Shown: positions 1-64,000 of the stretch, one piece after another
How positions within the stretch are numbered: position 1 is the stretch's first letter
Layout of the letters: each line of letters starts with the position of its first letter
The notes under the pieces: generated by a model
Database searches by the model: none
The model's input: the letters and a program-made list of their open reading frames with translations, nothing else
What the model was told of the DNA's origin: nothing
Assembly (NCBI GenBank): GCA_016871575.1
Contig: VHCW01000005.1
Location: 32,193 to 96,192, forward strand
Reading direction: 5' to 3'
DNA: 64,000 nt
From: Verrucomicrobiota bacterium
GTDB taxonomy: Bacteria; Verrucomicrobiota; Verrucomicrobiia; Palsa-1439
Made by a program: the position numbers and the translations under genes

Positions 1-667
1 TGGTGGAGTGATGGATGGTGACACGGCCTTGACCGGCTTTGAGGGCGGCTTCGAGCGACTCGATGAGTCGGGCGCGAGTGCGCGGCGCGTTCTCGATGCG
101 GTCTTGGAAAACTTCGAATGTGTCGCCGCGCTTCTCGATTTGCCGGTAGCCTTGCTTCGCGAGCAGGTCGCGGACTTCGCGTTCGGTGAAGTTCTTGGGG
201 ATCTTTACCGGAAAACTGATGACAAGCTGACCGCTGATAGCCGATAGCTGATCGCCAATACTCTGCGACGTGTCGCGTCGAACGGGCTTGCCACAGCCGC
301 GACAATGAAGTTGCGCGGCGCGAGCGAAGAGGAGCTTCAAGTGGTCGTTGAGTTCCGTCATTGTGCCGACGGTGCTCCGGCTTGTCTTGACGGGGTTGGT
401 CTGGTCAATCGCGATGGCGGGCGGGATGCCGTCTATGCGGTCGGCTTTCGGCTTGTCCATGCGGTCGAGGAACTGGCGCGCGTATGGCGAGAAGGTCTCG
501 ACGTAGCGGCGTTGGCCCTCGGCGTAGATCGTGTCGAACGCCAGCGACGATTTGCCGCTGCCGCTGACGCCGGTGACGACGGTCAGCTCGCCCAAGGGCA
601 GCTTGAGGTTGATGCCCTTGAGGTTGTTCTGCCGTGCGCCGACAATCTCGATGAACTCACCGGTCAT
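1..667 (-). CDS. uvrA: Excinuclease ABC subunit A, N-terminal part (3' end outside window)
   Basis: Reverse translation reads MTGEFIEIVGARQNNLKGINLKLPLGELTVVTGVSGSGKSSLAFDTIYAEGQRRYVETFSPYARQFLDRMDKP..., classic UvrA N-terminus with Walker A; ATG complement at 665-667. Not in ORF track because it runs off the edge. Confidence 0.95.
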   Translation of the reverse strand, partial: MTGEFIEIVGARQNNLKGINLKLPLGELTVVTGVSGSGKSSLAFDTIYAEGQRRYVETFSPYARQFLDRMDKPKADRIDGIPPAIAIDQTNPVKTSRSTVGTMTELNDHLKLLFARAAQLHCRGCGKPVRRDTSQSIGDQLSAISGQLVISFPVKIPKNFTEREVRDLLAKQGYRQIEKRGDTFEVFQDRIENAPRTRARLIESLEAALKAGQGRVTIHHST

Positions 668-758
668 AAACTCGCGGTGGTACTGTAACGGATTAGTCGG
701 GCTTGGCAAGACGAGCGTCTAAAGAGACCGAAATCATCTTTGCCGCCGGCCAGAAGAA

Positions 759-3323
759 TTATTTATAGAAGGCCATCACTTCCACGAGATGGCGGCCGGT
801 GTTGGCGGAGTTGTGCGGTTGCGTGACGCGGATGTAACGAACGGCGCGCGGCGTGAAGGCGCAAGTGTAGCCGTCCTCGGTAGAAAGCTCTTTGTTGTTG
901 CGATGGTTGGCGACCATCTCCCAGTGTTGGGCATCGTTTGATACCTCGACAGTGAAGCCATAGTAACGTTCGTCGTTGAAATAACAGACAACGACTACGC
1001 GACCAACGGTCATCGGCTTCTCCAAATCCACCTGCCACCACGGAGTGGGGTCTTGCTTCACATCCGTCGCCCAATAGTTGTTGCTGTCAAAGCGGACACC
1101 ATCGTTGGCCAGTCGCGCGGGATGCTCCGGCAGCGCATTCGAACACGTCACCGGTTTGCCGGTCGTTAGACTGACGGCGTCTTGCTCAACCGGCTGCGGT
1201 TTGAAGTCGCCGTTGTATTTCGCCCAAAGTTTTTGCGCGACGGCGACGCTGTTGCCACGCGGTTTCGCCGGGAACATTTCGCGACGGTCTGACCATTGTG
1301 CCGTCCACTTCACAAGCTCTTGGTTGAACTTCTTCTCGTCGAAAGGCGCGTTGCGGCGAAGCGATTCGGCAGCAGCGTCCAGGAATTGTTTCCATCGCGG
1401 CGCGTAGTAACCGTTCAGCATCCCCGACCATTGTTTGCGCGCATAATCATTGATCGCCTGCGTCTCGCCCCAGAGCGTCAGCACACGACGGGCGTTCCAC
1501 TCACACTTCCCACCCCAACGCTTGGCGTCTTCGAGGTTGCGACCGAGCAGGAATTCCTCTCGCGTAGCGAGCAACTCATCAAGGTCAGCGATCAGGTCGA
1601 GGAAACGCCGCGCCGCCTTCTCAAACTGCACGGCGTCTTTCGCGCGCCACGCTTTGGCCATGTTGTTGTGGAGCAGACCTGCGTGATCAGCGAGCACCTG
1701 ACGCGCGACATTCACCAGATCGAAACGGAACGTGTCCACGCTGCCGAGTTCGTCCGCCGCCTGTAACAAATCGCGCCACGCCTCGGCCAGACGAACGTGA
1801 TCGTAAGGAGTCATCCAGCGTGAGCGGGCCAGCGTCGGCACGGAAGTGACTGCCGACGCACTTCGGGCCGGTGTGTTGAGAACCGAGTCGAACAGTATCT
1901 GCCAAGCGCGTTGTGTTCCGGTATTGTTCCGGCCGTACCGATGATGCGCGTAATCGTTAATCCACGCCTTCATGTCCACCGGCTCGTCACGCCAAGCGTT
2001 CTCGAACATCAAATCGTAGGCGACGGGGTTGTAGCAGAGTCCTTCATTGACAAAGCCGAGGCCGATGAGTTGGCCGCTCGTCGGGTCGCGCCGCGCAGCG
2101 AACAGGCCTTCGTTGTTCTTGTTGAGGGCCGCGCCCAAACCGGCCGTCCGGCCGAAACTCTGCACGTTGCACCAGAGCCACGGTTTGCCGCAGAACGCAT
2201 CGGTCTTGTCCCACATCGGTTTGTTCTCGCAATACAAGTCGAGTATGACCAGCCGGTCGTTGGGAATCGCGTCGAGGAATGCCTTGATGCGTGGTTGAGT
2301 CCAAAACTCGCGCTTGAACATGAATGCCCAACCTTGCAACACCCACACGGTTTGCGGATCACTCGTGGCCATGCCGTCGTAGATGGCACGGCTGAGGTCG
2401 GCGAGATATTTCAAGTCCCCGTTCGGCGGGACCATCTCGATGAACGTATCCGCCGCGTAAAAGTGACCGGCGCCGAATCGCTTCGCCTGTTCCTCCAAGA
2501 ACATCTTCGCGATCTTCGCGAAGAGCGGGTCTAGCGGATCGAGCAGATTCGTTTCCCATTCGATCCATTTGACGCGTTGCAACGGGGCGCTCGGGAAAAG
2601 TTGCGCGACTGCCGGTGGAACGTGGCCGGTGAAACCTTGCAACACCGGCGTCATGCCGAGTTCGCGTTCGCGAGCGAGAATGTTCTTTTCCAGTTCCTCG
2701 TGCTTCGCGATCCAATTCTTTGGCAACGGTCCGCCGTAGCCGTCGAGGCAACCCATCCATTGAAACGGAAGATACGGCGGCCCGGCGAGAAACTCGGTGA
2801 TCTGCGCGTCGCTCATGCCAAGCCGGCGATACACGGCCTGCCACACGGCTTCCTGTCCCGTGACCGACAACGGCATATTCACGCCGTTGAGCGCCATCCA
2901 GTCAATTAGCCGCTCCCACTGCTTCCAGTCCCACCACGGTAGCGAGTAGCCGAAGCAGCAATAGTTCAGGAAGTAACGATGCTTCGCCCAACTCACGCGC
3001 CGGACCTTCGGCTCCACGCGCGGCAACGGCTGCGGCAGGTTCAACTGGTCGCCATACCACGACACGTGGCAGTGGCAGTGATGTTTCAGAAACCAGTTTA
3101 ATCCCATCGCCATCGCCACGCCATTGTTGCCGCGGATGACGACTTTCTTGTCGCGGCTTTCGATCTCGAACACGTCACAACCGTTGTCCGCAGCAATCGT
3201 CTCGAAAACGAATTGGTCTGCATGCTTCGGCAGCAATCGGTGCAACAACGACTTTGTCGCGTCGTTCGCTTCGCACATCGAAATGTAGAAGGTCAGCAGC
3301 AAACACACAATGCAACGTTTCAT
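759..3323 (-). CDS. Secreted alpha-N-acetylglucosaminidase-like (GH89/NAGLU family) with C-terminal F5/8-type (discoidin) domain
   Basis: Signal peptide MKRCIVCLLLTFYISMCEA; NAGLU-like core (WAKHRYFLNYCCFGYSLPWWDWKQWERLIDWMALNGVNMPL); C-term F5/8C-like. ATGA overlap with upstream gene places start at 3323; ORF-track extension to 3662 is upstream gene in another frame. Confidence 0.88.
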   Translation of the reverse strand: MKRCIVCLLLTFYISMCEANDATKSLLHRLLPKHADQFVFETIAADNGCDVFEIESRDKKVVIRGNNGVAMAMGLNWFLKHHCHCHVSWYGDQLNLPQPLPRVEPKVRRVSWAKHRYFLNYCCFGYSLPWWDWKQWERLIDWMALNGVNMPLSVTGQEAVWQAVYRRLGMSDAQITEFLAGPPYLPFQWMGCLDGYGGPLPKNWIAKHEELEKNILARERELGMTPVLQGFTGHVPPAVAQLFPSAPLQRVKWIEWETNLLDPLDPLFAKIAKMFLEEQAKRFGAGHFYAADTFIEMVPPNGDLKYLADLSRAIYDGMATSDPQTVWVLQGWAFMFKREFWTQPRIKAFLDAIPNDRLVILDLYCENKPMWDKTDAFCGKPWLWCNVQSFGRTAGLGAALNKNNEGLFAARRDPTSGQLIGLGFVNEGLCYNPVAYDLMFENAWRDEPVDMKAWINDYAHHRYGRNNTGTQRAWQILFDSVLNTPARSASAVTSVPTLARSRWMTPYDHVRLAEAWRDLLQAADELGSVDTFRFDLVNVARQVLADHAGLLHNNMAKAWRAKDAVQFEKAARRFLDLIADLDELLATREEFLLGRNLEDAKRWGGKCEWNARRVLTLWGETQAINDYARKQWSGMLNGYYAPRWKQFLDAAAESLRRNAPFDEKKFNQELVKWTAQWSDRREMFPAKPRGNSVAVAQKLWAKYNGDFKPQPVEQDAVSLTTGKPVTCSNALPEHPARLANDGVRFDSNNYWATDVKQDPTPWWQVDLEKPMTVGRVVVVCYFNDERYYGFTVEVSNDAQHWEMVANHRNNKELSTEDGYTCAFTPRAVRYIRVTQPHNSANTGRHLVEVMAFYK

Positions 3324-4120
3324 TTCGACTCCTCTTCTTTGCGCAGCAGCCACGTTGCTGCATTTTGCCAGAACTGCTGGTATTGATTCCAGTAAACAAA
3401 GTTGCAGCCCCAATGCGGCGCCGGGTCGGATGTGTAGGCCAGCACACGACCCTTGCCGAACCGGCCGACGGCGATCATGGGATCGCGTGTGCCCTCCCAC
3501 ACCGCCAACACCTCGCAGCCGCGCCGGGGTTTGACGATGTTGTAGCCGAGAATCGGCGGCATCGTCGCAAGATCGAGACCCGCGAAGATCGGATGATTGG
3601 GTTTCACTACGCGGCCCCGCCAACCTTCCGTGCTCTCGCGCAGGTCTTCGTGCTCCAGACATTCGACAGGTAATACCTCCCGCAACTGCGTGCGACCCCA
3701 GCCGCCTTTACCCATCTCGCCGTTGAAACTCAGCCAGCCACCCAGAAACAGCATGTGTTTGCCAGCGCGCAACGCTTCGACGGTCAGACGGACACGGTCA
3801 GGAAACGTTAGCGGTTTCTTGCCGAACTTGCTGCGGTCGAAGAATTGTGGGGCAAGCTGAAAATTCTTCGCTTCAACATCCGAGAACACGAAGGCATCAT
3901 ACTCTGTGAGGATTTCTTCATAGCGCCCCGGTGCCAACCGGTAAAACTCCCAAGTCGGCACGCTGGTCACCCGGTATTGACTCCCCGACTCGATGGCGTC
4001 TTTGAGCCAGTGGCCGTAGTTGAAAATGTCCGTGCCTTTCCAGGCGTAGTTGAATGGCGTCTCGGCAAACACCGGGCCAAGCATCACCGCCCAATCACCG
4101 ACGTAGTAGATGTTTTTCAT
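3320..4120 (-). CDS. Glutamine-amidotransferase-like (class I GATase/ThuA-like fold) protein
   Basis: MKNIYYVGDWAVMLGPVFAETPFNYAWKGTDIFNYGHWLK...GKHMLFLGGWLSFNGEMGKGGWG...GKGRVLAYTSDPAPHWGCNF; family typical of PVC genomes; overlaps downstream GH89 start by 4 nt. Confidence 0.7.
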   Translation of the reverse strand: MKNIYYVGDWAVMLGPVFAETPFNYAWKGTDIFNYGHWLKDAIESGSQYRVTSVPTWEFYRLAPGRYEEILTEYDAFVFSDVEAKNFQLAPQFFDRSKFGKKPLTFPDRVRLTVEALRAGKHMLFLGGWLSFNGEMGKGGWGRTQLREVLPVECLEHEDLRESTEGWRGRVVKPNHPIFAGLDLATMPPILGYNIVKPRRGCEVLAVWEGTRDPMIAVGRFGKGRVLAYTSDPAPHWGCNFVYWNQYQQFWQNAATWLLRKEEESK

Positions 4121-4214
4121 GGAGTTGGTTGTAGCCGGTCCCCGCGCCGCGCGCTTCGCACCGCTGCCCAAAAAATGTCGCTATTCTTGCCACGGCTATT
4201 TATCATGCCGTGCC

Positions 4215-5054
4215 GTGGCGCCAACACGCGAAAGAGCAACGGACGCTGGCCTCGATACGCCGGTTCAGCGGTTGATCTTGGTGGACGAGATCGAGCGGAC
4301 ACAAACCGTCCGGTTTCAATCCCAAAGTCTGCCCGGTCATCTGTTGCACATCGTCACGGCTGGCACCGTGAGCCAGTGGTCCGAAGGACGAGCCGAAGCA
4401 TTCGGTCCGAACGCGGTTGTGTGGTATCACGAGAACGAACCGGTCCGCGGCGAGATTCTTCGTGCGCCGTGGCGGTTCATCACCATCAACTTCCATGCCC
4501 CCACGCTTCCGCCGCCGCCTGACGACCGCCGCGTCCTGCGGGCTGATGCGACGACGCTGCGACTCGGCCGGCGGCTGTTGTCGTTGTGGCGGAATCATTC
4601 AATGCCGCCGTTGGAAAGGCAGTTTCACTGTCACCGCGTACTGTTGGAATTGCTTCACCATTTGTTATCGCGCGACAACCTCAAGATGGCGCCTCAGCTG
4701 GGTGCAAAACTTTGGTGGCGCATTGAGAAACAACTCCGCAGCCGGCTGGAAGAACCTATTACACTTGCGGATGTTCAACGCCTCAGTGGCTCCAGCGCAC
4801 GATCCGTTGCGTGCGCCTGCAAAGCTGCTACTGGTCTGTCACCCATGAAACGGTTGCGGGAAATTCGTCTTGGTTACGCGCGTGGCTTGGTGCAGCACAC
4901 CGATTTGCCAATCACGGAGATTGCGTATCGGGTCGGCTATGCGCGTCCCCAAGAGTTCTCGCGAGACTACCATCGCCGTTTCGATGTCACTCCGCGCGGC
5001 GACCGAGAGCGCGAGCCAGTTTACCGACAGTTGGAACAACCGTCACCCTCATGA
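4215..5054 (+). CDS. AraC-family transcriptional regulator (start uncertain; ORF open from 4110)
   Basis: C-terminal AraC HTH pair: ITLADVQRLSGSSARSVACACKAATGLSPMKRLREIRLGYARGLVQHTDLPITEIAYRVGYARPQEFSRDYHRRFDVTPR. GTG at 4215 avoids overlap with the divergent gene. Confidence 0.85.
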   Translation: MAPTRERATDAGLDTPVQRLILVDEIERTQTVRFQSQSLPGHLLHIVTAGTVSQWSEGRAEAFGPNAVVWYHENEPVRGEILRAPWRFITINFHAPTLPPPPDDRRVLRADATTLRLGRRLLSLWRNHSMPPLERQFHCHRVLLELLHHLLSRDNLKMAPQLGAKLWWRIEKQLRSRLEEPITLADVQRLSGSSARSVACACKAATGLSPMKRLREIRLGYARGLVQHTDLPITEIAYRVGYARPQEFSRDYHRRFDVTPRGDREREPVYRQLEQPSPS

Positions 5055-5109
5055 CAAAACATTGGTTAGTGCAAGGAACCGTCGTTCTTGATGGCGGCCA
5101 CCGACAAAG

Positions 5110-6015
5110 ATGAATCATGGCGCCATGATTGTCGGACGCCTTGCTCCCACACCCAGCGGTGGCCTGCACCTCGGCAATGCGCGCACATTTCTCGTCGCGT
5201 GGCTCTCGGCGCGCGCCGCGGGAGGGCGCGTGTTGCTGCGGATTGACGATCTTGATCAGGCCCGCGTGAAACCGGGCTACGTCGAGCAGGCGCTCGAAGA
5301 TTTGCGCTGGCTCGGACTCGATTGGGACGGCGAACCGCTTTACCAAAGCCGCCGCAACGACGCCTACGCTGCCGTGCTCGAACAACTCCGCGCTGCTGGT
5401 TTGGCGTACCCGTGCGTCTGCAGCCGACGCGAGATTGAGTTGGTCGCGCAAGCCCCGCACGCCGGCGACGAAGGCCCTGCGTACCCCGGAACCTGCCGGA
5501 ACAAAACGCACCACACGAGCGACCGCAAACCGGCGTGGCGTTTCAAGGTGGACGACACGCGAGTCGAGTTCGACGACGCCGTGCACGGACGTTGCGAGTT
5601 TGAATCAGACGACTTTGTGATCTTCCGCAATGATGGCGTTGCGGCCTACCAACTCGCGACTGTCGCGGATGATAATTTTCAAGGCGTGACTGAAGTGGTG
5701 CGCGGCGATGATTTGCTCCGCTCGACGGCCCGGCAGGTGTTGTTGTATCGCGCGCTGAAACTGACGCCGCCGCGTTACCTCCACGTTCCGCTGGTGCTCG
5801 ACGACGCCGGCCACCGGATGGCGAAACGCCGTGACTCGACTCGACTGGCGGCACTGCGTGAAGCCGGCGTTGACGCCGCAAAAATCATCGGCGCGCTTGC
5901 GGCAAGCTGCGGCTGGGCGGAGCTTGGCGAGCGAGCGATGCCGAAGGAGTTGCTCAAGCGATTTGATCTGGCGGTGTTGCCGCGAGAGTCGGTACGGATT
6001 AGTATCGGCGCATGA
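5110..6015 (+). CDS. gluQ: Glutamyl-Q tRNA(Asp) synthetase
   Basis: GRLAPTPSGGLHLGNARTFLVAWLSAR...RIDDLDQARVKPGY...CVCSRREI...GHRMAKRRDSTRL: truncated GluRS-like catalytic core. Confidence 0.92.
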   Translation: MNHGAMIVGRLAPTPSGGLHLGNARTFLVAWLSARAAGGRVLLRIDDLDQARVKPGYVEQALEDLRWLGLDWDGEPLYQSRRNDAYAAVLEQLRAAGLAYPCVCSRREIELVAQAPHAGDEGPAYPGTCRNKTHHTSDRKPAWRFKVDDTRVEFDDAVHGRCEFESDDFVIFRNDGVAAYQLATVADDNFQGVTEVVRGDDLLRSTARQVLLYRALKLTPPRYLHVPLVLDDAGHRMAKRRDSTRLAALREAGVDAAKIIGALAASCGWAELGERAMPKELLKRFDLAVLPRESVRISIGA

Positions 6016-6839
6016 AAAGGTCAGTCATCGCGATGCTGCTGCTTGCCGCCGTCCTATGCCGTGCGGCCGATCCGCTGCCGGATGGCGACACGGTGATGCA
6101 GCGACTGCTTGCCCGGTCGCAAGCGCTCGCGAAAGCGGAGCAAGGCCCGGAGTACACTTACGAAAAATGGTTGGTGATTGAGGAATTGGATGGGCGCGAT
6201 CAGACGGCGAAATCGGAAGAACGGTTGTATCAGGTGCGCTGGGCCGGCGGATTACCGTTGGAACGACTGATCAAAATCCAAGGCCGGCAGGTGACCGACG
6301 CGGAACTGCGCAAGGAAGCAGAGAGGGAAGAACGGCTCCGGCAGAAGTTCGCGGGGGTGGACGTTAAGAAGAAGGCGGCTCAGAAGGAAGGCTGGGTGAC
6401 GATGCAGTTGCTGGAGCGTTTCCAGTTTCAGGTCAAGGAACGAATCGTTCTGCACGAGCGCCCCACGTTGGTGGTGTCGTTTCGCCCCAAGATGGAGAAA
6501 CTTCCGGCGAAGACCATCGCTGACAAGCTGCTGAACCAGTTGGCGGGCACGGTGTGGGTGGATGAAGCGGAAGCGGATGCCGCCAAGTTTTCGGTCACGC
6601 TATTGGAACCCGTCTCGTTCGGGTGGTTCGGAATTTTGGGAGCGTTGCACCGTTGCGAATTGGTGTCGGAACGGCAGCGGATGCCGGGGGGCGTCTGGCT
6701 CGCGACCCGTCAAAGTTTGTTGATCAAAGGGCGTTTCTTCTCCAGCACGTTTCGTTTCCGTCTCACGGAGAATTGCAGTGGGTTTCAGCCCGCCGCAGTG
6801 GCCGCAGGCGTCACGCCTGCGTCACCCGCGCACCCGTAA
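6012..6839 (+). CDS. Hypothetical secreted protein
   Basis: Signal peptide MKRSVIAMLLLAAVLCRAADP; ATGA overlap with gluQ; C-terminal codons lie in a REP hairpin. Confidence 0.75.
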   Translation: MKRSVIAMLLLAAVLCRAADPLPDGDTVMQRLLARSQALAKAEQGPEYTYEKWLVIEELDGRDQTAKSEERLYQVRWAGGLPLERLIKIQGRQVTDAELRKEAEREERLRQKFAGVDVKKKAAQKEGWVTMQLLERFQFQVKERIVLHERPTLVVSFRPKMEKLPAKTIADKLLNQLAGTVWVDEAEADAAKFSVTLLEPVSFGWFGILGALHRCELVSERQRMPGGVWLATRQSLLIKGRFFSSTFRFRLTENCSGFQPAAVAAGVTPASPAHP

Positions 6840-6852
6840 AGGGTGCGGCTAC
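6798..6852. repeat. REPIN-like double hairpin between convergent genes
   Basis: GTGGCCGCAGGCGTCACGCCTGCG then GCACCC-gtaaa-GGGTGCGGCTAC (reverse strand GTAGCCGCACCC...). Confidence 0.6.
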
Positions 6853-7289
6853 CCCAATAATTCTCCAAGCCACGGCGGGGGACGGATCGGTTTGCCGGTG
6901 GCGTCAACGACGGCGTGGACGGTGTAGCCGCTGGCCACCGGCGCGCCGGTGGCGGCTTGGACAATTTCGTGATCGAAACGGATTCGGGCTTTGCCGGCGA
7001 GCGCGACACGGTTCGTCATCCGCAGCAAATCATCGTAGCGCGCCCGTCCGCTGAACTCGACGTGAGCTTCCACCACGGGACAGAATGCGCCGCGCCGTTC
7101 CATCTCGGCGTAGGGAAGGCCGAGCGAACGGAGCAGGTCCGTTCGTCCGCACTCGAACCATTCGAGCGCGCGCGAGTTGTAGAATCCGCCCATCTGGTCG
7201 GTCTCGCTGTAGCGGACACGGAATTCGGTGATGTTCTGCTTGGTTGACACGGTGGTCGCGTTTCTAGCAAGAAGTGCATTGTAGGGCAA
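6849..7289 (-). CDS. Acyl-CoA thioesterase, YbgC/4-hydroxybenzoyl-CoA thioesterase (hotdog) family
   Basis: FRVRYSETDQMGGFYNSRALEWFECGRTDLLRSLGLPYAEMERRGAFCPVVEAHVEF. Confidence 0.88.
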   Translation of the reverse strand: MPYNALLARNATTVSTKQNITEFRVRYSETDQMGGFYNSRALEWFECGRTDLLRSLGLPYAEMERRGAFCPVVEAHVEFSGRARYDDLLRMTNRVALAGKARIRFDHEIVQAATGAPVASGYTVHAVVDATGKPIRPPPWLGELLG

Positions 7290-7303
7290 GCGCCTCGCTT
7301 GCC
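7281..7303 (+). repeat. GTAG-type REP hairpin
   Basis: GTAGGGCAAGCGCCTCGCTTGCC. Confidence 0.65.
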
Positions 7304-7311
7304 ACTGTCGC

Positions 7312-7346
7312 TTGCCACATGAGCCGGCGCAGATTACACTCGGCGC
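7312..7346 (+). promoter_or_regulatory. Sigma70-like promoter, leaderless layout
   Basis: TTGCCA-N17-TACACT-6 nt-ATG(7347). Confidence 0.55.
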
Positions 7347-9359
<2,013 letters not shown>

Positions 9360-9426
9360 ACGAACTTCTTATTCGGAGGATCTTTCCGTTTGCGCTTGTT
9401 GACGCGGCGATTATGATGCGGCCATC

Positions 9427-11877
9427 GTGACGATGCTCCGGCAACAAGCGGCAACATTTTTGATGGCCTCAGCCTTGGCAATCGCTGACGGGGCCGGACC
9501 GTTGCGCGAGACGTTGCTGGCAGCGGGTGTGGAGGAGATCATCTTTGCGCAACGCGTCTCCGGGACGGATCATTGGTATGCGAACTTCGGGTATTACGCG
9601 TCCACGATTGCGGAATGTCCGCCGCACGACGGGTTGCCGAACGAACAAATCCCGGCGCTCTTTGCCGACGGCGGACGATTGTGCCGGTTGAATCTCCGCA
9701 CGGGCAAGCTCACGGTGCTGCTGGACGACCCGCGCGGGGGCGTGCGCGACCCGCAAGTGCATTACGACGGCCAGACGATCCTGTTCTCGTATCGCAAGGG
9801 CGGCCAGCCGTACTACCAACTCTACACGATCCGCAGCGACGGCTCGCGCCTGACGCAACTGACCGATGCGCCCTACGACGACATCGAGCCGTGCTGGTTG
9901 CCCGATGGCGGCATCATGTTTTGCTCGAGCCGTTCCCAGCGGTTTGTGAACTGCCACCGCACGCCGGTGGCGACGCTCTATTGTTGTGACGGCGACGGTC
10001 GCAACGCGCGCCCGATCTCCGCCAACATCGAGCACGACAACACACCGTGGGTGTTGGCCGACGGGCGCGTCCTCTACATGCGCTGGGAATACGTGGACCG
10101 CAGCCAGTTTGCGTTTCATCACCTCTGGACGACGAACCCGGACGGCACGGGACAGATGGTGTTTTACGGCAACCAGTTCAATGGCGGTGTGATGCTCGAT
10201 GCCAAGCCAATCCCCGGCAGCCGCCACGTGGTGGCGTCGTTCTCGCCGGGACACGGCGTGCCGGAGCACATGGGCTACATCACCGTCATTGACCCGACGC
10301 TTGGCCCGGACGACCCGAAGGCGGCGCGCCAGATCAGTCCGGCCAAACGCCAGTTCCGCGACCCGTATCCCATCAACGAGAACTGTTTCCTTGTCGCCGA
10401 CAAAACCGGCCTCTGGGTGATGGACGGCAGCGGCAACCTCGAACCAGTCTTCGCGCCGGCGAACGAGACGCCGAAACTGGAGTGTCACGAGCCGCGACCG
10501 CTCCTGCCGCGACCGCGCGAGCACGTGATTCCTGAACGGGTTGATCCCGCGCAAAAGACCGGGCGTTTGTTTTTATCGGACATCTACCACGGGCGGAACA
10601 TGGCGGGTGTGCGGCGCGGCGAAATCAAAAAGTTGCTGGTCTTGGAGCAACTGCCGAAGCCGGTGAATTTCTCCGGCGGCATGTGGCCGACCAGCGCGGG
10701 CGGCACGTTCACGTTGTCGCGCGTGCTCGGCGCGGTGCCGGTGGCGTCCGACGGCTCCGCGTACTTCGAGGCGCCCGTGTTGCGGCCGTTGTTCTTCGTG
10801 GCGCTGGACGCGAACGATCTCTCGGTGAAACGAATGCAGAGTTTCATGTCGGTGGTGCCCGGCGAAACGACCGGCTGCGTCGGCTGCCACGAATCGCGCC
10901 TGAGCGCGCCGTTGACACCCGGCAAACGCCACGCCGTTCACGGCCGGGAAGCGGATCTCATCCGGCCCGTCGCGGACACGCCGGAGGTGTTCGATTTTCC
11001 GCGCGACATCCAGCCGATTCTTGACCGTCACTGCGTCCGCTGCCACCGCCCGGAGCGGTACGATGGCCGCGTGGACCTCAGCGGCGACCACACGCCGTTA
11101 TTCAGCGTCAGCTACTACACGCTGCTTCAGCGCGGCCTGATTTCCGATGGCCGCAACGAGCGTTACGGCAACCGGCCCCCGCGCACCATCGGCAGTTCCG
11201 CCAGCCGACTGCTGGAACTGTTCGATGGCCGGCACTACGACGTGAACGCCGATGAGCGCGACCGGCGCTGGGTGCGGCTCTGGATCGAGTCGAGCGCGGT
11301 GTTCGCCGGCACGTACGCGGCGCTCGGCTGCGGGATGTATCCCGTCGAGTTTCCGGTCGAAGCGATGGAACGGCGTTGCGGCTCGTGTCACGGCAGCCCG
11401 CCGCCCGCGAAAGGCCAGATCGGCAAGGGACTCTACTTCCGTTTCGGCCAGAACGGCCCGGCGTTGCCGTTGGTGCACGAGTTCAAAGACCTCCAACAGA
11501 TTCGCGGCCGCATCGGCTACTTCAAATTTAACACCGCACTGCCGCCGCAGGCGCTCTGCAACCTCACACGCCCGGAAAAATCGCTACTGCTGCGCGCGCC
11601 GCTCGCGTCTTCTGCCGGTGGAGGCGGAGTCTGCGGCCAGCCGGTTTTTGCCAGCACGCAGGACGACGATTACCGGGCACTGCTGGCTGCGATCACGGCG
11701 GCGAAACAGAAGCGCGACCAGTGGAAACGTTTCGACATGCCCGGCTTCCGTCCCAACGTCTATTACATCCAGACCATGCAGCGTTACGGCATCCTGCCGG
11801 CGCAGTTGCGCGCCGACGAGCCGATTGACAGCTACGCCACCGACCGCGCGTACTGGGCGTCGTTCGGAACCCAATAG
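9427..11877 (+). CDS. TolB-like beta-propeller / c-type cytochrome protein (hydrazine synthase alpha-like architecture)
   Basis: Propeller repeats (DGSRLTQLTDAPYDDIEPCWLPDGGIMFCSSR) plus CVGCH, CVRCH and CGSCH heme c motifs. Confidence 0.8.
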   Translation: MTMLRQQAATFLMASALAIADGAGPLRETLLAAGVEEIIFAQRVSGTDHWYANFGYYASTIAECPPHDGLPNEQIPALFADGGRLCRLNLRTGKLTVLLDDPRGGVRDPQVHYDGQTILFSYRKGGQPYYQLYTIRSDGSRLTQLTDAPYDDIEPCWLPDGGIMFCSSRSQRFVNCHRTPVATLYCCDGDGRNARPISANIEHDNTPWVLADGRVLYMRWEYVDRSQFAFHHLWTTNPDGTGQMVFYGNQFNGGVMLDAKPIPGSRHVVASFSPGHGVPEHMGYITVIDPTLGPDDPKAARQISPAKRQFRDPYPINENCFLVADKTGLWVMDGSGNLEPVFAPANETPKLECHEPRPLLPRPREHVIPERVDPAQKTGRLFLSDIYHGRNMAGVRRGEIKKLLVLEQLPKPVNFSGGMWPTSAGGTFTLSRVLGAVPVASDGSAYFEAPVLRPLFFVALDANDLSVKRMQSFMSVVPGETTGCVGCHESRLSAPLTPGKRHAVHGREADLIRPVADTPEVFDFPRDIQPILDRHCVRCHRPERYDGRVDLSGDHTPLFSVSYYTLLQRGLISDGRNERYGNRPPRTIGSSASRLLELFDGRHYDVNADERDRRWVRLWIESSAVFAGTYAALGCGMYPVEFPVEAMERRCGSCHGSPPPAKGQIGKGLYFRFGQNGPALPLVHEFKDLQQIRGRIGYFKFNTALPPQALCNLTRPEKSLLLRAPLASSAGGGGVCGQPVFASTQDDDYRALLAAITAAKQKRDQWKRFDMPGFRPNVYYIQTMQRYGILPAQLRADEPIDSYATDRAYWASFGTQ

Positions 11878-11939
11878 CCGGCGGACTTGTGCTTGCGCTT
11901 GTGCAAGCTGCCGCTAAGATGACGAAGGAGTCAACCATT

Positions 11940-13916
11940 ATGATTCGAACATTCTTCATCGTTGCCATGGTCTTGGCGTCACTTGTTGAAGCGGTCGAAC
12001 CGCCGGGAGCTGGAGTTGAATTCAAGGGACAGACGGCCGTCGTCATCAAGCCGGGCAAGACGTTCGATGCTGCTGCCTTTACGATTGCCTTGTGGGCCAA
12101 GCCGCAAAACACCCAAGGCTCACAGGTCCTCGCCGGGCGCGACGCGGCCAGCCAACAGTTCACGCTCTACTTCTACAGCAACCGCGTGCGGATGCTGGTG
12201 GAGTTCACCGGCGGCAAATACACCCACGCTAATGTTCCGTTGCCAATGCCCGGTGTCTGGACGCATTACGCCGGAACCTACGATGGCCAGCAGATCAAAC
12301 TCTTCGTCAACGGCAAGCTCGAAGCCACGGCCCCGGCCAAAGGCCGAGTACCGCACTCCGAAGCGCCGTTGTTCATCGGCGGCATCGAGTCCGGCGACCG
12401 GGGTTTTGTCGGGCGTTTGGAAGATGTGCGATTCTACAAGCAAGCCTTGGCCGATGATGCGATTCCGTCGTTGATGACCGCGCCCAAGGAAGCGCATCCG
12501 GCGCTGGTCGGTCGCTGGACCAGCGAATCGCTGACCCCGGCCATGTTCGTGACCTTGAAAGCCAAAGCGAAGGCCAAGACGGAGAAGGCGGCCAGCACCA
12601 CCGACGAGTTCGTCTCCGTCAAGGACGACGGTTATCGCGGCATCTGGTACTCGAACCAGAAGCAGAACGACGAGTACGTTTACAAGTACAGTGGCGGATT
12701 GGGCACGTATTGCTCCAGCCACAATCCGTTCGCCGTCTATCGTCCCGAAGTCCAAAAGACGTTCTTCTGCTACGGCGGCACCGTGAAGGACAAGATCGAA
12801 TTGTTGCACATGGTCTCTTACTACGACCACAAGACCGGCATGGTGCCGCGTCCGACCATCGTGATGAACAAACGCACCGACGACGCCCACGACAACCCGG
12901 TGATGGCGATGGACAAGGAAGGCTACATCTGGATCTTCTCCAGCTCGCACGGCGTAGCGCGTCCCTCGTTCATCTGGAAGAGCGCGAAGCCCTACGAGAT
13001 TGACAAGTTCGAATGCGTGCTCACGACTAATTTCTCCTACACTCAGCCGTGGTATCTACCGGACAAGGGGTTCCTGTTCTTGCAAACGCTCTATCGCGGC
13101 GGACGCAAACTGCATTTCCAGACAAGCGCCGACGGCAAGACATGGACCGAACCGTTCCTCTACGCAGCTATTGACCAAGGGCACTATCAGGTCAGTTGGT
13201 GCAACGGCAAGAAAGTCGCCTGCGCGTTCAACTACCACCCCTCGCCGAACGGCCTGAACTGGCGAACCAACCTCTACTACATGGAAACCCCGGACTTCGG
13301 TCGCACATGGCGAAACGTCCAAGGCCAGACGCTGAAACTTCCGTTGACGGAGGTCAAGAACCCGGCACTCGTGCACGACTACGAAGCCGAGGGGCGCAAG
13401 GTTTACATGCAGGATTTGAACTTCGATTCGGCAGGACGCCCAGTGCTGCTTTACACGACCAGCGGCGGCTACGAATCCGGACCGGTCAACGACCCGCGCA
13501 CTTGGACCACCGCTGCGTGGAATGGACGCGAGTGGGAACTCCGTGGCACCATCCGCTCCGACAACAACTACGACATGGGTTCGATCTACTTGGAGCGCGA
13601 CGACCTCTGGCGCATCATCGGTCCGACCGAGCCGGGGCCGCAAGCCTACAACACCAGTGGCGAGATCGCCATGTGGACCAGCGCCGACCGCGGCGCCACG
13701 TGGACCAAAGTCAAACAGATGACTTCTGGAAGCAAATACAATCACGGTTACTGTCGCCGTCCGATCAACGCGCATCCGGACTTCTACGCCATCTGGGCCG
13801 ACGGCCACGGTCGTCAACCTTCCGACTCGCGTCTCTATTTCTGCGACAAGCAGGGCAACGTGTACCGGCTCCCCACCCAGATGACCGGAGACTTCGCCAA
13901 GCCAGAGTTGCAATAA
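11940..13916 (+). CDS. Secreted LamG-like + BNR-type (sialidase-like propeller) protein
   Basis: LamG/concanavalin-like N-half; BNR region with DDGYRGIWYSNQKQNDEYVYKYSGGLGTYCSSHNPFAVY. Start from -10/SD (AAGGAG) positioning. Confidence 0.8.
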   Translation: MIRTFFIVAMVLASLVEAVEPPGAGVEFKGQTAVVIKPGKTFDAAAFTIALWAKPQNTQGSQVLAGRDAASQQFTLYFYSNRVRMLVEFTGGKYTHANVPLPMPGVWTHYAGTYDGQQIKLFVNGKLEATAPAKGRVPHSEAPLFIGGIESGDRGFVGRLEDVRFYKQALADDAIPSLMTAPKEAHPALVGRWTSESLTPAMFVTLKAKAKAKTEKAASTTDEFVSVKDDGYRGIWYSNQKQNDEYVYKYSGGLGTYCSSHNPFAVYRPEVQKTFFCYGGTVKDKIELLHMVSYYDHKTGMVPRPTIVMNKRTDDAHDNPVMAMDKEGYIWIFSSSHGVARPSFIWKSAKPYEIDKFECVLTTNFSYTQPWYLPDKGFLFLQTLYRGGRKLHFQTSADGKTWTEPFLYAAIDQGHYQVSWCNGKKVACAFNYHPSPNGLNWRTNLYYMETPDFGRTWRNVQGQTLKLPLTEVKNPALVHDYEAEGRKVYMQDLNFDSAGRPVLLYTTSGGYESGPVNDPRTWTTAAWNGREWELRGTIRSDNNYDMGSIYLERDDLWRIIGPTEPGPQAYNTSGEIAMWTSADRGATWTKVKQMTSGSKYNHGYCRRPINAHPDFYAIWADGHGRQPSDSRLYFCDKQGNVYRLPTQMTGDFAKPELQ

Positions 13917-13918
13917 TT

Positions 13919-13975
13919 GTACTCCTCACGCTCCGCGTGAGGTTCATCCTCGAAACCATCACGCGGAGCGTGATG
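13919..13975. repeat. REPIN-like double hairpin, copy 1
   Basis: GTACTCCTCACGCTCCGCGTGAGGttcatcctcgaaaccatcacgcggagcgtgatg; 52/57 identical to 17114-17170. Confidence 0.85.
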
Positions 13976-14036
13976 GCTACTTTGACGATTATGCGCTTGC
14001 TCGGCTCCTCATCCGAATTAATGATACAGTCCTGAC

Positions 14037-14888
14037 ATGAACTACCTCCCAATGGATGACCTGCTTCGCGATGCGCAACGTCGTGGCTATGCCGTGCCCG
14101 CTTTCTGCGTGTGGAATTCCGATGTGCTGGCGACGGTGCTCCGCGTGGCGGAAAGGTTGCGCGCGCCGGTGATCATCATGGCCAGCAAGTTCGAGTTCGC
14201 ACTGATGACACCGGCGATGTACGCGGGCATGGCGCGAGGTATCGCCGGCCATTTCTCCGTGCCGGCGGCGTTGCATCTGGACCACGGACCATCGCTGGAG
14301 ATGGTGCGGGAGTGCATTGATGCCGGCTTTACGTCGGTGATGCTGGACTACTCCGCTCGTCCGTACGACGAGAACGCCGCGGCGCTGCGTCAAGTGGCCG
14401 CTTGGGCGCATCCTCGCGGCATCACGGTGGAAGGAGAACTCGGGCATGTCGGCAAAGCGGACACGATTACCGTCGAAGGCGAAGGCGATTCCACGCTGAC
14501 CCGTCCGGAGGAGGCCGTCCGTTATATCGAGGAAACCGGCGTTGATGCGCTGGCGGTGTCCATCGGCAACGCCCACGGCACCTACACCTGCCTTCCTTCA
14601 TTCGATTTCGACCGCTTGGCGGCCATCCGCGCAGCGACAACAGTGCCGCTGGTGTTGCACGGCGGCTCCGGCACACCGGACGACGACTTGCGGCGGGCCA
14701 TCAGCTTGGGCATGTGCAAGATCAACGTCGCTACTGAACTGACGGCGGCTGTTCGCACGGCACTCGATGCAGAACTGAACTTGAAGAATCCGCGATGGCT
14801 GCCACACAGCCTCACACTCGCTCACGAGGCTGTTGTGCCGGTGGTCGAGAAGTGGATTTACCTCACCGGCGCAGCGGGCCGGGCGTAA
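14037..14888 (+). CDS. Class II fructose-bisphosphate / tagatose aldolase family protein
   Basis: DLLRDAQRRGYAVPAFCVWNSDVLATVLRVAERLRAPVIIMAS...LHLDHGPSLEMV...VEGELGHVG...LHGGSGTPDDDLRRAISLGMCKINVATEL. Confidence 0.92.
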   Translation: MNYLPMDDLLRDAQRRGYAVPAFCVWNSDVLATVLRVAERLRAPVIIMASKFEFALMTPAMYAGMARGIAGHFSVPAALHLDHGPSLEMVRECIDAGFTSVMLDYSARPYDENAAALRQVAAWAHPRGITVEGELGHVGKADTITVEGEGDSTLTRPEEAVRYIEETGVDALAVSIGNAHGTYTCLPSFDFDRLAAIRAATTVPLVLHGGSGTPDDDLRRAISLGMCKINVATELTAAVRTALDAELNLKNPRWLPHSLTLAHEAVVPVVEKWIYLTGAAGRA

Positions 14889-14902
14889 GTAAATTTATAC
14901 GC

Positions 14903-14937
14903 TTGCTCAGGCTCTGCCGCCGCCTAGAATGACGGCC
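14903..14937 (+). promoter_or_regulatory. Sigma70-like promoter, leaderless layout
   Basis: TTGCTC-N16-TAGAAT-7 nt-ATG(14938). Confidence 0.6.
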
Positions 14938-15867
14938 ATGAAAACTCTCACCTTCCTCACCGTGACTCTCGCGGCTGCCATCGTCATCGCACAGGACAAC
15001 AAACCCATCGCCGGCATCGGCCCGGCGGGCGAGATCGTCCAGGCGCACACCGGGTTCAAGTTCACCGAAGGACCGGCCGCCGACGCACAGGGCAACGTTT
15101 ATTTCGCCGACATCCCGAACAATCGCATCCACAAAGTGGACACCGCCGGCAAGTTGACGACGTTTCTGGAAGACTCGCAGGGCTGCAACGGGTTGATGTT
15201 CGACGGTCGGGGCCGGCTCATCGCTTGTCAGGGCAAGGCGGGACGGGTGATTGCGATTGATGTCGCCACGAAGAAGATCGAACCGCTCGCCGACACGTAC
15301 AACGGCAAACGCTTCAACTCGCCGAACGACCTCATCGTGGATCGCAAAGGCGGCGTCTATTTCACCGATCCATCGTTCGGAAAGGATGCGGCGCCACAAG
15401 ACAAGATGGCCGTCTATTACGTTGCGGCGGACCGAAAGATCACACGACTCATTGACGATTTGCAGCGTCCGAACGGCGTGATTCTATCGCCCGACGAAAA
15501 GACGCTCTACGTGTTGCCGAGCGGTTCACCGGACGTGATGGCCTACCCGGTCGAGTCGCCGGGCAAACTCGGCAAAGGCCGCGTACTCTGCCAACTCCAG
15601 CAAGTTCCCGACGGCCAAATGCGCGGCGGCGACGGGATGACCGTGGACACCGCCGGCAATCTGTACCTCACGCAGCCTTCGTTGAAGGCGATTCAGGTCG
15701 TCAATCCTGCCGGCAAGACGCTTGGCCTCATCACATTCCCCGAAGGCCCGGCCAACTGCGCGTTTGGCGGGCCGGACATGAAGACGCTCTTCGTCACCGC
15801 GCGCACGTCGCTCTACAGCGTGAAGATGAAAGCGACAGGCCACCGTTTCCCCGGCAGGAATCCATGA
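14938..15867 (+). CDS. Secreted SMP-30/gluconolactonase family protein
   Basis: GFKFTEGPAADAQGNVYFADIPNNRIHKVD...RFNSPNDLIVDRKGGVYFTDP; signal peptide. Confidence 0.9.
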   Translation: MKTLTFLTVTLAAAIVIAQDNKPIAGIGPAGEIVQAHTGFKFTEGPAADAQGNVYFADIPNNRIHKVDTAGKLTTFLEDSQGCNGLMFDGRGRLIACQGKAGRVIAIDVATKKIEPLADTYNGKRFNSPNDLIVDRKGGVYFTDPSFGKDAAPQDKMAVYYVAADRKITRLIDDLQRPNGVILSPDEKTLYVLPSGSPDVMAYPVESPGKLGKGRVLCQLQQVPDGQMRGGDGMTVDTAGNLYLTQPSLKAIQVVNPAGKTLGLITFPEGPANCAFGGPDMKTLFVTARTSLYSVKMKATGHRFPGRNP

Positions 15868-15880
15868 CGACGAATGTCAT

Positions 15881-15955
15881 TCCGAACGCAGCGAGGAATC
15901 TCTGGAATCCCTCCGGAGAAAAGTTTGAGATTCCTCGCAAGCTCGGGGTGACAAC
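15881..15955. repeat. TCATTCCGA...GAGGAATCT inverted repeat, diverged copy
   Basis: gtcattccgaacgcagcgaggaatctctggaatccctccggagaaaagtttgagattcctcgcaagctcggggtgaca; related to 26419-26496. Confidence 0.75.
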
Positions 15956-15968
15956 AGTAGGAGTAATA

Positions 15969-17111
15969 ATGAAATCAGCCATCTTCGCCGCCATTTCGTT
16001 TCTGCTTTCACAGCCGGCGTTCGCTGCGGTGGAACGTATCTGGCTCACGCATCAGTCGCCGGATCCATCGAAGATCGTCGTTAGTTGGGAGACGACCGAG
16101 CCGGGAGATTCCGTGGTCGAATTTGGTACTTCGTCCAAGCTTGGTGCGACAGCGAAGGTTTCGGGCAGTCGTACGCTTCATCATGTGGAGATTCCGTTGG
16201 CGAAGAAGGACGCGGTGTATCACTACCGGGTGAAGACCGGCTCTCAGGCTTCCGAGACCGCCACGTTCAAAGGGTATCCGACGAAGACGTTGCGCATCGC
16301 CGTGGTCGCCAATATCCGGGCCGATGCAAAGTTGGATTTCACCGCGCTGAGGAAAGAGGATGTTCACCTGTTGGTGTCGGCCGGGGACACCGCCATGCAA
16401 TATGAGTTTGGCAAGGAGGGCGATCCGGAATGCACCAAGTCGCACAGCAAACTGATTGACACGCAACGGGAACTGTTTCGCTCGACGCCGTTCATGCCGT
16501 CGCTGGGCAATCTCGACCGCAAACTCCGTCCCAAGAGCACCGGCCCCGACGTGCCAACCTACGACATCGAGGCCACGGGCTATCGGAAATTCTTCGCGTT
16601 GCCCGGCAAGGAATGGCTCTGGACGTTCGACATGCCGGACTTCGATCTCCGCTTCATTTCGGTGGACATGAGCCACACGCGCGACTTCGGGACGCCGAAC
16701 CAGGCGTGTCATCCGTTTGGCAAGGACTCCGAGCAGTTGAAGTGGTACGAGCAGGCGATGAACGCCACGAAGGCGGGCTTCGTGATCACGCTCTACGGCG
16801 AGACCAGCGGCACCGTGCGCTCGCACGCCGAAGGCGCGTGGGAACGGCTGATCAGCAAGGGCACGCTCGGCATCTCCGGCGAGTGTTATCACGCCGAGCG
16901 GACCGAGGTGAACGGTTTCACTTACTACAACTCATCGGTGCGCGGCAATGGCAGCTTCGGGATTGATCCGAAAGCCGCCTTCCTCGACAAGAGCGCGAGC
17001 TATCTGCTTCTGACATTCGACAAGAACTCCAGCCAGATGACCGCCACCCTCAAGACCCTGGATGGCCGGGAACTCGAACGAAAGACTTTCCAAAAGCGCG
17101 CGAAGCGATGA
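15969..17111 (+). CDS. Secreted calcineurin-like/purple-acid-phosphatase-like protein (Fn3-like N-domain)
   Basis: MKSAIFAAISFLLSQPAFAAVERIWLTHQSPDPSKIVVSWETTEPGDSVVEFGTSSKL; ORF-track start 15864 reads through a repeat. Confidence 0.75.
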   Translation: MKSAIFAAISFLLSQPAFAAVERIWLTHQSPDPSKIVVSWETTEPGDSVVEFGTSSKLGATAKVSGSRTLHHVEIPLAKKDAVYHYRVKTGSQASETATFKGYPTKTLRIAVVANIRADAKLDFTALRKEDVHLLVSAGDTAMQYEFGKEGDPECTKSHSKLIDTQRELFRSTPFMPSLGNLDRKLRPKSTGPDVPTYDIEATGYRKFFALPGKEWLWTFDMPDFDLRFISVDMSHTRDFGTPNQACHPFGKDSEQLKWYEQAMNATKAGFVITLYGETSGTVRSHAEGAWERLISKGTLGISGECYHAERTEVNGFTYYNSSVRGNGSFGIDPKAAFLDKSASYLLLTFDKNSSQMTATLKTLDGRELERKTFQKRAKR

Positions 17112-17113
17112 AA

Positions 17114-17170
17114 GTACTCCTCACGCTCCGCGTGAGGCGCGTCCTCGAAACCATCACGCGGCGCATGATG
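17114..17170. repeat. REPIN-like double hairpin, copy 2
   Basis: GTACTCCTCACGCTCCGCGTGAGGcgcgtcctcgaaaccatcacgcggcgcatgatg. Confidence 0.85.
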
Positions 17171-17238
17171 ACTTCTCTGGCCCGGCGGGGATTCGGTGCT
17201 TGTGTTCACACAGGCCGCGACTAGACTTCATTTCCACC

Positions 17239-18432
17239 ATGCAAAATAACATCAACAGACGCGTGTTCCTGAAGACGATGGCCACTGTTGGCGCCGGGGC
17301 AGTATCCCTGACTTCGTGTGTTACATCGTCGAGAACATCCACGCGGCTGCGAGCTAATCCGTGGCGCAAACGCGGCGTTGTGCTGGCTTCCGACGAGTCC
17401 GGCCGGGTGCAGAATTTCACGAGCGTTGTCGAGCCGCTCGACAGTGGCGCGTGGCGTCTCTGGTTCTCGGTCTCCGGTAAGAATGTTCCGTTTAACGTTG
17501 GCATCGCGGAGGGCCGCCCCGGCCAGCCGATGAAGCGTTGCCCGGCCGTGTTGAGCGAAGGCGAGCCGGCCGACGCGCCGCTGGCGATTGGCAACCTGCC
17601 GCGCGACTGGCGTCCAGTTCAAGCCGTGCATGTCCCACTGCCCGGCAATCGGCACCGTCTCTACTTCTGGGCGCACGGACCAAAGGTCGTCCGCTACTTG
17701 GCCGCCGAGAGCGACGATGGCCGGCGGTTTCGGGTGCTCGACCCGCATCGGCCTTGCCTCTACCATCCGAGCGACCGCGCCGTGGACGGACGGACCGCTG
17801 CTGAGGCTGGGTTGAGCCGTCTCGCCAAAAAGGTGGCGACGCGTCCCGACAACGAACCGCCGGCGCCCGTTCGGCTCGTGTCGAACGACGCCACGAATGT
17901 TTATCGGCTGCCCGACGGCACGTTCGAGATGTACTCGGTGGCGTTGATCGAGGTTCCCAAAGATGATCCGAGATACATCGCCCACGACAACGCCGCCGGT
18001 TGGATTCGCGTGATTGACCGCTACGCGAGCACGGACGGACTCGATTGGACAAATCGCCGGCGCATCTTGGTGGCGGATGCCAACGATCCCGTTGACCAGC
18101 AGTTCTATTATTTGTCGGTCACGCACACGCCGCGCGGGCGCATCGGAATGCTCGGCCACTACCGCGTCCAAGCCCAGACGATGGATTTGGAAGTCTGTTT
18201 CTCCGCCGACGGGATCACGTGGCAGCGCGATCAGCGCCGCGCTTGGATCCCGCGTGGCGAGCCGGGTGAACCGGACAGCTACGGCATCTACGCGCCGCAC
18301 GCGCTCGTTCAACGCGCTGGCCTCTGGCATTTGTTCTACACCGGCGTCAACGACGCCCACAACCACAAGCACTCACACGGTCCGCCAACCCGGGTCGTGA
18401 TGCACGCCACCTGCGAGAACTTGTGGGCGTGA
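17239..18432 (+). CDS. Tat-type lipoprotein with five-bladed-propeller glycosidase-like fold (GH43/GH32-like)
   Basis: NRRVFLKTMATVGAGAVSLTSC twin-Arg plus lipobox-like Cys; repeats such as VCFSADGITWQRDQRRAWIPRG...GIYAPHALVQRAGLWHLFYTG. Confidence 0.7.
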   Translation: MQNNINRRVFLKTMATVGAGAVSLTSCVTSSRTSTRLRANPWRKRGVVLASDESGRVQNFTSVVEPLDSGAWRLWFSVSGKNVPFNVGIAEGRPGQPMKRCPAVLSEGEPADAPLAIGNLPRDWRPVQAVHVPLPGNRHRLYFWAHGPKVVRYLAAESDDGRRFRVLDPHRPCLYHPSDRAVDGRTAAEAGLSRLAKKVATRPDNEPPAPVRLVSNDATNVYRLPDGTFEMYSVALIEVPKDDPRYIAHDNAAGWIRVIDRYASTDGLDWTNRRRILVADANDPVDQQFYYLSVTHTPRGRIGMLGHYRVQAQTMDLEVCFSADGITWQRDQRRAWIPRGEPGEPDSYGIYAPHALVQRAGLWHLFYTGVNDAHNHKHSHGPPTRVVMHATCENLWA

Positions 18433-19751
18433 AGTGCGCTGCAATCCTCGTCCTCGCCACTGTTCAGGCCTTGGCAGGCGAGGCCGATGTTGTCCCCATC
18501 AATTGGAAACGTTTCGAGCATCGGGCAGCGCCCAACGATAATCTCCAGCTTGCTGCGCGACCGCTGTTGAACGCGGCGCGCTACAACCTCGCGTGGGCGC
18601 CGGCTGGCGCCGCGAAAGTGGAGACCGGCTGGCGGGACTTTAAGAAGGTGGACCCACACAACTTCACCCGGCCCGTCTGCTCCGTGGCGGTTGCGTCGGC
18701 AATCGTTTTGAAGACGGGCGTGTTTGACGAGAAGGCCGTCGGTGTCCCGCTCGACGAGGCGTTGGCGCGAACGCTGCGGTTGATCAAGGCCGCCGCGCGG
18801 GCGCATAACCGCGAAAGCTGGAAGTATCCGTGGCAGTCGCCGTTCTGGGCCGCGGACCTCGCCCAAGCCGGCTGGATGTTGTGGGACCAACTCGACAAGG
18901 AGACCCGGCGCTTGTTGGTGGAGATCGTGGAGTTCGAGGCGAATCGTTTTCTCGCGCCCGATTATCGCGTGCCGTATTGGAACGGCAAAGGCGGCGACAC
19001 CAAGGCCGAGGAGAACGCGTGGAACGCCACGGTTCATCAGATCGCCTGCGCCATGATGCCAAAGCATCCCCACGCTCCACGATGGAAACGCATCGGCAGC
19101 GAGTTGATGATTTCCGCTTTTGCGTTGGAGCAGGACCTCAAGAGCGAGGCGGTCGTGGATGGGAAGCCGGTCAAAGACTGGCTTCGCGGTTACAATGTCC
19201 GCGCCGATGGCGCGCTGATCAACCACAGCCTTTTTCACCCCGACTACATGACCTGTGTGAATTTTAACCTGCACGCGCACATCGTCCAGTCGCTGGCCGG
19301 CCAGACGGTTCCCGAGGCGGCGGATTTCCGCGCCGAGTTTATCTGGCGCACGCTGGCCGCGAAGAAATGGCCGTCGCCGCCGCACCATCCGCCTGGCGGC
19401 GCGATCTACGCGCCGGGGCAGGCCGAGGTTTATTATCCGCAAGGCACCGACTGGTTCAAAGGCCGGCTTGCCATCTTCTACAACCTCGACACGTGGGCCT
19501 ACGTGTTCGGCTGGGGCAAAGACCTCGCCGAGCCGCCGGAGAAATGGATTCGGTTGCGCGCGACCGCCATCGTGAAATACCAGGAGCGCCATCAGGACTG
19601 CCGGATTTACGGCGACGGCGAGTTCACCAACTTCATGCCGCGCGAGCAATCAGACTTCGGCAGTCTCGCCAACGCGTATCTCACGCTCTGGCTGCACGCG
19701 CACCGCGCGCTCAGCCCAACAGGAAACTGGCTCGCCCCGCTCCGCCAGTAG
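18429..19751 (+). CDS. Secreted (alpha/alpha)-toroid-like protein of unknown function
   Basis: Signal peptide MKCAAILVLATVQALAGE; GTGA overlap with upstream gene; Trp-rich helical pattern. Confidence 0.65.
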   Translation: MKCAAILVLATVQALAGEADVVPINWKRFEHRAAPNDNLQLAARPLLNAARYNLAWAPAGAAKVETGWRDFKKVDPHNFTRPVCSVAVASAIVLKTGVFDEKAVGVPLDEALARTLRLIKAAARAHNRESWKYPWQSPFWAADLAQAGWMLWDQLDKETRRLLVEIVEFEANRFLAPDYRVPYWNGKGGDTKAEENAWNATVHQIACAMMPKHPHAPRWKRIGSELMISAFALEQDLKSEAVVDGKPVKDWLRGYNVRADGALINHSLFHPDYMTCVNFNLHAHIVQSLAGQTVPEAADFRAEFIWRTLAAKKWPSPPHHPPGGAIYAPGQAEVYYPQGTDWFKGRLAIFYNLDTWAYVFGWGKDLAEPPEKWIRLRATAIVKYQERHQDCRIYGDGEFTNFMPREQSDFGSLANAYLTLWLHAHRALSPTGNWLAPLRQ

Positions 19752-19780
19752 GCGCGTCCGACCGCGCGGGACTTTTATCT

Positions 19781-19826
19781 TTGCACCGGGACGCAAGCGC
19801 GCTACGATGCCGCGCAAGGAGAACTT
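19781..19826 (+). promoter_or_regulatory. Sigma70-like promoter with leader and SD
   Basis: TTGCAC-N16-TACGAT-18 nt containing AAGGAG-ATG(19827). Confidence 0.6.
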
Positions 19827-20942
19827 ATGAAAACTTCATTTGCTGTTGTGAGTCTGATTCTGGCGGTCTCGTTCATAGGCTGCGGAGGCAAGCCTGAATT
19901 CAAACCGAAGCTGCTCGTCACCTGCGGCGATGATTGCAACACGCCCGACGGCGTGCGGCTCAACCCGAAGACGGGCGACATCATCGTGGCCTGCCCGAAC
20001 TTCAACACCAACGCCAAGGAAAACAAGCACCCCGGCAAGTTGATGAAGATCACGCCCGACAACAAGTGGGAGTTCTTCAGCGACCTGCCCGCGCATCCCG
20101 AAACCGGCCGCGCCTGCCCAATGGGAATGGACTTCGGTCCCGACGGCAACCTCTACGTGGCCGACAACCAGTATTTCTACAATAAAGACCACAAGAGCCG
20201 CCTGCTCCGCGTGAACGTCAAGGACGGCAAGGCGACCGGCTGCGAGGTCGTCGTGGACGGCTTCAAGCTCTCCAACGCCGTCATGTTCAAAGGCAACGCC
20301 GTGTTCGTCTCCGACACGTTCTTCGATTTGCCGGACAAGGCGCTCAGCGGCATCTACCGGATCGGCCTCGACGAGATGAACCAAGGCAAACCGGTCAAGC
20401 TGTTGCCGAAAGATCAGTTTGCGCAGGACCCGCACTGCATCGCCACGTGGGAAACACTCTGCAAAGACCCCGGCGTCGCGCACCGCAAAGGCGAGAAAGC
20501 CGGCGCCGACGGCCTGACGTTTGACGCGGAGGGCAACCTCTACAGCGGCAACTTCGGCGACGGCGTGATGTACAAGGTCGCTTTCAAGCCCGACGGCAGC
20601 GTCGCCTCCACCACGCAGTTCGTGAAAGACTGGCCGCGGATGACCTGCGTGGACGGAATCTTCTTCGACGCGAAGCGCAACTGCATCTACGTCGCCGACT
20701 CCGAGAAAAACGCCATCCAAGTCGTCTGGCTGCCGGAAGGCAAGGTCACGACGCTCTGGGAAAACGCGGACACCAACGGTGCCGGCGGATGGCTCGACCA
20801 ACCGTGCGAGCCGGCCCTGCGCGGCAACGAACTGATCGTCGTCAACTTCGACATGCCGTTCCCCGGCCTGCGGAACACCGCGTTCGACAAACCCTACACC
20901 ATCAGCGTCATCAACGTCACCGGCCTCCAGCGTCCCCAATGA
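19827..20942 (+). CDS. SMP-30/gluconolactonase-like lipoprotein
   Basis: Lipobox SLILAVSFIGCGGKPEF; CNTPDGVRLNPKTGDIIVACPNFN...DGIFFDAKRNCIYVADSEKNAIQVV. Confidence 0.85.
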   Translation: MKTSFAVVSLILAVSFIGCGGKPEFKPKLLVTCGDDCNTPDGVRLNPKTGDIIVACPNFNTNAKENKHPGKLMKITPDNKWEFFSDLPAHPETGRACPMGMDFGPDGNLYVADNQYFYNKDHKSRLLRVNVKDGKATGCEVVVDGFKLSNAVMFKGNAVFVSDTFFDLPDKALSGIYRIGLDEMNQGKPVKLLPKDQFAQDPHCIATWETLCKDPGVAHRKGEKAGADGLTFDAEGNLYSGNFGDGVMYKVAFKPDGSVASTTQFVKDWPRMTCVDGIFFDAKRNCIYVADSEKNAIQVVWLPEGKVTTLWENADTNGAGGWLDQPCEPALRGNELIVVNFDMPFPGLRNTAFDKPYTISVINVTGLQRPQ

Positions 20943-22756
20943 CAGGGATTGCACGTCTCTTGCTCCTCACGGTTGCGACGACCGGCATCGCGGCAACGCC
21001 TGAGAATCTACTGCGCGATCCCGGTTTTGACGGACCGTCCCGGTACTGGGCGGCTACCGGCGGCAAGTATTACGCCGCGCAACCGGACGGCGGACGCGCC
21101 GGCGGTTGCCTTCGCTACCAGAAAACCACTGATGCCGCAAACGAGAACGCGCACTTTGATCAAACAGCGGAAGTCGAAGCGGACACGACTTATGTCGCCT
21201 CGGTGTGGGTCAAGGGCGACGGCAAACTGCGTCCGGTCCTGCGCATCGCGTCGGAGGATTGGCAGACATTGACGGCGGCAATCGCCGAGCCGCGCGCTGA
21301 GTGGCAATTACTGAGGACAACCTTCGAGACCGGCAAGCAACGAAAAGCGCGCTTCCAACTTTTCGGCGGCTGCGTCAGCGAACGCCGCGAGACGCTGCCG
21401 GGAACGAGTTGGTTCGATGACGCCTCGTTGCGCCGGGCCGACGCAACGGAAGCCGCGGCGCTCCGACAATGCCGCGTCACGGTGGATGCCGGCACGGTCT
21501 TGCGCGAGATCAACCCGTTGTTCTTCGGCGTCAACGCGCTCTTTTGGATTGAGGACGACGCGTCGTTGCGCGACGGCATCATCGCGCAACGGCTGCGCGA
21601 AATGCCGTGCCGGTTGCTGCGCTTCCCCGGCGGCACGGCCGCCGAGAATTATCACTGGCGCACCGGCACGCTGGAGAACCGCAAGCGTTTCCCGTTCAAG
21701 GACGGCCCGGCGACGACGGACACCGACGAGTTCATGAAACTCTGCCGCGAGGTCGGCGCGGAGCCGATGCTGGTGGTCAATCTCGAAACCAGTTTCCTCA
21801 AAGGCGACCTCGACGCCGGTGTGCGCGAGGCGTGCGATTGGGTCCGCTACTGCAACAAGGAGAAAGGCTACAACGTCCGCTATTGGGAGATCGGCAACGA
21901 ACAATACCTGCTGACCAACATGACCGCCGATCAATACGCCACCGCGTTCGTCCGTTTCGCCCGCGCGATGAAAGCGGTGGACCCCGCGATCCGCATCGGC
22001 GCCACCGGCCCGGAGAGCGTCATCGGCGCCGGCGCGGCTGACCGTGTTCCGAAATCGGAACTCAAGCCCGGCGCGGACCTCAAGGAGTTGAAACGCAAAT
22101 ACCGCACCGGCCCGGCTTGGTGGCCGGCTTTGTTCCGGATCGCCGGCGCGGACATGGACATGGCCGTCATCCACAATTATTTTGGCGCGCTCGGCATGGA
22201 CCGGGAAGTGGCTGCGCTTCGCCGTTCTCTTGATGAACAGTTTCCCAATCGGCGCATCTTGATCGCACTGACGGAATGGAACATCGGCAAGAGCGTTCAA
22301 GCAAGTCCGATGGAGCAAGCGATGATGCAGGCGGAGGCGATTGCGCGGTTCATCGCCGGCGGCGTGGACTTGGCGACGTTCTGGCCGCTGCGGTTTCCCG
22401 GACGGGAATGGGGCGACCGCAGTTTGTTGGATCTTCAGACGAGCGCTCCGCGCGCATCGTATGAGGTCATGAAATTGTTCTCGTCCAACATCGGCTCGCG
22501 CCTGCTCAAGGTCGAGACCGACAAGTCATTCGTCCACGCCTTCGCCACGCAGAGCGCCGATGGCCGGACGATTGCGCTCTTCGTCGTGAACCGATCCAAT
22601 CGGAAAGACGGCATCGAGATGAATCTCAAAAACGTTTCCATTGCGTCTGGTCGCCTCCTGTGCGGCGATGGACTGCGCGACCTGACGTTCGAATCAGGTC
22701 GCTGGCGTCAACCGCCGCAATCGTTGGCGCTGATCAAGATGTCAGCGGGACGATGA
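20939..22756 (+). CDS. Alpha-L-arabinofuranosidase-like (GH51-type) with N-terminal CBM4_9-like domain
   Basis: ENLLRDPGFDGPSRYW... carbohydrate-binding start; INPLFFGVNALFW, RFPGGTAAENYHWRTG, WEIGNEQYL, ALTEWNIG catalytic-region motifs; ATGA overlap with 19827 gene. Confidence 0.85.
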   Translation: MTGIARLLLLTVATTGIAATPENLLRDPGFDGPSRYWAATGGKYYAAQPDGGRAGGCLRYQKTTDAANENAHFDQTAEVEADTTYVASVWVKGDGKLRPVLRIASEDWQTLTAAIAEPRAEWQLLRTTFETGKQRKARFQLFGGCVSERRETLPGTSWFDDASLRRADATEAAALRQCRVTVDAGTVLREINPLFFGVNALFWIEDDASLRDGIIAQRLREMPCRLLRFPGGTAAENYHWRTGTLENRKRFPFKDGPATTDTDEFMKLCREVGAEPMLVVNLETSFLKGDLDAGVREACDWVRYCNKEKGYNVRYWEIGNEQYLLTNMTADQYATAFVRFARAMKAVDPAIRIGATGPESVIGAGAADRVPKSELKPGADLKELKRKYRTGPAWWPALFRIAGADMDMAVIHNYFGALGMDREVAALRRSLDEQFPNRRILIALTEWNIGKSVQASPMEQAMMQAEAIARFIAGGVDLATFWPLRFPGREWGDRSLLDLQTSAPRASYEVMKLFSSNIGSRLLKVETDKSFVHAFATQSADGRTIALFVVNRSNRKDGIEMNLKNVSIASGRLLCGDGLRDLTFESGRWRQPPQSLALIKMSAGR

Positions 22757-23845
22757 CGCCTTCACGATACCGTGAGTGAGCAGAAAACTCTCGCCCCAAA
22801 ACAGCGGCATCGTTCCTTGTGAGCGGGCGGTGCCGGAGAACCAAGGAGTGGTGCGGTTGCCGCCTCCCTCGTGCATCAGTTCGTATTCGTGGAGGGGCAG
22901 CGTAAGACACTTCAAGTTGTTGAGCACGCTGCGAGCGGATGAACCGCCTTGATATTGCCCGGCGGACATCAACACTTGTGGACGAAAACCGAGGCCGATG
23001 GCTTTGCGCAGCCACGCGTCGGCGGGAATGTGATTCTCGGCGGCTTGGAAGAACGCAATGCCACCGACGCGAAAGATGTAAACAACCGTCTCGGTGTCAG
23101 CGTTGGGATTGGACGTGTTCGGAACACCCAGCCGCTTGCCATCAGCGCTCTGCTCGCTCTTCGAACACTGGGAGCCGCGCATCGTGTAGAACTCAACCGG
23201 CCCCAACCGTTGCGCCGTCTCGTAGGTCGGCACGGCGATTTTGTCGGCGAGATCTTTCCAAAGTGTCTTGAGTTGCGCCGGGCCGACCACCGGCTTGCCG
23301 CGCGCCGCCAGCCGCTTCGACAACGAATAATCGGAGTGGTCGTGATGTCGGTGCGTGATCAGGCTCACGTCCACCAACCGCGCCAGACGGTCGCGCTGCG
23401 CCGGCGTCATGAAGAAACCGGTCCGCCGCGTGTCGCGCTCTTCGGGTTCGCCACCGTTGTTGATCGGGCCTTGGCAGAAATCAATCGCCACGGTGCCCGC
23501 GGCGCTCTTGAGCACGAAGGACGACGAGTAGAACTTCACCACCAACACGCCGTCCTTCACCTGTGTCCGCTCCAGCGAGTCAAGCCCGCGATCCACGCAG
23601 CGCCGGTAAAACGCAAGTAGCGGTTGGAGTTGCGCCCGGTCGGCATCGGTCATCGAATCGCGCGCCTGCACGCAGACGATCTTGTCCAGCGAACGGGCGA
23701 TGAACGCGCGCTGGTCGCCATGCTTCCATGACGGCGGAAACGACGCCATTGCCTGTTCGATTTCAGTGAGCGACATCGAGTCGGAGAGTTTCGCGCCCTC
23801 CGCAAGAGAGAAGGCCAGCATCAGGAAACAGACAATCGTCTTCAT
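22742..23845 (-). CDS. Secreted metallo-beta-lactamase-fold hydrolase
   Basis: MKTIVCFLMLAFSLAEGAKL signal; SLITHRHHDHSDYSLSKRLAARGKPVVGP (HxHxDH). Large ORF-track extension upstream is antisense artefact. Confidence 0.85.
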   Translation of the reverse strand: MKTIVCFLMLAFSLAEGAKLSDSMSLTEIEQAMASFPPSWKHGDQRAFIARSLDKIVCVQARDSMTDADRAQLQPLLAFYRRCVDRGLDSLERTQVKDGVLVVKFYSSSFVLKSAAGTVAIDFCQGPINNGGEPEERDTRRTGFFMTPAQRDRLARLVDVSLITHRHHDHSDYSLSKRLAARGKPVVGPAQLKTLWKDLADKIAVPTYETAQRLGPVEFYTMRGSQCSKSEQSADGKRLGVPNTSNPNADTETVVYIFRVGGIAFFQAAENHIPADAWLRKAIGLGFRPQVLMSAGQYQGGSSARSVLNNLKCLTLPLHEYELMHEGGGNRTTPWFSGTARSQGTMPLFWGESFLLTHGIVKASSSR

Positions 23846-23873
23846 GGCTCCCATCATACCATGATTTCCGTGC

Positions 23874-23908
23874 TTGTGTTCACAAAGGTCACAGCTACGA
23901 TTACGACC
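23874..23908 (+). promoter_or_regulatory. Sigma70-like promoter, leaderless layout
   Basis: TTGTGT-N16-TACGAT-7 nt-ATG(23909). Confidence 0.6.
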
Positions 23909-26215
23909 ATGCGATTCTGCGATCAACTGACCGAGCCAGACGTACGGCTGGTCAAGACGCGCTTGGACGACTTCGTGCCGCGCGAGGTTTTCGACGCTCA
24001 CGTTCACATCTTTCACAGCCGTCATTTCGCCGAGGGCAAACGCCCTGAGTTCATTCCAGCCGACACCGCGTTCGGTTTGCGTCAATTCAACGAAGCGATG
24101 TCCCGCTGGTTGCCGGGTCGTGTCGTCCGCGGACTGGTCTTCGGTTATCCCAGCCCCGGCAACGACCGCGCCGGCGAGAACGCTTTCGTGGCCGGCGAGG
24201 TGGCCGGCAGCGGGAGCCGCGCGCTCGCGTTGCTGGCGCCGGAAGACGACCCGTCGCGGGCGCGTCAACTCATCGCCCAACACCGGTTCGTCGGCATCAA
24301 ACCGTACCGGCTCTACGCGCCCGTGGCCGACTCGGCGCAGGCGACGATCGAGGAGTTCGCGCCGGAATGGATGTGGGAAACCTGCAACGAGATGGATGGT
24401 GTGCTCATGTTGCACATCGTCCGCAGTCTCAGCATTGCCGACGAGAACAACCTCAACAGCCTGCGTCGGCTCTGCCGGAAATATCCGCGTTGCCGCGTCG
24501 TGCTCGCCCACGTCGCGCGCTCGTTCAACTACCGCAATGCGCTCGCGGGCCTCGCCAGCCTCGCTGACCTCGACAACGTCGTCGTGGACACCGCCGGTGT
24601 GACCGAGACGGAAGCGATGCGTGCCGCGCTGGAGATTCTCGGCCCGCGCCGCGTGCTCTACGGCTCCGATTATCCGATCAGCAATCTGCGCGGCAAATGT
24701 TTCACGATGGGCGACGGGTTCACGTGGGTTTATGCCGACGATCTGCCGGCGAAAGCAGTCACGCCGTTCGAGAATTTCACGCTTGTCGGCATCGAGTCGC
24801 TGCTCTGCCTGCGCGAAGCGTGTGAGAACGCCGGCGCAAACGACGGCGATCTGCGCGATATTTTCCGCGACAACGCGCTGCGCCTGCTTTCCCCGCACCT
24901 GGAGACGAAAGATGTTCCGCCCGCGCCGACAGGGCCGGAGTTGTGGGCGCGCGCGCAACAGCGCATCGCATGCGGCACGGGACTGCTCTCGAAGCGCGCC
25001 GTGAGTTTCGACCCCGCAACGTGGCCGCAATATTACTCGCGTTGCGAAGGCGCCTACATTTGGGACACGAACAACCGTCGCTATCTTGATTTCACCGGCG
25101 GCGTCGGCGCAATCCTGCTCGGTTATTCCGATCCCGACGTAAACGCGGCGGTCAAGCGCCGTGTCAACCTCGGCAGCTATTGCACCCTCGTGTCGCCGGA
25201 CGAAGTGGAGTTGGCGGAACTGTTGCTCGGTCTTCATCCGTGGGCGCAACGCCTCCGCTATGCGCGTGGCGGCGGCGAGGCGCTCGCGCAGGCCGTGCGC
25301 ATCGCGCGCGCGGCGACCGGGCGCAGCGGCATCGCGTTTTGCGGGTATCATGGCTGGAGCGATTGGTATCTCGCCGCCAACCTCGGCGAGACCAACGCGC
25401 TCGACGGTCATTTGTTGCCGGGACTTCAACCACTCGGCGTGCCCCGCGAGTTAGCCGGCACCGCGATACCGTTTCGTTACAACGACTATGCGTCGTTCGA
25501 GGCTGCCTTGAAAAACAAACCTGCCGCCGTCCTCATGGAACCGATGCGCGCCGAGTTGCCACGCGACGGCTTCCTCGACAAAGTCGCCGCCGCGTGCCGC
25601 GCAGCGGGCGCTGTGTTCATGGTGGACGAAGTCACCAGCGGCTGGCGGTTCGGTTTTCCCGGCGCGTGCGCGCGGTTCGGCGTTCAGCCCGATGTTGTCG
25701 TCTATGCGAAGGCCATCAGCAACGGTTTCCCCTGCGCCGCCATCGTCGGTCGCGCCGAAGTCATGGATGCCGCCAACGCCAGTTTCATTTCCAGCAGTTA
25801 CTGGACGGACGGCGTCGGCCCGGCTGCGGCGCTCGCGTGCGTTCGCAAGATGCAGCGCGTGTCCGCGCAACAACACGTATGGACGCTCGGCGAGAAACTC
25901 CAGTCCGGTTTGCGGCAGATCGCCGCAGAACATCCGTCGTTGCGCATGAAGATCGGCGGGATGCCGGCCGCGCCATCGCTCGCGTTCGAGCTTGGCGCCG
26001 CCAAGACACTCTACATCCGGAAAATGGTGCAGCGCGGCATCCTGGCGTCGGGCCAGTATTACGTGATGTGGCCGCACTCAACGGAAATGGTGGACACGTT
26101 GCTTGCCGCGCTCAGCGAAGTCTGTGGTGAACTCACGGCCTTGCACGACGCCGGACGTTTGCAGGCCGAAGCTGGCAGCGCGACAGGACAGTCCGGGTTT
26201 GCCCGATTGGCATGA
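23909..26215 (+). CDS. Fused amidohydrolase (amidohydrolase_2-type) - class III aminotransferase (GSA-aminomutase-like)
   Basis: N-half: FDAHVHIFHS...GIKPYRLYA...LHIVRS...VLAHVARSF...VLYGSDYPISN. C-half: PEYY-type N-term, GGGEALAQAVRIARAATGRSGIAFCGYHGWSDWY, FMVDEVTSGWRFG, VVVYAKAISNGFPCAAIVG (PLP Lys). Confidence 0.85.
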   Translation: MRFCDQLTEPDVRLVKTRLDDFVPREVFDAHVHIFHSRHFAEGKRPEFIPADTAFGLRQFNEAMSRWLPGRVVRGLVFGYPSPGNDRAGENAFVAGEVAGSGSRALALLAPEDDPSRARQLIAQHRFVGIKPYRLYAPVADSAQATIEEFAPEWMWETCNEMDGVLMLHIVRSLSIADENNLNSLRRLCRKYPRCRVVLAHVARSFNYRNALAGLASLADLDNVVVDTAGVTETEAMRAALEILGPRRVLYGSDYPISNLRGKCFTMGDGFTWVYADDLPAKAVTPFENFTLVGIESLLCLREACENAGANDGDLRDIFRDNALRLLSPHLETKDVPPAPTGPELWARAQQRIACGTGLLSKRAVSFDPATWPQYYSRCEGAYIWDTNNRRYLDFTGGVGAILLGYSDPDVNAAVKRRVNLGSYCTLVSPDEVELAELLLGLHPWAQRLRYARGGGEALAQAVRIARAATGRSGIAFCGYHGWSDWYLAANLGETNALDGHLLPGLQPLGVPRELAGTAIPFRYNDYASFEAALKNKPAAVLMEPMRAELPRDGFLDKVAAACRAAGAVFMVDEVTSGWRFGFPGACARFGVQPDVVVYAKAISNGFPCAAIVGRAEVMDAANASFISSSYWTDGVGPAAALACVRKMQRVSAQQHVWTLGEKLQSGLRQIAAEHPSLRMKIGGMPAAPSLAFELGAAKTLYIRKMVQRGILASGQYYVMWPHSTEMVDTLLAALSEVCGELTALHDAGRLQAEAGSATGQSGFARLA

Positions 26216-26283
26216 ACAAAGCACTTGCCCGGCAACGGCCGCTGCCTACGATGTCGCGCAAGTCATCCACGGCGACGCATGTG

Positions 26284-26544
26284 CACCTCCGGTAACTGCT
26301 TTTCTGGTGTAGGCCGCTTCTGCGAAGCGGCGCAATCCTTCGTGAAATCGCCGACTCGCAGAGTCGGCCTACAACGATTTGAGAGTTACCGGACAGGACT
26401 TACGCATCAAGAAAATGCTGTCATTCCGAGCTTGCGAGGAATCTCTAACTTCTTTCCGGAGGGATTCCAGAGATTCCTCGCAAGCTCGGAATGACAGGAA
26501 TTGTTACGGATTGTTGATGCGTAAGCCCTGAGTTACCGGAGGTG
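26284..26544. mobile_element. Composite repeat: REPIN with 14-bp terminal inverted repeats, interrupted by a MITE-like element
   Basis: CACCTCCGGTAACT (26284-26297) and AGTTACCGGAGGTG (26531-26544); inner REPs 26309-26372. Confidence 0.75.
26394..26530. mobile_element. 137-bp MITE-like element, TIR 16/17, 10-bp TSD
   Basis: CAGGACTTACGCATCAA ... TTGATGCGTAAGCCCTG; AGTTACCGGA duplicated at 26384-26393 and 26531-26540; contains perfect 28-bp-arm palindrome 26419-26496. Confidence 0.82.
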
Positions 26545-26585
26545 CCCTATTGTATTCTGGCCGCGGTTCAGCGTAAACTGCCGCC

Positions 26586-27761
26586 ATGACTCTCCTTCAA
26601 TGGTTCATGCTTCTCAGCCTGCCGGTCACAGGCATGGGTTACGCCGCGCTTGGTGCGTTGAAGTTGCCGCTCTGCGAACGCCTGAAACTCGATGAAGCAA
26701 AAGCGGGCGGACTCGTTTCCTCGTTTGGCTTGATGGTCGGGCCGATCATCCTGTTGTGCGGCTTTGTCGCCGATGCGTGGGGCCGCAAGGGAGTTTGCGT
26801 TGCGGGCGCGGTGCTCGTCGCCGCGTCGTTCATCCTGCTCAGCAGCGGACGCAAATACTCGACCGCGGTCGTCGCAGTGCTCATGCTGTCGGCAGGTTGG
26901 GCGGCATTGATCAACGTCGTCAACGCGCTCATGTATCAGGCCTACGCGAACGTGTTCATGGCCAGCAATCTTCTGAACTTCTTCTTCGGCCTCGGCGCGT
27001 TCCTCACGCCGCCGGCGCTGGTGTTGCTCATCCGGAAAATCGGGTTTCCCCGCGCAGTAACGGCGCTCGGTGCGGTGGCGGGCATGACTGCGGCTTTCGC
27101 GCTGGTTGTGAACATGGAGGCCGCAACGGTGGCTGCTCCCGCCGGCTTCGGTGCGCTGGTCGGCGACCCGGTGATGTGGCTCTGCGCAGTGACGTTGATG
27201 TTCTGGGTGCCGGTGGAATCCTCGACCGCGGCGTGGACCACGAGCTTCGTAAACTCGCACGCGCCGGCGAATGAAACGACGGAGAGAACAAATCGCATCG
27301 CAGGCTGGGCGCTGTCAGGGTTTTGGCTGTGCTTCATGGGATCGCGGCTGGTTGCGGCTCTGGTGGTTGGCGCGGCGGGATTGAACGTCGCCCAATCCGT
27401 TCACCTCGCCCACCTCACGTTGATCGTGCTGGCCGTGCTGTGCGTCGCAACGCTGATCGGACTGGTCGTGTCACGGCAACGCGCGCTGACGCTCGGACTG
27501 ATTCTGTTTGCGGGTCTCATCTACGGGCCGTTCTTCCCGAACCTGATGGCGCTGCTGCTCAGTCATTTCCCCCCGGAGTTGCACGGTCGCGCCGTGGGCA
27601 TCCTGTTTGGTTGTGCGTCCGTCGGCTGGACGATCATCCCCGCCTTCATCGGCAAGGTGGCCGCGCGCAGCACGCTGCAACGCGGTTTCCTCGTGGCGGT
27701 CGGCGACGCTGTCGTGCTGCTGGCCGTTGTCGTGGCTCACTTCATTTACGCCGGCCACTGA
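26586..27761 (+). CDS. MFS transporter
   Basis: ~12 hydrophobic helices; MTLLQWFMLLSLPVTGMGYAALGALKLPL...GLMVGPIILLCGFVADAWGRKGV. Confidence 0.85.
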   Translation: MTLLQWFMLLSLPVTGMGYAALGALKLPLCERLKLDEAKAGGLVSSFGLMVGPIILLCGFVADAWGRKGVCVAGAVLVAASFILLSSGRKYSTAVVAVLMLSAGWAALINVVNALMYQAYANVFMASNLLNFFFGLGAFLTPPALVLLIRKIGFPRAVTALGAVAGMTAAFALVVNMEAATVAAPAGFGALVGDPVMWLCAVTLMFWVPVESSTAAWTTSFVNSHAPANETTERTNRIAGWALSGFWLCFMGSRLVAALVVGAAGLNVAQSVHLAHLTLIVLAVLCVATLIGLVVSRQRALTLGLILFAGLIYGPFFPNLMALLLSHFPPELHGRAVGILFGCASVGWTIIPAFIGKVAARSTLQRGFLVAVGDAVVLLAVVVAHFIYAGH

Positions 27762-27809
27762 GCGGCGGCTGCTGCCTACGATTCCAATGAACACAATCGC
27801 ATTGCCATC

Positions 27810-30107
27810 ATGAACCGAAAACAAATCTTCCTGCCGGTTCTTCTCATCGCCTCCACCATCGCCTTGGCTGCGCTCGACCAGACACCCACCTCGACGCAGA
27901 AACCTTATCATCCTGCCGACAACCAAGTGGTCGAGATCACGCCGCCGCCGTTCATCTGGGTACCGGCAGGACGCGATGCGACTTACACACTTCAATTGTC
28001 GCAGGATGAGAATTTCGCCACGAGCCGGACGTTCACCGGTTTGAAACGCGCGGTGTTCGTGCCGCGCGAGACGCTCGCGGCGGGTAAATGGTTCTGGCGT
28101 TATGGAGTCGGGACGGAGTTTGGCCGGGCGCGTCCGTTCACGGTGCCGGCAACAGCGCGTGCGTTTCCGTTTCCAGATTTCGACCGCGCGGTGAAACAGG
28201 TGCCGCGCGACCGTCCGCGGTTGTTCTTCGGCGGCGAACGTCTCGCCCAAGTCCGCGCCGCGGCGAAAGGTGAACTGAAAGGCTCGGTGCGTGACTTGGT
28301 GAAGTCCTGCGAGCGCGTCGTCGGCAAGCCGTTGGTGCCGGAACCGGATTATCAGCCGAAGGAACCCGGCAAACGCGGCCCGTGGGCGGTCAACATCATG
28401 CGAACGACGCGCCCGCCGATGGACGAGATGGAAGACTGCGCGCTGGCCTACCTCTTGACCGGCGATAAACGGCTCGGCCTCGAAGCGAAACGCCGGCTCC
28501 TATATTTCTTCTCGTGGGACCCGGAAGGCCCGACGAGTTTCTTCGCGTACGACGAGCCGCCGATGTGGGTGATGATGCGCGGCTCGCGCGCCTACGACTG
28601 GACGTACGACCTGTTCACGCCGGAGGAACGCGCGAAGATCGAGCCGAACATGAAAGCGCGGGCGCTCCAGTTCCTGAAACATCTCCAACGCAAACCGTTC
28701 GAGAACTGTCCCTATGACAGCCACGCGGGCCGGTTGCCGGGGTTTCTTGGCGAGTGCGCGCTGTCGTTCATCCACGACTGGCCCGAGGCGCGCGAGTGGC
28801 TGGAGTATTGCACGCTCATTTACATGACCGGCTACCCGGCGTGGGGCGGCGACGACGGCGGCTGGCAGGAAGGACCGGGCTACTGGGGCGCGTACATGAG
28901 TTTCGCCGTCCATTTCGTTGTCGCGCTGAAGCAGGCAACCGGCATTGACCTGATGCAAAAACCGTTCTTCCGCAACACGCCATTCTTCGGCCTCTACACC
29001 GCCACGCCGTATCACGAACAACGCCCGTTCGGCGACGGCCACGAGGCTTCGCCGACCGGGCTGGGCCAGATCATGTACGCGTTCTCCTCGTTGACGCGCG
29101 ATCCGTATCTTCGATGGTACGCCGACGAATGCCGGTTCAAGCCGGGCGCGGGCGTGTTGAGCGTGGCGACCTACGACCCAACGTTGAAGGCGCGCTCGCC
29201 GGTGGAACTGCCGCAGGCGCGCGTGTTTCCCGTCGCGGGGTTGGTCTCGATGCACACCGCGCTCGGCGACCGCGAGCGCGACATTGATTTCCTGATGCGG
29301 AGCAGTCCCTACGGCAGTGTCAGCCACGGTCATGCCGACCAAAACGCATTCGTCATCAACGCATTTGGCCGCAGCCTCGCCATCGCGACCGGTTATTACC
29401 CGTGGTACGGCTCGCCGCATCATAGCCAGTGGACGCGCGCGACGCGCTCAGTCAACAGCATCCTCGTGGACGGCAAAGGGCAGGTGCAACGCAGTTCCAG
29501 CGCACAAGGTCGCATCACGGCGTTCGTCTCCAATGACGGCTACGACTACACCGAGGGCGAAGCCGCGCCGGCGTATGGCAAAAAACTGAAACGCTTCCGC
29601 CGGCACGTCGTGCACGTGAAGCCGGGTGTGTTTGTGATGTTCGACGACTTGGTGGCGGCGGAGCCTGCGACGTTCCAATGGCTGCTGCACGCCTATGAGA
29701 AGATCGGCGTCGAAGAATCGTCACGCACACTGCGCGTCAACCGCGACCCGGCGGCGATGGAGGTCCGGTTCCTCTGGCCGCTGGCGTTGAGCTTCTCGCA
29801 AAACGACCGCTACGAGCCGGAGCCGGAACGCATCAAGTCTGGCGACATCAAAAACACATGGCACCTGACAGCGGGCACCACGGAGCCAAGCGCAACAATG
29901 CAGTTTGTGACAGTGCTGATGCCCCATCGCATCGGCAACGAAGCGTCGCTCCCGAAAGCGGAACTCGTGCGCGGCAACGCCGACATCACCGTGAAACTGA
30001 CAACTTCCGACGGCTCTCAAGACACCATCACGTTCGGCGCCCGCGTCTCTGCTCGCGGTGTGAAGAAGGATGGTTCCGTTTCACGCCAGCTTCGCGTGGG
30101 TGAGTGA
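27810..30107 (+). CDS. Heparinase II/III-like polysaccharide lyase with DUF4962-like region
   Basis: YGSVSHGHADQNAFVINAFGRSLAIATGYYPWYGSPHHSQWTRATRSVNSILVDGKGQ; WGGDDGGWQEGPGYW. Confidence 0.87.
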   Translation: MNRKQIFLPVLLIASTIALAALDQTPTSTQKPYHPADNQVVEITPPPFIWVPAGRDATYTLQLSQDENFATSRTFTGLKRAVFVPRETLAAGKWFWRYGVGTEFGRARPFTVPATARAFPFPDFDRAVKQVPRDRPRLFFGGERLAQVRAAAKGELKGSVRDLVKSCERVVGKPLVPEPDYQPKEPGKRGPWAVNIMRTTRPPMDEMEDCALAYLLTGDKRLGLEAKRRLLYFFSWDPEGPTSFFAYDEPPMWVMMRGSRAYDWTYDLFTPEERAKIEPNMKARALQFLKHLQRKPFENCPYDSHAGRLPGFLGECALSFIHDWPEAREWLEYCTLIYMTGYPAWGGDDGGWQEGPGYWGAYMSFAVHFVVALKQATGIDLMQKPFFRNTPFFGLYTATPYHEQRPFGDGHEASPTGLGQIMYAFSSLTRDPYLRWYADECRFKPGAGVLSVATYDPTLKARSPVELPQARVFPVAGLVSMHTALGDRERDIDFLMRSSPYGSVSHGHADQNAFVINAFGRSLAIATGYYPWYGSPHHSQWTRATRSVNSILVDGKGQVQRSSSAQGRITAFVSNDGYDYTEGEAAPAYGKKLKRFRRHVVHVKPGVFVMFDDLVAAEPATFQWLLHAYEKIGVEESSRTLRVNRDPAAMEVRFLWPLALSFSQNDRYEPEPERIKSGDIKNTWHLTAGTTEPSATMQFVTVLMPHRIGNEASLPKAELVRGNADITVKLTTSDGSQDTITFGARVSARGVKKDGSVSRQLRVGE

Positions 30108-30124
30108 CACGGGACAGTCTGCAC

Positions 30125-30158
30125 TTGCTCACGCGCAGTCCGTCGCTACAATACCGTC
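30125..30158 (+). promoter_or_regulatory. Sigma70-like promoter, leaderless layout
   Basis: TTGCTC-N16-TACAAT-6 nt-GTG(30159). Confidence 0.6.
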
Positions 30159-31703
30159 GTGAAATCAAAACTGTTATTCGCTGTTTTTCTCGCAGGCGTG
30201 TTTACATCAACGCGATGGGCTGTGTCACAGCAGATGCCCGACATGAAATTGGTGGAGAGCACCTGGAAATCGGGCCAGACGCTGCCGCCGCAGTTGGCTG
30301 CTCATTTCCCGAATTCGCCGCTAAAGGTCAACAACGACACCGGCATCAATGTGCTGGTGGATCTGGCGCACCAGTGCGCATTCGCCACGATGTGGGGGCT
30401 ACCGGGAAAACTGCATTCGCTGGGCTTCCGCTCCATCGTGAGTCATGCCTCGTTGGATACGGTACTGACACCCGGGAAATTCAGCCGCATGCGAATCCCG
30501 ATCAGCAAGGCTGATGACGGCAAGGCGATCCGTGCATTTGGCTGGGTGCCGAATCCGCGCTTCAACGTCGTGATCACTCTCCAGTCCGATCCCAACGCAC
30601 AATCTTATCTGCCGGAGGAACGCGCTGCATTGGACTCGTTTGTGAAGAACGGCGGCGGCCTTGTCATCGTTGACAACGGCATCGGTCGCCAGAAGAAACA
30701 ATTGGCGGCATGGGCGGATCAGAGTCTGGCCACCACGTTCGGCGTGGACTTCAAATCATTCATCGCCGGCAAGTCAAACACCCTGCTCGGCCCCGCGTGG
30801 CAAGTCACGCCGGCCATCTCGCGACGCGTCGTGGGGAAAGGACGCGTGGTGCTGGTCTCGTCATTCAAGGAGATCGAGAGCGACAAGAAAGCGTCGAAGC
30901 AGGAAGCAGCGGCCAAACAGGCCGTGCTCAAGGAAATCGTGACGTGGGCCGCCGGCGGAAGCGCGCCGGTGGGCGGCGAAGCGCGTTTCTCACAAACACA
31001 AGGTGGTGGCGGCGGCATTTATCCTGAACTGGAGGAACGGCTGAAGGGCGCAGTGGTTTATTACGCGCGAAACCAGAAAGCGAATCTGTTGCAGGCCGTG
31101 CGACAGGAACTGCCGAAGATCACCGACAGCCTCTATGCGTGGCTGCCTTCGCCGGTGCCGCAGGAACCGATGGTCATCATTCTCGCCGCCGGCGGTGGCG
31201 GCGGCTGGGCCGTCAACGCCTTTTACCCGAAGGAAACCGGCGTCATCTCGCTCGATACGGTGGGTTTGTTCGGCGTGTTCGCCCATGAACTCGGACACAC
31301 GATGAGCGGCCCGCGCAACGCGAAAGGCGAAACCGCGGCCAACTGGTTCGACGGCAACCAAGGCGAAGCCCACGCCGGCTGGTGGCAGGGAAAAATCCTC
31401 GCCATTTACAGCAAAAACAAATCCATGCGCGATTGCAACGACGTGTTCAAGTTCGACAAGAACGCCGCCGAGCTTGACCTGACACAAAAGCAGGAGAAGG
31501 GAAAAGCATGGAAGAAACTGTGGTGGATCTGGCAGAAGCTCGATGATCGGTACGGCACCACGCTGACGCGCTCCCGTTTGGAGCGCATCGCATTTCAGGG
31601 AAAAACAATCGAATTGCCGGTGGCGCCGCTCCAAGTCTCGCCCGCCGGCAACGCGCGACACGATCCAATCGGCGACTACACGAAACCGGTGCCGTTGAGA
31701 TAA
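30159..31703 (+). CDS. Secreted zinc metalloprotease-like protein (HExxH) with ThuA/GATase-like N-half
   Basis: GTG start; VFAHELGHTMSGPRNAKGE zinc motif; GGGLVIVDNG ... VGKGRVVLVSS in N-half. Confidence 0.7.
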   Translation: MKSKLLFAVFLAGVFTSTRWAVSQQMPDMKLVESTWKSGQTLPPQLAAHFPNSPLKVNNDTGINVLVDLAHQCAFATMWGLPGKLHSLGFRSIVSHASLDTVLTPGKFSRMRIPISKADDGKAIRAFGWVPNPRFNVVITLQSDPNAQSYLPEERAALDSFVKNGGGLVIVDNGIGRQKKQLAAWADQSLATTFGVDFKSFIAGKSNTLLGPAWQVTPAISRRVVGKGRVVLVSSFKEIESDKKASKQEAAAKQAVLKEIVTWAAGGSAPVGGEARFSQTQGGGGGIYPELEERLKGAVVYYARNQKANLLQAVRQELPKITDSLYAWLPSPVPQEPMVIILAAGGGGGWAVNAFYPKETGVISLDTVGLFGVFAHELGHTMSGPRNAKGETAANWFDGNQGEAHAGWWQGKILAIYSKNKSMRDCNDVFKFDKNAAELDLTQKQEKGKAWKKLWWIWQKLDDRYGTTLTRSRLERIAFQGKTIELPVAPLQVSPAGNARHDPIGDYTKPVPLR

Positions 31704-31744
31704 GCATGACAAGCGCACTCTGTTCTGGTGTAGCGCTTGCCGCT

Positions 31745-32086
31745 TGCAACGGTGTTCGGCGGCTTGCATCCCGACATGAGACCGCCATTCGTCACGTGGG
31801 TGGAACAGGGCAAAGCCACGGCGAGCGAACTGCGCGTCGCTGCCGTCGGTTCCGGCTTCACCGGTCCAACCGATACGAATACACCATGAACACACACGTT
31901 ATCTCCACGGCGATCTTCCTCGCCGCACTGACCTCCGATGCTGCGTGGCAGGCTTGGACGTGCCGCGATGCGACCCACGTATTGCGCGACGAGCCGGCGG
32001 ACAAGACAAAGAGCGTGGTCCTCCAAGCTGCCAGCCACATCTACGTTCTGTTGTCAGATCTCACGACGAAAGAACTAAGAACCTGA
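31745..32086 (+). pseudogene. Two decayed secreted-gene fragments
   Basis: Frame 1: TVFGGLHPDMRPPFVTWVEQGKATASELRVAAVGSGFTGPTDTNTP*; frame 2: MNTHVISTAIFLAALTSDAAWQAWTCRDATHVLRDEPADKTKSVVLQAAS..., signal peptide plus N-terminal fragment, then stop. Confidence 0.5.
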
Positions 32087-32105
32087 CTCCGTCGGGTGTT
32101 GGGTG

Positions 32106-32127
32106 TTGTGTAACAGCTGTTACACAA
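32106..32127. repeat. 22-bp perfect palindrome TTGTGTAACAGCTGTTACACAA
   Basis: Exact self-complementarity; partially extends outward (GTTGGGTG/TACCCGAC). Confidence 0.9.
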
Positions 32128-32315
32128 TACCCGACGAGTCGCGCCTGCCACGGGCGAATTGAACTGCATTGTTCCGGCCGAGCGCCTTCGCCAGGATTGC
32201 CAGCCGACGAAAGACGGTCACTGGTCTTGACGTCTGCTTGGCAACCGGTCTAGAAATGCCCTTGAAATGAGATACGCAATACAAAGCAGAGACAGATTCG
32301 GAGGCGACGCCAACC

Positions 32316-34406
32316 GTGTTCGGTAACGCCATGAAGTGCCTGTTCGCGCTGTTCTTGGTCCTGCCGGTCTTTGCCGGCACCAATGCCGCCCACGAGGCCG
32401 TGATCGCGCGCGTGACCGCCAGCCTGCTCGCGCAGTCGCACTTCGCCGCGCAACGCGACGCCGCCGCGGTCTCGGCGAAGTTTTTCGACAACTACCTCCT
32501 CCTGCTTGACGGCGCGAAGATGCACCTGCTGGAAAGCGATGTCGCGGAGTTCGCGCCTTACCGGACGATGTTGATGGAGTTGACGCTCAAGACGGGCGAC
32601 ACCAGCCCGGCCCGGATCATCTTCAACCGTTACCTGCAACGCCACGAGCAACGGACGAAGTTCGTCCACGAACTGCTGGAGAAGGAGGCGTTCGAGTTTG
32701 CCGGCGACGAGACGTACAAGTTCGACCGCGAACACGCCGCGCGTCCTCGCGACCTTGCGGAAGCGCAGCAACTGTGGCGTCAGCATCTCCGTCACGAATA
32801 CCTCGCGGAGAAACTCGGCGGCCAGAAACCGGCCGAGATCGTGAAGCTCCTTCACAAGCGCTACGACCGCACGTGGCGCACGATCCAGAAACTCCACGCC
32901 GACCAGATTTTCGAGATGTACCTGACTGCGTTGGCCCGCGTCTATGACCCGCACTCCGACTACATGGGGCCGCGCCAGTTGGAGGACTTCAATATCTCCA
33001 TGAAACTCTCGCTCTGCGGCATCGGCGCGGTCCTGCAATCCGAGGACGGCTACTGCAAGATCCGCGAGGTGTTGCCGGGCGGCCCGGCGGCGTTGAGCAA
33101 GAAGATCAAGGTGGGCGACCGGATCGTCGCCGTCGCGCAGGAGCAGAAGGAACCAGTGGACATCATCGAGATGCCCCTGACGGACGCCGTCCGCCTCATC
33201 CGCGGCGACAAAGGGACGAAGGTGACGTTGACGTTGATTCCCGTGGACGCCGCCGATGCGTCGGTCCGTCAGTCCCTCACCCTAGTGCGCGACGAAATCC
33301 GCGTCGAGCAACAGCAAGCCAAGGCCCGGATCGTGGACCTGCCGGGCAAGGACGCGAAACCGGTGCGGCTCGGCGTCGTGGACCTGCCGTCGTTCTACAT
33401 GGGCGCCGACAACGGCAAGGGCAAGCGCGAGGGCGCGACAGCGGACGTGGCGAAGTTGATCGGGAAATTGAAACGCGAGAGCGTCCAGGGCCTGCTCCTT
33501 GACCTGCGCCGCAACGGCGGCGGTTCCCTCGACGAAGCCATCAGCCTCACCGGCCTGTTCATTGAACGCGGCCCGGTCGTCCAGACCAAGGACGCCAACG
33601 GAGGGGTCAACGTCGTGGAGGACACCGACCCGGCGGTGTTGTACGACGGGCCGCTGGTGGTGTTGACGAGCCGGTTCAGCGCGTCGGCGTCGGAGATTCT
33701 CGCGGCGGCGGTGCAGGACTATGGGCGCGGACTGGTGGTGGGCGACCCGTCAACGTTCGGCAAGGGCACGGTGCAGAGCTTGATCCAGTTGGGGCCGATC
33801 ATGCAGCAGAATCGCCTCGATGGCGGCGCCAACCCCGGCGCGTTGAAACTGACGATCCGCAAGTTCTACCGGCCGGCCGGCGGCTCGATGCAGCGCCAGG
33901 GTGTCCTGCCCGATCTCGTGCTGCCGTCCGGTTCCGCCGTGCTCAAGGTGGGCGAGGCGCAGATGGCGACGTCGTTGCCGTGGGACGAGATCCCGGCGAC
34001 GGGCCACGCCCGGTTGAATCGTGTCGAACCGAAGTTGCCGGCGTTGCGCGAGCGCTCGGCGGCGCGCATCGCGAACGAACAGGAGTTTGTGTGGCTGGGG
34101 GAAGACAGCGAGCGGTTGCGCACACAACTGGCACAGGCCGCCGTTTCGCTCAACGAGAAGAAACGCCTTCAGGAGAAGACCGAGCAGGAGAAGCGTGACG
34201 AGGCGCGCAAGAAAGCCCGAACCGACCATCCGCCGGCGAAGGAAACCCAATACGAGATCACGCTCAAGCTCGCCGACCTTGAAGGGCTGCCGAAGCCGGT
34301 CACCCCGGGCACAAATGACGTCGCGGCCGCGCCGGATGTGACGTTGGTGGAAGCGACGCGGTTGTTGGCGGACCTTGTGGGACTGAGCGCGACAGAACCT
34401 CAGTAG
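32316..34406 (+). CDS. prc: Carboxy-terminal (tail-specific) protease, S41 family
   Basis: PDZ (VLPGGPAALSKKIKVGDRIVAVAQ), FSASASEILAAAVQDYGRGLVVGDPSTFGKGTVQ catalytic region, C-terminal Prc-type helical domain; SD GGAGG upstream. Confidence 0.92.
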   Translation: MFGNAMKCLFALFLVLPVFAGTNAAHEAVIARVTASLLAQSHFAAQRDAAAVSAKFFDNYLLLLDGAKMHLLESDVAEFAPYRTMLMELTLKTGDTSPARIIFNRYLQRHEQRTKFVHELLEKEAFEFAGDETYKFDREHAARPRDLAEAQQLWRQHLRHEYLAEKLGGQKPAEIVKLLHKRYDRTWRTIQKLHADQIFEMYLTALARVYDPHSDYMGPRQLEDFNISMKLSLCGIGAVLQSEDGYCKIREVLPGGPAALSKKIKVGDRIVAVAQEQKEPVDIIEMPLTDAVRLIRGDKGTKVTLTLIPVDAADASVRQSLTLVRDEIRVEQQQAKARIVDLPGKDAKPVRLGVVDLPSFYMGADNGKGKREGATADVAKLIGKLKRESVQGLLLDLRRNGGGSLDEAISLTGLFIERGPVVQTKDANGGVNVVEDTDPAVLYDGPLVVLTSRFSASASEILAAAVQDYGRGLVVGDPSTFGKGTVQSLIQLGPIMQQNRLDGGANPGALKLTIRKFYRPAGGSMQRQGVLPDLVLPSGSAVLKVGEAQMATSLPWDEIPATGHARLNRVEPKLPALRERSAARIANEQEFVWLGEDSERLRTQLAQAAVSLNEKKRLQEKTEQEKRDEARKKARTDHPPAKETQYEITLKLADLEGLPKPVTPGTNDVAAAPDVTLVEATRLLADLVGLSATEPQ

Positions 34407-34407
34407 C

Positions 34408-36036
34408 GTGGACATGAATGATTTCTTCCAAGCGGACCGGAAAACCGGCGCCCGCAACGCCGGGCCGGGCCGTGTTTCCCGCAAGTTTCCACTGCAACTG
34501 GTGATGGGCGTCTGCCTGTTGCTGGGGGCGTGGCTGGCAGAGTCCAGTCAAACGCCGGTGGTCGCGGAACGGCTCACTGTCCTCGAGCATCCTTCACCGG
34601 AGGAGCTTGGGAAGGGATTCGCACGATGGGCGGAAAAGTTTCCGGACCGGTTCACCTTCGAGTCGCGAGGTTCGACTCTGGAGAAGCGTCCGATCTTGAT
34701 GGGAAGAATCACGGACCGGCGCGTCGCGGATGAGGACAAACAGGTCGCGCTACTGACTTCCGCCCACGTGGCGAAAGAACTCAACGCCGGCACCGGCCTG
34801 TTGCGACTGATGAAATGGCTGTTGAGCGATGACCCGGAGGCGGCGGAACTCCGCAGACGGCAGATCGTGCTCGTGGTGCCCTACACCGATCCCGATTTCA
34901 TTGCCGGCGGCGAACTGGACAAGTCGCGCCCGATCTACGGCGGCTGGGCGGCGCCGGGCGTGCGGTTGTGGAGCGTCCACGGCGTGGCCAAGCCGGAAGC
35001 GCATCCCGAAGCGGCCGCCATGCAACGCATCATGGATGAATACCAGCCCGAGTTGCATGTTGACTTCCATGGTTTCACCGAAGCCGAGCGCACGATGTGG
35101 GAGAGCACCGGCATCTCCTGGGCATCGGCAGTCGCGCGTCCGTTCCTGCACGATGTCGCCCAAAAAATTGACGCCGCCGCCGAGTCCCAGGGTTTACTGA
35201 TTACGCGCGGCGAGCAGGACGACGGCAAGATCCGCACCACCAGCGAGGTGGAAGGTTTTCCCGATTACACGTTCTACCTGCGCACCGCTTATCCCATCTT
35301 CACCCTGTATCCTTACTGCCGCTATCACACCTTGGCTTTCATCATGGAGGTCGGTTACGAGGAAAGCCTGATTGCCCGGGCCAAGCGCGCCCTCCAGATC
35401 GGTCATGAGCGTGGACGCTACGAGCGTTATGAAAGTTATCCCGTCAATCAGATCGCCAATCACACCTTGTTGGCGGTTGCCGCCTACGGGCGCACGGCCA
35501 GCGAACGACGCCGCAGCCGGGTGGAGCTTTGGCAGAAACTGCCGCAACTCTACTATGGCACCGCCGCGCCGACTCCTGCGCGCGGCACGTTGATGGGGTA
35601 CGTGGCCACCACGACCAACGGGACAACGATGATCCGGAACAGAAAAGTCACGAAAGTCATCGAGAGCCTGAAAGGCAACCCTCAGTTCGACACGGCGGGC
35701 CTCGCTGCCGCCGCCGCGTTGTTTCCGTACGGCGGTTTTGGCGGTCCCCGGCCCGAACGCAAGGCGCTGGAGGGAGCCATCAGTCAGGGGCCAATCCAAC
35801 ACGGCCTCGCCATCCGCCTGCTGATCCCTTACGCGGACGCAACCATCACCGAAGTCCGACTGGACGGCCACGTGATCAAGGAATCGTCCACCGACGGCTA
35901 TCACCTCCTTCACCGGCCGGGCGTGGTCGTGGAAATCGCCATCCCGCCGGACAAGGTCAAGGACGTGCACATCGTTTCCTGCAACTACGACACGCCGACC
36001 AAACGGCGCGCCGGCTTTACCAAGGATGACTGGTGA
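34408..36036 (+). CDS. M14 zinc carboxypeptidase-like protein
   Basis: VALLTSAHVAKELNAGTGLLRLMKWLLSDDPEAAELRRRQIVLVVPYTDPDF...ELHVDFHGFTEAERTMWE. Confidence 0.65.
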   Translation: MDMNDFFQADRKTGARNAGPGRVSRKFPLQLVMGVCLLLGAWLAESSQTPVVAERLTVLEHPSPEELGKGFARWAEKFPDRFTFESRGSTLEKRPILMGRITDRRVADEDKQVALLTSAHVAKELNAGTGLLRLMKWLLSDDPEAAELRRRQIVLVVPYTDPDFIAGGELDKSRPIYGGWAAPGVRLWSVHGVAKPEAHPEAAAMQRIMDEYQPELHVDFHGFTEAERTMWESTGISWASAVARPFLHDVAQKIDAAAESQGLLITRGEQDDGKIRTTSEVEGFPDYTFYLRTAYPIFTLYPYCRYHTLAFIMEVGYEESLIARAKRALQIGHERGRYERYESYPVNQIANHTLLAVAAYGRTASERRRSRVELWQKLPQLYYGTAAPTPARGTLMGYVATTTNGTTMIRNRKVTKVIESLKGNPQFDTAGLAAAAALFPYGGFGGPRPERKALEGAISQGPIQHGLAIRLLIPYADATITEVRLDGHVIKESSTDGYHLLHRPGVVVEIAIPPDKVKDVHIVSCNYDTPTKRRAGFTKDDW

Positions 36037-36041
36037 TTCAC

Positions 36042-37460
36042 ATGAAAACCTCGCTTCTTTCCCTCCTGATGTGCGCTGCCGGTTTTGCGCGCGCCGAGTC
36101 GCCGGTGAACATTGGTTCCCGTCTGGAACTGTTTGTGGACCGGCTCCTGATCGAGCGGATGGAAGGCGTGCGATTGGAACTGTATCACCCGGTCAAGACG
36201 CCCCGCCCCAAGTCGCCATTGCCGGTGCATCACATGGTTACCGTCATCAAGGACGGCAATCTGTACCGCGCATGGTATCGCGGCAGCGATCCCGCCCTCC
36301 CGACCCGTAAGGAAGAGCCGTCCGGGCGTGAAGTCATCCATTATGCCGAGAGCGATGACGGCCACGAGTGGCGATTCCCCATTCTCCGACTGCACGAGGT
36401 CGGCGGCACAAAAGAAAACAACGTCATCCTCGCGAACCAACCGAGGCTGTTGGAAAATTTCATGCCGTTTCTCGACACCCGACCGGGCATTCCCCCGACC
36501 GAACGCTACAAGGCGCTGTCCGGACATCCCGGCCCCGGCAACAAATTGGGCCTCGACAAGCCCGGTCATGGGCTGGTCGCATTCGTTTCGCCGGACGGCA
36601 TCCATTGGACCAACAAAGGCGAGGTCATCCCGTATCGGCCGCAGTGGCGGCACGCCTTCGATTCGCCAAATGTTTCCTTCTGGTCGGAAGCCGAGCAATT
36701 GTATGTTTGCTACTTCCGCACATGGACTCCCGACGACCGGTTGCGCACCATCAGCCGTGTCACCTCGCCCGATTTTATCAAGTGGAGCGACCCAGTCGCC
36801 ATGAACCCCAACCGGCCCGGCGAACATCTCTACACCAACATGACCGCGCCGTATCCGCGCGCGCCCCACATTTACCTTTCTTTCCCCACCCGCTTTGTGC
36901 CGGGCCGGGGCGACGCGCCGGCTTACGACAAAAAAGACGACAACGTCACCGATGTCCTGTTCATGTCCACGCGCGCCGGTTCGACCCGTTACGACCGCAC
37001 GTTTACCGAGGCGTTCATCCGGCCGGGACTCGATCCCAAACGCTGGATCAACCGCGCCAATTACGTTGCACTAAACATTCATTTCCTTCGTCCCGATGAA
37101 ATCTCCATCTACCACCGCAGCGGCGACCGTTATGTTCTTCGCACGGACGGCTTCATTTCCGTTCATGCCGGCTCGGCAGAGGGAGAACTGCTGACCAAAC
37201 CCCTGATCTTCTCCGGCCGCGAACTCGTGCTGAACTACAGCACCAGCGCCGCCGGCGGCATCCGCGTGGAACTCCAACAACCCGGCGGCCAGCCGATCCC
37301 CGGCTTCACCTTGGCGGACAGCGCGACCCTCTACGGCGACCGCATCGAGGGCGCCGTCACTTGGAAAGACAACTCTGATTTGTCCTCCCTCGCCGGCCGG
37401 CCCGTGCGGCTCCGCGTTGTGATGACCGAGGCCGACCTCTACTCATTCCGGTTCAAATAA
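36042..37460 (+). CDS. Secreted glycosidase-like five-bladed propeller protein (GH43/32/68-like)
   Basis: MKTSLLSLLMCAAGFARAES; RLELFVDRLLIERMEGVRLELYHPVKTPRPKSPLPVHHMVTVIKDGNLYRAWYRGSDP; common PVC family. Confidence 0.75.
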   Translation: MKTSLLSLLMCAAGFARAESPVNIGSRLELFVDRLLIERMEGVRLELYHPVKTPRPKSPLPVHHMVTVIKDGNLYRAWYRGSDPALPTRKEEPSGREVIHYAESDDGHEWRFPILRLHEVGGTKENNVILANQPRLLENFMPFLDTRPGIPPTERYKALSGHPGPGNKLGLDKPGHGLVAFVSPDGIHWTNKGEVIPYRPQWRHAFDSPNVSFWSEAEQLYVCYFRTWTPDDRLRTISRVTSPDFIKWSDPVAMNPNRPGEHLYTNMTAPYPRAPHIYLSFPTRFVPGRGDAPAYDKKDDNVTDVLFMSTRAGSTRYDRTFTEAFIRPGLDPKRWINRANYVALNIHFLRPDEISIYHRSGDRYVLRTDGFISVHAGSAEGELLTKPLIFSGRELVLNYSTSAAGGIRVELQQPGGQPIPGFTLADSATLYGDRIEGAVTWKDNSDLSSLAGRPVRLRVVMTEADLYSFRFK

Positions 37461-37481
37461 ATAGGTGGGGTAGGTGGGGTC

Positions 37482-38007
37482 AACACCTGACAACTGATTT
37501 TTTTACCTTACGGCCTTCAGGCGATACACGCCGCGACTCACCCGCTCGATCTCCTCGGCGTTTGACAACGCCATCGCCACCTGTTGACGGAAGTCCTTCC
37601 CTTTCGTCTCGTATCCGCCCTCCAAGATAGCCTTTGTGATTTCCTCGATCCCCAAGCCATCTTCCTTCCCTCGCAACACCTCCAACATGCGGCTCATCAA
37701 CGACCCTTCTTGTTTCCGTCGTTTCCGCGCAGGCCCTTTCGCGGGCGTCTCCGGTCCGCGTCGTGGCAACACGCTGCTGGGATCGAGTCGTCCTTCCTTC
37801 AGATCGGCGATCTGCGTCTCCAGCTTGGCCAACTCCTCCCGCACTGCCTGTCGTTTCCCCTCAAGCCACGTCAGCGCCTCCTTGGCCGCCTTCAACCGCT
37901 CGATCTCGTGCAAATCCATCTTTTCCAACATCTCTCGAAATACCGTCTCGCTCATCGCAACACCGCCTTTCCGTGCTTTCCTGCTCAACCAACAGTTGTC
38001 AGGTGTT
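37482..38007. mobile_element. Putative inverted-repeat-bounded cassette carrying a coiled-coil/HTH gene
   Basis: AACACCTGACAACTG (37482-37496) and its exact reverse complement CAGTTGTCAGGTGTT (37993-38007) flank one small gene; both ends lie just outside the ORF. Confidence 0.45.
37503..37955 (-). CDS. Coiled-coil + winged-helix (HARE-HTH-like) small protein
   Basis: MSETVFREMLEKMDLHEIERLKAAKEALTWLEGKRQAVREELAKLETQIADLKEG...SLMSRMLEVLRGKEDGLGIEEITKAILEGGYETKGKDFRQQVAMALSNAEEIERVSRGVYRLKAVR; TTG alternative start 37988. Confidence 0.7.
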   Translation of the reverse strand: MSETVFREMLEKMDLHEIERLKAAKEALTWLEGKRQAVREELAKLETQIADLKEGRLDPSSVLPRRGPETPAKGPARKRRKQEGSLMSRMLEVLRGKEDGLGIEEITKAILEGGYETKGKDFRQQVAMALSNAEEIERVSRGVYRLKAVR

Positions 38008-38031
38008 TAGACCATTTTTTGCCCTTTTTTG

Positions 38032-38098
38032 AATGTGGGGCAGGTTTGCAACCTGCCTCCTTGTCATTAAAGAGCAGGTTGCAAACCTGCTCCACATT
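38032..38098. repeat. Long hairpin repeat, 25-nt arms (24/25 complementary)
   Basis: AATGTGGGGCAGGTTTGCAACCTGC ... GCAGGTTGCAAACCTGCTCCACATT. Confidence 0.9.
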
Positions 38099-38140
38099 GA
38101 GTTACCGCTTCCGCTTCGGCTTGCCGCTGTTTTGCCCATT

Positions 38141-38163
38141 GTAGGGCAGCCGCCCCGGTTGCC
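38141..38163 (+). repeat. GTAG-type REP hairpin
   Basis: GTAGGGCAGCCGCCCCGGTTGCC; same layout as 7281-7303. Confidence 0.65.
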
Positions 38164-38832
38164 TTTGTTCCCTTCTTGAATGTGGGAGGGGCCTTGGCGC
38201 CCCGACCGCCCAAACCCGTCGCCGCACTGAGGCGGCTCCCACGTTGGATCTCACGTTCGCGCCGGTGACGCGGACGAGCCGGCGGCTCGTCCCTAGTGTG
38301 CTCGGCAGGTGCTGGGTCTTGCGGGCTGGAAGGTGCCCGTCGGAGGAGATGAGACCAACCGTAGTCGAACTGTCAGGCCGAGGCCGCAAGGCGCAGGCTG
38401 AAAGGACGGAAGACAAAGGCGCGGGCGTAGGAACACGAACAGGCAGCGAGGCTCAATGTCGCGGGCGAGCAGGCTAGGACGCGCGAAGCCCAACCTTCAT
38501 CGAACGACATGGAGTAGAGCCTGACGCCGTGCGCCGACAGAACCAGCACTGACCCGAGGAGACCCGACAGCCGAGAGGTCGTCGGGAGTCAGCAGAGGCC
38601 ATAGTAGCGAGGACGCTCCGCGAAAGCGGGGAACAGCGAAGGGCCGAAGAACAACCAACAAAGCTACGAAGGAAGCGTCAGCGACGGACACAGAGTCGTC
38701 GGAAACGGACGGGCGCGACAACTGCGGTCAGGTCCCGCACCGGCAGAACCTGCGACGAGGCGATGGAGTCGCCGCAGTCGCGGAGAGCGCGACGGCCAGT
38801 CTGGCGATGACCGCGACCTTGGAGAGAAAGCA

Positions 38833-40080
38833 ATGTACGAGAACCTGATGGAACAGGCCGTGAGCCGTGAGAATGCGCGGAGCGCCTTGCGTGCGGTACA
38901 ACGCAATCAAGGCGCCGCCGGCATTGACGGCATGACGGTCAAGCAGTTGGAGTCCCACCTGCGGCAACACGGGGAACGGGTGTGCGCGAAGTTGTTGGCG
39001 GGCACCTATACGCCCAGTCCGGTGCGGCGGGTGGAGATTCCGAAGCCGAACGGTGGAACGCGGAGGCTGGGCATCCCGACGGTGATGGATCGGTTTGTGC
39101 AACAGGTGCTGTTGCAAGTGTTGCAACCGATCTGGGAACCGTTGTTCAGCGAGCACCGCTACGGGTTCCGACCGGGACGCAGCGCGCACGATGCCGTGCG
39201 CGTGGCACGCGAGCATGTGCGCCAAGGGAAAAGCTGGGTGGTGGACATGGACATCACGAGCTTCTTCGACCGCGTGCATCACGACATCCTGATGACCCGC
39301 ATCGGGCGCGTGGTGCGCGACAAGCGAGTGCTGCGCCTGATCGGGAAGTATCTGCGCAGCGGCGCGCTGGTGGAAGGGGTGGTGGTGGCGAGCGAGGAAG
39401 GCACGCCGCAAGGCGGACCGCTCTCGCCCCTGTTGGCCAACATCTATCTGGACGCCTTGGACAAAGAACTGGAGCGACGCGGACTGGCATTTGTGCGGTA
39501 CGCGGACGACTGCAACATGTACGTGAGCAGTCCCCGCGCGGCGGAGCGAGTGTTGGCGAGCGTGAGCCAGTGGCTGGCGTGCGAACTGCGACTGGAAGTC
39601 AACGCGACCAAAAGCGGAGTGGGCCGGCCTTGGGAACGGAAGTTTCTGGGGTTTCGGATTCGGACTGACCTGAAGATTGAAGTGGCGCCGCCGAGCGTGG
39701 CACGCTTCAAGACGAAAGTGCGGGAGCTGTGGCGAAGCTGCCAGAGTCTGAGCAGCGAACGGCTGCGGGAGAACTGGCGCGCCTTCGTGCGAGGCTGGTG
39801 GGGCTACTACCGGCTGACCGAAGACCGCCGCAACGTGACGCGCTGGGAAGGCTGGATTCGACGGCACATTCGGAAATGCTTCTGGTTGCGGTGGCACGAC
39901 TGGCGGGGAAGGCAGCGCAAGCTGCGACTGCTGGGCGTGCGGGGTCATGGGCTGCGCGTGGCATCGAGCAGCAAAGGCGCGTGGCGGATTGCGGCCAGTC
40001 CCGTGATGCAACAAGCGTTACGCAACGCGATACTGCGGCGGCATGGCTTCTGGGTTCCGACGGACTTGGCTCTGACGTGA
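38833..40080 (+). CDS. ltrA: Group II intron reverse transcriptase/maturase
   Basis: GIDGMTVKQLESHL, RPLGIP-type motif RRLGIPTVMDRFVQQ, YGFRPGRSAHDA, VVDMDITSFFDRV, GTPQGGPLSPLLANIYLD, FVRYADDCNMYV; C-terminal maturase (X) domain, no obvious endonuclease domain. Confidence 0.95.
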   Translation: MYENLMEQAVSRENARSALRAVQRNQGAAGIDGMTVKQLESHLRQHGERVCAKLLAGTYTPSPVRRVEIPKPNGGTRRLGIPTVMDRFVQQVLLQVLQPIWEPLFSEHRYGFRPGRSAHDAVRVAREHVRQGKSWVVDMDITSFFDRVHHDILMTRIGRVVRDKRVLRLIGKYLRSGALVEGVVVASEEGTPQGGPLSPLLANIYLDALDKELERRGLAFVRYADDCNMYVSSPRAAERVLASVSQWLACELRLEVNATKSGVGRPWERKFLGFRIRTDLKIEVAPPSVARFKTKVRELWRSCQSLSSERLRENWRAFVRGWWGYYRLTEDRRNVTRWEGWIRRHIRKCFWLRWHDWRGRQRKLRLLGVRGHGLRVASSSKGAWRIAASPVMQQALRNAILRRHGFWVPTDLALT

Positions 40081-40096
40081 TGTGGGGCAATGTTCA

Positions 40097-40130
40097 ACCG
40101 CCGGATGCGGAAGACCGCACGTCCGGTGGT
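40097..40130 (+). ncRNA. Group II intron domain V
   Basis: ACCGCCGGATGCGGAAGACCGCACGTCCGGTGGT folds as the 34-nt two-stem DV with tetraloop and 2-nt bulge (CG). Confidence 0.85.
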
Positions 40131-40169
40131 GTGGGAGGGTCACGGGGCGCAATCCCCGTGACCCGACCC

Positions 40170-40405
40170 GATCTCTTGACAACATTTCGGCGTGGGCATT
40201 TACTCGCCGGGGTCGCACCTTCACCATTCACGAAAAGATTGAATCCTGCCCCGATTCAACTACACGCTCGACTCCGTGGGCAACCACACAAACAAAACCC
40301 AAACGACGCCCAAACCAACCAGCGGCAACTGCGTGCGCAAGGAACCTTACGGCTACGATACGGCCGGGAACAGCGTTGACAGGCCGGGCGTTCGTTGCTA
40401 ACGGA
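40170..40405 (+). pseudogene. Possible RHS/YD-repeat gene remnant
   Basis: One frame reads FNYTLDSVGNHTNKTQTTPKPTSGNCVRKEPYGYDTAGNSVDRPG..., resembling Y-x-D-x-x-G-N-x repeats; no complete ORF. Confidence 0.4.
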
Positions 40406-40421
40406 ACATTCAAAGGAAAGG

Positions 40422-40721
40422 ATGACAGCGTATCCGTCCATAGCTTGGGTGTTGCTCGTGTTGACGTGTGTCATCGTGTGTCTTGCCTTGAACCCTCGTA
40501 TCAGAAGGAATTGGCGTTGGGGACGGACACACACAAGCATTCCAATGTCCGGAATCGGTGCGATAATTGTGGTGGCCGCATTTGTCGCGCTTACCGCAAC
40601 AGCTTTCGGGTTCCTGCCTTTCTTGGTGATCTTCCTGACGGTGCCCCTGCTGGCGTGCGCGGGGCTTTACGATTCCTGGCGGCATTCCCGCTCTTCGACT
40701 TCGCGGCCGAAGCGAGAATGA
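40422..40721 (+). CDS. Small membrane protein, unknown function
   Basis: MTAYPSIAWVLLVLTCVIVCLAL...GAIIVVAAFVALTATAFGFLPFLVIFLTVPLLACAGLYDSW: about three hydrophobic helices. Confidence 0.5.
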   Translation: MTAYPSIAWVLLVLTCVIVCLALNPRIRRNWRWGRTHTSIPMSGIGAIIVVAAFVALTATAFGFLPFLVIFLTVPLLACAGLYDSWRHSRSSTSRPKRE

Positions 40722-40778
40722 GGTGATTAGCGCCGACAACTCTTGCCAGCCGGAACAAACCCGGCTACAACGGCGCGC

Positions 40779-41978
40779 ATGTTGACACCTTTATTCTGTT
40801 TGTTGGCGGCCAGCGTGCCGTGGACGCAATTCCGCGGGCCAAACGGCCAAGGCGAGACGGGGAACGCCAGTCTCCCGTTGACTTGGAGTGAGAACGACAA
40901 CGTCGTCTGGAAAACGCCGCTGCCCGGCAAAGGCTGGTCGTCGCCGGTCATCTGCGAAAACCAGGCGTGGATGACTGCGGCAACCGACGATGGGCGCACA
41001 CTGCACGCGCTCGGCGTTGCGCTCGACACCGGCAAGCTGTTGCACAACGTCACCGTGTTTCAGCGCAAGGAACCGGTGTTTGTGCACGCGAAGAACAGCC
41101 ACGCGTCGCCGACACCCGTCATCGAGCCGGGGCGCGTCTATGTCAATTTCGGCACGGCCGGGACGGCGTGCCTCGATACGAAGACGGGCGCGGTCTTGTG
41201 GCGGAGCGAGGAACTGCAACTGGAGCACGCCATCGGGCCGGGTAGTTCGCCCCTTTTGTATCGCGGCTTGTTCATCGTGAATTGCGACGGCAGCAATACG
41301 CAGTACGTTGCCGCCCTTGACACGCGGACCGGCAAACTCGCATGGAAAACGCCGCGCAGCGGCACGCTCCACGACAACCCCGACTGCCGCAAAGCCAACG
41401 GGACGTGCGCCATTGCCAATGTCGCCGGTAAGGACCAACTCATCAGTCAGGGCGCCGACTGGGTGTACGCCTACGAACCATTGACCGGCAAGGAACTCTG
41501 GCGTTGCGCCGTCAAGGGCTTCTCCAACGTGCCGGTGCCCGTCCTCGGCGACGGCCTGATCTACGTCTGCACCGGGTTCGGCCGTCCGCACCTCTGGGCC
41601 ATTCGTCCCGATAACGCCACCGTCGTGTGGAAATACGAAAAACCGGCTCCGGCGATTCCCTCGCCGGTGCGGGTGGGCGGCGAGGTGTATTTCATCACTG
41701 ACAGCGGCGTGGCCATTTGTCTCGATGCGCGCACCGGCGAGGAACGATGGCGCGAGGTGTTGCGCGGCGCGCACGCGGCGTCGCCGCTGCACAATCGCGG
41801 GCGGATTTATTTCTTCAGCGAAACCGGCAAGACGACTGTTGTGGCGGCGTCGCCACAGTTCAAGCTGCTGGAAACGAACCAGCTTGACGGCAAAATCATG
41901 GCGACCCCGGCGGTTGTGGACAACGCGTTCATTTTGCGGGCCGATACCGCACTGTACAGGATCGAACAACGACGTTGA
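40779..41978 (+). CDS. Secreted PQQ-like (beta-propeller) protein
   Basis: WTQFRGPNGQGETGNASLPLTWSENDNVVWKTPLPGKGWSSPVICENQAW; ALDTRTGKLAWKT repeats. Confidence 0.9.
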   Translation: MLTPLFCLLAASVPWTQFRGPNGQGETGNASLPLTWSENDNVVWKTPLPGKGWSSPVICENQAWMTAATDDGRTLHALGVALDTGKLLHNVTVFQRKEPVFVHAKNSHASPTPVIEPGRVYVNFGTAGTACLDTKTGAVLWRSEELQLEHAIGPGSSPLLYRGLFIVNCDGSNTQYVAALDTRTGKLAWKTPRSGTLHDNPDCRKANGTCAIANVAGKDQLISQGADWVYAYEPLTGKELWRCAVKGFSNVPVPVLGDGLIYVCTGFGRPHLWAIRPDNATVVWKYEKPAPAIPSPVRVGGEVYFITDSGVAICLDARTGEERWREVLRGAHAASPLHNRGRIYFFSETGKTTVVAASPQFKLLETNQLDGKIMATPAVVDNAFILRADTALYRIEQRR

Positions 41979-42017
41979 GTTGGGGACGGATTTCCGTGGA
42001 ACGAATCGGCGACAAAC

Positions 42018-42515
42018 TTACGGTCGAGCGGACGCCGCTGCCGTGACCGCGGGCTGCGCATGCGGATTGATAGCCTCCTCGATGGCAGCGACCAGGTCGG
42101 CAGCCTTGAATGGCTTGAAAATGATTTTGTCCACACTCTCACGAAACTCCGGCGCCAACTGGTCGTACTGTATTCCTGTCACCGCGATGACTTTGATTTT
42201 GGGACGCACTTGACGGACATACTGCATGGTCTTGGCGCCGTCGAATCCGGGCATCTGGTAGTCCAACAATAAGACCTTCAAGTTCTCAGGGGCATAGGCG
42301 AGAATAGTCAACCCCTTCGGACCAGACCCGGCGGTATAAACCTCAAAACCGTATGAAAGAAGCAAAGGACGGATTGTGGCGAGAAACTCGGCATCGTCGT
42401 CAACAGCCAGCACCGCTACTTCGCCGCGGTGCTTTGGGGCAGCCGGTGGTTCCTCGGGTTTCGCGGAACCCGTCAATCGTAGTGCCGTCGCTGTTTTTTG
42501 CAGCCAATTGCCCAT
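42018..42515 (-). CDS. Single-domain response regulator (REC)
   Basis: VAVLAVDDDAEFLATIRPLLLSYGFEV...VLLLDYQMPGFDGAKTMQYVRQVRPKIKVIAVTG...IIFKPFKAADLVAAIE. Confidence 0.92.
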   Translation of the reverse strand: MGNWLQKTATALRLTGSAKPEEPPAAPKHRGEVAVLAVDDDAEFLATIRPLLLSYGFEVYTAGSGPKGLTILAYAPENLKVLLLDYQMPGFDGAKTMQYVRQVRPKIKVIAVTGIQYDQLAPEFRESVDKIIFKPFKAADLVAAIEEAINPHAQPAVTAAASARP

Positions 42516-42638
42516 TTAGGTGCTCTCCTTGCAGGAGATATTACGCCTTTCACCAACCGTCAACCATCAAACTTTCGCTGATTTCGTTGTAAGGGTTTTC
42601 CCTAGCCGCCGTGGCTGCGGCAGCTTTTGTCATATGGG

Positions 42639-42772
42639 TGCCTCCGGTAACTCCCCTGTGGCGACAATTGGTTGTAGGCCGACTCTGCGAGTCGGCGAAA
42701 TGCCTGGCAAAAACGCCGCTTCGCAGAAGCGGCCTACAACAGCCATCTCATCAAACCGAGTTACCGGAGGTG
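42639..42772. mobile_element. Second copy of the terminal-inverted-repeat REPIN, core inverted
   Basis: CCTCCGGTAACT (42641-42652) ... AGTTACCGGAGGTG (42759-42772); inner REPs 42674-42737 are the reverse complement arrangement of 26309-26372. Confidence 0.75.
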
Positions 42773-42794
42773 TCCATGTTCTGTTTCTCCTGTC

Positions 42795-45551
42795 TTACTG
42801 AGACCGCGCGATTCGTAGCGGGCGTGGGATGTAGTCAGGCCAGAGCGGACAGTTCAGGTCAATCCAGCATTTCACGGCGTGCATCTCGTCGCGCGTCAGC
42901 TTCACGTCGTTGTGCCCGGCGTCGAGCACTTTCCAGAGCTTGCTCTGCAAGGTGCCAAAGGTCATCGGCTCGGCCTTGTGATGACGCAGCTTGTAGGTCA
43001 TGTCAAAGTAATGGACGAAACCGCCCTTGATGAGCGTGCGGTAACTCGCCGGTACTTTCTCGACATCAAGTTCGCCGGTGAGGTTGATGCCGAGCTTGTG
43101 CTTGGCGTCGTGACAGCGAATGCACTTCGCGTCCCAGACCGGCTGGACGACGCGCTCGTACGAAATCGGTCCGGTGCCCCACGGCGGCGGCTCCAGTTTG
43201 CTCGGCGCACGGCGGGAAGCCATCGTTTGCTTCTGCGGCGGCGCGGCCCGTCGCGGGTCGTGACAGCCGACGCAACCGCGTTGTTCCCCCTCCTGCAACT
43301 GGATCACGCTGCGCATCCGTTGGAGTTCGTTCAGGTTCTCGTCAAGCGCCTCGAAGTAGAGAACCTTTTCTGCCGGCGCGTAGAAGTTGGCCGAGCCGTC
43401 CGCCTCGACGGGAACGATACCGAGCGACGCCTTCGCGACGTAGCTTGGCCAGCCGTGCGGTCCGTTCACTTTGTGAATCGGCGTCGCGTAGAAATCCTGA
43501 AACGGCTGATGATCGCGGCGGTACTCGCCGCTGGTCAACTGTTCGAGGTCGGCGCGCACTTCCTGGCAGACGCGGATGTATTTGACTTTGCCGCGCGGCA
43601 CCGCCGGTTCGATGCCTTGATAGACATCGGCAACCGTGAACGATGCTTCCTTCTCTGGGACGTGCGGGTTGAGGAGCGGAGGTTTCGGCTCCGGTCGCAG
43701 CAATGTCGGCGTCATGCTGCCAATCTCTGGATCGAAGTAGAGCAACTCGCGGTTGCCCCAGCGGTCCGCCACGTACAAGCCGAACCGATCCGCCGGGGCG
43801 TGGCTGGCGAGGAAATAATCGCGCGTCACCGGCACCGGATCGCGCCAGCATTCCTGGCGCGGCCACTTCATGTTGTAGTGCGGTGTGGTGTCGGGCGTGA
43901 GGTTGACGACGGCGTTGGTGTCGTATGGCGACCCGGCGTTGGCGAGGTCAATCAGGCCGAGCGGCCCGTTGTGGTCGCCGCCGTGCGAGAAGATCGTGCA
44001 GAGGATCTCGCGCGAGCCGGGCAGTTCGCGGGCGTTGATGTAACAGTTCGGCGTGTTGTTGCCGAAGACAAGTTCCGGATGTGTTCCGTCGGGCCGGGTT
44101 GCCCAGAGCGTGTGGCCGAAATCGGCGCCTTTGTCCACGTACTCGGAGCGCGTCCAGAGAATCCGCCCGTCGCGCATCACAGCGGGCGTCCATTCGCTGA
44201 GGTTGGCGAACGAGAGCGGACGGATGTTCTCGCCGTTGGCGTCCATGCGGAACAACACGAACGCCTGCGGTCGCCAGCAGAGGAACCGCGCCTTGCAACG
44301 CGTCGAGATGAATGTCAGCCCGCCATCGGGCAACGGGCACGGATAATAATCGTGGAACGGCCCGTCAGTGAGTTGGCGCACGCCGGTGCCGTCGGTGTTC
44401 ATCGCCATCAAGTGCCAATACGGTTCCTGTTCGCCGTCGCGCGCTTTGTCGGGACGGAACGCGAAGTAAACCTTGCGCGCCTCGAAATCCAACATCGGGT
44501 CGCGTGCGATACCGCTCGTAGCGTCGAAGAGCGTCGTCAACTTCGCATGCGCCGGCGAGAGCCGGCCATCACGGCGCGGGATTTCCAACAGGCAGACACC
44601 GCCGCCGGGCGTGAACTTCGAGTCGAGTATGTCGCTGTAGTTGTGCGACGATAGATACGGGTGGCGTTTGGCGAAGAGAATCTTCTGGAGCAGCGCGAGG
44701 TCCGGGTCGCGGAACATCAGCCGCCGCTTCGAGAGCCGCGCGTCGAGATAAAGACTCTGGTTTTCATTGCGCCGGCGCATGTTGTCCAGTTCCTCCCGTT
44801 CGATGGAAACGTCCACGCCTTTCACGATCAGACGGGCCATCATTTCCTCCATCTGCACGAACACCCGCTGGGTTGGCGAGAGCTTTGCGATGCGGCTCCA
44901 GTACGGGATCTCCTTGAACAACGGCGAGAGATGATCGTTGGCGTTCATCCGCTGCCACGTCGCGCGCTCGCACAGGAACGCATACTCGACCACCCCCAGA
45001 TACGTCATCGGATCCGGCAACGGCGCCGGCGGCGTGTAGGATGCGACTGCTGTCGGTGGGGCTTTACCGACCACCTTCGACACCGTCTGCCATTTTTGAC
45101 CGTCGAGCGAAAGACGCACCTCGAACGAGACCGGCATCCGGTCCTTGTAATGCCCTTCGCGGTCGCGCGAGAAAACAACCTTCGAGACCGACACGGGCGC
45201 CGGCAATTCGATTTGCGCCCACTCTTCGCCTTTGGAGGCGGCGATCCAACTGTGGGCGTTGCCGTACAGCCCGTCGTTGAGGTGCGCGATCTGGTGAATC
45301 GCGTGCCCCGGCAAGCACGACGACGCGGTGGCTTTCGCGCCGTCCTTGGCGAGCGCGAGGTTGCGGCTGCCGTCAGCAGCGAACACTTCCAATTCATCAA
45401 TGCACGGCTGGCTCGAACTGCTGGCTTGAATGACGAACCGCACGAACTTCGCTTGTTGCGCGGGGAACGTGAGCGACCTCGGCTGCTCGGCGAACGCAAA
45501 GCTGGCGAAGGCGCAAAGCGCCGAGATAACAACGATAAATTGCGTGCTCAT
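42795..45551 (-). CDS. TolB-like propeller/c-type cytochrome protein with N-terminal F5/8C-like domain (HZS-alpha-like)
   Basis: N-term discoidin-like; propeller (DGTGVRQLTDGPFHDYYPCPLPDGGLTFISTR); heme motifs CVGCH and CIRCH; SD AGGAGT. Confidence 0.8.
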   Translation of the reverse strand: MSTQFIVVISALCAFASFAFAEQPRSLTFPAQQAKFVRFVIQASSSSQPCIDELEVFAADGSRNLALAKDGAKATASSCLPGHAIHQIAHLNDGLYGNAHSWIAASKGEEWAQIELPAPVSVSKVVFSRDREGHYKDRMPVSFEVRLSLDGQKWQTVSKVVGKAPPTAVASYTPPAPLPDPMTYLGVVEYAFLCERATWQRMNANDHLSPLFKEIPYWSRIAKLSPTQRVFVQMEEMMARLIVKGVDVSIEREELDNMRRRNENQSLYLDARLSKRRLMFRDPDLALLQKILFAKRHPYLSSHNYSDILDSKFTPGGGVCLLEIPRRDGRLSPAHAKLTTLFDATSGIARDPMLDFEARKVYFAFRPDKARDGEQEPYWHLMAMNTDGTGVRQLTDGPFHDYYPCPLPDGGLTFISTRCKARFLCWRPQAFVLFRMDANGENIRPLSFANLSEWTPAVMRDGRILWTRSEYVDKGADFGHTLWATRPDGTHPELVFGNNTPNCYINARELPGSREILCTIFSHGGDHNGPLGLIDLANAGSPYDTNAVVNLTPDTTPHYNMKWPRQECWRDPVPVTRDYFLASHAPADRFGLYVADRWGNRELLYFDPEIGSMTPTLLRPEPKPPLLNPHVPEKEASFTVADVYQGIEPAVPRGKVKYIRVCQEVRADLEQLTSGEYRRDHQPFQDFYATPIHKVNGPHGWPSYVAKASLGIVPVEADGSANFYAPAEKVLYFEALDENLNELQRMRSVIQLQEGEQRGCVGCHDPRRAAPPQKQTMASRRAPSKLEPPPWGTGPISYERVVQPVWDAKCIRCHDAKHKLGINLTGELDVEKVPASYRTLIKGGFVHYFDMTYKLRHHKAEPMTFGTLQSKLWKVLDAGHNDVKLTRDEMHAVKCWIDLNCPLWPDYIPRPLRIARSQ

Positions 45552-45631
45552 TATTGACTCCTAACTTGTGTTAGAGGCGTCGGCTCGATAATAACACGAA
45601 AGCCGACGTTTTACACTTTTTGCCACGGTTC
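45551..45631 (-). pseudogene. Fossil of an FGE-sulfatase-domain C-terminus
   Basis: Reverse strand reads EPWQKV*NVGFRVIIEPTPLTQVRSQ*; intact neighbour ends EPWQKIYNIGFRVIIVPDR. Confidence 0.7.
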
Positions 45632-45632
45632 A

Positions 45633-46433
45633 TTACTTTGTCAGTTCCTTGATTTTCTGCTGCATGGCCTGCGCCCATGCCTCATATCCCTCTGCGGTGA
45701 GGTGGATGGGGTAGGGCTTCTCGTCTTTGAAAAGCTGCTTTGAGAGTGTGCCGTCGGACTGGAGAAAGTGGTCATTGAGGTTGAGCCAAAACACCCGCTT
45801 GTTGTCGGCAAACTTCTCAATCTTCTGGTTCACCTCGTCGTTGCGCTTGCGTTTGATTTCTTCGCCCCGGGGGAAAATCGCGAGCAGTAGAATTTTGGCC
45901 TCGGGGGCCTTGGCCGCCAGCCTGTCGAGGGTCGCGCGAATGCCCTGCGCCGTATCGTCCGCGGTTTCGGTGCCATAACGATGCCCTGTGTTGTTGGTGC
46001 CGATCATCAGAACGAACAATTTGGGCTTGTAGCCGCCGAGCGTTCCGGGGAAACCGAGCCGCCACAGCACGTTCTCCGTTTTGTCAGCGGAGATGCCCAG
46101 ATTCAGGGTCCGGTAGGCTGAAAAGTATTTCGCCCAAATCTCGCTCGGTGCTCCCGCTCGCCAGCCAGCTGTGATCGAGTCTCCAATCAGGACAAGATCC
46201 CACCCTCCTCGCTTTGCAGCGGCAGCATCACGTTCGACTATTCTCATCCATCCCGGATTGTCCATTCTCGGCGTTGGTGTGGTGGAGATCTGTTTCGCCG
46301 GAGGCGATGCGGGTTGATTCGACAGGGTTGTCTTGGAGACGTCAGAGGGTTTGGCCGGCGCTTTCGTCTGCGCAGACAGCGCGGCCAACGGCGCAAGCAA
46401 CAGCGCGGTGAGGAGTGTGAGGGCGGGTTTCAT
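45633..46433 (-). CDS. Secreted GDSL/SGNH-type esterase (PAF-acetylhydrolase IB-like)
   Basis: WDLVLIGDSITAGW...RTLNLGISADKTENVLWRLGFPGTLGGYKPKLFVLMIGTNNTGH...LTAEGYEAWAQAMQ. Confidence 0.9.
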   Translation of the reverse strand: MKPALTLLTALLLAPLAALSAQTKAPAKPSDVSKTTLSNQPASPPAKQISTTPTPRMDNPGWMRIVERDAAAAKRGGWDLVLIGDSITAGWRAGAPSEIWAKYFSAYRTLNLGISADKTENVLWRLGFPGTLGGYKPKLFVLMIGTNNTGHRYGTETADDTAQGIRATLDRLAAKAPEAKILLLAIFPRGEEIKRKRNDEVNQKIEKFADNKRVFWLNLNDHFLQSDGTLSKQLFKDEKPYPIHLTAEGYEAWAQAMQQKIKELTK

Positions 46434-49400
46434 TTGTCGTTGTCGCTTGTTGCGACGTGAACTCGGTCGGGAACGATGATGACGCGGAAGCCGATGTTAT
46501 AGATTTTCTGCCACGGTTCGTAGGCGCGGCGGACGGACGAGCCGGCGTCGGCGGGACGGTCGGCCCACGAGCCGCCGCGGGCGACTTTACGTCCGGCGAA
46601 GCTGTCGTCGTCGCGATACGGATACGGCCGGTAAGCGGAGCGTGTCCATTCACTGACGTTGCCGATCATATCTTTCAAGCCCCACGGGTTCGGTTCCGTT
46701 TGACCGACGTAGTCCACAACGTGATACTTGTCGCGGAACCGTTCGTCGCGGAGCGGGAAATTGTTGTCGGCGGGATACGGCGCGCGCGTCTGCAAATTGC
46801 CGGGGCCGGGGTAGCCCATCTTGAACCAGCGCAACGATTGGTCGGCGAGATTGGCGAACCGGCTGAAGTCGGCGTCGAGCGTCCCATAAAAGAACTGCGT
46901 GTCGGTGCCGGCGCGGGCGGCGTATTCCCATTGAGCCTCGGTGGGCAACTTGGCGGTGAAGCCGGTCTTGCTGCTCAGCCACTCGCAGAACCGCGTCGCT
47001 TCCTGCCACGAGGTGCGCGCGACGGACTGGTCGGGATGGTTGGCGATGTAGCCGGGCGTCACGCGGTTCATGTAGTGCATGTCGAGGTAACGCGTGTCGT
47101 GTTCGGGATCGAACAGCGCGTACTGCGCATTGCTGGTCTCTGTCTCGGCCATCCAGAACGGTTGCGCGATGCGGACCACGGAGCGCGGTCGTTCGTCGGG
47201 CGCGCCGTCGCGGCTGCCCATCACGAATTCGCCGGCGGGAATCCAGCGCAAGACGAGCTTGACGCCGCGACCGATGTCCACGGTTTTCACTTCGCCGGCG
47301 GCGGCGGCGAATGGAAAACCGTTTACGCGGAGTGCGTCGAGCTGTTCGTCTGGTTGCTTTGGTGGCGGTTCGAAGGTGACCGGCGTGTTCCTGCGGGCGT
47401 CAGCGAATTCCTGTTCGGGATCAACAGCAACGTCGGCGAATGCCCTATTCAGTTCGCACCGGCGCTGGGCGACGTGCTGTTTGTCCGCCGGCAGTTCAAA
47501 TGAACCGCGCCGCGGGACGTTGAGGTCAATCCAGCAATAGAGACGTTCGCGGGACTCGCGCGGGAGGTTGTTGAGGCGGACGCCGTGGTGGCCTTTCTCC
47601 AACATTTGAATCAACGGGCTGGTCGAGGCGTGATACTCCATCGGGTTGAGCATCGCCATGTCGGCCTCGGGTCCCGGACGGTGGATGTACGGGTGCAACG
47701 TGTCGTATGCGACACCGGGCTGGGCGAACGACGGTTTGCTGCGCGGGCCGACGATGGGTTTCTCGTTGTGGCAACCGATGCAGTGTTTCTGCAGAACCGG
47801 ATACACCTCGTTCGCAAAATCGAATGGCCGCGCCGGGCCGAGCCACGGAGTCAACGGCTGCGGCGCGCGCTGGCTGGCGAGCGTGCGTTTCGCCGGCAAC
47901 GTCTCGGCGCGGTTCTCATGGCAACCGGCGCAGGAGACGCGTTCGCCGGGCATGCCGACGAGCCAGCTTCGCATCAGTTGCACCGCGCGGCCTTCGCTGT
48001 CGAGCGGTTGGATCGAGATTGGCGTGTTTGCCGGGATGATGAACTCGGCGGAGCCGTCGGCTTCAACCTTCGTGGTGCCGAGGACGCGTTTCACGTCCCA
48101 CCCGGCCTGCGTGCCGATGATCTCGAAGCTCGCCTTGCCGAGATAGCCGAAATGGTACGCGAACACGCGCAGCGATTTCACCGTGCCGCGCGGCACGCCC
48201 TTCAAGCCCGGCCCCGCATAGACATCGCCGACGTGGACCGTGGCGGTCTTCTTGCTGAGATCAACACGGTCGGGGATCACCTGCGGACGTTTCCGCGGCT
48301 GCAACAGGACCGGCTCGAACAGCGCCGAACCCACGACCTCGGCGATCAACGTCATGTTGTCAAACACGTCCACCAAGTAGATGCCCCAGAGGCTGCGCTC
48401 CGACGGTTTCATCGCGACGAGAAAGTATTTACTGCTGAGCGGGTGCGGATGCGTCATCAACTCCGGCCGCTCCTTCAGATAGACGCCCTTGACGATGTTA
48501 TCGCAGACCGTGCCCGGCACCGGCTTGCCGCGGCCCGGCACCAACTGCACAAACCCGCTCTTCTCCGCCGGCAGAATGTCCGGCGTCAGCGCGACGTGTT
48601 TGCCTTCGACGCCCCACTCTTTCGACGCGGGCCGGTAGCGGAACGGATAGCCGGTGGCCAGTCCCGGATCGAGCAATGCCAGCCGACCGCAATCGCCGTG
48701 GTCGTGGTGGCCGCTGATGACGCCGACCAACAACGTCGGATGATCCGGCACCGGCTGCGCGAACCGGAACGCCGTCGGGAACCACGAACCGCTGCCGTAG
48801 AGCGCGAGCTGGCCGGTGCCGTCCGGGTTCATGGTGAAACGCCGACGCGAGAAGTAATGCGGGATGTCGCTGTATTCCCAGCGTTGGTAGAGCACGCGGC
48901 CGTCGTTGAGAATGGTCGGGTCGTTGCTGTGGTCCTGATCGAAGGTCAGTTGACGGAGTTTGCCCGTCGCGCGATCCAACAGATAGAGCGTTGCGACCGG
49001 CTGGTTGCCGTTCAGGCAGGGCACGCCGTGGTAATTGGCCGTCGAGGCCACGATGACCCGGCCATCGGGCAGATAACAGGCGTCGAAGAAATCCAAGTCC
49101 GGATAATTCGTCGGCGTCACCTGCCGTGCCTCGCCGCCGTTGCAGGGAATCTCAAAGACAGCCCAGCGCCCGTTCCCGTCAATGCTGGAAAACATGACGT
49201 GTTGCGCGTCGAAATCGAGCCGGACATCGCGCAAGAGTCGCGTCGCCGGCGGCTTGTGAAGCGTTTGCAGGCGCGGTTTGCCGCGCAAGTCGGTGAGCAG
49301 CGCGATCTCGTTGACCCAGTTGGTCCGGTTGAGCATGCTGGCGTGCGACAAATAGTTGGCGGGGACAAAGCCGGTGCTGTTGGCGGGGCTGCGCCGCACC

Positions 49401-50188
49401 ACCAGCAGCTTGTCAAAGTCGAGCAACGGATTGGCCAGCAACGCCGCCCGCACCCCGGCCAGAAGATTGCTGGCCGACACGTTTCCTATTGGCTTGCCGT
49501 TTGCCAGCGACTGCAACAGTTGTTCGCGCCCACGCTCAAACTCGGCCAGCGCCTGACGATGTTTCGCTCCGTCGTAGCGGCCCGGAAAACTTCGTTCCAT
49601 GTCCTCGATGGCCAGCCGCACAGACTCGCTGTTGACGTTTTCCAACATCCTCATCTGCGCGTTGATCTCGGCCTGTTGCTCGATGAGCCGTGCCCGCTCG
49701 GCGCGCTGTTCCGGGCTGAGCCGTTTCAGTTTCGCGCCGTCGGGCACTTGCAGTCGCAACGCGCAAATGTGCGGAAACGGCCCTTCGCGCTCCAGCGCGA
49801 GCGCGTGCGTGCCGCGCTCGATACGCAACGTGCATTGCCGTTCCCACTTCGCCGATTTCGTCTGCCAACTGCCCGTCACACCGGCGAAACCGGTATGCAC
49901 CTTCTGCCCATTGAGACTGATCTCGACCGGCCGCGACTGCGCCGCTGCAAACAACGCCGACAACGTGTAATCGCCCGTGACGGAAACCTCGATCACATAC
50001 TCCGCTCGATCCGGCGACTCGCCGCCGTGCCAGATGCACGAGTGCCCGTCTGCGTAGAGTTGCCCTGTCAAGCTCACGCGGACATTGCCGCCGTCGAAAT
50101 CCTTTGCCTCGATGATGACCTCATCCAGGGCCAGCACGGCCAGCGGTGCGAGTAGCAGGGCAGTGAGGATTGCGAGGGCAGGTTTCAT
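46430..50188 (-). CDS. TolB-like/c-type cytochrome protein fused to C-terminal FGE-sulfatase (SUMF1-like) domain
   Basis: Heme motifs CAGCH and CIGCH; C-term [41 protein letters not shown]...[32 protein letters not shown]...[12 protein letters not shown]...VARGGSW. Confidence 0.85.
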   Translation of the reverse strand: [1252 protein letters not shown]

Positions 50189-51006
50189 GGTTTTCCTCCG
50201 CGGGCGAATCCCAACCGTGCCGAAATTCGATCAGCGTGCGCCCGAACGGTGGCGCCGATTTCGGGGATGCGTTTGCGGTCCAAATCCATCATCAGCCCGG
50301 TCGTCCAGACGGAAGCCACCGGGTATCCCACACGGTCGAACACCGGCGCGCCGATGCAATAGACACCCTCGAATTGTTCGGCGTTGTCGAACGCATAGCC
50401 CTTTTCCGCCACCGCCGCCAACTCGCGGCGCAGTTCTTCCCTGTTGGTGATCGTCCGCTCGTTGAACCGGACCAGTTTGGTGGCCGCAAGCAACTCCTCG
50501 CGCTCCTTCTCCGGTAGAAACGCCAGCATCGCCTTGCCCGGCGCGGAACAATACGCCGGCACGTGGTAGCCGAGCTTGGAGACGAAGCAGAACATCCGCG
50601 TGCCAATCGCCTGATCCAGAACAACGACCTCGGCTCCTTCCCGCACCCCGATGAGAACGGTGTCCACAACCTGATCGCGCAATTCCCGCATGATGTCGAG
50701 CGCATGCTCGACCAGGTTGGTCTCCGTGATGGCGCGTTGGCCGATGAGCAGGAGTTTCTGCGTCATCCGGATCTGTTTGGTCTCCGGGTCGCGGCACACC
50801 AGTCCCAACTCCTCCAGCGCCATCACGATACGGAAGGCGCTGGACACCGGGCAGTTCAGGTCGCCTGCAATCTCGGTGAGCGCCCTTCCGCGCGGATGGT
50901 TGGAAAGGATATCGAGAATCTGGAACCCGATCCGCAGGCTCGGCACGTCATAGTTCGGCTTGGCCTTGTTCCCGCGTCTTCGAGCATTGCCATGGTGGTT
51001 TTGCAT
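50185..51006 (-). CDS. IclR-family transcriptional regulator
   Basis: SLRIGFQILDILSNHPRGRALTEIAGDLNCPVSSAFRIVMALEELGLVCRD... wHTH plus effector domain YCSAPGKAMLAFLP, YCIGAPVFDRVGYPVASV; stop overlaps next gene start (ATGA). Confidence 0.92.
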   Translation of the reverse strand: MQNHHGNARRRGNKAKPNYDVPSLRIGFQILDILSNHPRGRALTEIAGDLNCPVSSAFRIVMALEELGLVCRDPETKQIRMTQKLLLIGQRAITETNLVEHALDIMRELRDQVVDTVLIGVREGAEVVVLDQAIGTRMFCFVSKLGYHVPAYCSAPGKAMLAFLPEKEREELLAATKLVRFNERTITNREELRRELAAVAEKGYAFDNAEQFEGVYCIGAPVFDRVGYPVASVWTTGLMMDLDRKRIPEIGATVRAHADRISARLGFARGGKP

Positions 51007-51031
51007 ATAGGAATAAGTTTTATATGCAAAA
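50999..51031. promoter_or_regulatory. Candidate IclR operator: perfect 11-bp inverted repeat with 11-bp spacer
   Basis: TTTTGCATATA-ggaataagttt-TATATGCAAAA; left arm covers IclR start codon (51004-51006). Confidence 0.6.
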
Positions 51032-51086
51032 ACAATAAGCCGCGCGCCGATTGTTGTCAACGATCAAGAATTGCGCTCAGAGCGCG

Positions 51087-53204
51087 TTATTTGTGTTTCT
51101 GGACCCAGCCGGATTTTGGCAGGACGCCGGGCATCAACTTCTCGAACGAGCCGAAGTACCAGCCCACCAGCAGAGCGGCCAGCAGGACGCCGTACAGGAT
51201 CGCGCGATTGCGACTGGAGTTGTCTTCGGCAAACGGGTCGGCGAGGTCGCGATGCGCGCCCGGCGGCAACACGGCAATGCGGGTGAGCGAACCGCCAAAG
51301 GGGATGTTGATCTTCGCCTTGGCATTCACGGCCCAGCCGTTGGCGTCGAGCAACGGGCCGAGATTGCGTTGACGGAGTTTGAGGGCGGCGATGAGCATCG
51401 AAGGGCCGCTGATGACGAGCACCAAACCAATGATCCCCAACGGCATCCAGATGCCCAGTCCGAAGAACGTCTGCAACAGCGCGCCGAGGGCCGCTGTGAT
51501 GCCGCCGACGGCGACGCCGATGGCCGCGACGGTGCCGATGTCAATCTTTTTGGGTGGAGTCGCGGGCGTCTTGGCTTGGTCAGCAGTCGCAACCGTCGTG
51601 GCAGCGGCGCTGACCTTGGCGTCGGAAGCGGCTTCGGCCGCGGCGGCGCGTTTGGCGACCTGTTCTTCGATCATGCGGACGAATTTCTTGTACGGCGCGA
51701 GGAACGCCTGGCGGATGCTGATCGGGTTGTCCACGATCTTGACGATGGTGGCGTCCCAGTCGCGTCCTTGCCGGTCGTAGAAGATGCCGTTGCGGCCGGG
51801 CATCAGGTTGTCGGAGTCGCCGTTGGTGAACGCGGCGGCGATGGTCATCTTTTCGCCGGTGGGTTTGCGGACGCAATCGCAGTAGGCGAGGTAGCAGCGG
51901 CTCAAGCCCGCCATCACGCCGTGCTTGGCCATGTCCTCGACGCGGATGCAAAGCTCGCAGCTTCGCTGGTCGAGGTAAAGCGTGCCGGCTTGGAAAACGG
52001 CTTTGTCCTTGCGCCCGTAAAAATCGCGGAACGTCACAAAGTTGTGGAGCAACTTCACCAGGTCGCGGTTGTAGCGGACAAGTTTTTCCACCGTGGCGAT
52101 GGCGTTGGACTCCGCTTCGAGCGCCTTGTCGCGCGCGATGAGCGCGGCGATGTTTTCCTTTGCCGGGCCGGCGAGGATTTCCTTGATGCGGGCGATGCCG
52201 AGTTTCTCGACTGTGCCGCCGGTTTTGCCGGCGATCCAAGCTTCGTACGGCGTGATCTTGGCAACAAGGGCTGTCCAATCAGCTTCGCTGAGCACAGACT
52301 TGCCGCCGGCCAGCGGAATAAGCGCAAGCAGGGCGTCGGCCCAGGCGGGGTTGACGCCGTCCTTGAGCGGCAACGGTCTGCCGGCTTCGATCTTGGCCAG
52401 CGGGAAGCCGGCCACTTCGGCGGCGGTGATGGTCATGTCCTTCGCGGCGAGCGCGAGGTATTCGCTTTCTTGACGGTTGAGGGCGCCCAACGCGCGGGCG
52501 TCAAACGCGGCCAGCCGGCAACGGGCAAAATAGTCGTCCACTTTGGCCCTGACAGCGCGAACGGCGGCCGCGGCGGCGGGAGTGTTGTCACCGAAAGGAA
52601 GAACCGCCTTGTTGGACCAGTCAGCGAACGCCTGCAGGTCGGCGAAGAACTGGTCTGCCTTCGCCTGGTTGATGCCGGGTTTGCCGCTGCGGTCGGTCTC
52701 GGCGCCGAGGCAGGCGATGATGTCATTGATGACAGCCTTTGTCGCGTCGTCCTCGGCGGCCTCGACGGGAATGATGCCGTCGCCGTTGAAACGGGTTTGG
52801 GCGAAAATCTTTGTGGTGTCGGCAACGTCCTCGATGCTGATGCTGTCGGCATTGGGCGTGCCGAGGTTGGCGAGGATTTGTTTGGCGGAGGCCAGGATCT
52901 GCGGGTCGCTGATGGCCGCCAACGGCAACGAATCGCGGCCGGCAAACAACGTGTCGGAACCCTTGAGGCAGCCAAGCGCCCATTTCGTCGCGGCGAGAAT
53001 TTCGGGGACGCGGATGCGGCCATCCTTGTCGGCGTCAATCAGCGCAAGTGTCTTCGCGTTGAATTCCAGCCCGCTCGTCGGGCAGGCGAGGGCGACCCAG
53101 AGTTTCTGGTCGAGTTGATCGAGGCTGGCGAGGTCGGCGGCAGTTTCCAGTTTGACTTGGTCGAAACCACCGGCGCGGAAGAAGTTCCAAGTGTGCTTGT
53201 TCAT
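51087..53204 (-). CDS. Large EF-hand-containing protein with C-terminal membrane helices, unknown function
   Basis: LALIDADKDGRIRVPEIL EF-hand loop; hydrophobic segments VAAIGVAVGGITAALGALL, GIIGLVLVISGPSMLIAAL, AILYGVLLAALLVGWYFGS. Confidence 0.75.
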   Translation of the reverse strand: MNKHTWNFFRAGGFDQVKLETAADLASLDQLDQKLWVALACPTSGLEFNAKTLALIDADKDGRIRVPEILAATKWALGCLKGSDTLFAGRDSLPLAAISDPQILASAKQILANLGTPNADSISIEDVADTTKIFAQTRFNGDGIIPVEAAEDDATKAVINDIIACLGAETDRSGKPGINQAKADQFFADLQAFADWSNKAVLPFGDNTPAAAAAVRAVRAKVDDYFARCRLAAFDARALGALNRQESEYLALAAKDMTITAAEVAGFPLAKIEAGRPLPLKDGVNPAWADALLALIPLAGGKSVLSEADWTALVAKITPYEAWIAGKTGGTVEKLGIARIKEILAGPAKENIAALIARDKALEAESNAIATVEKLVRYNRDLVKLLHNFVTFRDFYGRKDKAVFQAGTLYLDQRSCELCIRVEDMAKHGVMAGLSRCYLAYCDCVRKPTGEKMTIAAAFTNGDSDNLMPGRNGIFYDRQGRDWDATIVKIVDNPISIRQAFLAPYKKFVRMIEEQVAKRAAAAEAASDAKVSAAATTVATADQAKTPATPPKKIDIGTVAAIGVAVGGITAALGALLQTFFGLGIWMPLGIIGLVLVISGPSMLIAALKLRQRNLGPLLDANGWAVNAKAKINIPFGGSLTRIAVLPPGAHRDLADPFAEDNSSRNRAILYGVLLAALLVGWYFGSFEKLMPGVLPKSGWVQKHK

Positions 53205-53299
53205 GGCCGCCAGTAAACCAGAAAAAAATCGGGATTCAAGGTTGAAAAGACGCAGCTCTCTTGCCCTCGACGGCGGCTTCGTGTATCTACATCCAGCAG

Positions 53300-54427
53300 A
53301 TGAAATACGAAAACGATCCACGCATCGTCATGACACTCGACGCGGGCGGCACCAATTTCAAGTTCTCCGCCGTCCGCGGCAATCAACCGGCCATTCAACC
53401 GTTCTCCGTCCCCTCCCACGCCGACCATCTCGATCGTTGCCTTGCGAGCCTCGTGAACGGCTTTGAGCGCGTCCGCCAATCCTTGCCCGCGCCGCCCGTG
53501 GCCATCAGTTTTGCGTTTCCCGGTCCGACCGATTATGCGCACGGCATTGTCATCGCCCCCAACAATCTTCCCGCGCTGCGCGACGTCGCCCTGACCGCGA
53601 TGCTGGAAGAGAGATTTCAAATCCCCGTGTTCCTCAACAACGACGGCGATCTCTTCGTCTATGGCGAAGCCATTGCCGGGTTCCTGCCGCACGTCAACAG
53701 CCTGCTCGAACAAGCCGGCAGCCCGAAACGGTTCAAGAACCTGTTCGGCGTCACGCTCGGCACCGGCTTCGGCGCCGGCATCGTCAGCGACGGCGAACTG
53801 CTCGGCGGCGACAACATCTGCGCGGGCGAAATCTGGCTGTTGCGGAACAAGCTCCAGCCCGACACCAACGCGGAGGAAGGCGCCAGCATCCGGGCCGTGC
53901 GCCGCGCGTACGCGGCGGAGACGGGCCTCCCGCTCGATGAAGTCCCGGAACCGAAAGTCATTTTCGACATCGGCATGGGCAACGCCCCCGGCAACCAAGC
54001 GGCGGCAAAGGAAGCGTTCCGCCGGCTTGGCGAAGTCGTCGGCGACGCGATGGCGCAGGCGCTCACGCTGGTGGACGGACTCGCCGTGATCGGCGGCGGC
54101 ATTTCCGGCGCATGGCCGTTGTTTTTGCCGGCGATCATTGACGAAATGAACAGCCTGTATCGCACCCCGGACGGCGGCACGCTCCGCCGGCTCACGCAGC
54201 GTGCGTTCAACCTCGAAGACCCTGCGCAACTCGATGTTTTTCTGAAAGGCGAGAAGAAGGAAATCCCCGTGCCCGGCTCGACGCGCAAGGTCGTCTATGA
54301 TCCGATGCACCGCACGGGAGTCGGCCTCTCGCGGCTCGGCACCAGCGAGGCGGTCGCCATCGGCGCCTACGCCTACGCGCTGCACAAGCTCGGCGCTCAG
54401 GACCGCCAACAACACCGCGCGCTGTAG
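53300..54427 (+). CDS. ROK-family sugar kinase/regulator-like protein
   Basis: VMTLDAGGTNFKFSAVRGNQ; FAFPGPTDYAHGIV; VFLNNDGDLFVYGEAIAG; GVTLGTGFGAGIVSDGELLGG. Confidence 0.88.
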   Translation: MKYENDPRIVMTLDAGGTNFKFSAVRGNQPAIQPFSVPSHADHLDRCLASLVNGFERVRQSLPAPPVAISFAFPGPTDYAHGIVIAPNNLPALRDVALTAMLEERFQIPVFLNNDGDLFVYGEAIAGFLPHVNSLLEQAGSPKRFKNLFGVTLGTGFGAGIVSDGELLGGDNICAGEIWLLRNKLQPDTNAEEGASIRAVRRAYAAETGLPLDEVPEPKVIFDIGMGNAPGNQAAAKEAFRRLGEVVGDAMAQALTLVDGLAVIGGGISGAWPLFLPAIIDEMNSLYRTPDGGTLRRLTQRAFNLEDPAQLDVFLKGEKKEIPVPGSTRKVVYDPMHRTGVGLSRLGTSEAVAIGAYAYALHKLGAQDRQQHRAL

Positions 54428-54606
54428 TTTCAGGCGGGGCGCTGCGGCGACAGCGGTTGCCAATTGTTTTTTGGGTGTTTCACCATTTGTGAGGAGGGGA
54501 ATCGAGTCAGGAATCTCCGTTGCCGATGGGATTGAACATCACCGGGTATGCGCCCAATCTCGTGGTGCAAGAGTTCACGATGGGAGCGCACTGTTGCTTC
54601 TGGTAC

Positions 54607-54875
54607 CACATCGTTGAGATCGGGAAATCCAGGCGCGGTATGAGGCCGAGAAAGCCAATCCAGCCAAGTGGGGGGCGCCCGTGGATTTGTTGGATGCGAT
54701 GTTGAACCTGACTTACGCCGGGCATGAAGGCCTTGCCGTCCGGCTCTTCGACCTGGCTTGGCCGTCGGGAATGGAAGGAAAAAAGGAGGCTCTGGCGCGG
54801 TTCAAAAAACTGCTGAACCAAAGCCCGTTCTACCGGGAGATGCGCGCGATGGAGAAACAGCAAGTGGTTTGCTGA
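54607..54875 (+). pseudogene. Truncated gene remnant of unknown family
   Basis: Open frame without upstream start: DREIQARYEAEKANPAKWGAPVDLLDAMLNLTYAGHEGLAVRLFDLAWPSGMEGKKEALARFKKLLNQSPFYREMRAMEKQQVVC*. Confidence 0.5.
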
Positions 54876-54961
54876 AAATTGACCGCCGGCCATTGGCGGC
54901 GCGCTGAACAGCCAGGCGCAACAAGGTTGACAGGCCAAATTCATTTCACCATAGTGGCTCC

Positions 54962-55465
54962 ATGCCGCCCAATCACAACAGTTCCTCCCCCGAATGTCCT
55001 CAACGCCATGATTGCCGGAAGCTGAACCGCCGGGAGTTTATTGCCGTCGGTTCCGGATGCGTTCTTGCCGCTGTCGCGAAAGCCGCCGAGAAGCCCCAGA
55101 AGAAGCTGGCACCCGTTGACATTGGACCACTGGAGAAGTTTTCCAAGGACGGGATTCTGGAGGAATTCACCGGGGACGATTTCTTCGTCATCCGCCACCA
55201 AAACCAGCTCTTCGCCGCCAGCACCAAATGTCCGCACATGGGCCACGCGCTTCGCGTGGATCCGAACAATTCCAAGCGGATCATTTGCGGCAGCCATGAT
55301 GCCGTGTTTGACCCTGATGGAACAGTGGTCGTTGGTCCTGCCGCAACAGGCTTGATTCGCCACGGGATCAGCGTCAACGAAAAGGGCAATGTGATCGTGG
55401 ATCGAAACAAAAAGTTCCCGCAGGACAAGTGGACGGAAGACGGCAACTCTCTTTTCGTCGAGTAA
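54962..55465 (+). CDS. Tat-exported Rieske [2Fe-2S] protein
   Basis: LNRREFIAVGSGCVLAAVAKA twin-Arg; CPHMGHALRVDPNNSKRIICGSHDAVFD Rieske motifs. Confidence 0.87.
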   Translation: MPPNHNSSSPECPQRHDCRKLNRREFIAVGSGCVLAAVAKAAEKPQKKLAPVDIGPLEKFSKDGILEEFTGDDFFVIRHQNQLFAASTKCPHMGHALRVDPNNSKRIICGSHDAVFDPDGTVVVGPAATGLIRHGISVNEKGNVIVDRNKKFPQDKWTEDGNSLFVE

Positions 55466-55524
55466 CGCGTCGTCACAAGTCGCAGTTCGACGAGGGTTGG
55501 CGCAGGAGGGCATTCCGATAAAAC

Positions 55525-55602
55525 TGGCGGGAGCGACGGGGCTCGAACCCGCAACCTCTGCCGTGACAGGGCAGCGCTCTGAACCAATTGAGCTACGCCC
55601 CC
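55525..55602 (-). tRNA. tRNA-Asp(GTC)
   Basis: GGGGGCGTAGCTCAATTGGTTCAGAGCGCTGCCCTGTCACGGCAGAGGTTGCGGGTTCGAGCCCCGTCGCTCCCGCCA; anticodon GTC; CCA encoded. Confidence 0.95.
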
Positions 55603-55621
55603 GCGCCAGTAAAAGGACTCG

Positions 55622-55698
55622 TGGTGGGCGCTAAAGGACTCGAACCTTTGACCCCCTCGGTGTAAACGAGGTGCTCTGGCCAACTGAGCTAAGCGCCC
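55622..55698 (-). tRNA. tRNA-Val(TAC)
   Basis: GGGCGCTTAGCTCAGTTGGCCAGAGCACCTCGTTTACACCGAGGGGGTCAAAGGTTCGAGTCCTTTAGCGCCCACCA; anticodon TAC; CCA encoded. Confidence 0.95.
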
Positions 55699-55773
55699 TT
55701 AGCGCACGCGGGCGTTTCCTTACTACCAAACCCCGTGCTTGTCAACGCGCAATCCCCACATTACCCTCTGCTC

Positions 55774-56070
55774 ATGGCCGACGACCGACAGATGACCATC
55801 CAGGTGCGCAAGCTCATCACCTCCAACTGGATTGATGTTTCCCAAATCCGCATCCGCGTCATCCGCGGCGTCATCACCCTTCAAGGACACGTCGAAAAAA
55901 TCGGCGGCGCCCCCGGCGAGAAGCAAGGCACCGAGGCCGGCATGCGCAAACTCGACGACGAACTGCGCTCCCTCAAAGGATTCCGTGGTCTCGCGTACTT
56001 TTTGGACAACTGGATCCGCGACCCCACCGGCGCGTGGCGTTGCACCACGAAGAAAGATGCAAAACAATGA
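55774..56070 (+). CDS. BON-domain-like small protein
   Basis: RKLITSNWIDVSQIRIRVIRGVITLQGHVEKIGG...KLDDELRSLKGFRGLAYFLDNWIRD. Confidence 0.6.
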   Translation: MADDRQMTIQVRKLITSNWIDVSQIRIRVIRGVITLQGHVEKIGGAPGEKQGTEAGMRKLDDELRSLKGFRGLAYFLDNWIRDPTGAWRCTTKKDAKQ

Positions 56071-56129
56071 CATCCCCATTGGCCAACAGACGGTTGTCGG
56101 TTATCTTGTAACAGACAAAGGAGGCACAC

Positions 56130-56981
56130 ATGTACAAACGCATCCTACTCTGCACGGATGGTTCTCCGGCGGCTGACGTGGCCGCCGAGTACTCGATCTG
56201 GCTGGCCGAAAAGTTTTCCGCCGGGATGGTGGCGCTCTATATCACGGACATTCGCCTGCTGGAAGGCCCTTGGCTTGCCGACCTCGCCGGGGCCGTCGGC
56301 GCGCAGCCCTATGCCGCCCTCGTGCCGCAATTGGAGAATATCCAGCGCGAAAAAGCCGACGCCATCCACACCGCCGTCCAGAAAAAATGCCAGCAGCACA
56401 ACATCCCCTGCGAACTCATCCACGATACCGGAAGCCTTGTCTCCACCATGCTGCGCCATGAGCAACGCGCCGACATCGTGGTCCTCGGCCAGCACGGCGA
56501 ACACGCCCAGTGGAGCCACGGCATGCTCGGCTCCGGCGTCGAACGCATCCTCCGCGCCTCGCTCAAACCCGCGTTGGTCACGCCGGATTCTTTTCGCCCC
56601 ATCCAGCGCATCCTCATCGCGTACGACGGCAGCAGCGGCGCCCGACGGGCATTACAGGACGGCTTGGAACTTGCCCAGCGGCTTGGCTGTGAAACAACAC
56701 TGCTCACCGCCTGCCAGAACACCAGCGAAGACGTTGCCGCCGGCTTCCTGCGCGAAGCACGGCAAGAAGCCGAGACGCGCCAGATCAACGCCCACGCCCA
56801 GCTTGCGCACGGCGACGCCGAGGTTGCCATCCTGCATTGGACGTTGCAGACCAAGGCCGACCTCATCGTCATGGGCGCGTACGGCCACACGCGCATCCGC
56901 GAATTCATTCTCGGCTCCACCACGCAACAGGTTCTCCAGAAAGCCACTGTCCCCGTCCTTCTCGCCCGCGGCCAATCATGA
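56130..56981 (+). CDS. Universal stress protein, tandem UspA domains
   Basis: MYKRILLCTDGSPAADVAAEYSIWLAE...RILIAYDGSSGARRALQDGLELAQRLG...DLIVMGAYGHTRIREFILGSTTQQVLQKATVPVLLAR; SD AGGAGG. Confidence 0.92.
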   Translation: MYKRILLCTDGSPAADVAAEYSIWLAEKFSAGMVALYITDIRLLEGPWLADLAGAVGAQPYAALVPQLENIQREKADAIHTAVQKKCQQHNIPCELIHDTGSLVSTMLRHEQRADIVVLGQHGEHAQWSHGMLGSGVERILRASLKPALVTPDSFRPIQRILIAYDGSSGARRALQDGLELAQRLGCETTLLTACQNTSEDVAAGFLREARQEAETRQINAHAQLAHGDAEVAILHWTLQTKADLIVMGAYGHTRIREFILGSTTQQVLQKATVPVLLARGQS

Positions 56982-58585
56982 ATCACATCCTTCTTCCTCT
57001 TGCCGTGTTCTGGCTGGTTGCCGGAGCGACGCTTCCCGCCGTTGCGGCCTCACCGAAGACGGCCAAACCGAACATTATCTTTCTCCTCACCGACGACCAG
57101 CGCGACAACACGCTCGGCGCGATGGGGCATCCGTTCGTCAAGACGCCGAACCTCGACCGGCTCATGCGCGACTCGGTCCGCTTTCGCAACGCCTACATCG
57201 CCTCGCCGGTTTGTTCGCCGAGCCGGGTGTCGTTCTTCACCGGAATGCTGGAGCGCGTGCACGGTGTCGGGTTCAGTTCGTCCTACGAACTGACCGAGGC
57301 GCAGTGGGCGCGCACGTATCCCGCCTTGCTGCGGAAGGCCGGCTACCACACCGGGTTCATTGGCAAGTTCGGCGTCGAGTATTACACCTTCAAAGGCAAG
57401 GCATCGGAAAAATTCGATTTCTGGTGGGCGCACGACGGCTGGACAAAATTCCTTCCCAAGGACTTCGATACGCCCAGCACCAAACCCTATCACCACGCGA
57501 AGGAAGACATCATCACCTTCATCATGGGCGAGGCGATGACAAAGTTCCTCGACGACCGGCCCGGCGACAAACCGTTCTGTCTCTCCGTCAGTTTCAACGT
57601 GCCGCACGGTTCGCAGACGACCTCGATGTACCCCGATTATCCCGAATGGCATCAGATGAAGCGTCCGGCCAACGAGAACCCCAAGCTCAAAGGCAGCCCG
57701 TTCTACGACACGCTTTATCGCGACATCGGCATCCAGATTCCCGCTGATACGTGCACCGATCCGTATCGGTTCATCCCGAAGTTCATCATGGACCAGGACA
57801 AAGGCCGTCGGAACCAGACCTACATCTATAACTATGACCGCGCCACCTGCCTCGAACACCACGTACGCTATTACCAGACCATCACCGGGCTGGATCACGT
57901 CATCGGCAAACTCCTCGCCGATCTCGAACGGCGCGGCCTTGCGAAGAACACCGTCATCCTCTACGCGAGCGATCACGGCCTCATCATGGGCGAATACGGC
58001 ATGGGCGGCAAAGAACTGCTCCTCGACTTGTCGGCCAAGTTTCCCTGCATCATCCACGACCCGCGTCTGCCCGCCAACCTTCGCGGCCGGCAACTCGATC
58101 ATCTTGTTTCCAGTCTCGACTACACGCGCACGATTCTCGATTACGCCGGCGCCAAGCCGCTGGAGTTCATGGAAGGCCGGAGCCTGCGCCCGTTGGTCGA
58201 GGGCAAGGATGCGCCGTGGCGCGACGAGTTGTTTTTGGAAAGCCTTTTCACCATGCGCGACAATCCCTTCCAAGAAGGCATCCGCACGAAGAAATGGAAA
58301 TACATCCGCATGTACGACGGCATCATGAACTTCAAAGAACAGCACGTTGACTTCGCCGGTCGCCCGCCGGAGTTCGAGATGCTGTTCGACCTCGAAACCG
58401 ACCCCGGCGAGCGCACCAACCTCGCCAATCATCCGGAGCACGCTGCCATTCTCGCCGAACTGCGGCAGAAGACCGCGGCTCAATCCGTGGCGATCAACCA
58501 GCGCCGCGAAGCGTTCAGGAAACTCGTCGAAGTCCAACCGCGCTCCGTTCCCGCGCCGCAGAAAGGCAAGAAAGCGAAGAAGTGA
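56978..58585 (+). CDS. Secreted type I sulfatase
   Basis: NIIFLLTDDQRDNTLGAMGHPFVKTPNLDRL...ASPVCSPSRVSFFTG (C-x-P-S-R formylglycine motif). Confidence 0.93.
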   Translation: MNHILLPLAVFWLVAGATLPAVAASPKTAKPNIIFLLTDDQRDNTLGAMGHPFVKTPNLDRLMRDSVRFRNAYIASPVCSPSRVSFFTGMLERVHGVGFSSSYELTEAQWARTYPALLRKAGYHTGFIGKFGVEYYTFKGKASEKFDFWWAHDGWTKFLPKDFDTPSTKPYHHAKEDIITFIMGEAMTKFLDDRPGDKPFCLSVSFNVPHGSQTTSMYPDYPEWHQMKRPANENPKLKGSPFYDTLYRDIGIQIPADTCTDPYRFIPKFIMDQDKGRRNQTYIYNYDRATCLEHHVRYYQTITGLDHVIGKLLADLERRGLAKNTVILYASDHGLIMGEYGMGGKELLLDLSAKFPCIIHDPRLPANLRGRQLDHLVSSLDYTRTILDYAGAKPLEFMEGRSLRPLVEGKDAPWRDELFLESLFTMRDNPFQEGIRTKKWKYIRMYDGIMNFKEQHVDFAGRPPEFEMLFDLETDPGERTNLANHPEHAAILAELRQKTAAQSVAINQRREAFRKLVEVQPRSVPAPQKGKKAKK

Positions 58586-61122
58586 AGCACAGTTTTTTGA
58601 CGGCGTTGCTGATTAGCTGGGTCGGCTACTGTCTGGCGGACATTCCCCAAGCGGCGAAGGATGATCCGCGCTACAAGCTTGGTTACCTCGTGGTGACTTA
58701 TTACTCCGGCGTCACGAACAACGGCACGGGCGATTCGCTGGCCGGGTTGCAAGCGGCGGTGAATGACGCGTACTCGAACAATCTCGTCGCGTTGTTTCCG
58801 TCCGGCACCTACGTCATCTCGGACTCGTTGCGTTGCCGTGATTTTCATGTTGCCAGCGGAACGAATACCGATGGCAGCGTCAAGCTCGGTGCGAATCCGT
58901 GCCAGTCGAAGGCATTCATCCTCCAAGGCTCCCGTCTCGGCGCGCGCCCGGTCATCAAGCTGGCGGACACGCCCGTTGGCAATTTCGGCGACACGAACAA
59001 CGTGCGCCCGCTGTTGATGTTTCGGTTGTATCAATCCACGCAGTATCCGAACCAGCCGGCAGTGGACCCACCGGACACGAACATTCTGGGCGCACCGACC
59101 GGTTATCAGGTGGACTCCTCCTATTTGTTCAATTGGGAACTGCGCTATCTCGACTTCGATTGCAACGGCCACGCGGGGGCAATCGGCGTGGTGTTCCCGT
59201 CGGCGCAAGGCTCGCTCATCGCCAACGTCCGCGTGAATGCGACTAACGCGTTCGCCGGGTTCTACGGTTTGCCGGGACGCAACTGGGGCGCGGTCAACAT
59301 CGAGGTCAACGGCGGCCGCTACGGCATTCGTACCGGAACCGCCGCGGGCAGCGCTTGCGCCGGCTCGACGATTCTCGGCGCGCGGTTGATTGGCCAGACA
59401 ATTGCCGCCATTGACCATGATGATTTCGTGCCGATGGTCATGGCAGGATTCGAGATCACGAAAGCCGATGCGCCGGCGATCACAGTCAAGAACTCATCCT
59501 CGCCCACCTACACCGCTTGGAACACCATGACGTTGTTGGACGGAACTTTCCAGATGACCGGTGTTCCCAACACCAATGGTGTGATCAACAATCCCGGCGG
59601 CAAGAACCTTTACATCCGGAACGTGTATGTCACCGGCGCGACCAATCTCGTGAAGAGCGCTTCGCTGACGGCGTTGACCGGCGCAGGCACGTGGAGCCGG
59701 ATTGACGAGTATTCCTACACTGACCAGCGCACCACCAGCGGCACGCGGACATTCACCACGCGCAGCATGATTGACGGCGTCATCAACACGACCGCCGAGC
59801 GCGTAAAACAAGCGACACCCAACAGCGGCCCGCCGCCGGATGATCTGTTCCTGCAACACCTGCCCGTGCACGGCATGCCGGTGTACGAAGGCGTTGGCAG
59901 TCCGCCCACCATCGTCGTGACCGACCCGCCCTACAACGCTGTCCCCGGCGACGCGCTCGATGACACCGCCGCCATTCAACTGGCGATTGACGACGCCAGC
60001 GCTGCCGGGCACGGGCGCGTGATGATCCCGAAGTTCAACACGCTGGGCACATCGTCCGGCGCGTTTCTGTTGACGGGCACGCTCGTCTTGCGCTCGAACA
60101 CCGTCCTGTTCGGCGCGGCGAAAGATTACGTGAGTGAGTTGCGCACACACTCGACGTGGCGTCCCACCGCCGCGACCGACATCGTGCAGAGCGAGGACAA
60201 CGCCAGCGGCTCCACTTACGTGGGAAATCTTGCGGTTACGACCGACATCACTCCGTTTCGCCATCCGTTCACTTTTCTCCATTGGCGGGCCGGGCGCGCT
60301 TCCGAGACGTTCAATCTGCGCGCCGACTGGCCCTACGACCACAATCCTCCCATCAATTCGAACTTCTTTACTTGCGTGCGTTACAGCGGCAATGCCGGCG
60401 GCCGGCACTTCTTTTTCCCAGAAGGCATGGGGCGGGAGCTTGTGAAGGACAACTATCCATCGGGCGATCAGAACCGGTCGCTGCGCATCACCGGCACCAC
60501 GCAACCGCTTTGGCTCTACGGGTTCAACCTCGAAGGCGGCCTGAGCGACCAGCGCCGTTACGACGCCGAAATCACCGGTGCCGCCAACATCCGCTGGCTC
60601 GGCTATAAGCGCGAGGGCGAATCTTCCATGCTGTTGTTGAGCAACGTCACCAATTTCGCGCTCTACAGCGCCGGCGCGATGCGTGAAGCGCTCCCGCTGG
60701 GCGAAGGTCAGTTTGAAATTATCGGCGACTGCGCCAACCTTCTTTTCGCCAACGTCCTTGTGCAGTCAGATGAAGGCACCAATCCCGTGTCGTGGATACT
60801 GATGGAAGCTCTCACCGGCCAACCGACCAACTCTGTCACCTATCCCGAAGGCGTCTCGTTCTATAAACGCGGCACGATTGACGACGAAGTCATGCGCCTG
60901 TTGCCCGCGTTGCCGCGCCTGACACTGAACATCAACGGCAGCGACTTGCAATTGAATCTCGCCGGGGCCGAACCCGGTTATCCGTATCAGATTCAGACCT
61001 CCACCAACCTCGTGAACTGGTCCACGTTGCGAGCCGTCGTGCCCGATGGCACCGGTGCCGGCCAACTCCTGCATTCCAACGCTCTCGCTGTCCCGCGTCA
61101 GTTCTATCGTGCCGCGCCTTGA
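58582..61122 (+). CDS. Secreted pectate-lyase-superfamily (right-handed beta-helix) protein
   Basis: GTG start in GTGA overlap; two repeats of DDTAAIQLAIDDA / SLAGLQAAVNDAYSNNLVALFPSGTYVISDSL type. Confidence 0.82.
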   Translation: MKHSFLTALLISWVGYCLADIPQAAKDDPRYKLGYLVVTYYSGVTNNGTGDSLAGLQAAVNDAYSNNLVALFPSGTYVISDSLRCRDFHVASGTNTDGSVKLGANPCQSKAFILQGSRLGARPVIKLADTPVGNFGDTNNVRPLLMFRLYQSTQYPNQPAVDPPDTNILGAPTGYQVDSSYLFNWELRYLDFDCNGHAGAIGVVFPSAQGSLIANVRVNATNAFAGFYGLPGRNWGAVNIEVNGGRYGIRTGTAAGSACAGSTILGARLIGQTIAAIDHDDFVPMVMAGFEITKADAPAITVKNSSSPTYTAWNTMTLLDGTFQMTGVPNTNGVINNPGGKNLYIRNVYVTGATNLVKSASLTALTGAGTWSRIDEYSYTDQRTTSGTRTFTTRSMIDGVINTTAERVKQATPNSGPPPDDLFLQHLPVHGMPVYEGVGSPPTIVVTDPPYNAVPGDALDDTAAIQLAIDDASAAGHGRVMIPKFNTLGTSSGAFLLTGTLVLRSNTVLFGAAKDYVSELRTHSTWRPTAATDIVQSEDNASGSTYVGNLAVTTDITPFRHPFTFLHWRAGRASETFNLRADWPYDHNPPINSNFFTCVRYSGNAGGRHFFFPEGMGRELVKDNYPSGDQNRSLRITGTTQPLWLYGFNLEGGLSDQRRYDAEITGAANIRWLGYKREGESSMLLLSNVTNFALYSAGAMREALPLGEGQFEIIGDCANLLFANVLVQSDEGTNPVSWILMEALTGQPTNSVTYPEGVSFYKRGTIDDEVMRLLPALPRLTLNINGSDLQLNLAGAEPGYPYQIQTSTNLVNWSTLRAVVPDGTGAGQLLHSNALAVPRQFYRAAP

Positions 61123-61181
61123 GGCCGGAACAATGCCGGAACTCCTTGTCGCCGCATCGAACTGAGGCTAGAACTCCAGCC

Positions 61182-62387
61182 ATGAAACTGCGATTCGTCA
61201 TCCTCATCGCCCTGCTGCTGGCGCCGGTGTTTGCGCTCCGCGCCGGCGACTGGCCGCGTTGGCGCGGGCCGGACCTGAACGGCATCTCCGAGGAGCGCGG
61301 CTGGTTCGCGCCGTGGCCGGCAGACGGCCCGAAGATTCTCTGGCGCGCGTCGGTCGGCACAGGGTTCTCGTCGTTCACTGTGAGCCGCGGACGCGTGTTC
61401 ACGATGGGCAACACCAACGGTATGGACAGCGTGTGGTGTTTCGACGCGGCCAGCGGTCGCGTGCTCTGGAAACATTCCTACGCCTGTCCGCTTGCCCCTC
61501 GGTTCTACGAGGGCGGCACGCTGGCCACGCCCACGGTGGACGGCGAGAGCGTCTATACCATCAGCAAGAAAGGCCATCTGTTCCGGCTCAACGCAGCTTC
61601 CGGCGCGGTCGCGTGGTCGAAGAACATCGCCGAGGAATTGAACCTGAAACTGCCCGAATGGGACCTCGCCGGGTCGCCGTTCATTGAGGGCGACCGGTTG
61701 GTGTTGAACGTCGGCAGCGCCGGCGCGGCGCTCGACAAGCACACGGGCAAGGTCCTCTGGAGCACCGGCACAAACGCGTGCGGGTATTCCACGCCCGTGC
61801 CGTTCCATGCGGGAGACAAACACGCCGTCGTCGTCCTCAGCGCCGAATCGGTGGTCGCGGTGGAACTCAAGACGGGCCGCGAGTTGTGGCGTCACGCATG
61901 GCTGACCAGCCGCGCGGTCAACGCTGCCGACCCGGTTTTCGACGGCGAGAGATTTTTCGTCTCGACGAGCACCGGTTGCGCGTTGATCCAGTTGCGCGAC
62001 GGCCAGCCGGAACTCGTCTGGAAGTTGCCCAAGGCGATGAGAAACTACTTCAACCCGTGCGTGCTGCTCGACGGCCATCTTTACGGCATCAACGGCACCA
62101 CGCACCGGCCGACCGAGTTGACCTGCCTCGAACTGGCCACGGGCACGGTGAAATGGTCCGAGCCGGGCTTCGGCTCCGGCGCGCTCATGGCTGCCGACGG
62201 CAAACTGATCCTGCTCGACAAGGGCGAACTGAGCATCATCGAGGCGTCGCCCGCCGGTTTCAAGCCGCTCGCTCGCGCGATGATTCTCACGGGCAAATGC
62301 TGGACCGCCCCCGTCCTCGCCAACGGCCGGATCTATGCCCGGAACGCTGCCGGCGACGTGGTGTGCGTCGAATTGCGAGCGCCCTGA
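61182..62387 (+). CDS. Secreted PQQ-like beta-propeller protein
   Basis: MKLRFVILIALLLAPVFALRAGDWPRWRGPDLNGISEERGWFAPWPADGPKILWRASVGTGFSSFTVSRGRVFTMG. Confidence 0.9.
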   Translation: MKLRFVILIALLLAPVFALRAGDWPRWRGPDLNGISEERGWFAPWPADGPKILWRASVGTGFSSFTVSRGRVFTMGNTNGMDSVWCFDAASGRVLWKHSYACPLAPRFYEGGTLATPTVDGESVYTISKKGHLFRLNAASGAVAWSKNIAEELNLKLPEWDLAGSPFIEGDRLVLNVGSAGAALDKHTGKVLWSTGTNACGYSTPVPFHAGDKHAVVVLSAESVVAVELKTGRELWRHAWLTSRAVNAADPVFDGERFFVSTSTGCALIQLRDGQPELVWKLPKAMRNYFNPCVLLDGHLYGINGTTHRPTELTCLELATGTVKWSEPGFGSGALMAADGKLILLDKGELSIIEASPAGFKPLARAMILTGKCWTAPVLANGRIYARNAAGDVVCVELRAP

Positions 62388-62424
62388 ACAGGGAAAACCG
62401 GCTCGTTTTCACCGCAAGTTCCGG

Positions 62425-62533
62425 GTGGCGCAAGCGTCCCTGCTTGTGCCAACAGCCCCGATATCCGTTGTCGGGGCGTTGTCTTCGGAAAGAAAGAAGC
62501 CTTCGGCTGCGCAAGCAGGGACGCTTGCGCCAC
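62425..62533. repeat. Inverted repeat with perfect 22-bp arms
   Basis: GTGGCGCAAGCGTCCCTGCTTG (62425-62446) / CAAGCAGGGACGCTTGCGCCAC (62512-62533). Confidence 0.88.
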
Positions 62534-62545
62534 TGGAAAAACGAG

Positions 62546-62606
62546 GGCGTCCGGGACGGACGCCACTACACCAACAACAGGTGTAGCAGCCGCCGTCCCG
62601 GCGGCT
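62546..62606. repeat. Tail-to-tail GTAG-REP pair
   Basis: GGCGTCCGGGACGGACGCCACTAC ... GTAGCAGCCGCCGTCCCGGCGGCT with central CTACACC/GGTGTAG. Confidence 0.7.
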
Positions 62607-62689
62607 CTTTGCCCAAAGGCTTGAACTGTGTGCACCCTGCGCGGTGAGAGAACTTTGACGCGACGCTGGATTCTGCTGCAACTCCAGCC

Positions 62690-62899
62690 ATGAAGACCCG
62701 CATCTCCCGCCGCGAGGCGCTGAAACTTTCCGCCGCAATCGCCTTCGGCGCGGCGCTTCCGGCGAGCAACACGGTTGCCGCTGCCAATGAGAAACGCCGA
62801 TACAACACCGAGCACACCGGCGAACGGCTCAATCGTATTGCGTTCCCAATGGGCGGCATGGGCGCGGGCATGATCTGCCTCGAAGGCACCGGCGCGGTG
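62690..62899 (+). pseudogene. N-terminal fragment of GH116-like (GBA2-type) protein
   Basis: MKTRISRREALKLSAAIAFGAALPASNTVAAANEKRRYNTEHTGERLNRIAFPMGGMGAGMICLEGTGA, then frame shifts into an unrelated fragment. Confidence 0.7.
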
Positions 62900-63180
62900 T
62901 GCGCTACGAAGTCAGTTGCCGGATGCGTTGGGACAACTTCGCGTCCGATGCCCCGGCTCCCATCGTCAACTACGGCATCTTCCACAAGGATTCCCGCACT
63001 TGGTACGGCCCCGTGGATCAGGTGTTGGAGAAAAACGGCGAATGGAACACGTATCGTTTCACGCACGTCCCGCCTTGTGACGGCCAATGGAAGCTCTACG
63101 TGCAACTCAACGGCTGGGGCAACTTCGGGCGCGCCGTCGCCATCTCGCTGGATGACTTCACGTGTGTGCCTGCAAAATAA
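62896..63180 (+). pseudogene. C-terminal fragment, carbohydrate-binding-like
   Basis: VRYEVSCRMRWDNFASDAPAPIVNYGIFHKDSRTWYGPVDQVLEKNGEWNTYRFTHVPPCDGQWKLYVQLNGWGNFGRAVAISLDDFTCVPAK*. Confidence 0.65.
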
Positions 63181-63221
63181 CTTTTACGATTCCACTCGTT
63201 GCGCTATCCATCTCGTCACCA

Positions 63222-63447
63222 TGAAACGAGGATTACTCGCTCTCACCACCCTGCTGTTGGCGCCGCTGGCCGTGCTGCATGCCGCCGAACTTGTTCTCGT
63301 CGCCCCCGGCATTGCACCCGCGCCGATTATTGTTTTCAAGGACGCGCCGCCCCGCACGCGGGATGCGGCGGTGACACTCGCTGACTACGTTGAGAAGATC
63401 AGCGGCGCGAGGCCGGAGGTGATTGATGGTGAGCCGAAGCCGCTGGC
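63222..63447 (+). pseudogene. N-terminal fragment of DUF4838-like secreted protein
   Basis: MKRGLLALTTLLLAPLAVLHAAELVLVAPGIAPAPIIVFKDAPPRTRDAAVTLADYVEKISGARPEVIDGEPKPLA, then frame break. Confidence 0.65.
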
Positions 63448-63627
63448 GGCGTGCGCGATTTGGATGGCCTCATCAAGGTCCGCGACCTCATCGCCGCCTT
63501 GCGCCGGAAATGCGCCGACCAATCCGTCGCCATCAACCAGCGCCGCGAAGCGTTCAAGAAACTAGTCGAAGTCCGACCACGCTCCACTCCCGCGCCGAAA
63601 CAAGGCAAGAAAGCAACGAACCGGTAA
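63447..63627 (+). pseudogene. C-terminal fragment of a sulfatase paralog
   Basis: IAALRRKCADQSVAINQRREAFKKLVEVRPRSTPAPKQGKKATNR* vs intact sulfatase tail LAELRQKTAAQSVAINQRREAFRKLVEVQPRSVPAPQKGKKAKK*. Confidence 0.75.
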
Positions 63628-63674
63628 CAAGCATTGACCTTGGCGCGAGAGTCCCGTAAGGATGCGACTCCATC

Positions 63675-64000
63675 ATGAGCCTGCCAAGTGCTTTGCGCGA
63701 ACGTCTCCGCCGGGTCCGGCATGTGGCGCTGGACATGGACGGCACCACGTATCGCGGCAAGACGCTGTTCGATTTCACCAACTCGACGCTGGCACTGTTC
63801 ACGGAATTGGGCGTCACACACTCGTTTCTCACGAACAACTGCTCCAAGAGCGTGGCGGACTACGTGATTTCGCTGCAACGGATGAGCATCAAGGCGGACG
63901 CGTCGCAGATCTACACTTCAGCCCAAGCGACGATGGAGTATCTGCGGGCGGAACATCCGTCGGTGCGACGCTTGTTCCTCGTCGGCACGCCGAGCTTGCA
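63675..64000 (+). CDS. HAD-superfamily hydrolase (NagD-like), 3' end outside window
   Basis: VALDMDGTTYRGKTLFDFTNSTLALFTELGVTHSFLTNNCSKS. Confidence 0.88.
   Translation, partial: MSLPSALRERLRRVRHVALDMDGTTYRGKTLFDFTNSTLALFTELGVTHSFLTNNCSKSVADYVISLQRMSIKADASQIYTSAQATMEYLRAEHPSVRRLFLVGTPSL

Follow-up and report, generated by a model that had tools for sequence, protein, structure and literature searches.

The question that this locus raises is what kind of element was inserted into what, and which transposase moved it. The window, a stretch of 64,000 nucleotides from a Verrucomicrobiota bacterium (host genome G000), holds the locus between a + strand gene that ends at 26215, with amidohydrolase and class-III aminotransferase domain matches in its product, and a + strand MFS transporter gene with its start at 26586. 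The inner element (26394..26530, no strand assigned) begins with a left terminal inverted repeat, CAGGACTTACGCATCAA (26394..26410, + strand), that is complementary at 16 of 17 positions to the right end, TTGATGCGTAAGCCCTG (26514..26530, reading CAGGGCTTACGCATCAA on the − strand). Directly outside these ends lie the two + strand copies of a target-site duplication, AGTTACCGGA (left 26384..26393, right 26531..26540), which match at 10 of 10 positions; the chance of an exact 10-bp repeat at a position set by the inverted ends is about 4^-10. With its length of 137 bp, within the 50–500 bp range of MITEs, the element has the make-up of a MITE, and it contains no transposase gene, the only open frame that overlaps it being a chance frame of 89 aa. 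As single-stranded DNA it is predicted to fold at −52 kcal/mol (z = −13.3 against shuffles).

The inner element interrupts a parent element (26281..26547, no strand assigned) that measures 120 bp without the insert and one duplicate. The full ends of the parent type are 17 bp long (GGGCACCTCCGGTAACT...AGTTACCGGAGGTGCCC), and in the window the left end carries one change, GTGCACC, so that the pair reads GTGCACCTCCGGTAACT / AGTTACCGGAGGTGCCC. The left copy of AGTTACCGGA was originally within the right terminal repeat. When the flanks were rejoined with one duplicate, the product agreed at 118 of 120 positions with a copy on host contig C37 that has no insert and is bounded by a 4-bp duplication, ATTA. 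The inner element is therefore the later insertion, and it went into the right terminal repeat of the parent. Around the window's own parent copy we found no 4-bp duplication. DNA-level alignment of the family genomes across the locus revealed no orthologous empty site, because these genomes align only in repeats and in one weak (65%) match to a neighbouring gene. The initial annotation had described a 137-bp MITE-like insertion with a 10-bp target-site duplication, 16/17 complementary ends and no transposase inside, all of which agrees with these data, and the insertion order and intact empty site that it predicted are found in a paralogue, not in an orthologue. Its proposal that excision restores a 114-bp parent was right about the restoration but not about the size and ends, which are longer than it stated. 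The description of the insertion as nested in a REPIN is correct for the core of the parent, but not if a bare REPIN is meant, since IS5-type ends surround that core.

The IS5 assignment comes from other copies of the parent ends. Several genomes of the class contain paired parent-type ends, most often separated by 140 bp, and one of these genomes (G036) gives dozens of matches. Of the 26 pairs that were scored, 12 have an exact 4-bp duplication. In G036 the same ends bound elements with a frame that starts as an IS5-like transposase (NF033581, E = 5e-18; PF05598, E = 5e-15). All of these elements are incomplete, either because a contig ends within them or through internal deletion, and the matches fall under the curated cut-off because the frames are truncated. 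No IS5-like transposase was detected in the host by a protein search with the 118-aa fragment; contigs C13 and C170 each keep a remnant of the right end. Ends in common with the IS5-like elements of G036 and a short target duplication are what define an IS5-type MITE here, and on this evidence the parent, whose interior is a GTAG-type REPIN, is as a whole a MITE of an IS5-like insertion sequence. A second parent-type MITE in the window (42636..42775, no strand assigned) is 140 bp long and uninterrupted and has a REPIN core. On contig C14 a copy matches it at all 140 bp and is flanked by a TAAA duplication, which indicates that this MITE family has moved recently in the host. Elsewhere in the window, group II intron matches (Rfam RF02001, RF01998 and RF00029) cover 38380-40172, with a 415-aa reverse-transcriptase-like frame at 38833-40080 amid them.

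The ends of the inner element belong to another family. Across the genome collection their pattern, CAGGRCTTACGCATCAA, was recorded in at least 118 stretches, and complete elements with both exact ends are 1233–1243 bp long and encode ISAs1-family transposases (NF033564, E from 8e-101 to 2e-113; PF13808 and PF01609). Exact ends bound ISAs1 elements at L143, L063, L122 and L129, and an ISAs1 transposase match lies beside exact ends at 17 loci. A perfect 10-bp duplication, CCAAAATACA, flanks the chromosomal copy of Candidatus Fukatsuia symbiotica (L143:5661-6903), which shares the 17-bp ends. The value of 10 bp for exact-ended autonomous elements comes from L143, since the complete Hymenobacter copies (L122, L129) and the one carried by the Fukatsuia plasmid (L063) have no duplication. 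The host itself contains an intact ISAs1 element on contig C17 (51501-52797, 1297 bp) with an uninterrupted 389-aa frame (404 bits), variant ends (CAGGGCAGACGCATCTA) that match the MITE ends at 13–14 of 17 positions, and a 10-bp duplication, GCCGGCCGGC; the duplication length is thus common to the inner MITE, L143 and the C17 element. An exact-ended autonomous ISAs1 was not found at up to 2 mismatches in the host assembly, a draft in 257 contigs that is 95% complete. The initial annotation had supposed a DDE-type mover and had asked for transposase frames between these ends and for an insertion sequence that carries them in the genome. Such frames are present in other bacteria and are of the ISAs1 family; in the host the C17 element provides related ends, but exact ones were not found. 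These protein matches support naming the putative mover as an ISAs1-family transposase.

Further ISAs1 material is scattered in the host. A 300-bp derivative of the C17 element, internally deleted and without a matching target duplication, lies on contig C14 (G000:C14:60593-60892, L228), so derivatives that lack an intact gene exist in this genome, and contig C8 has a degenerate relative. Five pieces of another ISAs1 type, with the end CACGGTGAACGCATTTAG, were seen at the ends of contigs C3, C31, C59, C92 and C198; its position at several contig ends makes it likely that this type is multi-copy and was active recently. Loci in cyanobacteria that carry the 17-bp end of the inner MITE were considered as ISAs1 relatives and rejected, since the duplications visible there are mostly 5 bp long; these loci probably belong to a separate family whose short end is similar. 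Seven cyanobacterial loci (L051, L067, L073, L078, L088, L139 and L163) hold short elements with the ends [CT]AGGACTTACGCA and 5-bp duplications, and some of these short elements start with GTCATTGC palindromes.

Both MITEs are built around dimers of REP-like hairpins. The core of the parent, GTAGGCCGCTTCTGCGAAGCGGC ... GCCGACTCGCAGAGTCGGCCTAC (26308..26373, no strand assigned), is a head-to-head GTAG-type REP dimer, and it qualifies as a REPIN by its inverted GTAG-tagged GTAGGCCG...CGGC pairs and by the presence of a RAYT-type gene in the genome. Nine Y1-type matches were obtained in the host, one of which (C57:3590-3856) has REP dimers of the same type on both sides. The unit around it (G000:C57:3427-4094, L337) is REPtron-like, with the Y1/RAYT-type gene between head-to-head GTAG REP dimers, and sits between two long genes that resemble glutamate synthase subunits. 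The core of the inner MITE (26419..26496, 78 bp, no strand assigned) consists of two TGTC-tagged palindromes in inverted orientation, TGTCATTCCGAGCTTGCGAGGAATCTC and its inverse, laid out as TGTC-ATTCC-GAGCTTGCGA-GGAAT-CTC; the stem starts with AT and comprises 5 bp, GA/GA mismatches and 2 bp, the loop has 2–3 nt and the tail is CTC. The CGTC super-family of REPs is described with a CGTC or TGTC tag, an AT-first stem of 8–9 bp, a loop of 4–5 nt and a CCA-like tail (PMC3733652), and the inner core appears to resemble it in tag, stem start and dimer form, with an incomplete match in stem, loop and tail. Bare copies of this core, with no ISAs1 ends, are found on contigs C106, C3, C42, C53 and C93 and across the family, and the window contains a bare CGTC-like dimer without terminal repeats that is 76% identical to the inner core (15875..15953, no strand assigned). 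The C106 copy is 93% identical to the core of the MITE, which suggests that resident REP dimers may have been captured as MITE cores.

The bare dimers also bear on a different order of events, in which the REP dimers are themselves active movers, driven by a RAYT or another factor, that entered ISAs1 and IS5 MITEs secondarily, the transposon ends being older. Both kinds of dimer are found bare at scattered places in the genome and the family, and GTAG dimers flank a RAYT-type gene. Moreover, two elements of G050 (on C166 and C244; L305 and L306) have near-identical 17-bp parent-type ends around hairpin pairs unlike those of G000 and G036, which suggests that cores may have been exchanged under one kind of transposon end. 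Against this stand the host copies that we examined, none of which is an end pair without a hairpin core, and the CGTC-type repeats, with which Di Nocera et al. (2013) associated no transposase, leaving their mover open (PMC3733652). We regard this alternative as somewhat doubtful though worth serious consideration; the entry of the inner element into the parent would be unaffected by it, given the 10-bp duplication at ISAs1 ends. Another reading takes the inner element for an ordinary ISAs1 derivative that arose by internal deletion and whose interior is like REP palindromes by mere coincidence. Internal deletion is a common origin of MITEs, and the 300-bp derivative of the C17 element is a case in the host, but the core is a REP-like dimer and not an ISAs1 remnant, and the 93% identical C106 copy and the other bare copies have no ISAs1 ends, so that we consider this reading improbable.

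The element has few relatives. Only two copies with inner-MITE ends are present in the host, one of them degenerate, and there is accordingly little sign of recent activity. The second copy (C12:44570-44718, 148 bp), which answers the expectation of the initial annotation that others would exist, has one degenerate end and a duplication that matches at 9 of 10 positions (ATGTCACATG/ATGTCACAGG). In another genus of the same family, a 172-bp element (G005:C208) has a core 95% identical to the inner core and a 21-bp arm, CGTAACAATTCCTGTCATTCC, in common with the inner element; its ends, CAGGGCAGAGCATCTAA and CAGGGCAGACGCGTCTAAA, are of the type of the C17 ISAs1, and its 10-bp duplication, CCGCCGTCTG, is perfect. 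Two more elements come from the Phycisphaerae, one in MAG24 of 183 bp with the ends of the inner element, a perfect 10-bp duplication (TCCCAGCAAT) and the core TGTCATTCCCGCGAAAGCGGGAATCCA, and the other (L145) of 246 bp with a 9/10 duplication and other long palindromes inside. When 384 genomes of the class were searched for CTTACGCAT followed by GTCATTSC, the real arrangement was found in the host only, the other four matches lacking the dimer; the combination with exact ends is therefore rare. A distant-mode search of the plasmid collection gave no match. The random-position control for duplications showed an unexplained excess of 12-bp calls and was left out of the evidence. That the direct repeat AGTTACCGGA is instead formed by two ends of adjacent parent-type elements around a hairpin is scarcely credible, for although it is part of the parent's terminal repeat and hence occurs several times in the genome, excision restores the C37 paralogue and the other copies have unrelated 9–10-bp duplications at the same ends.

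Taken together, and as far as sequence comparison can tell, these data very probably reflect the insertion, presumably in trans, of a non-autonomous ISAs1-family MITE, the inner element, into an older IS5-type MITE with a REPIN core. In the proposed sequence of events, an ISAs1-family DDE transposase would act in trans and bind the approximately 17-bp ends around the REP dimer, and a 10-bp staggered cut in the right terminal repeat of the parent would duplicate AGTTACCGGA. The target was the older IS5-type MITE, with ends GGGCACCTCCGGTAACT, 4-bp duplications and a GTAG-type REPIN in its interior, the REPIN being related to the dimers that flank the RAYT-type gene of the host. The mover would be either the C17 ISAs1 or an exact-ended element that is absent from the assembly, and the REP dimers would be passengers that spread by means of the MITE ends.

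What is new here is that a member of one MITE family lies within a member of a second, unrelated one, each with insertion-sequence ends around a REP-type dimer. MITEs, REPINs and ISAs1 are already known individually; their combination touches on the question of what moves CGTC REPs, and the nested pair dates two non-autonomous families relative to each other. CGTC-like dimers between ISAs1 ends with 10-bp duplications occur in two genera that belong to a single family, and also in one genome of the Phycisphaerae, which makes that question directly testable for these REPs. The link between CGTC-type dimers and ISAs1 ends is rare, with few cases and, for the exact arrangement, one of the 384 class genomes. 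We tentatively propose, as a distinct possibility that falls short of a favoured conclusion, that DDE-transposon MITEs, of the ISAs1 type both here and in the Phycisphaerae, have at least partly dispersed the CGTC REP dimers by carrying them as cores, and that dimers of both REP super-families have been recurrently captured in this way. If this is true, outer palindromes around REP dimers in other bacteria would be transposon ends. The arrangement suggests that hairpins with no known mover could spread between borrowed insertion-sequence ends.

Compared with known systems, the inner element resembles ISAs1-family insertion sequences (NF033564), whose 17-bp ends are exactly the same at the Fukatsuia, Hymenobacter and Endozoicomonas loci and whose target duplication is also 10 bp, but these are 1.2–1.3 kb long and carry a transposase, whereas the inner element has neither the length nor the gene. 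Like the bacterial MITEs Nezha, Chunjie, QMITE and MITEAba12 (PMC10969869), it is short, intergenic and gene-less, with two terminal repeats and target duplications. It differs from the reviewed MITEs in that its interior is a REP-like dimer and not a decayed transposase, and in that its target is a MITE of another family; ISAs1 is unmentioned in that review. The parent copies share with GTAG REPINs and RAYTs the head-to-head GTAG dimer and a RAYT-type gene flanked by such dimers, but outside the REPIN the parent copies add IS5-type terminal repeats and 4-bp duplications, both of which are absent from bare REPINs. With CGTC-tagged REP dimers (PMC3733652) the inner core shares the TGTC tag, which is a listed variant, the AT-first stem ATTCC...GGAAT and the head-to-head dimer, and the MAG24 core fits the described form more closely, with an 8-bp stem, a 4-nt loop and a CCA tail. 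In contrast to the described repeats, the dimers here stand between DDE-transposon ends with target duplications, and the core in the window has a GA/GA-interrupted stem and a CTC tail. REP dimers within long palindromes are known from A. variabilis and one other species, and these too have the dimer inside an outer inverted repeat; they were described as REPs inserted in palindromes, whereas in the elements reported here the palindromes are transposon ends with duplications.
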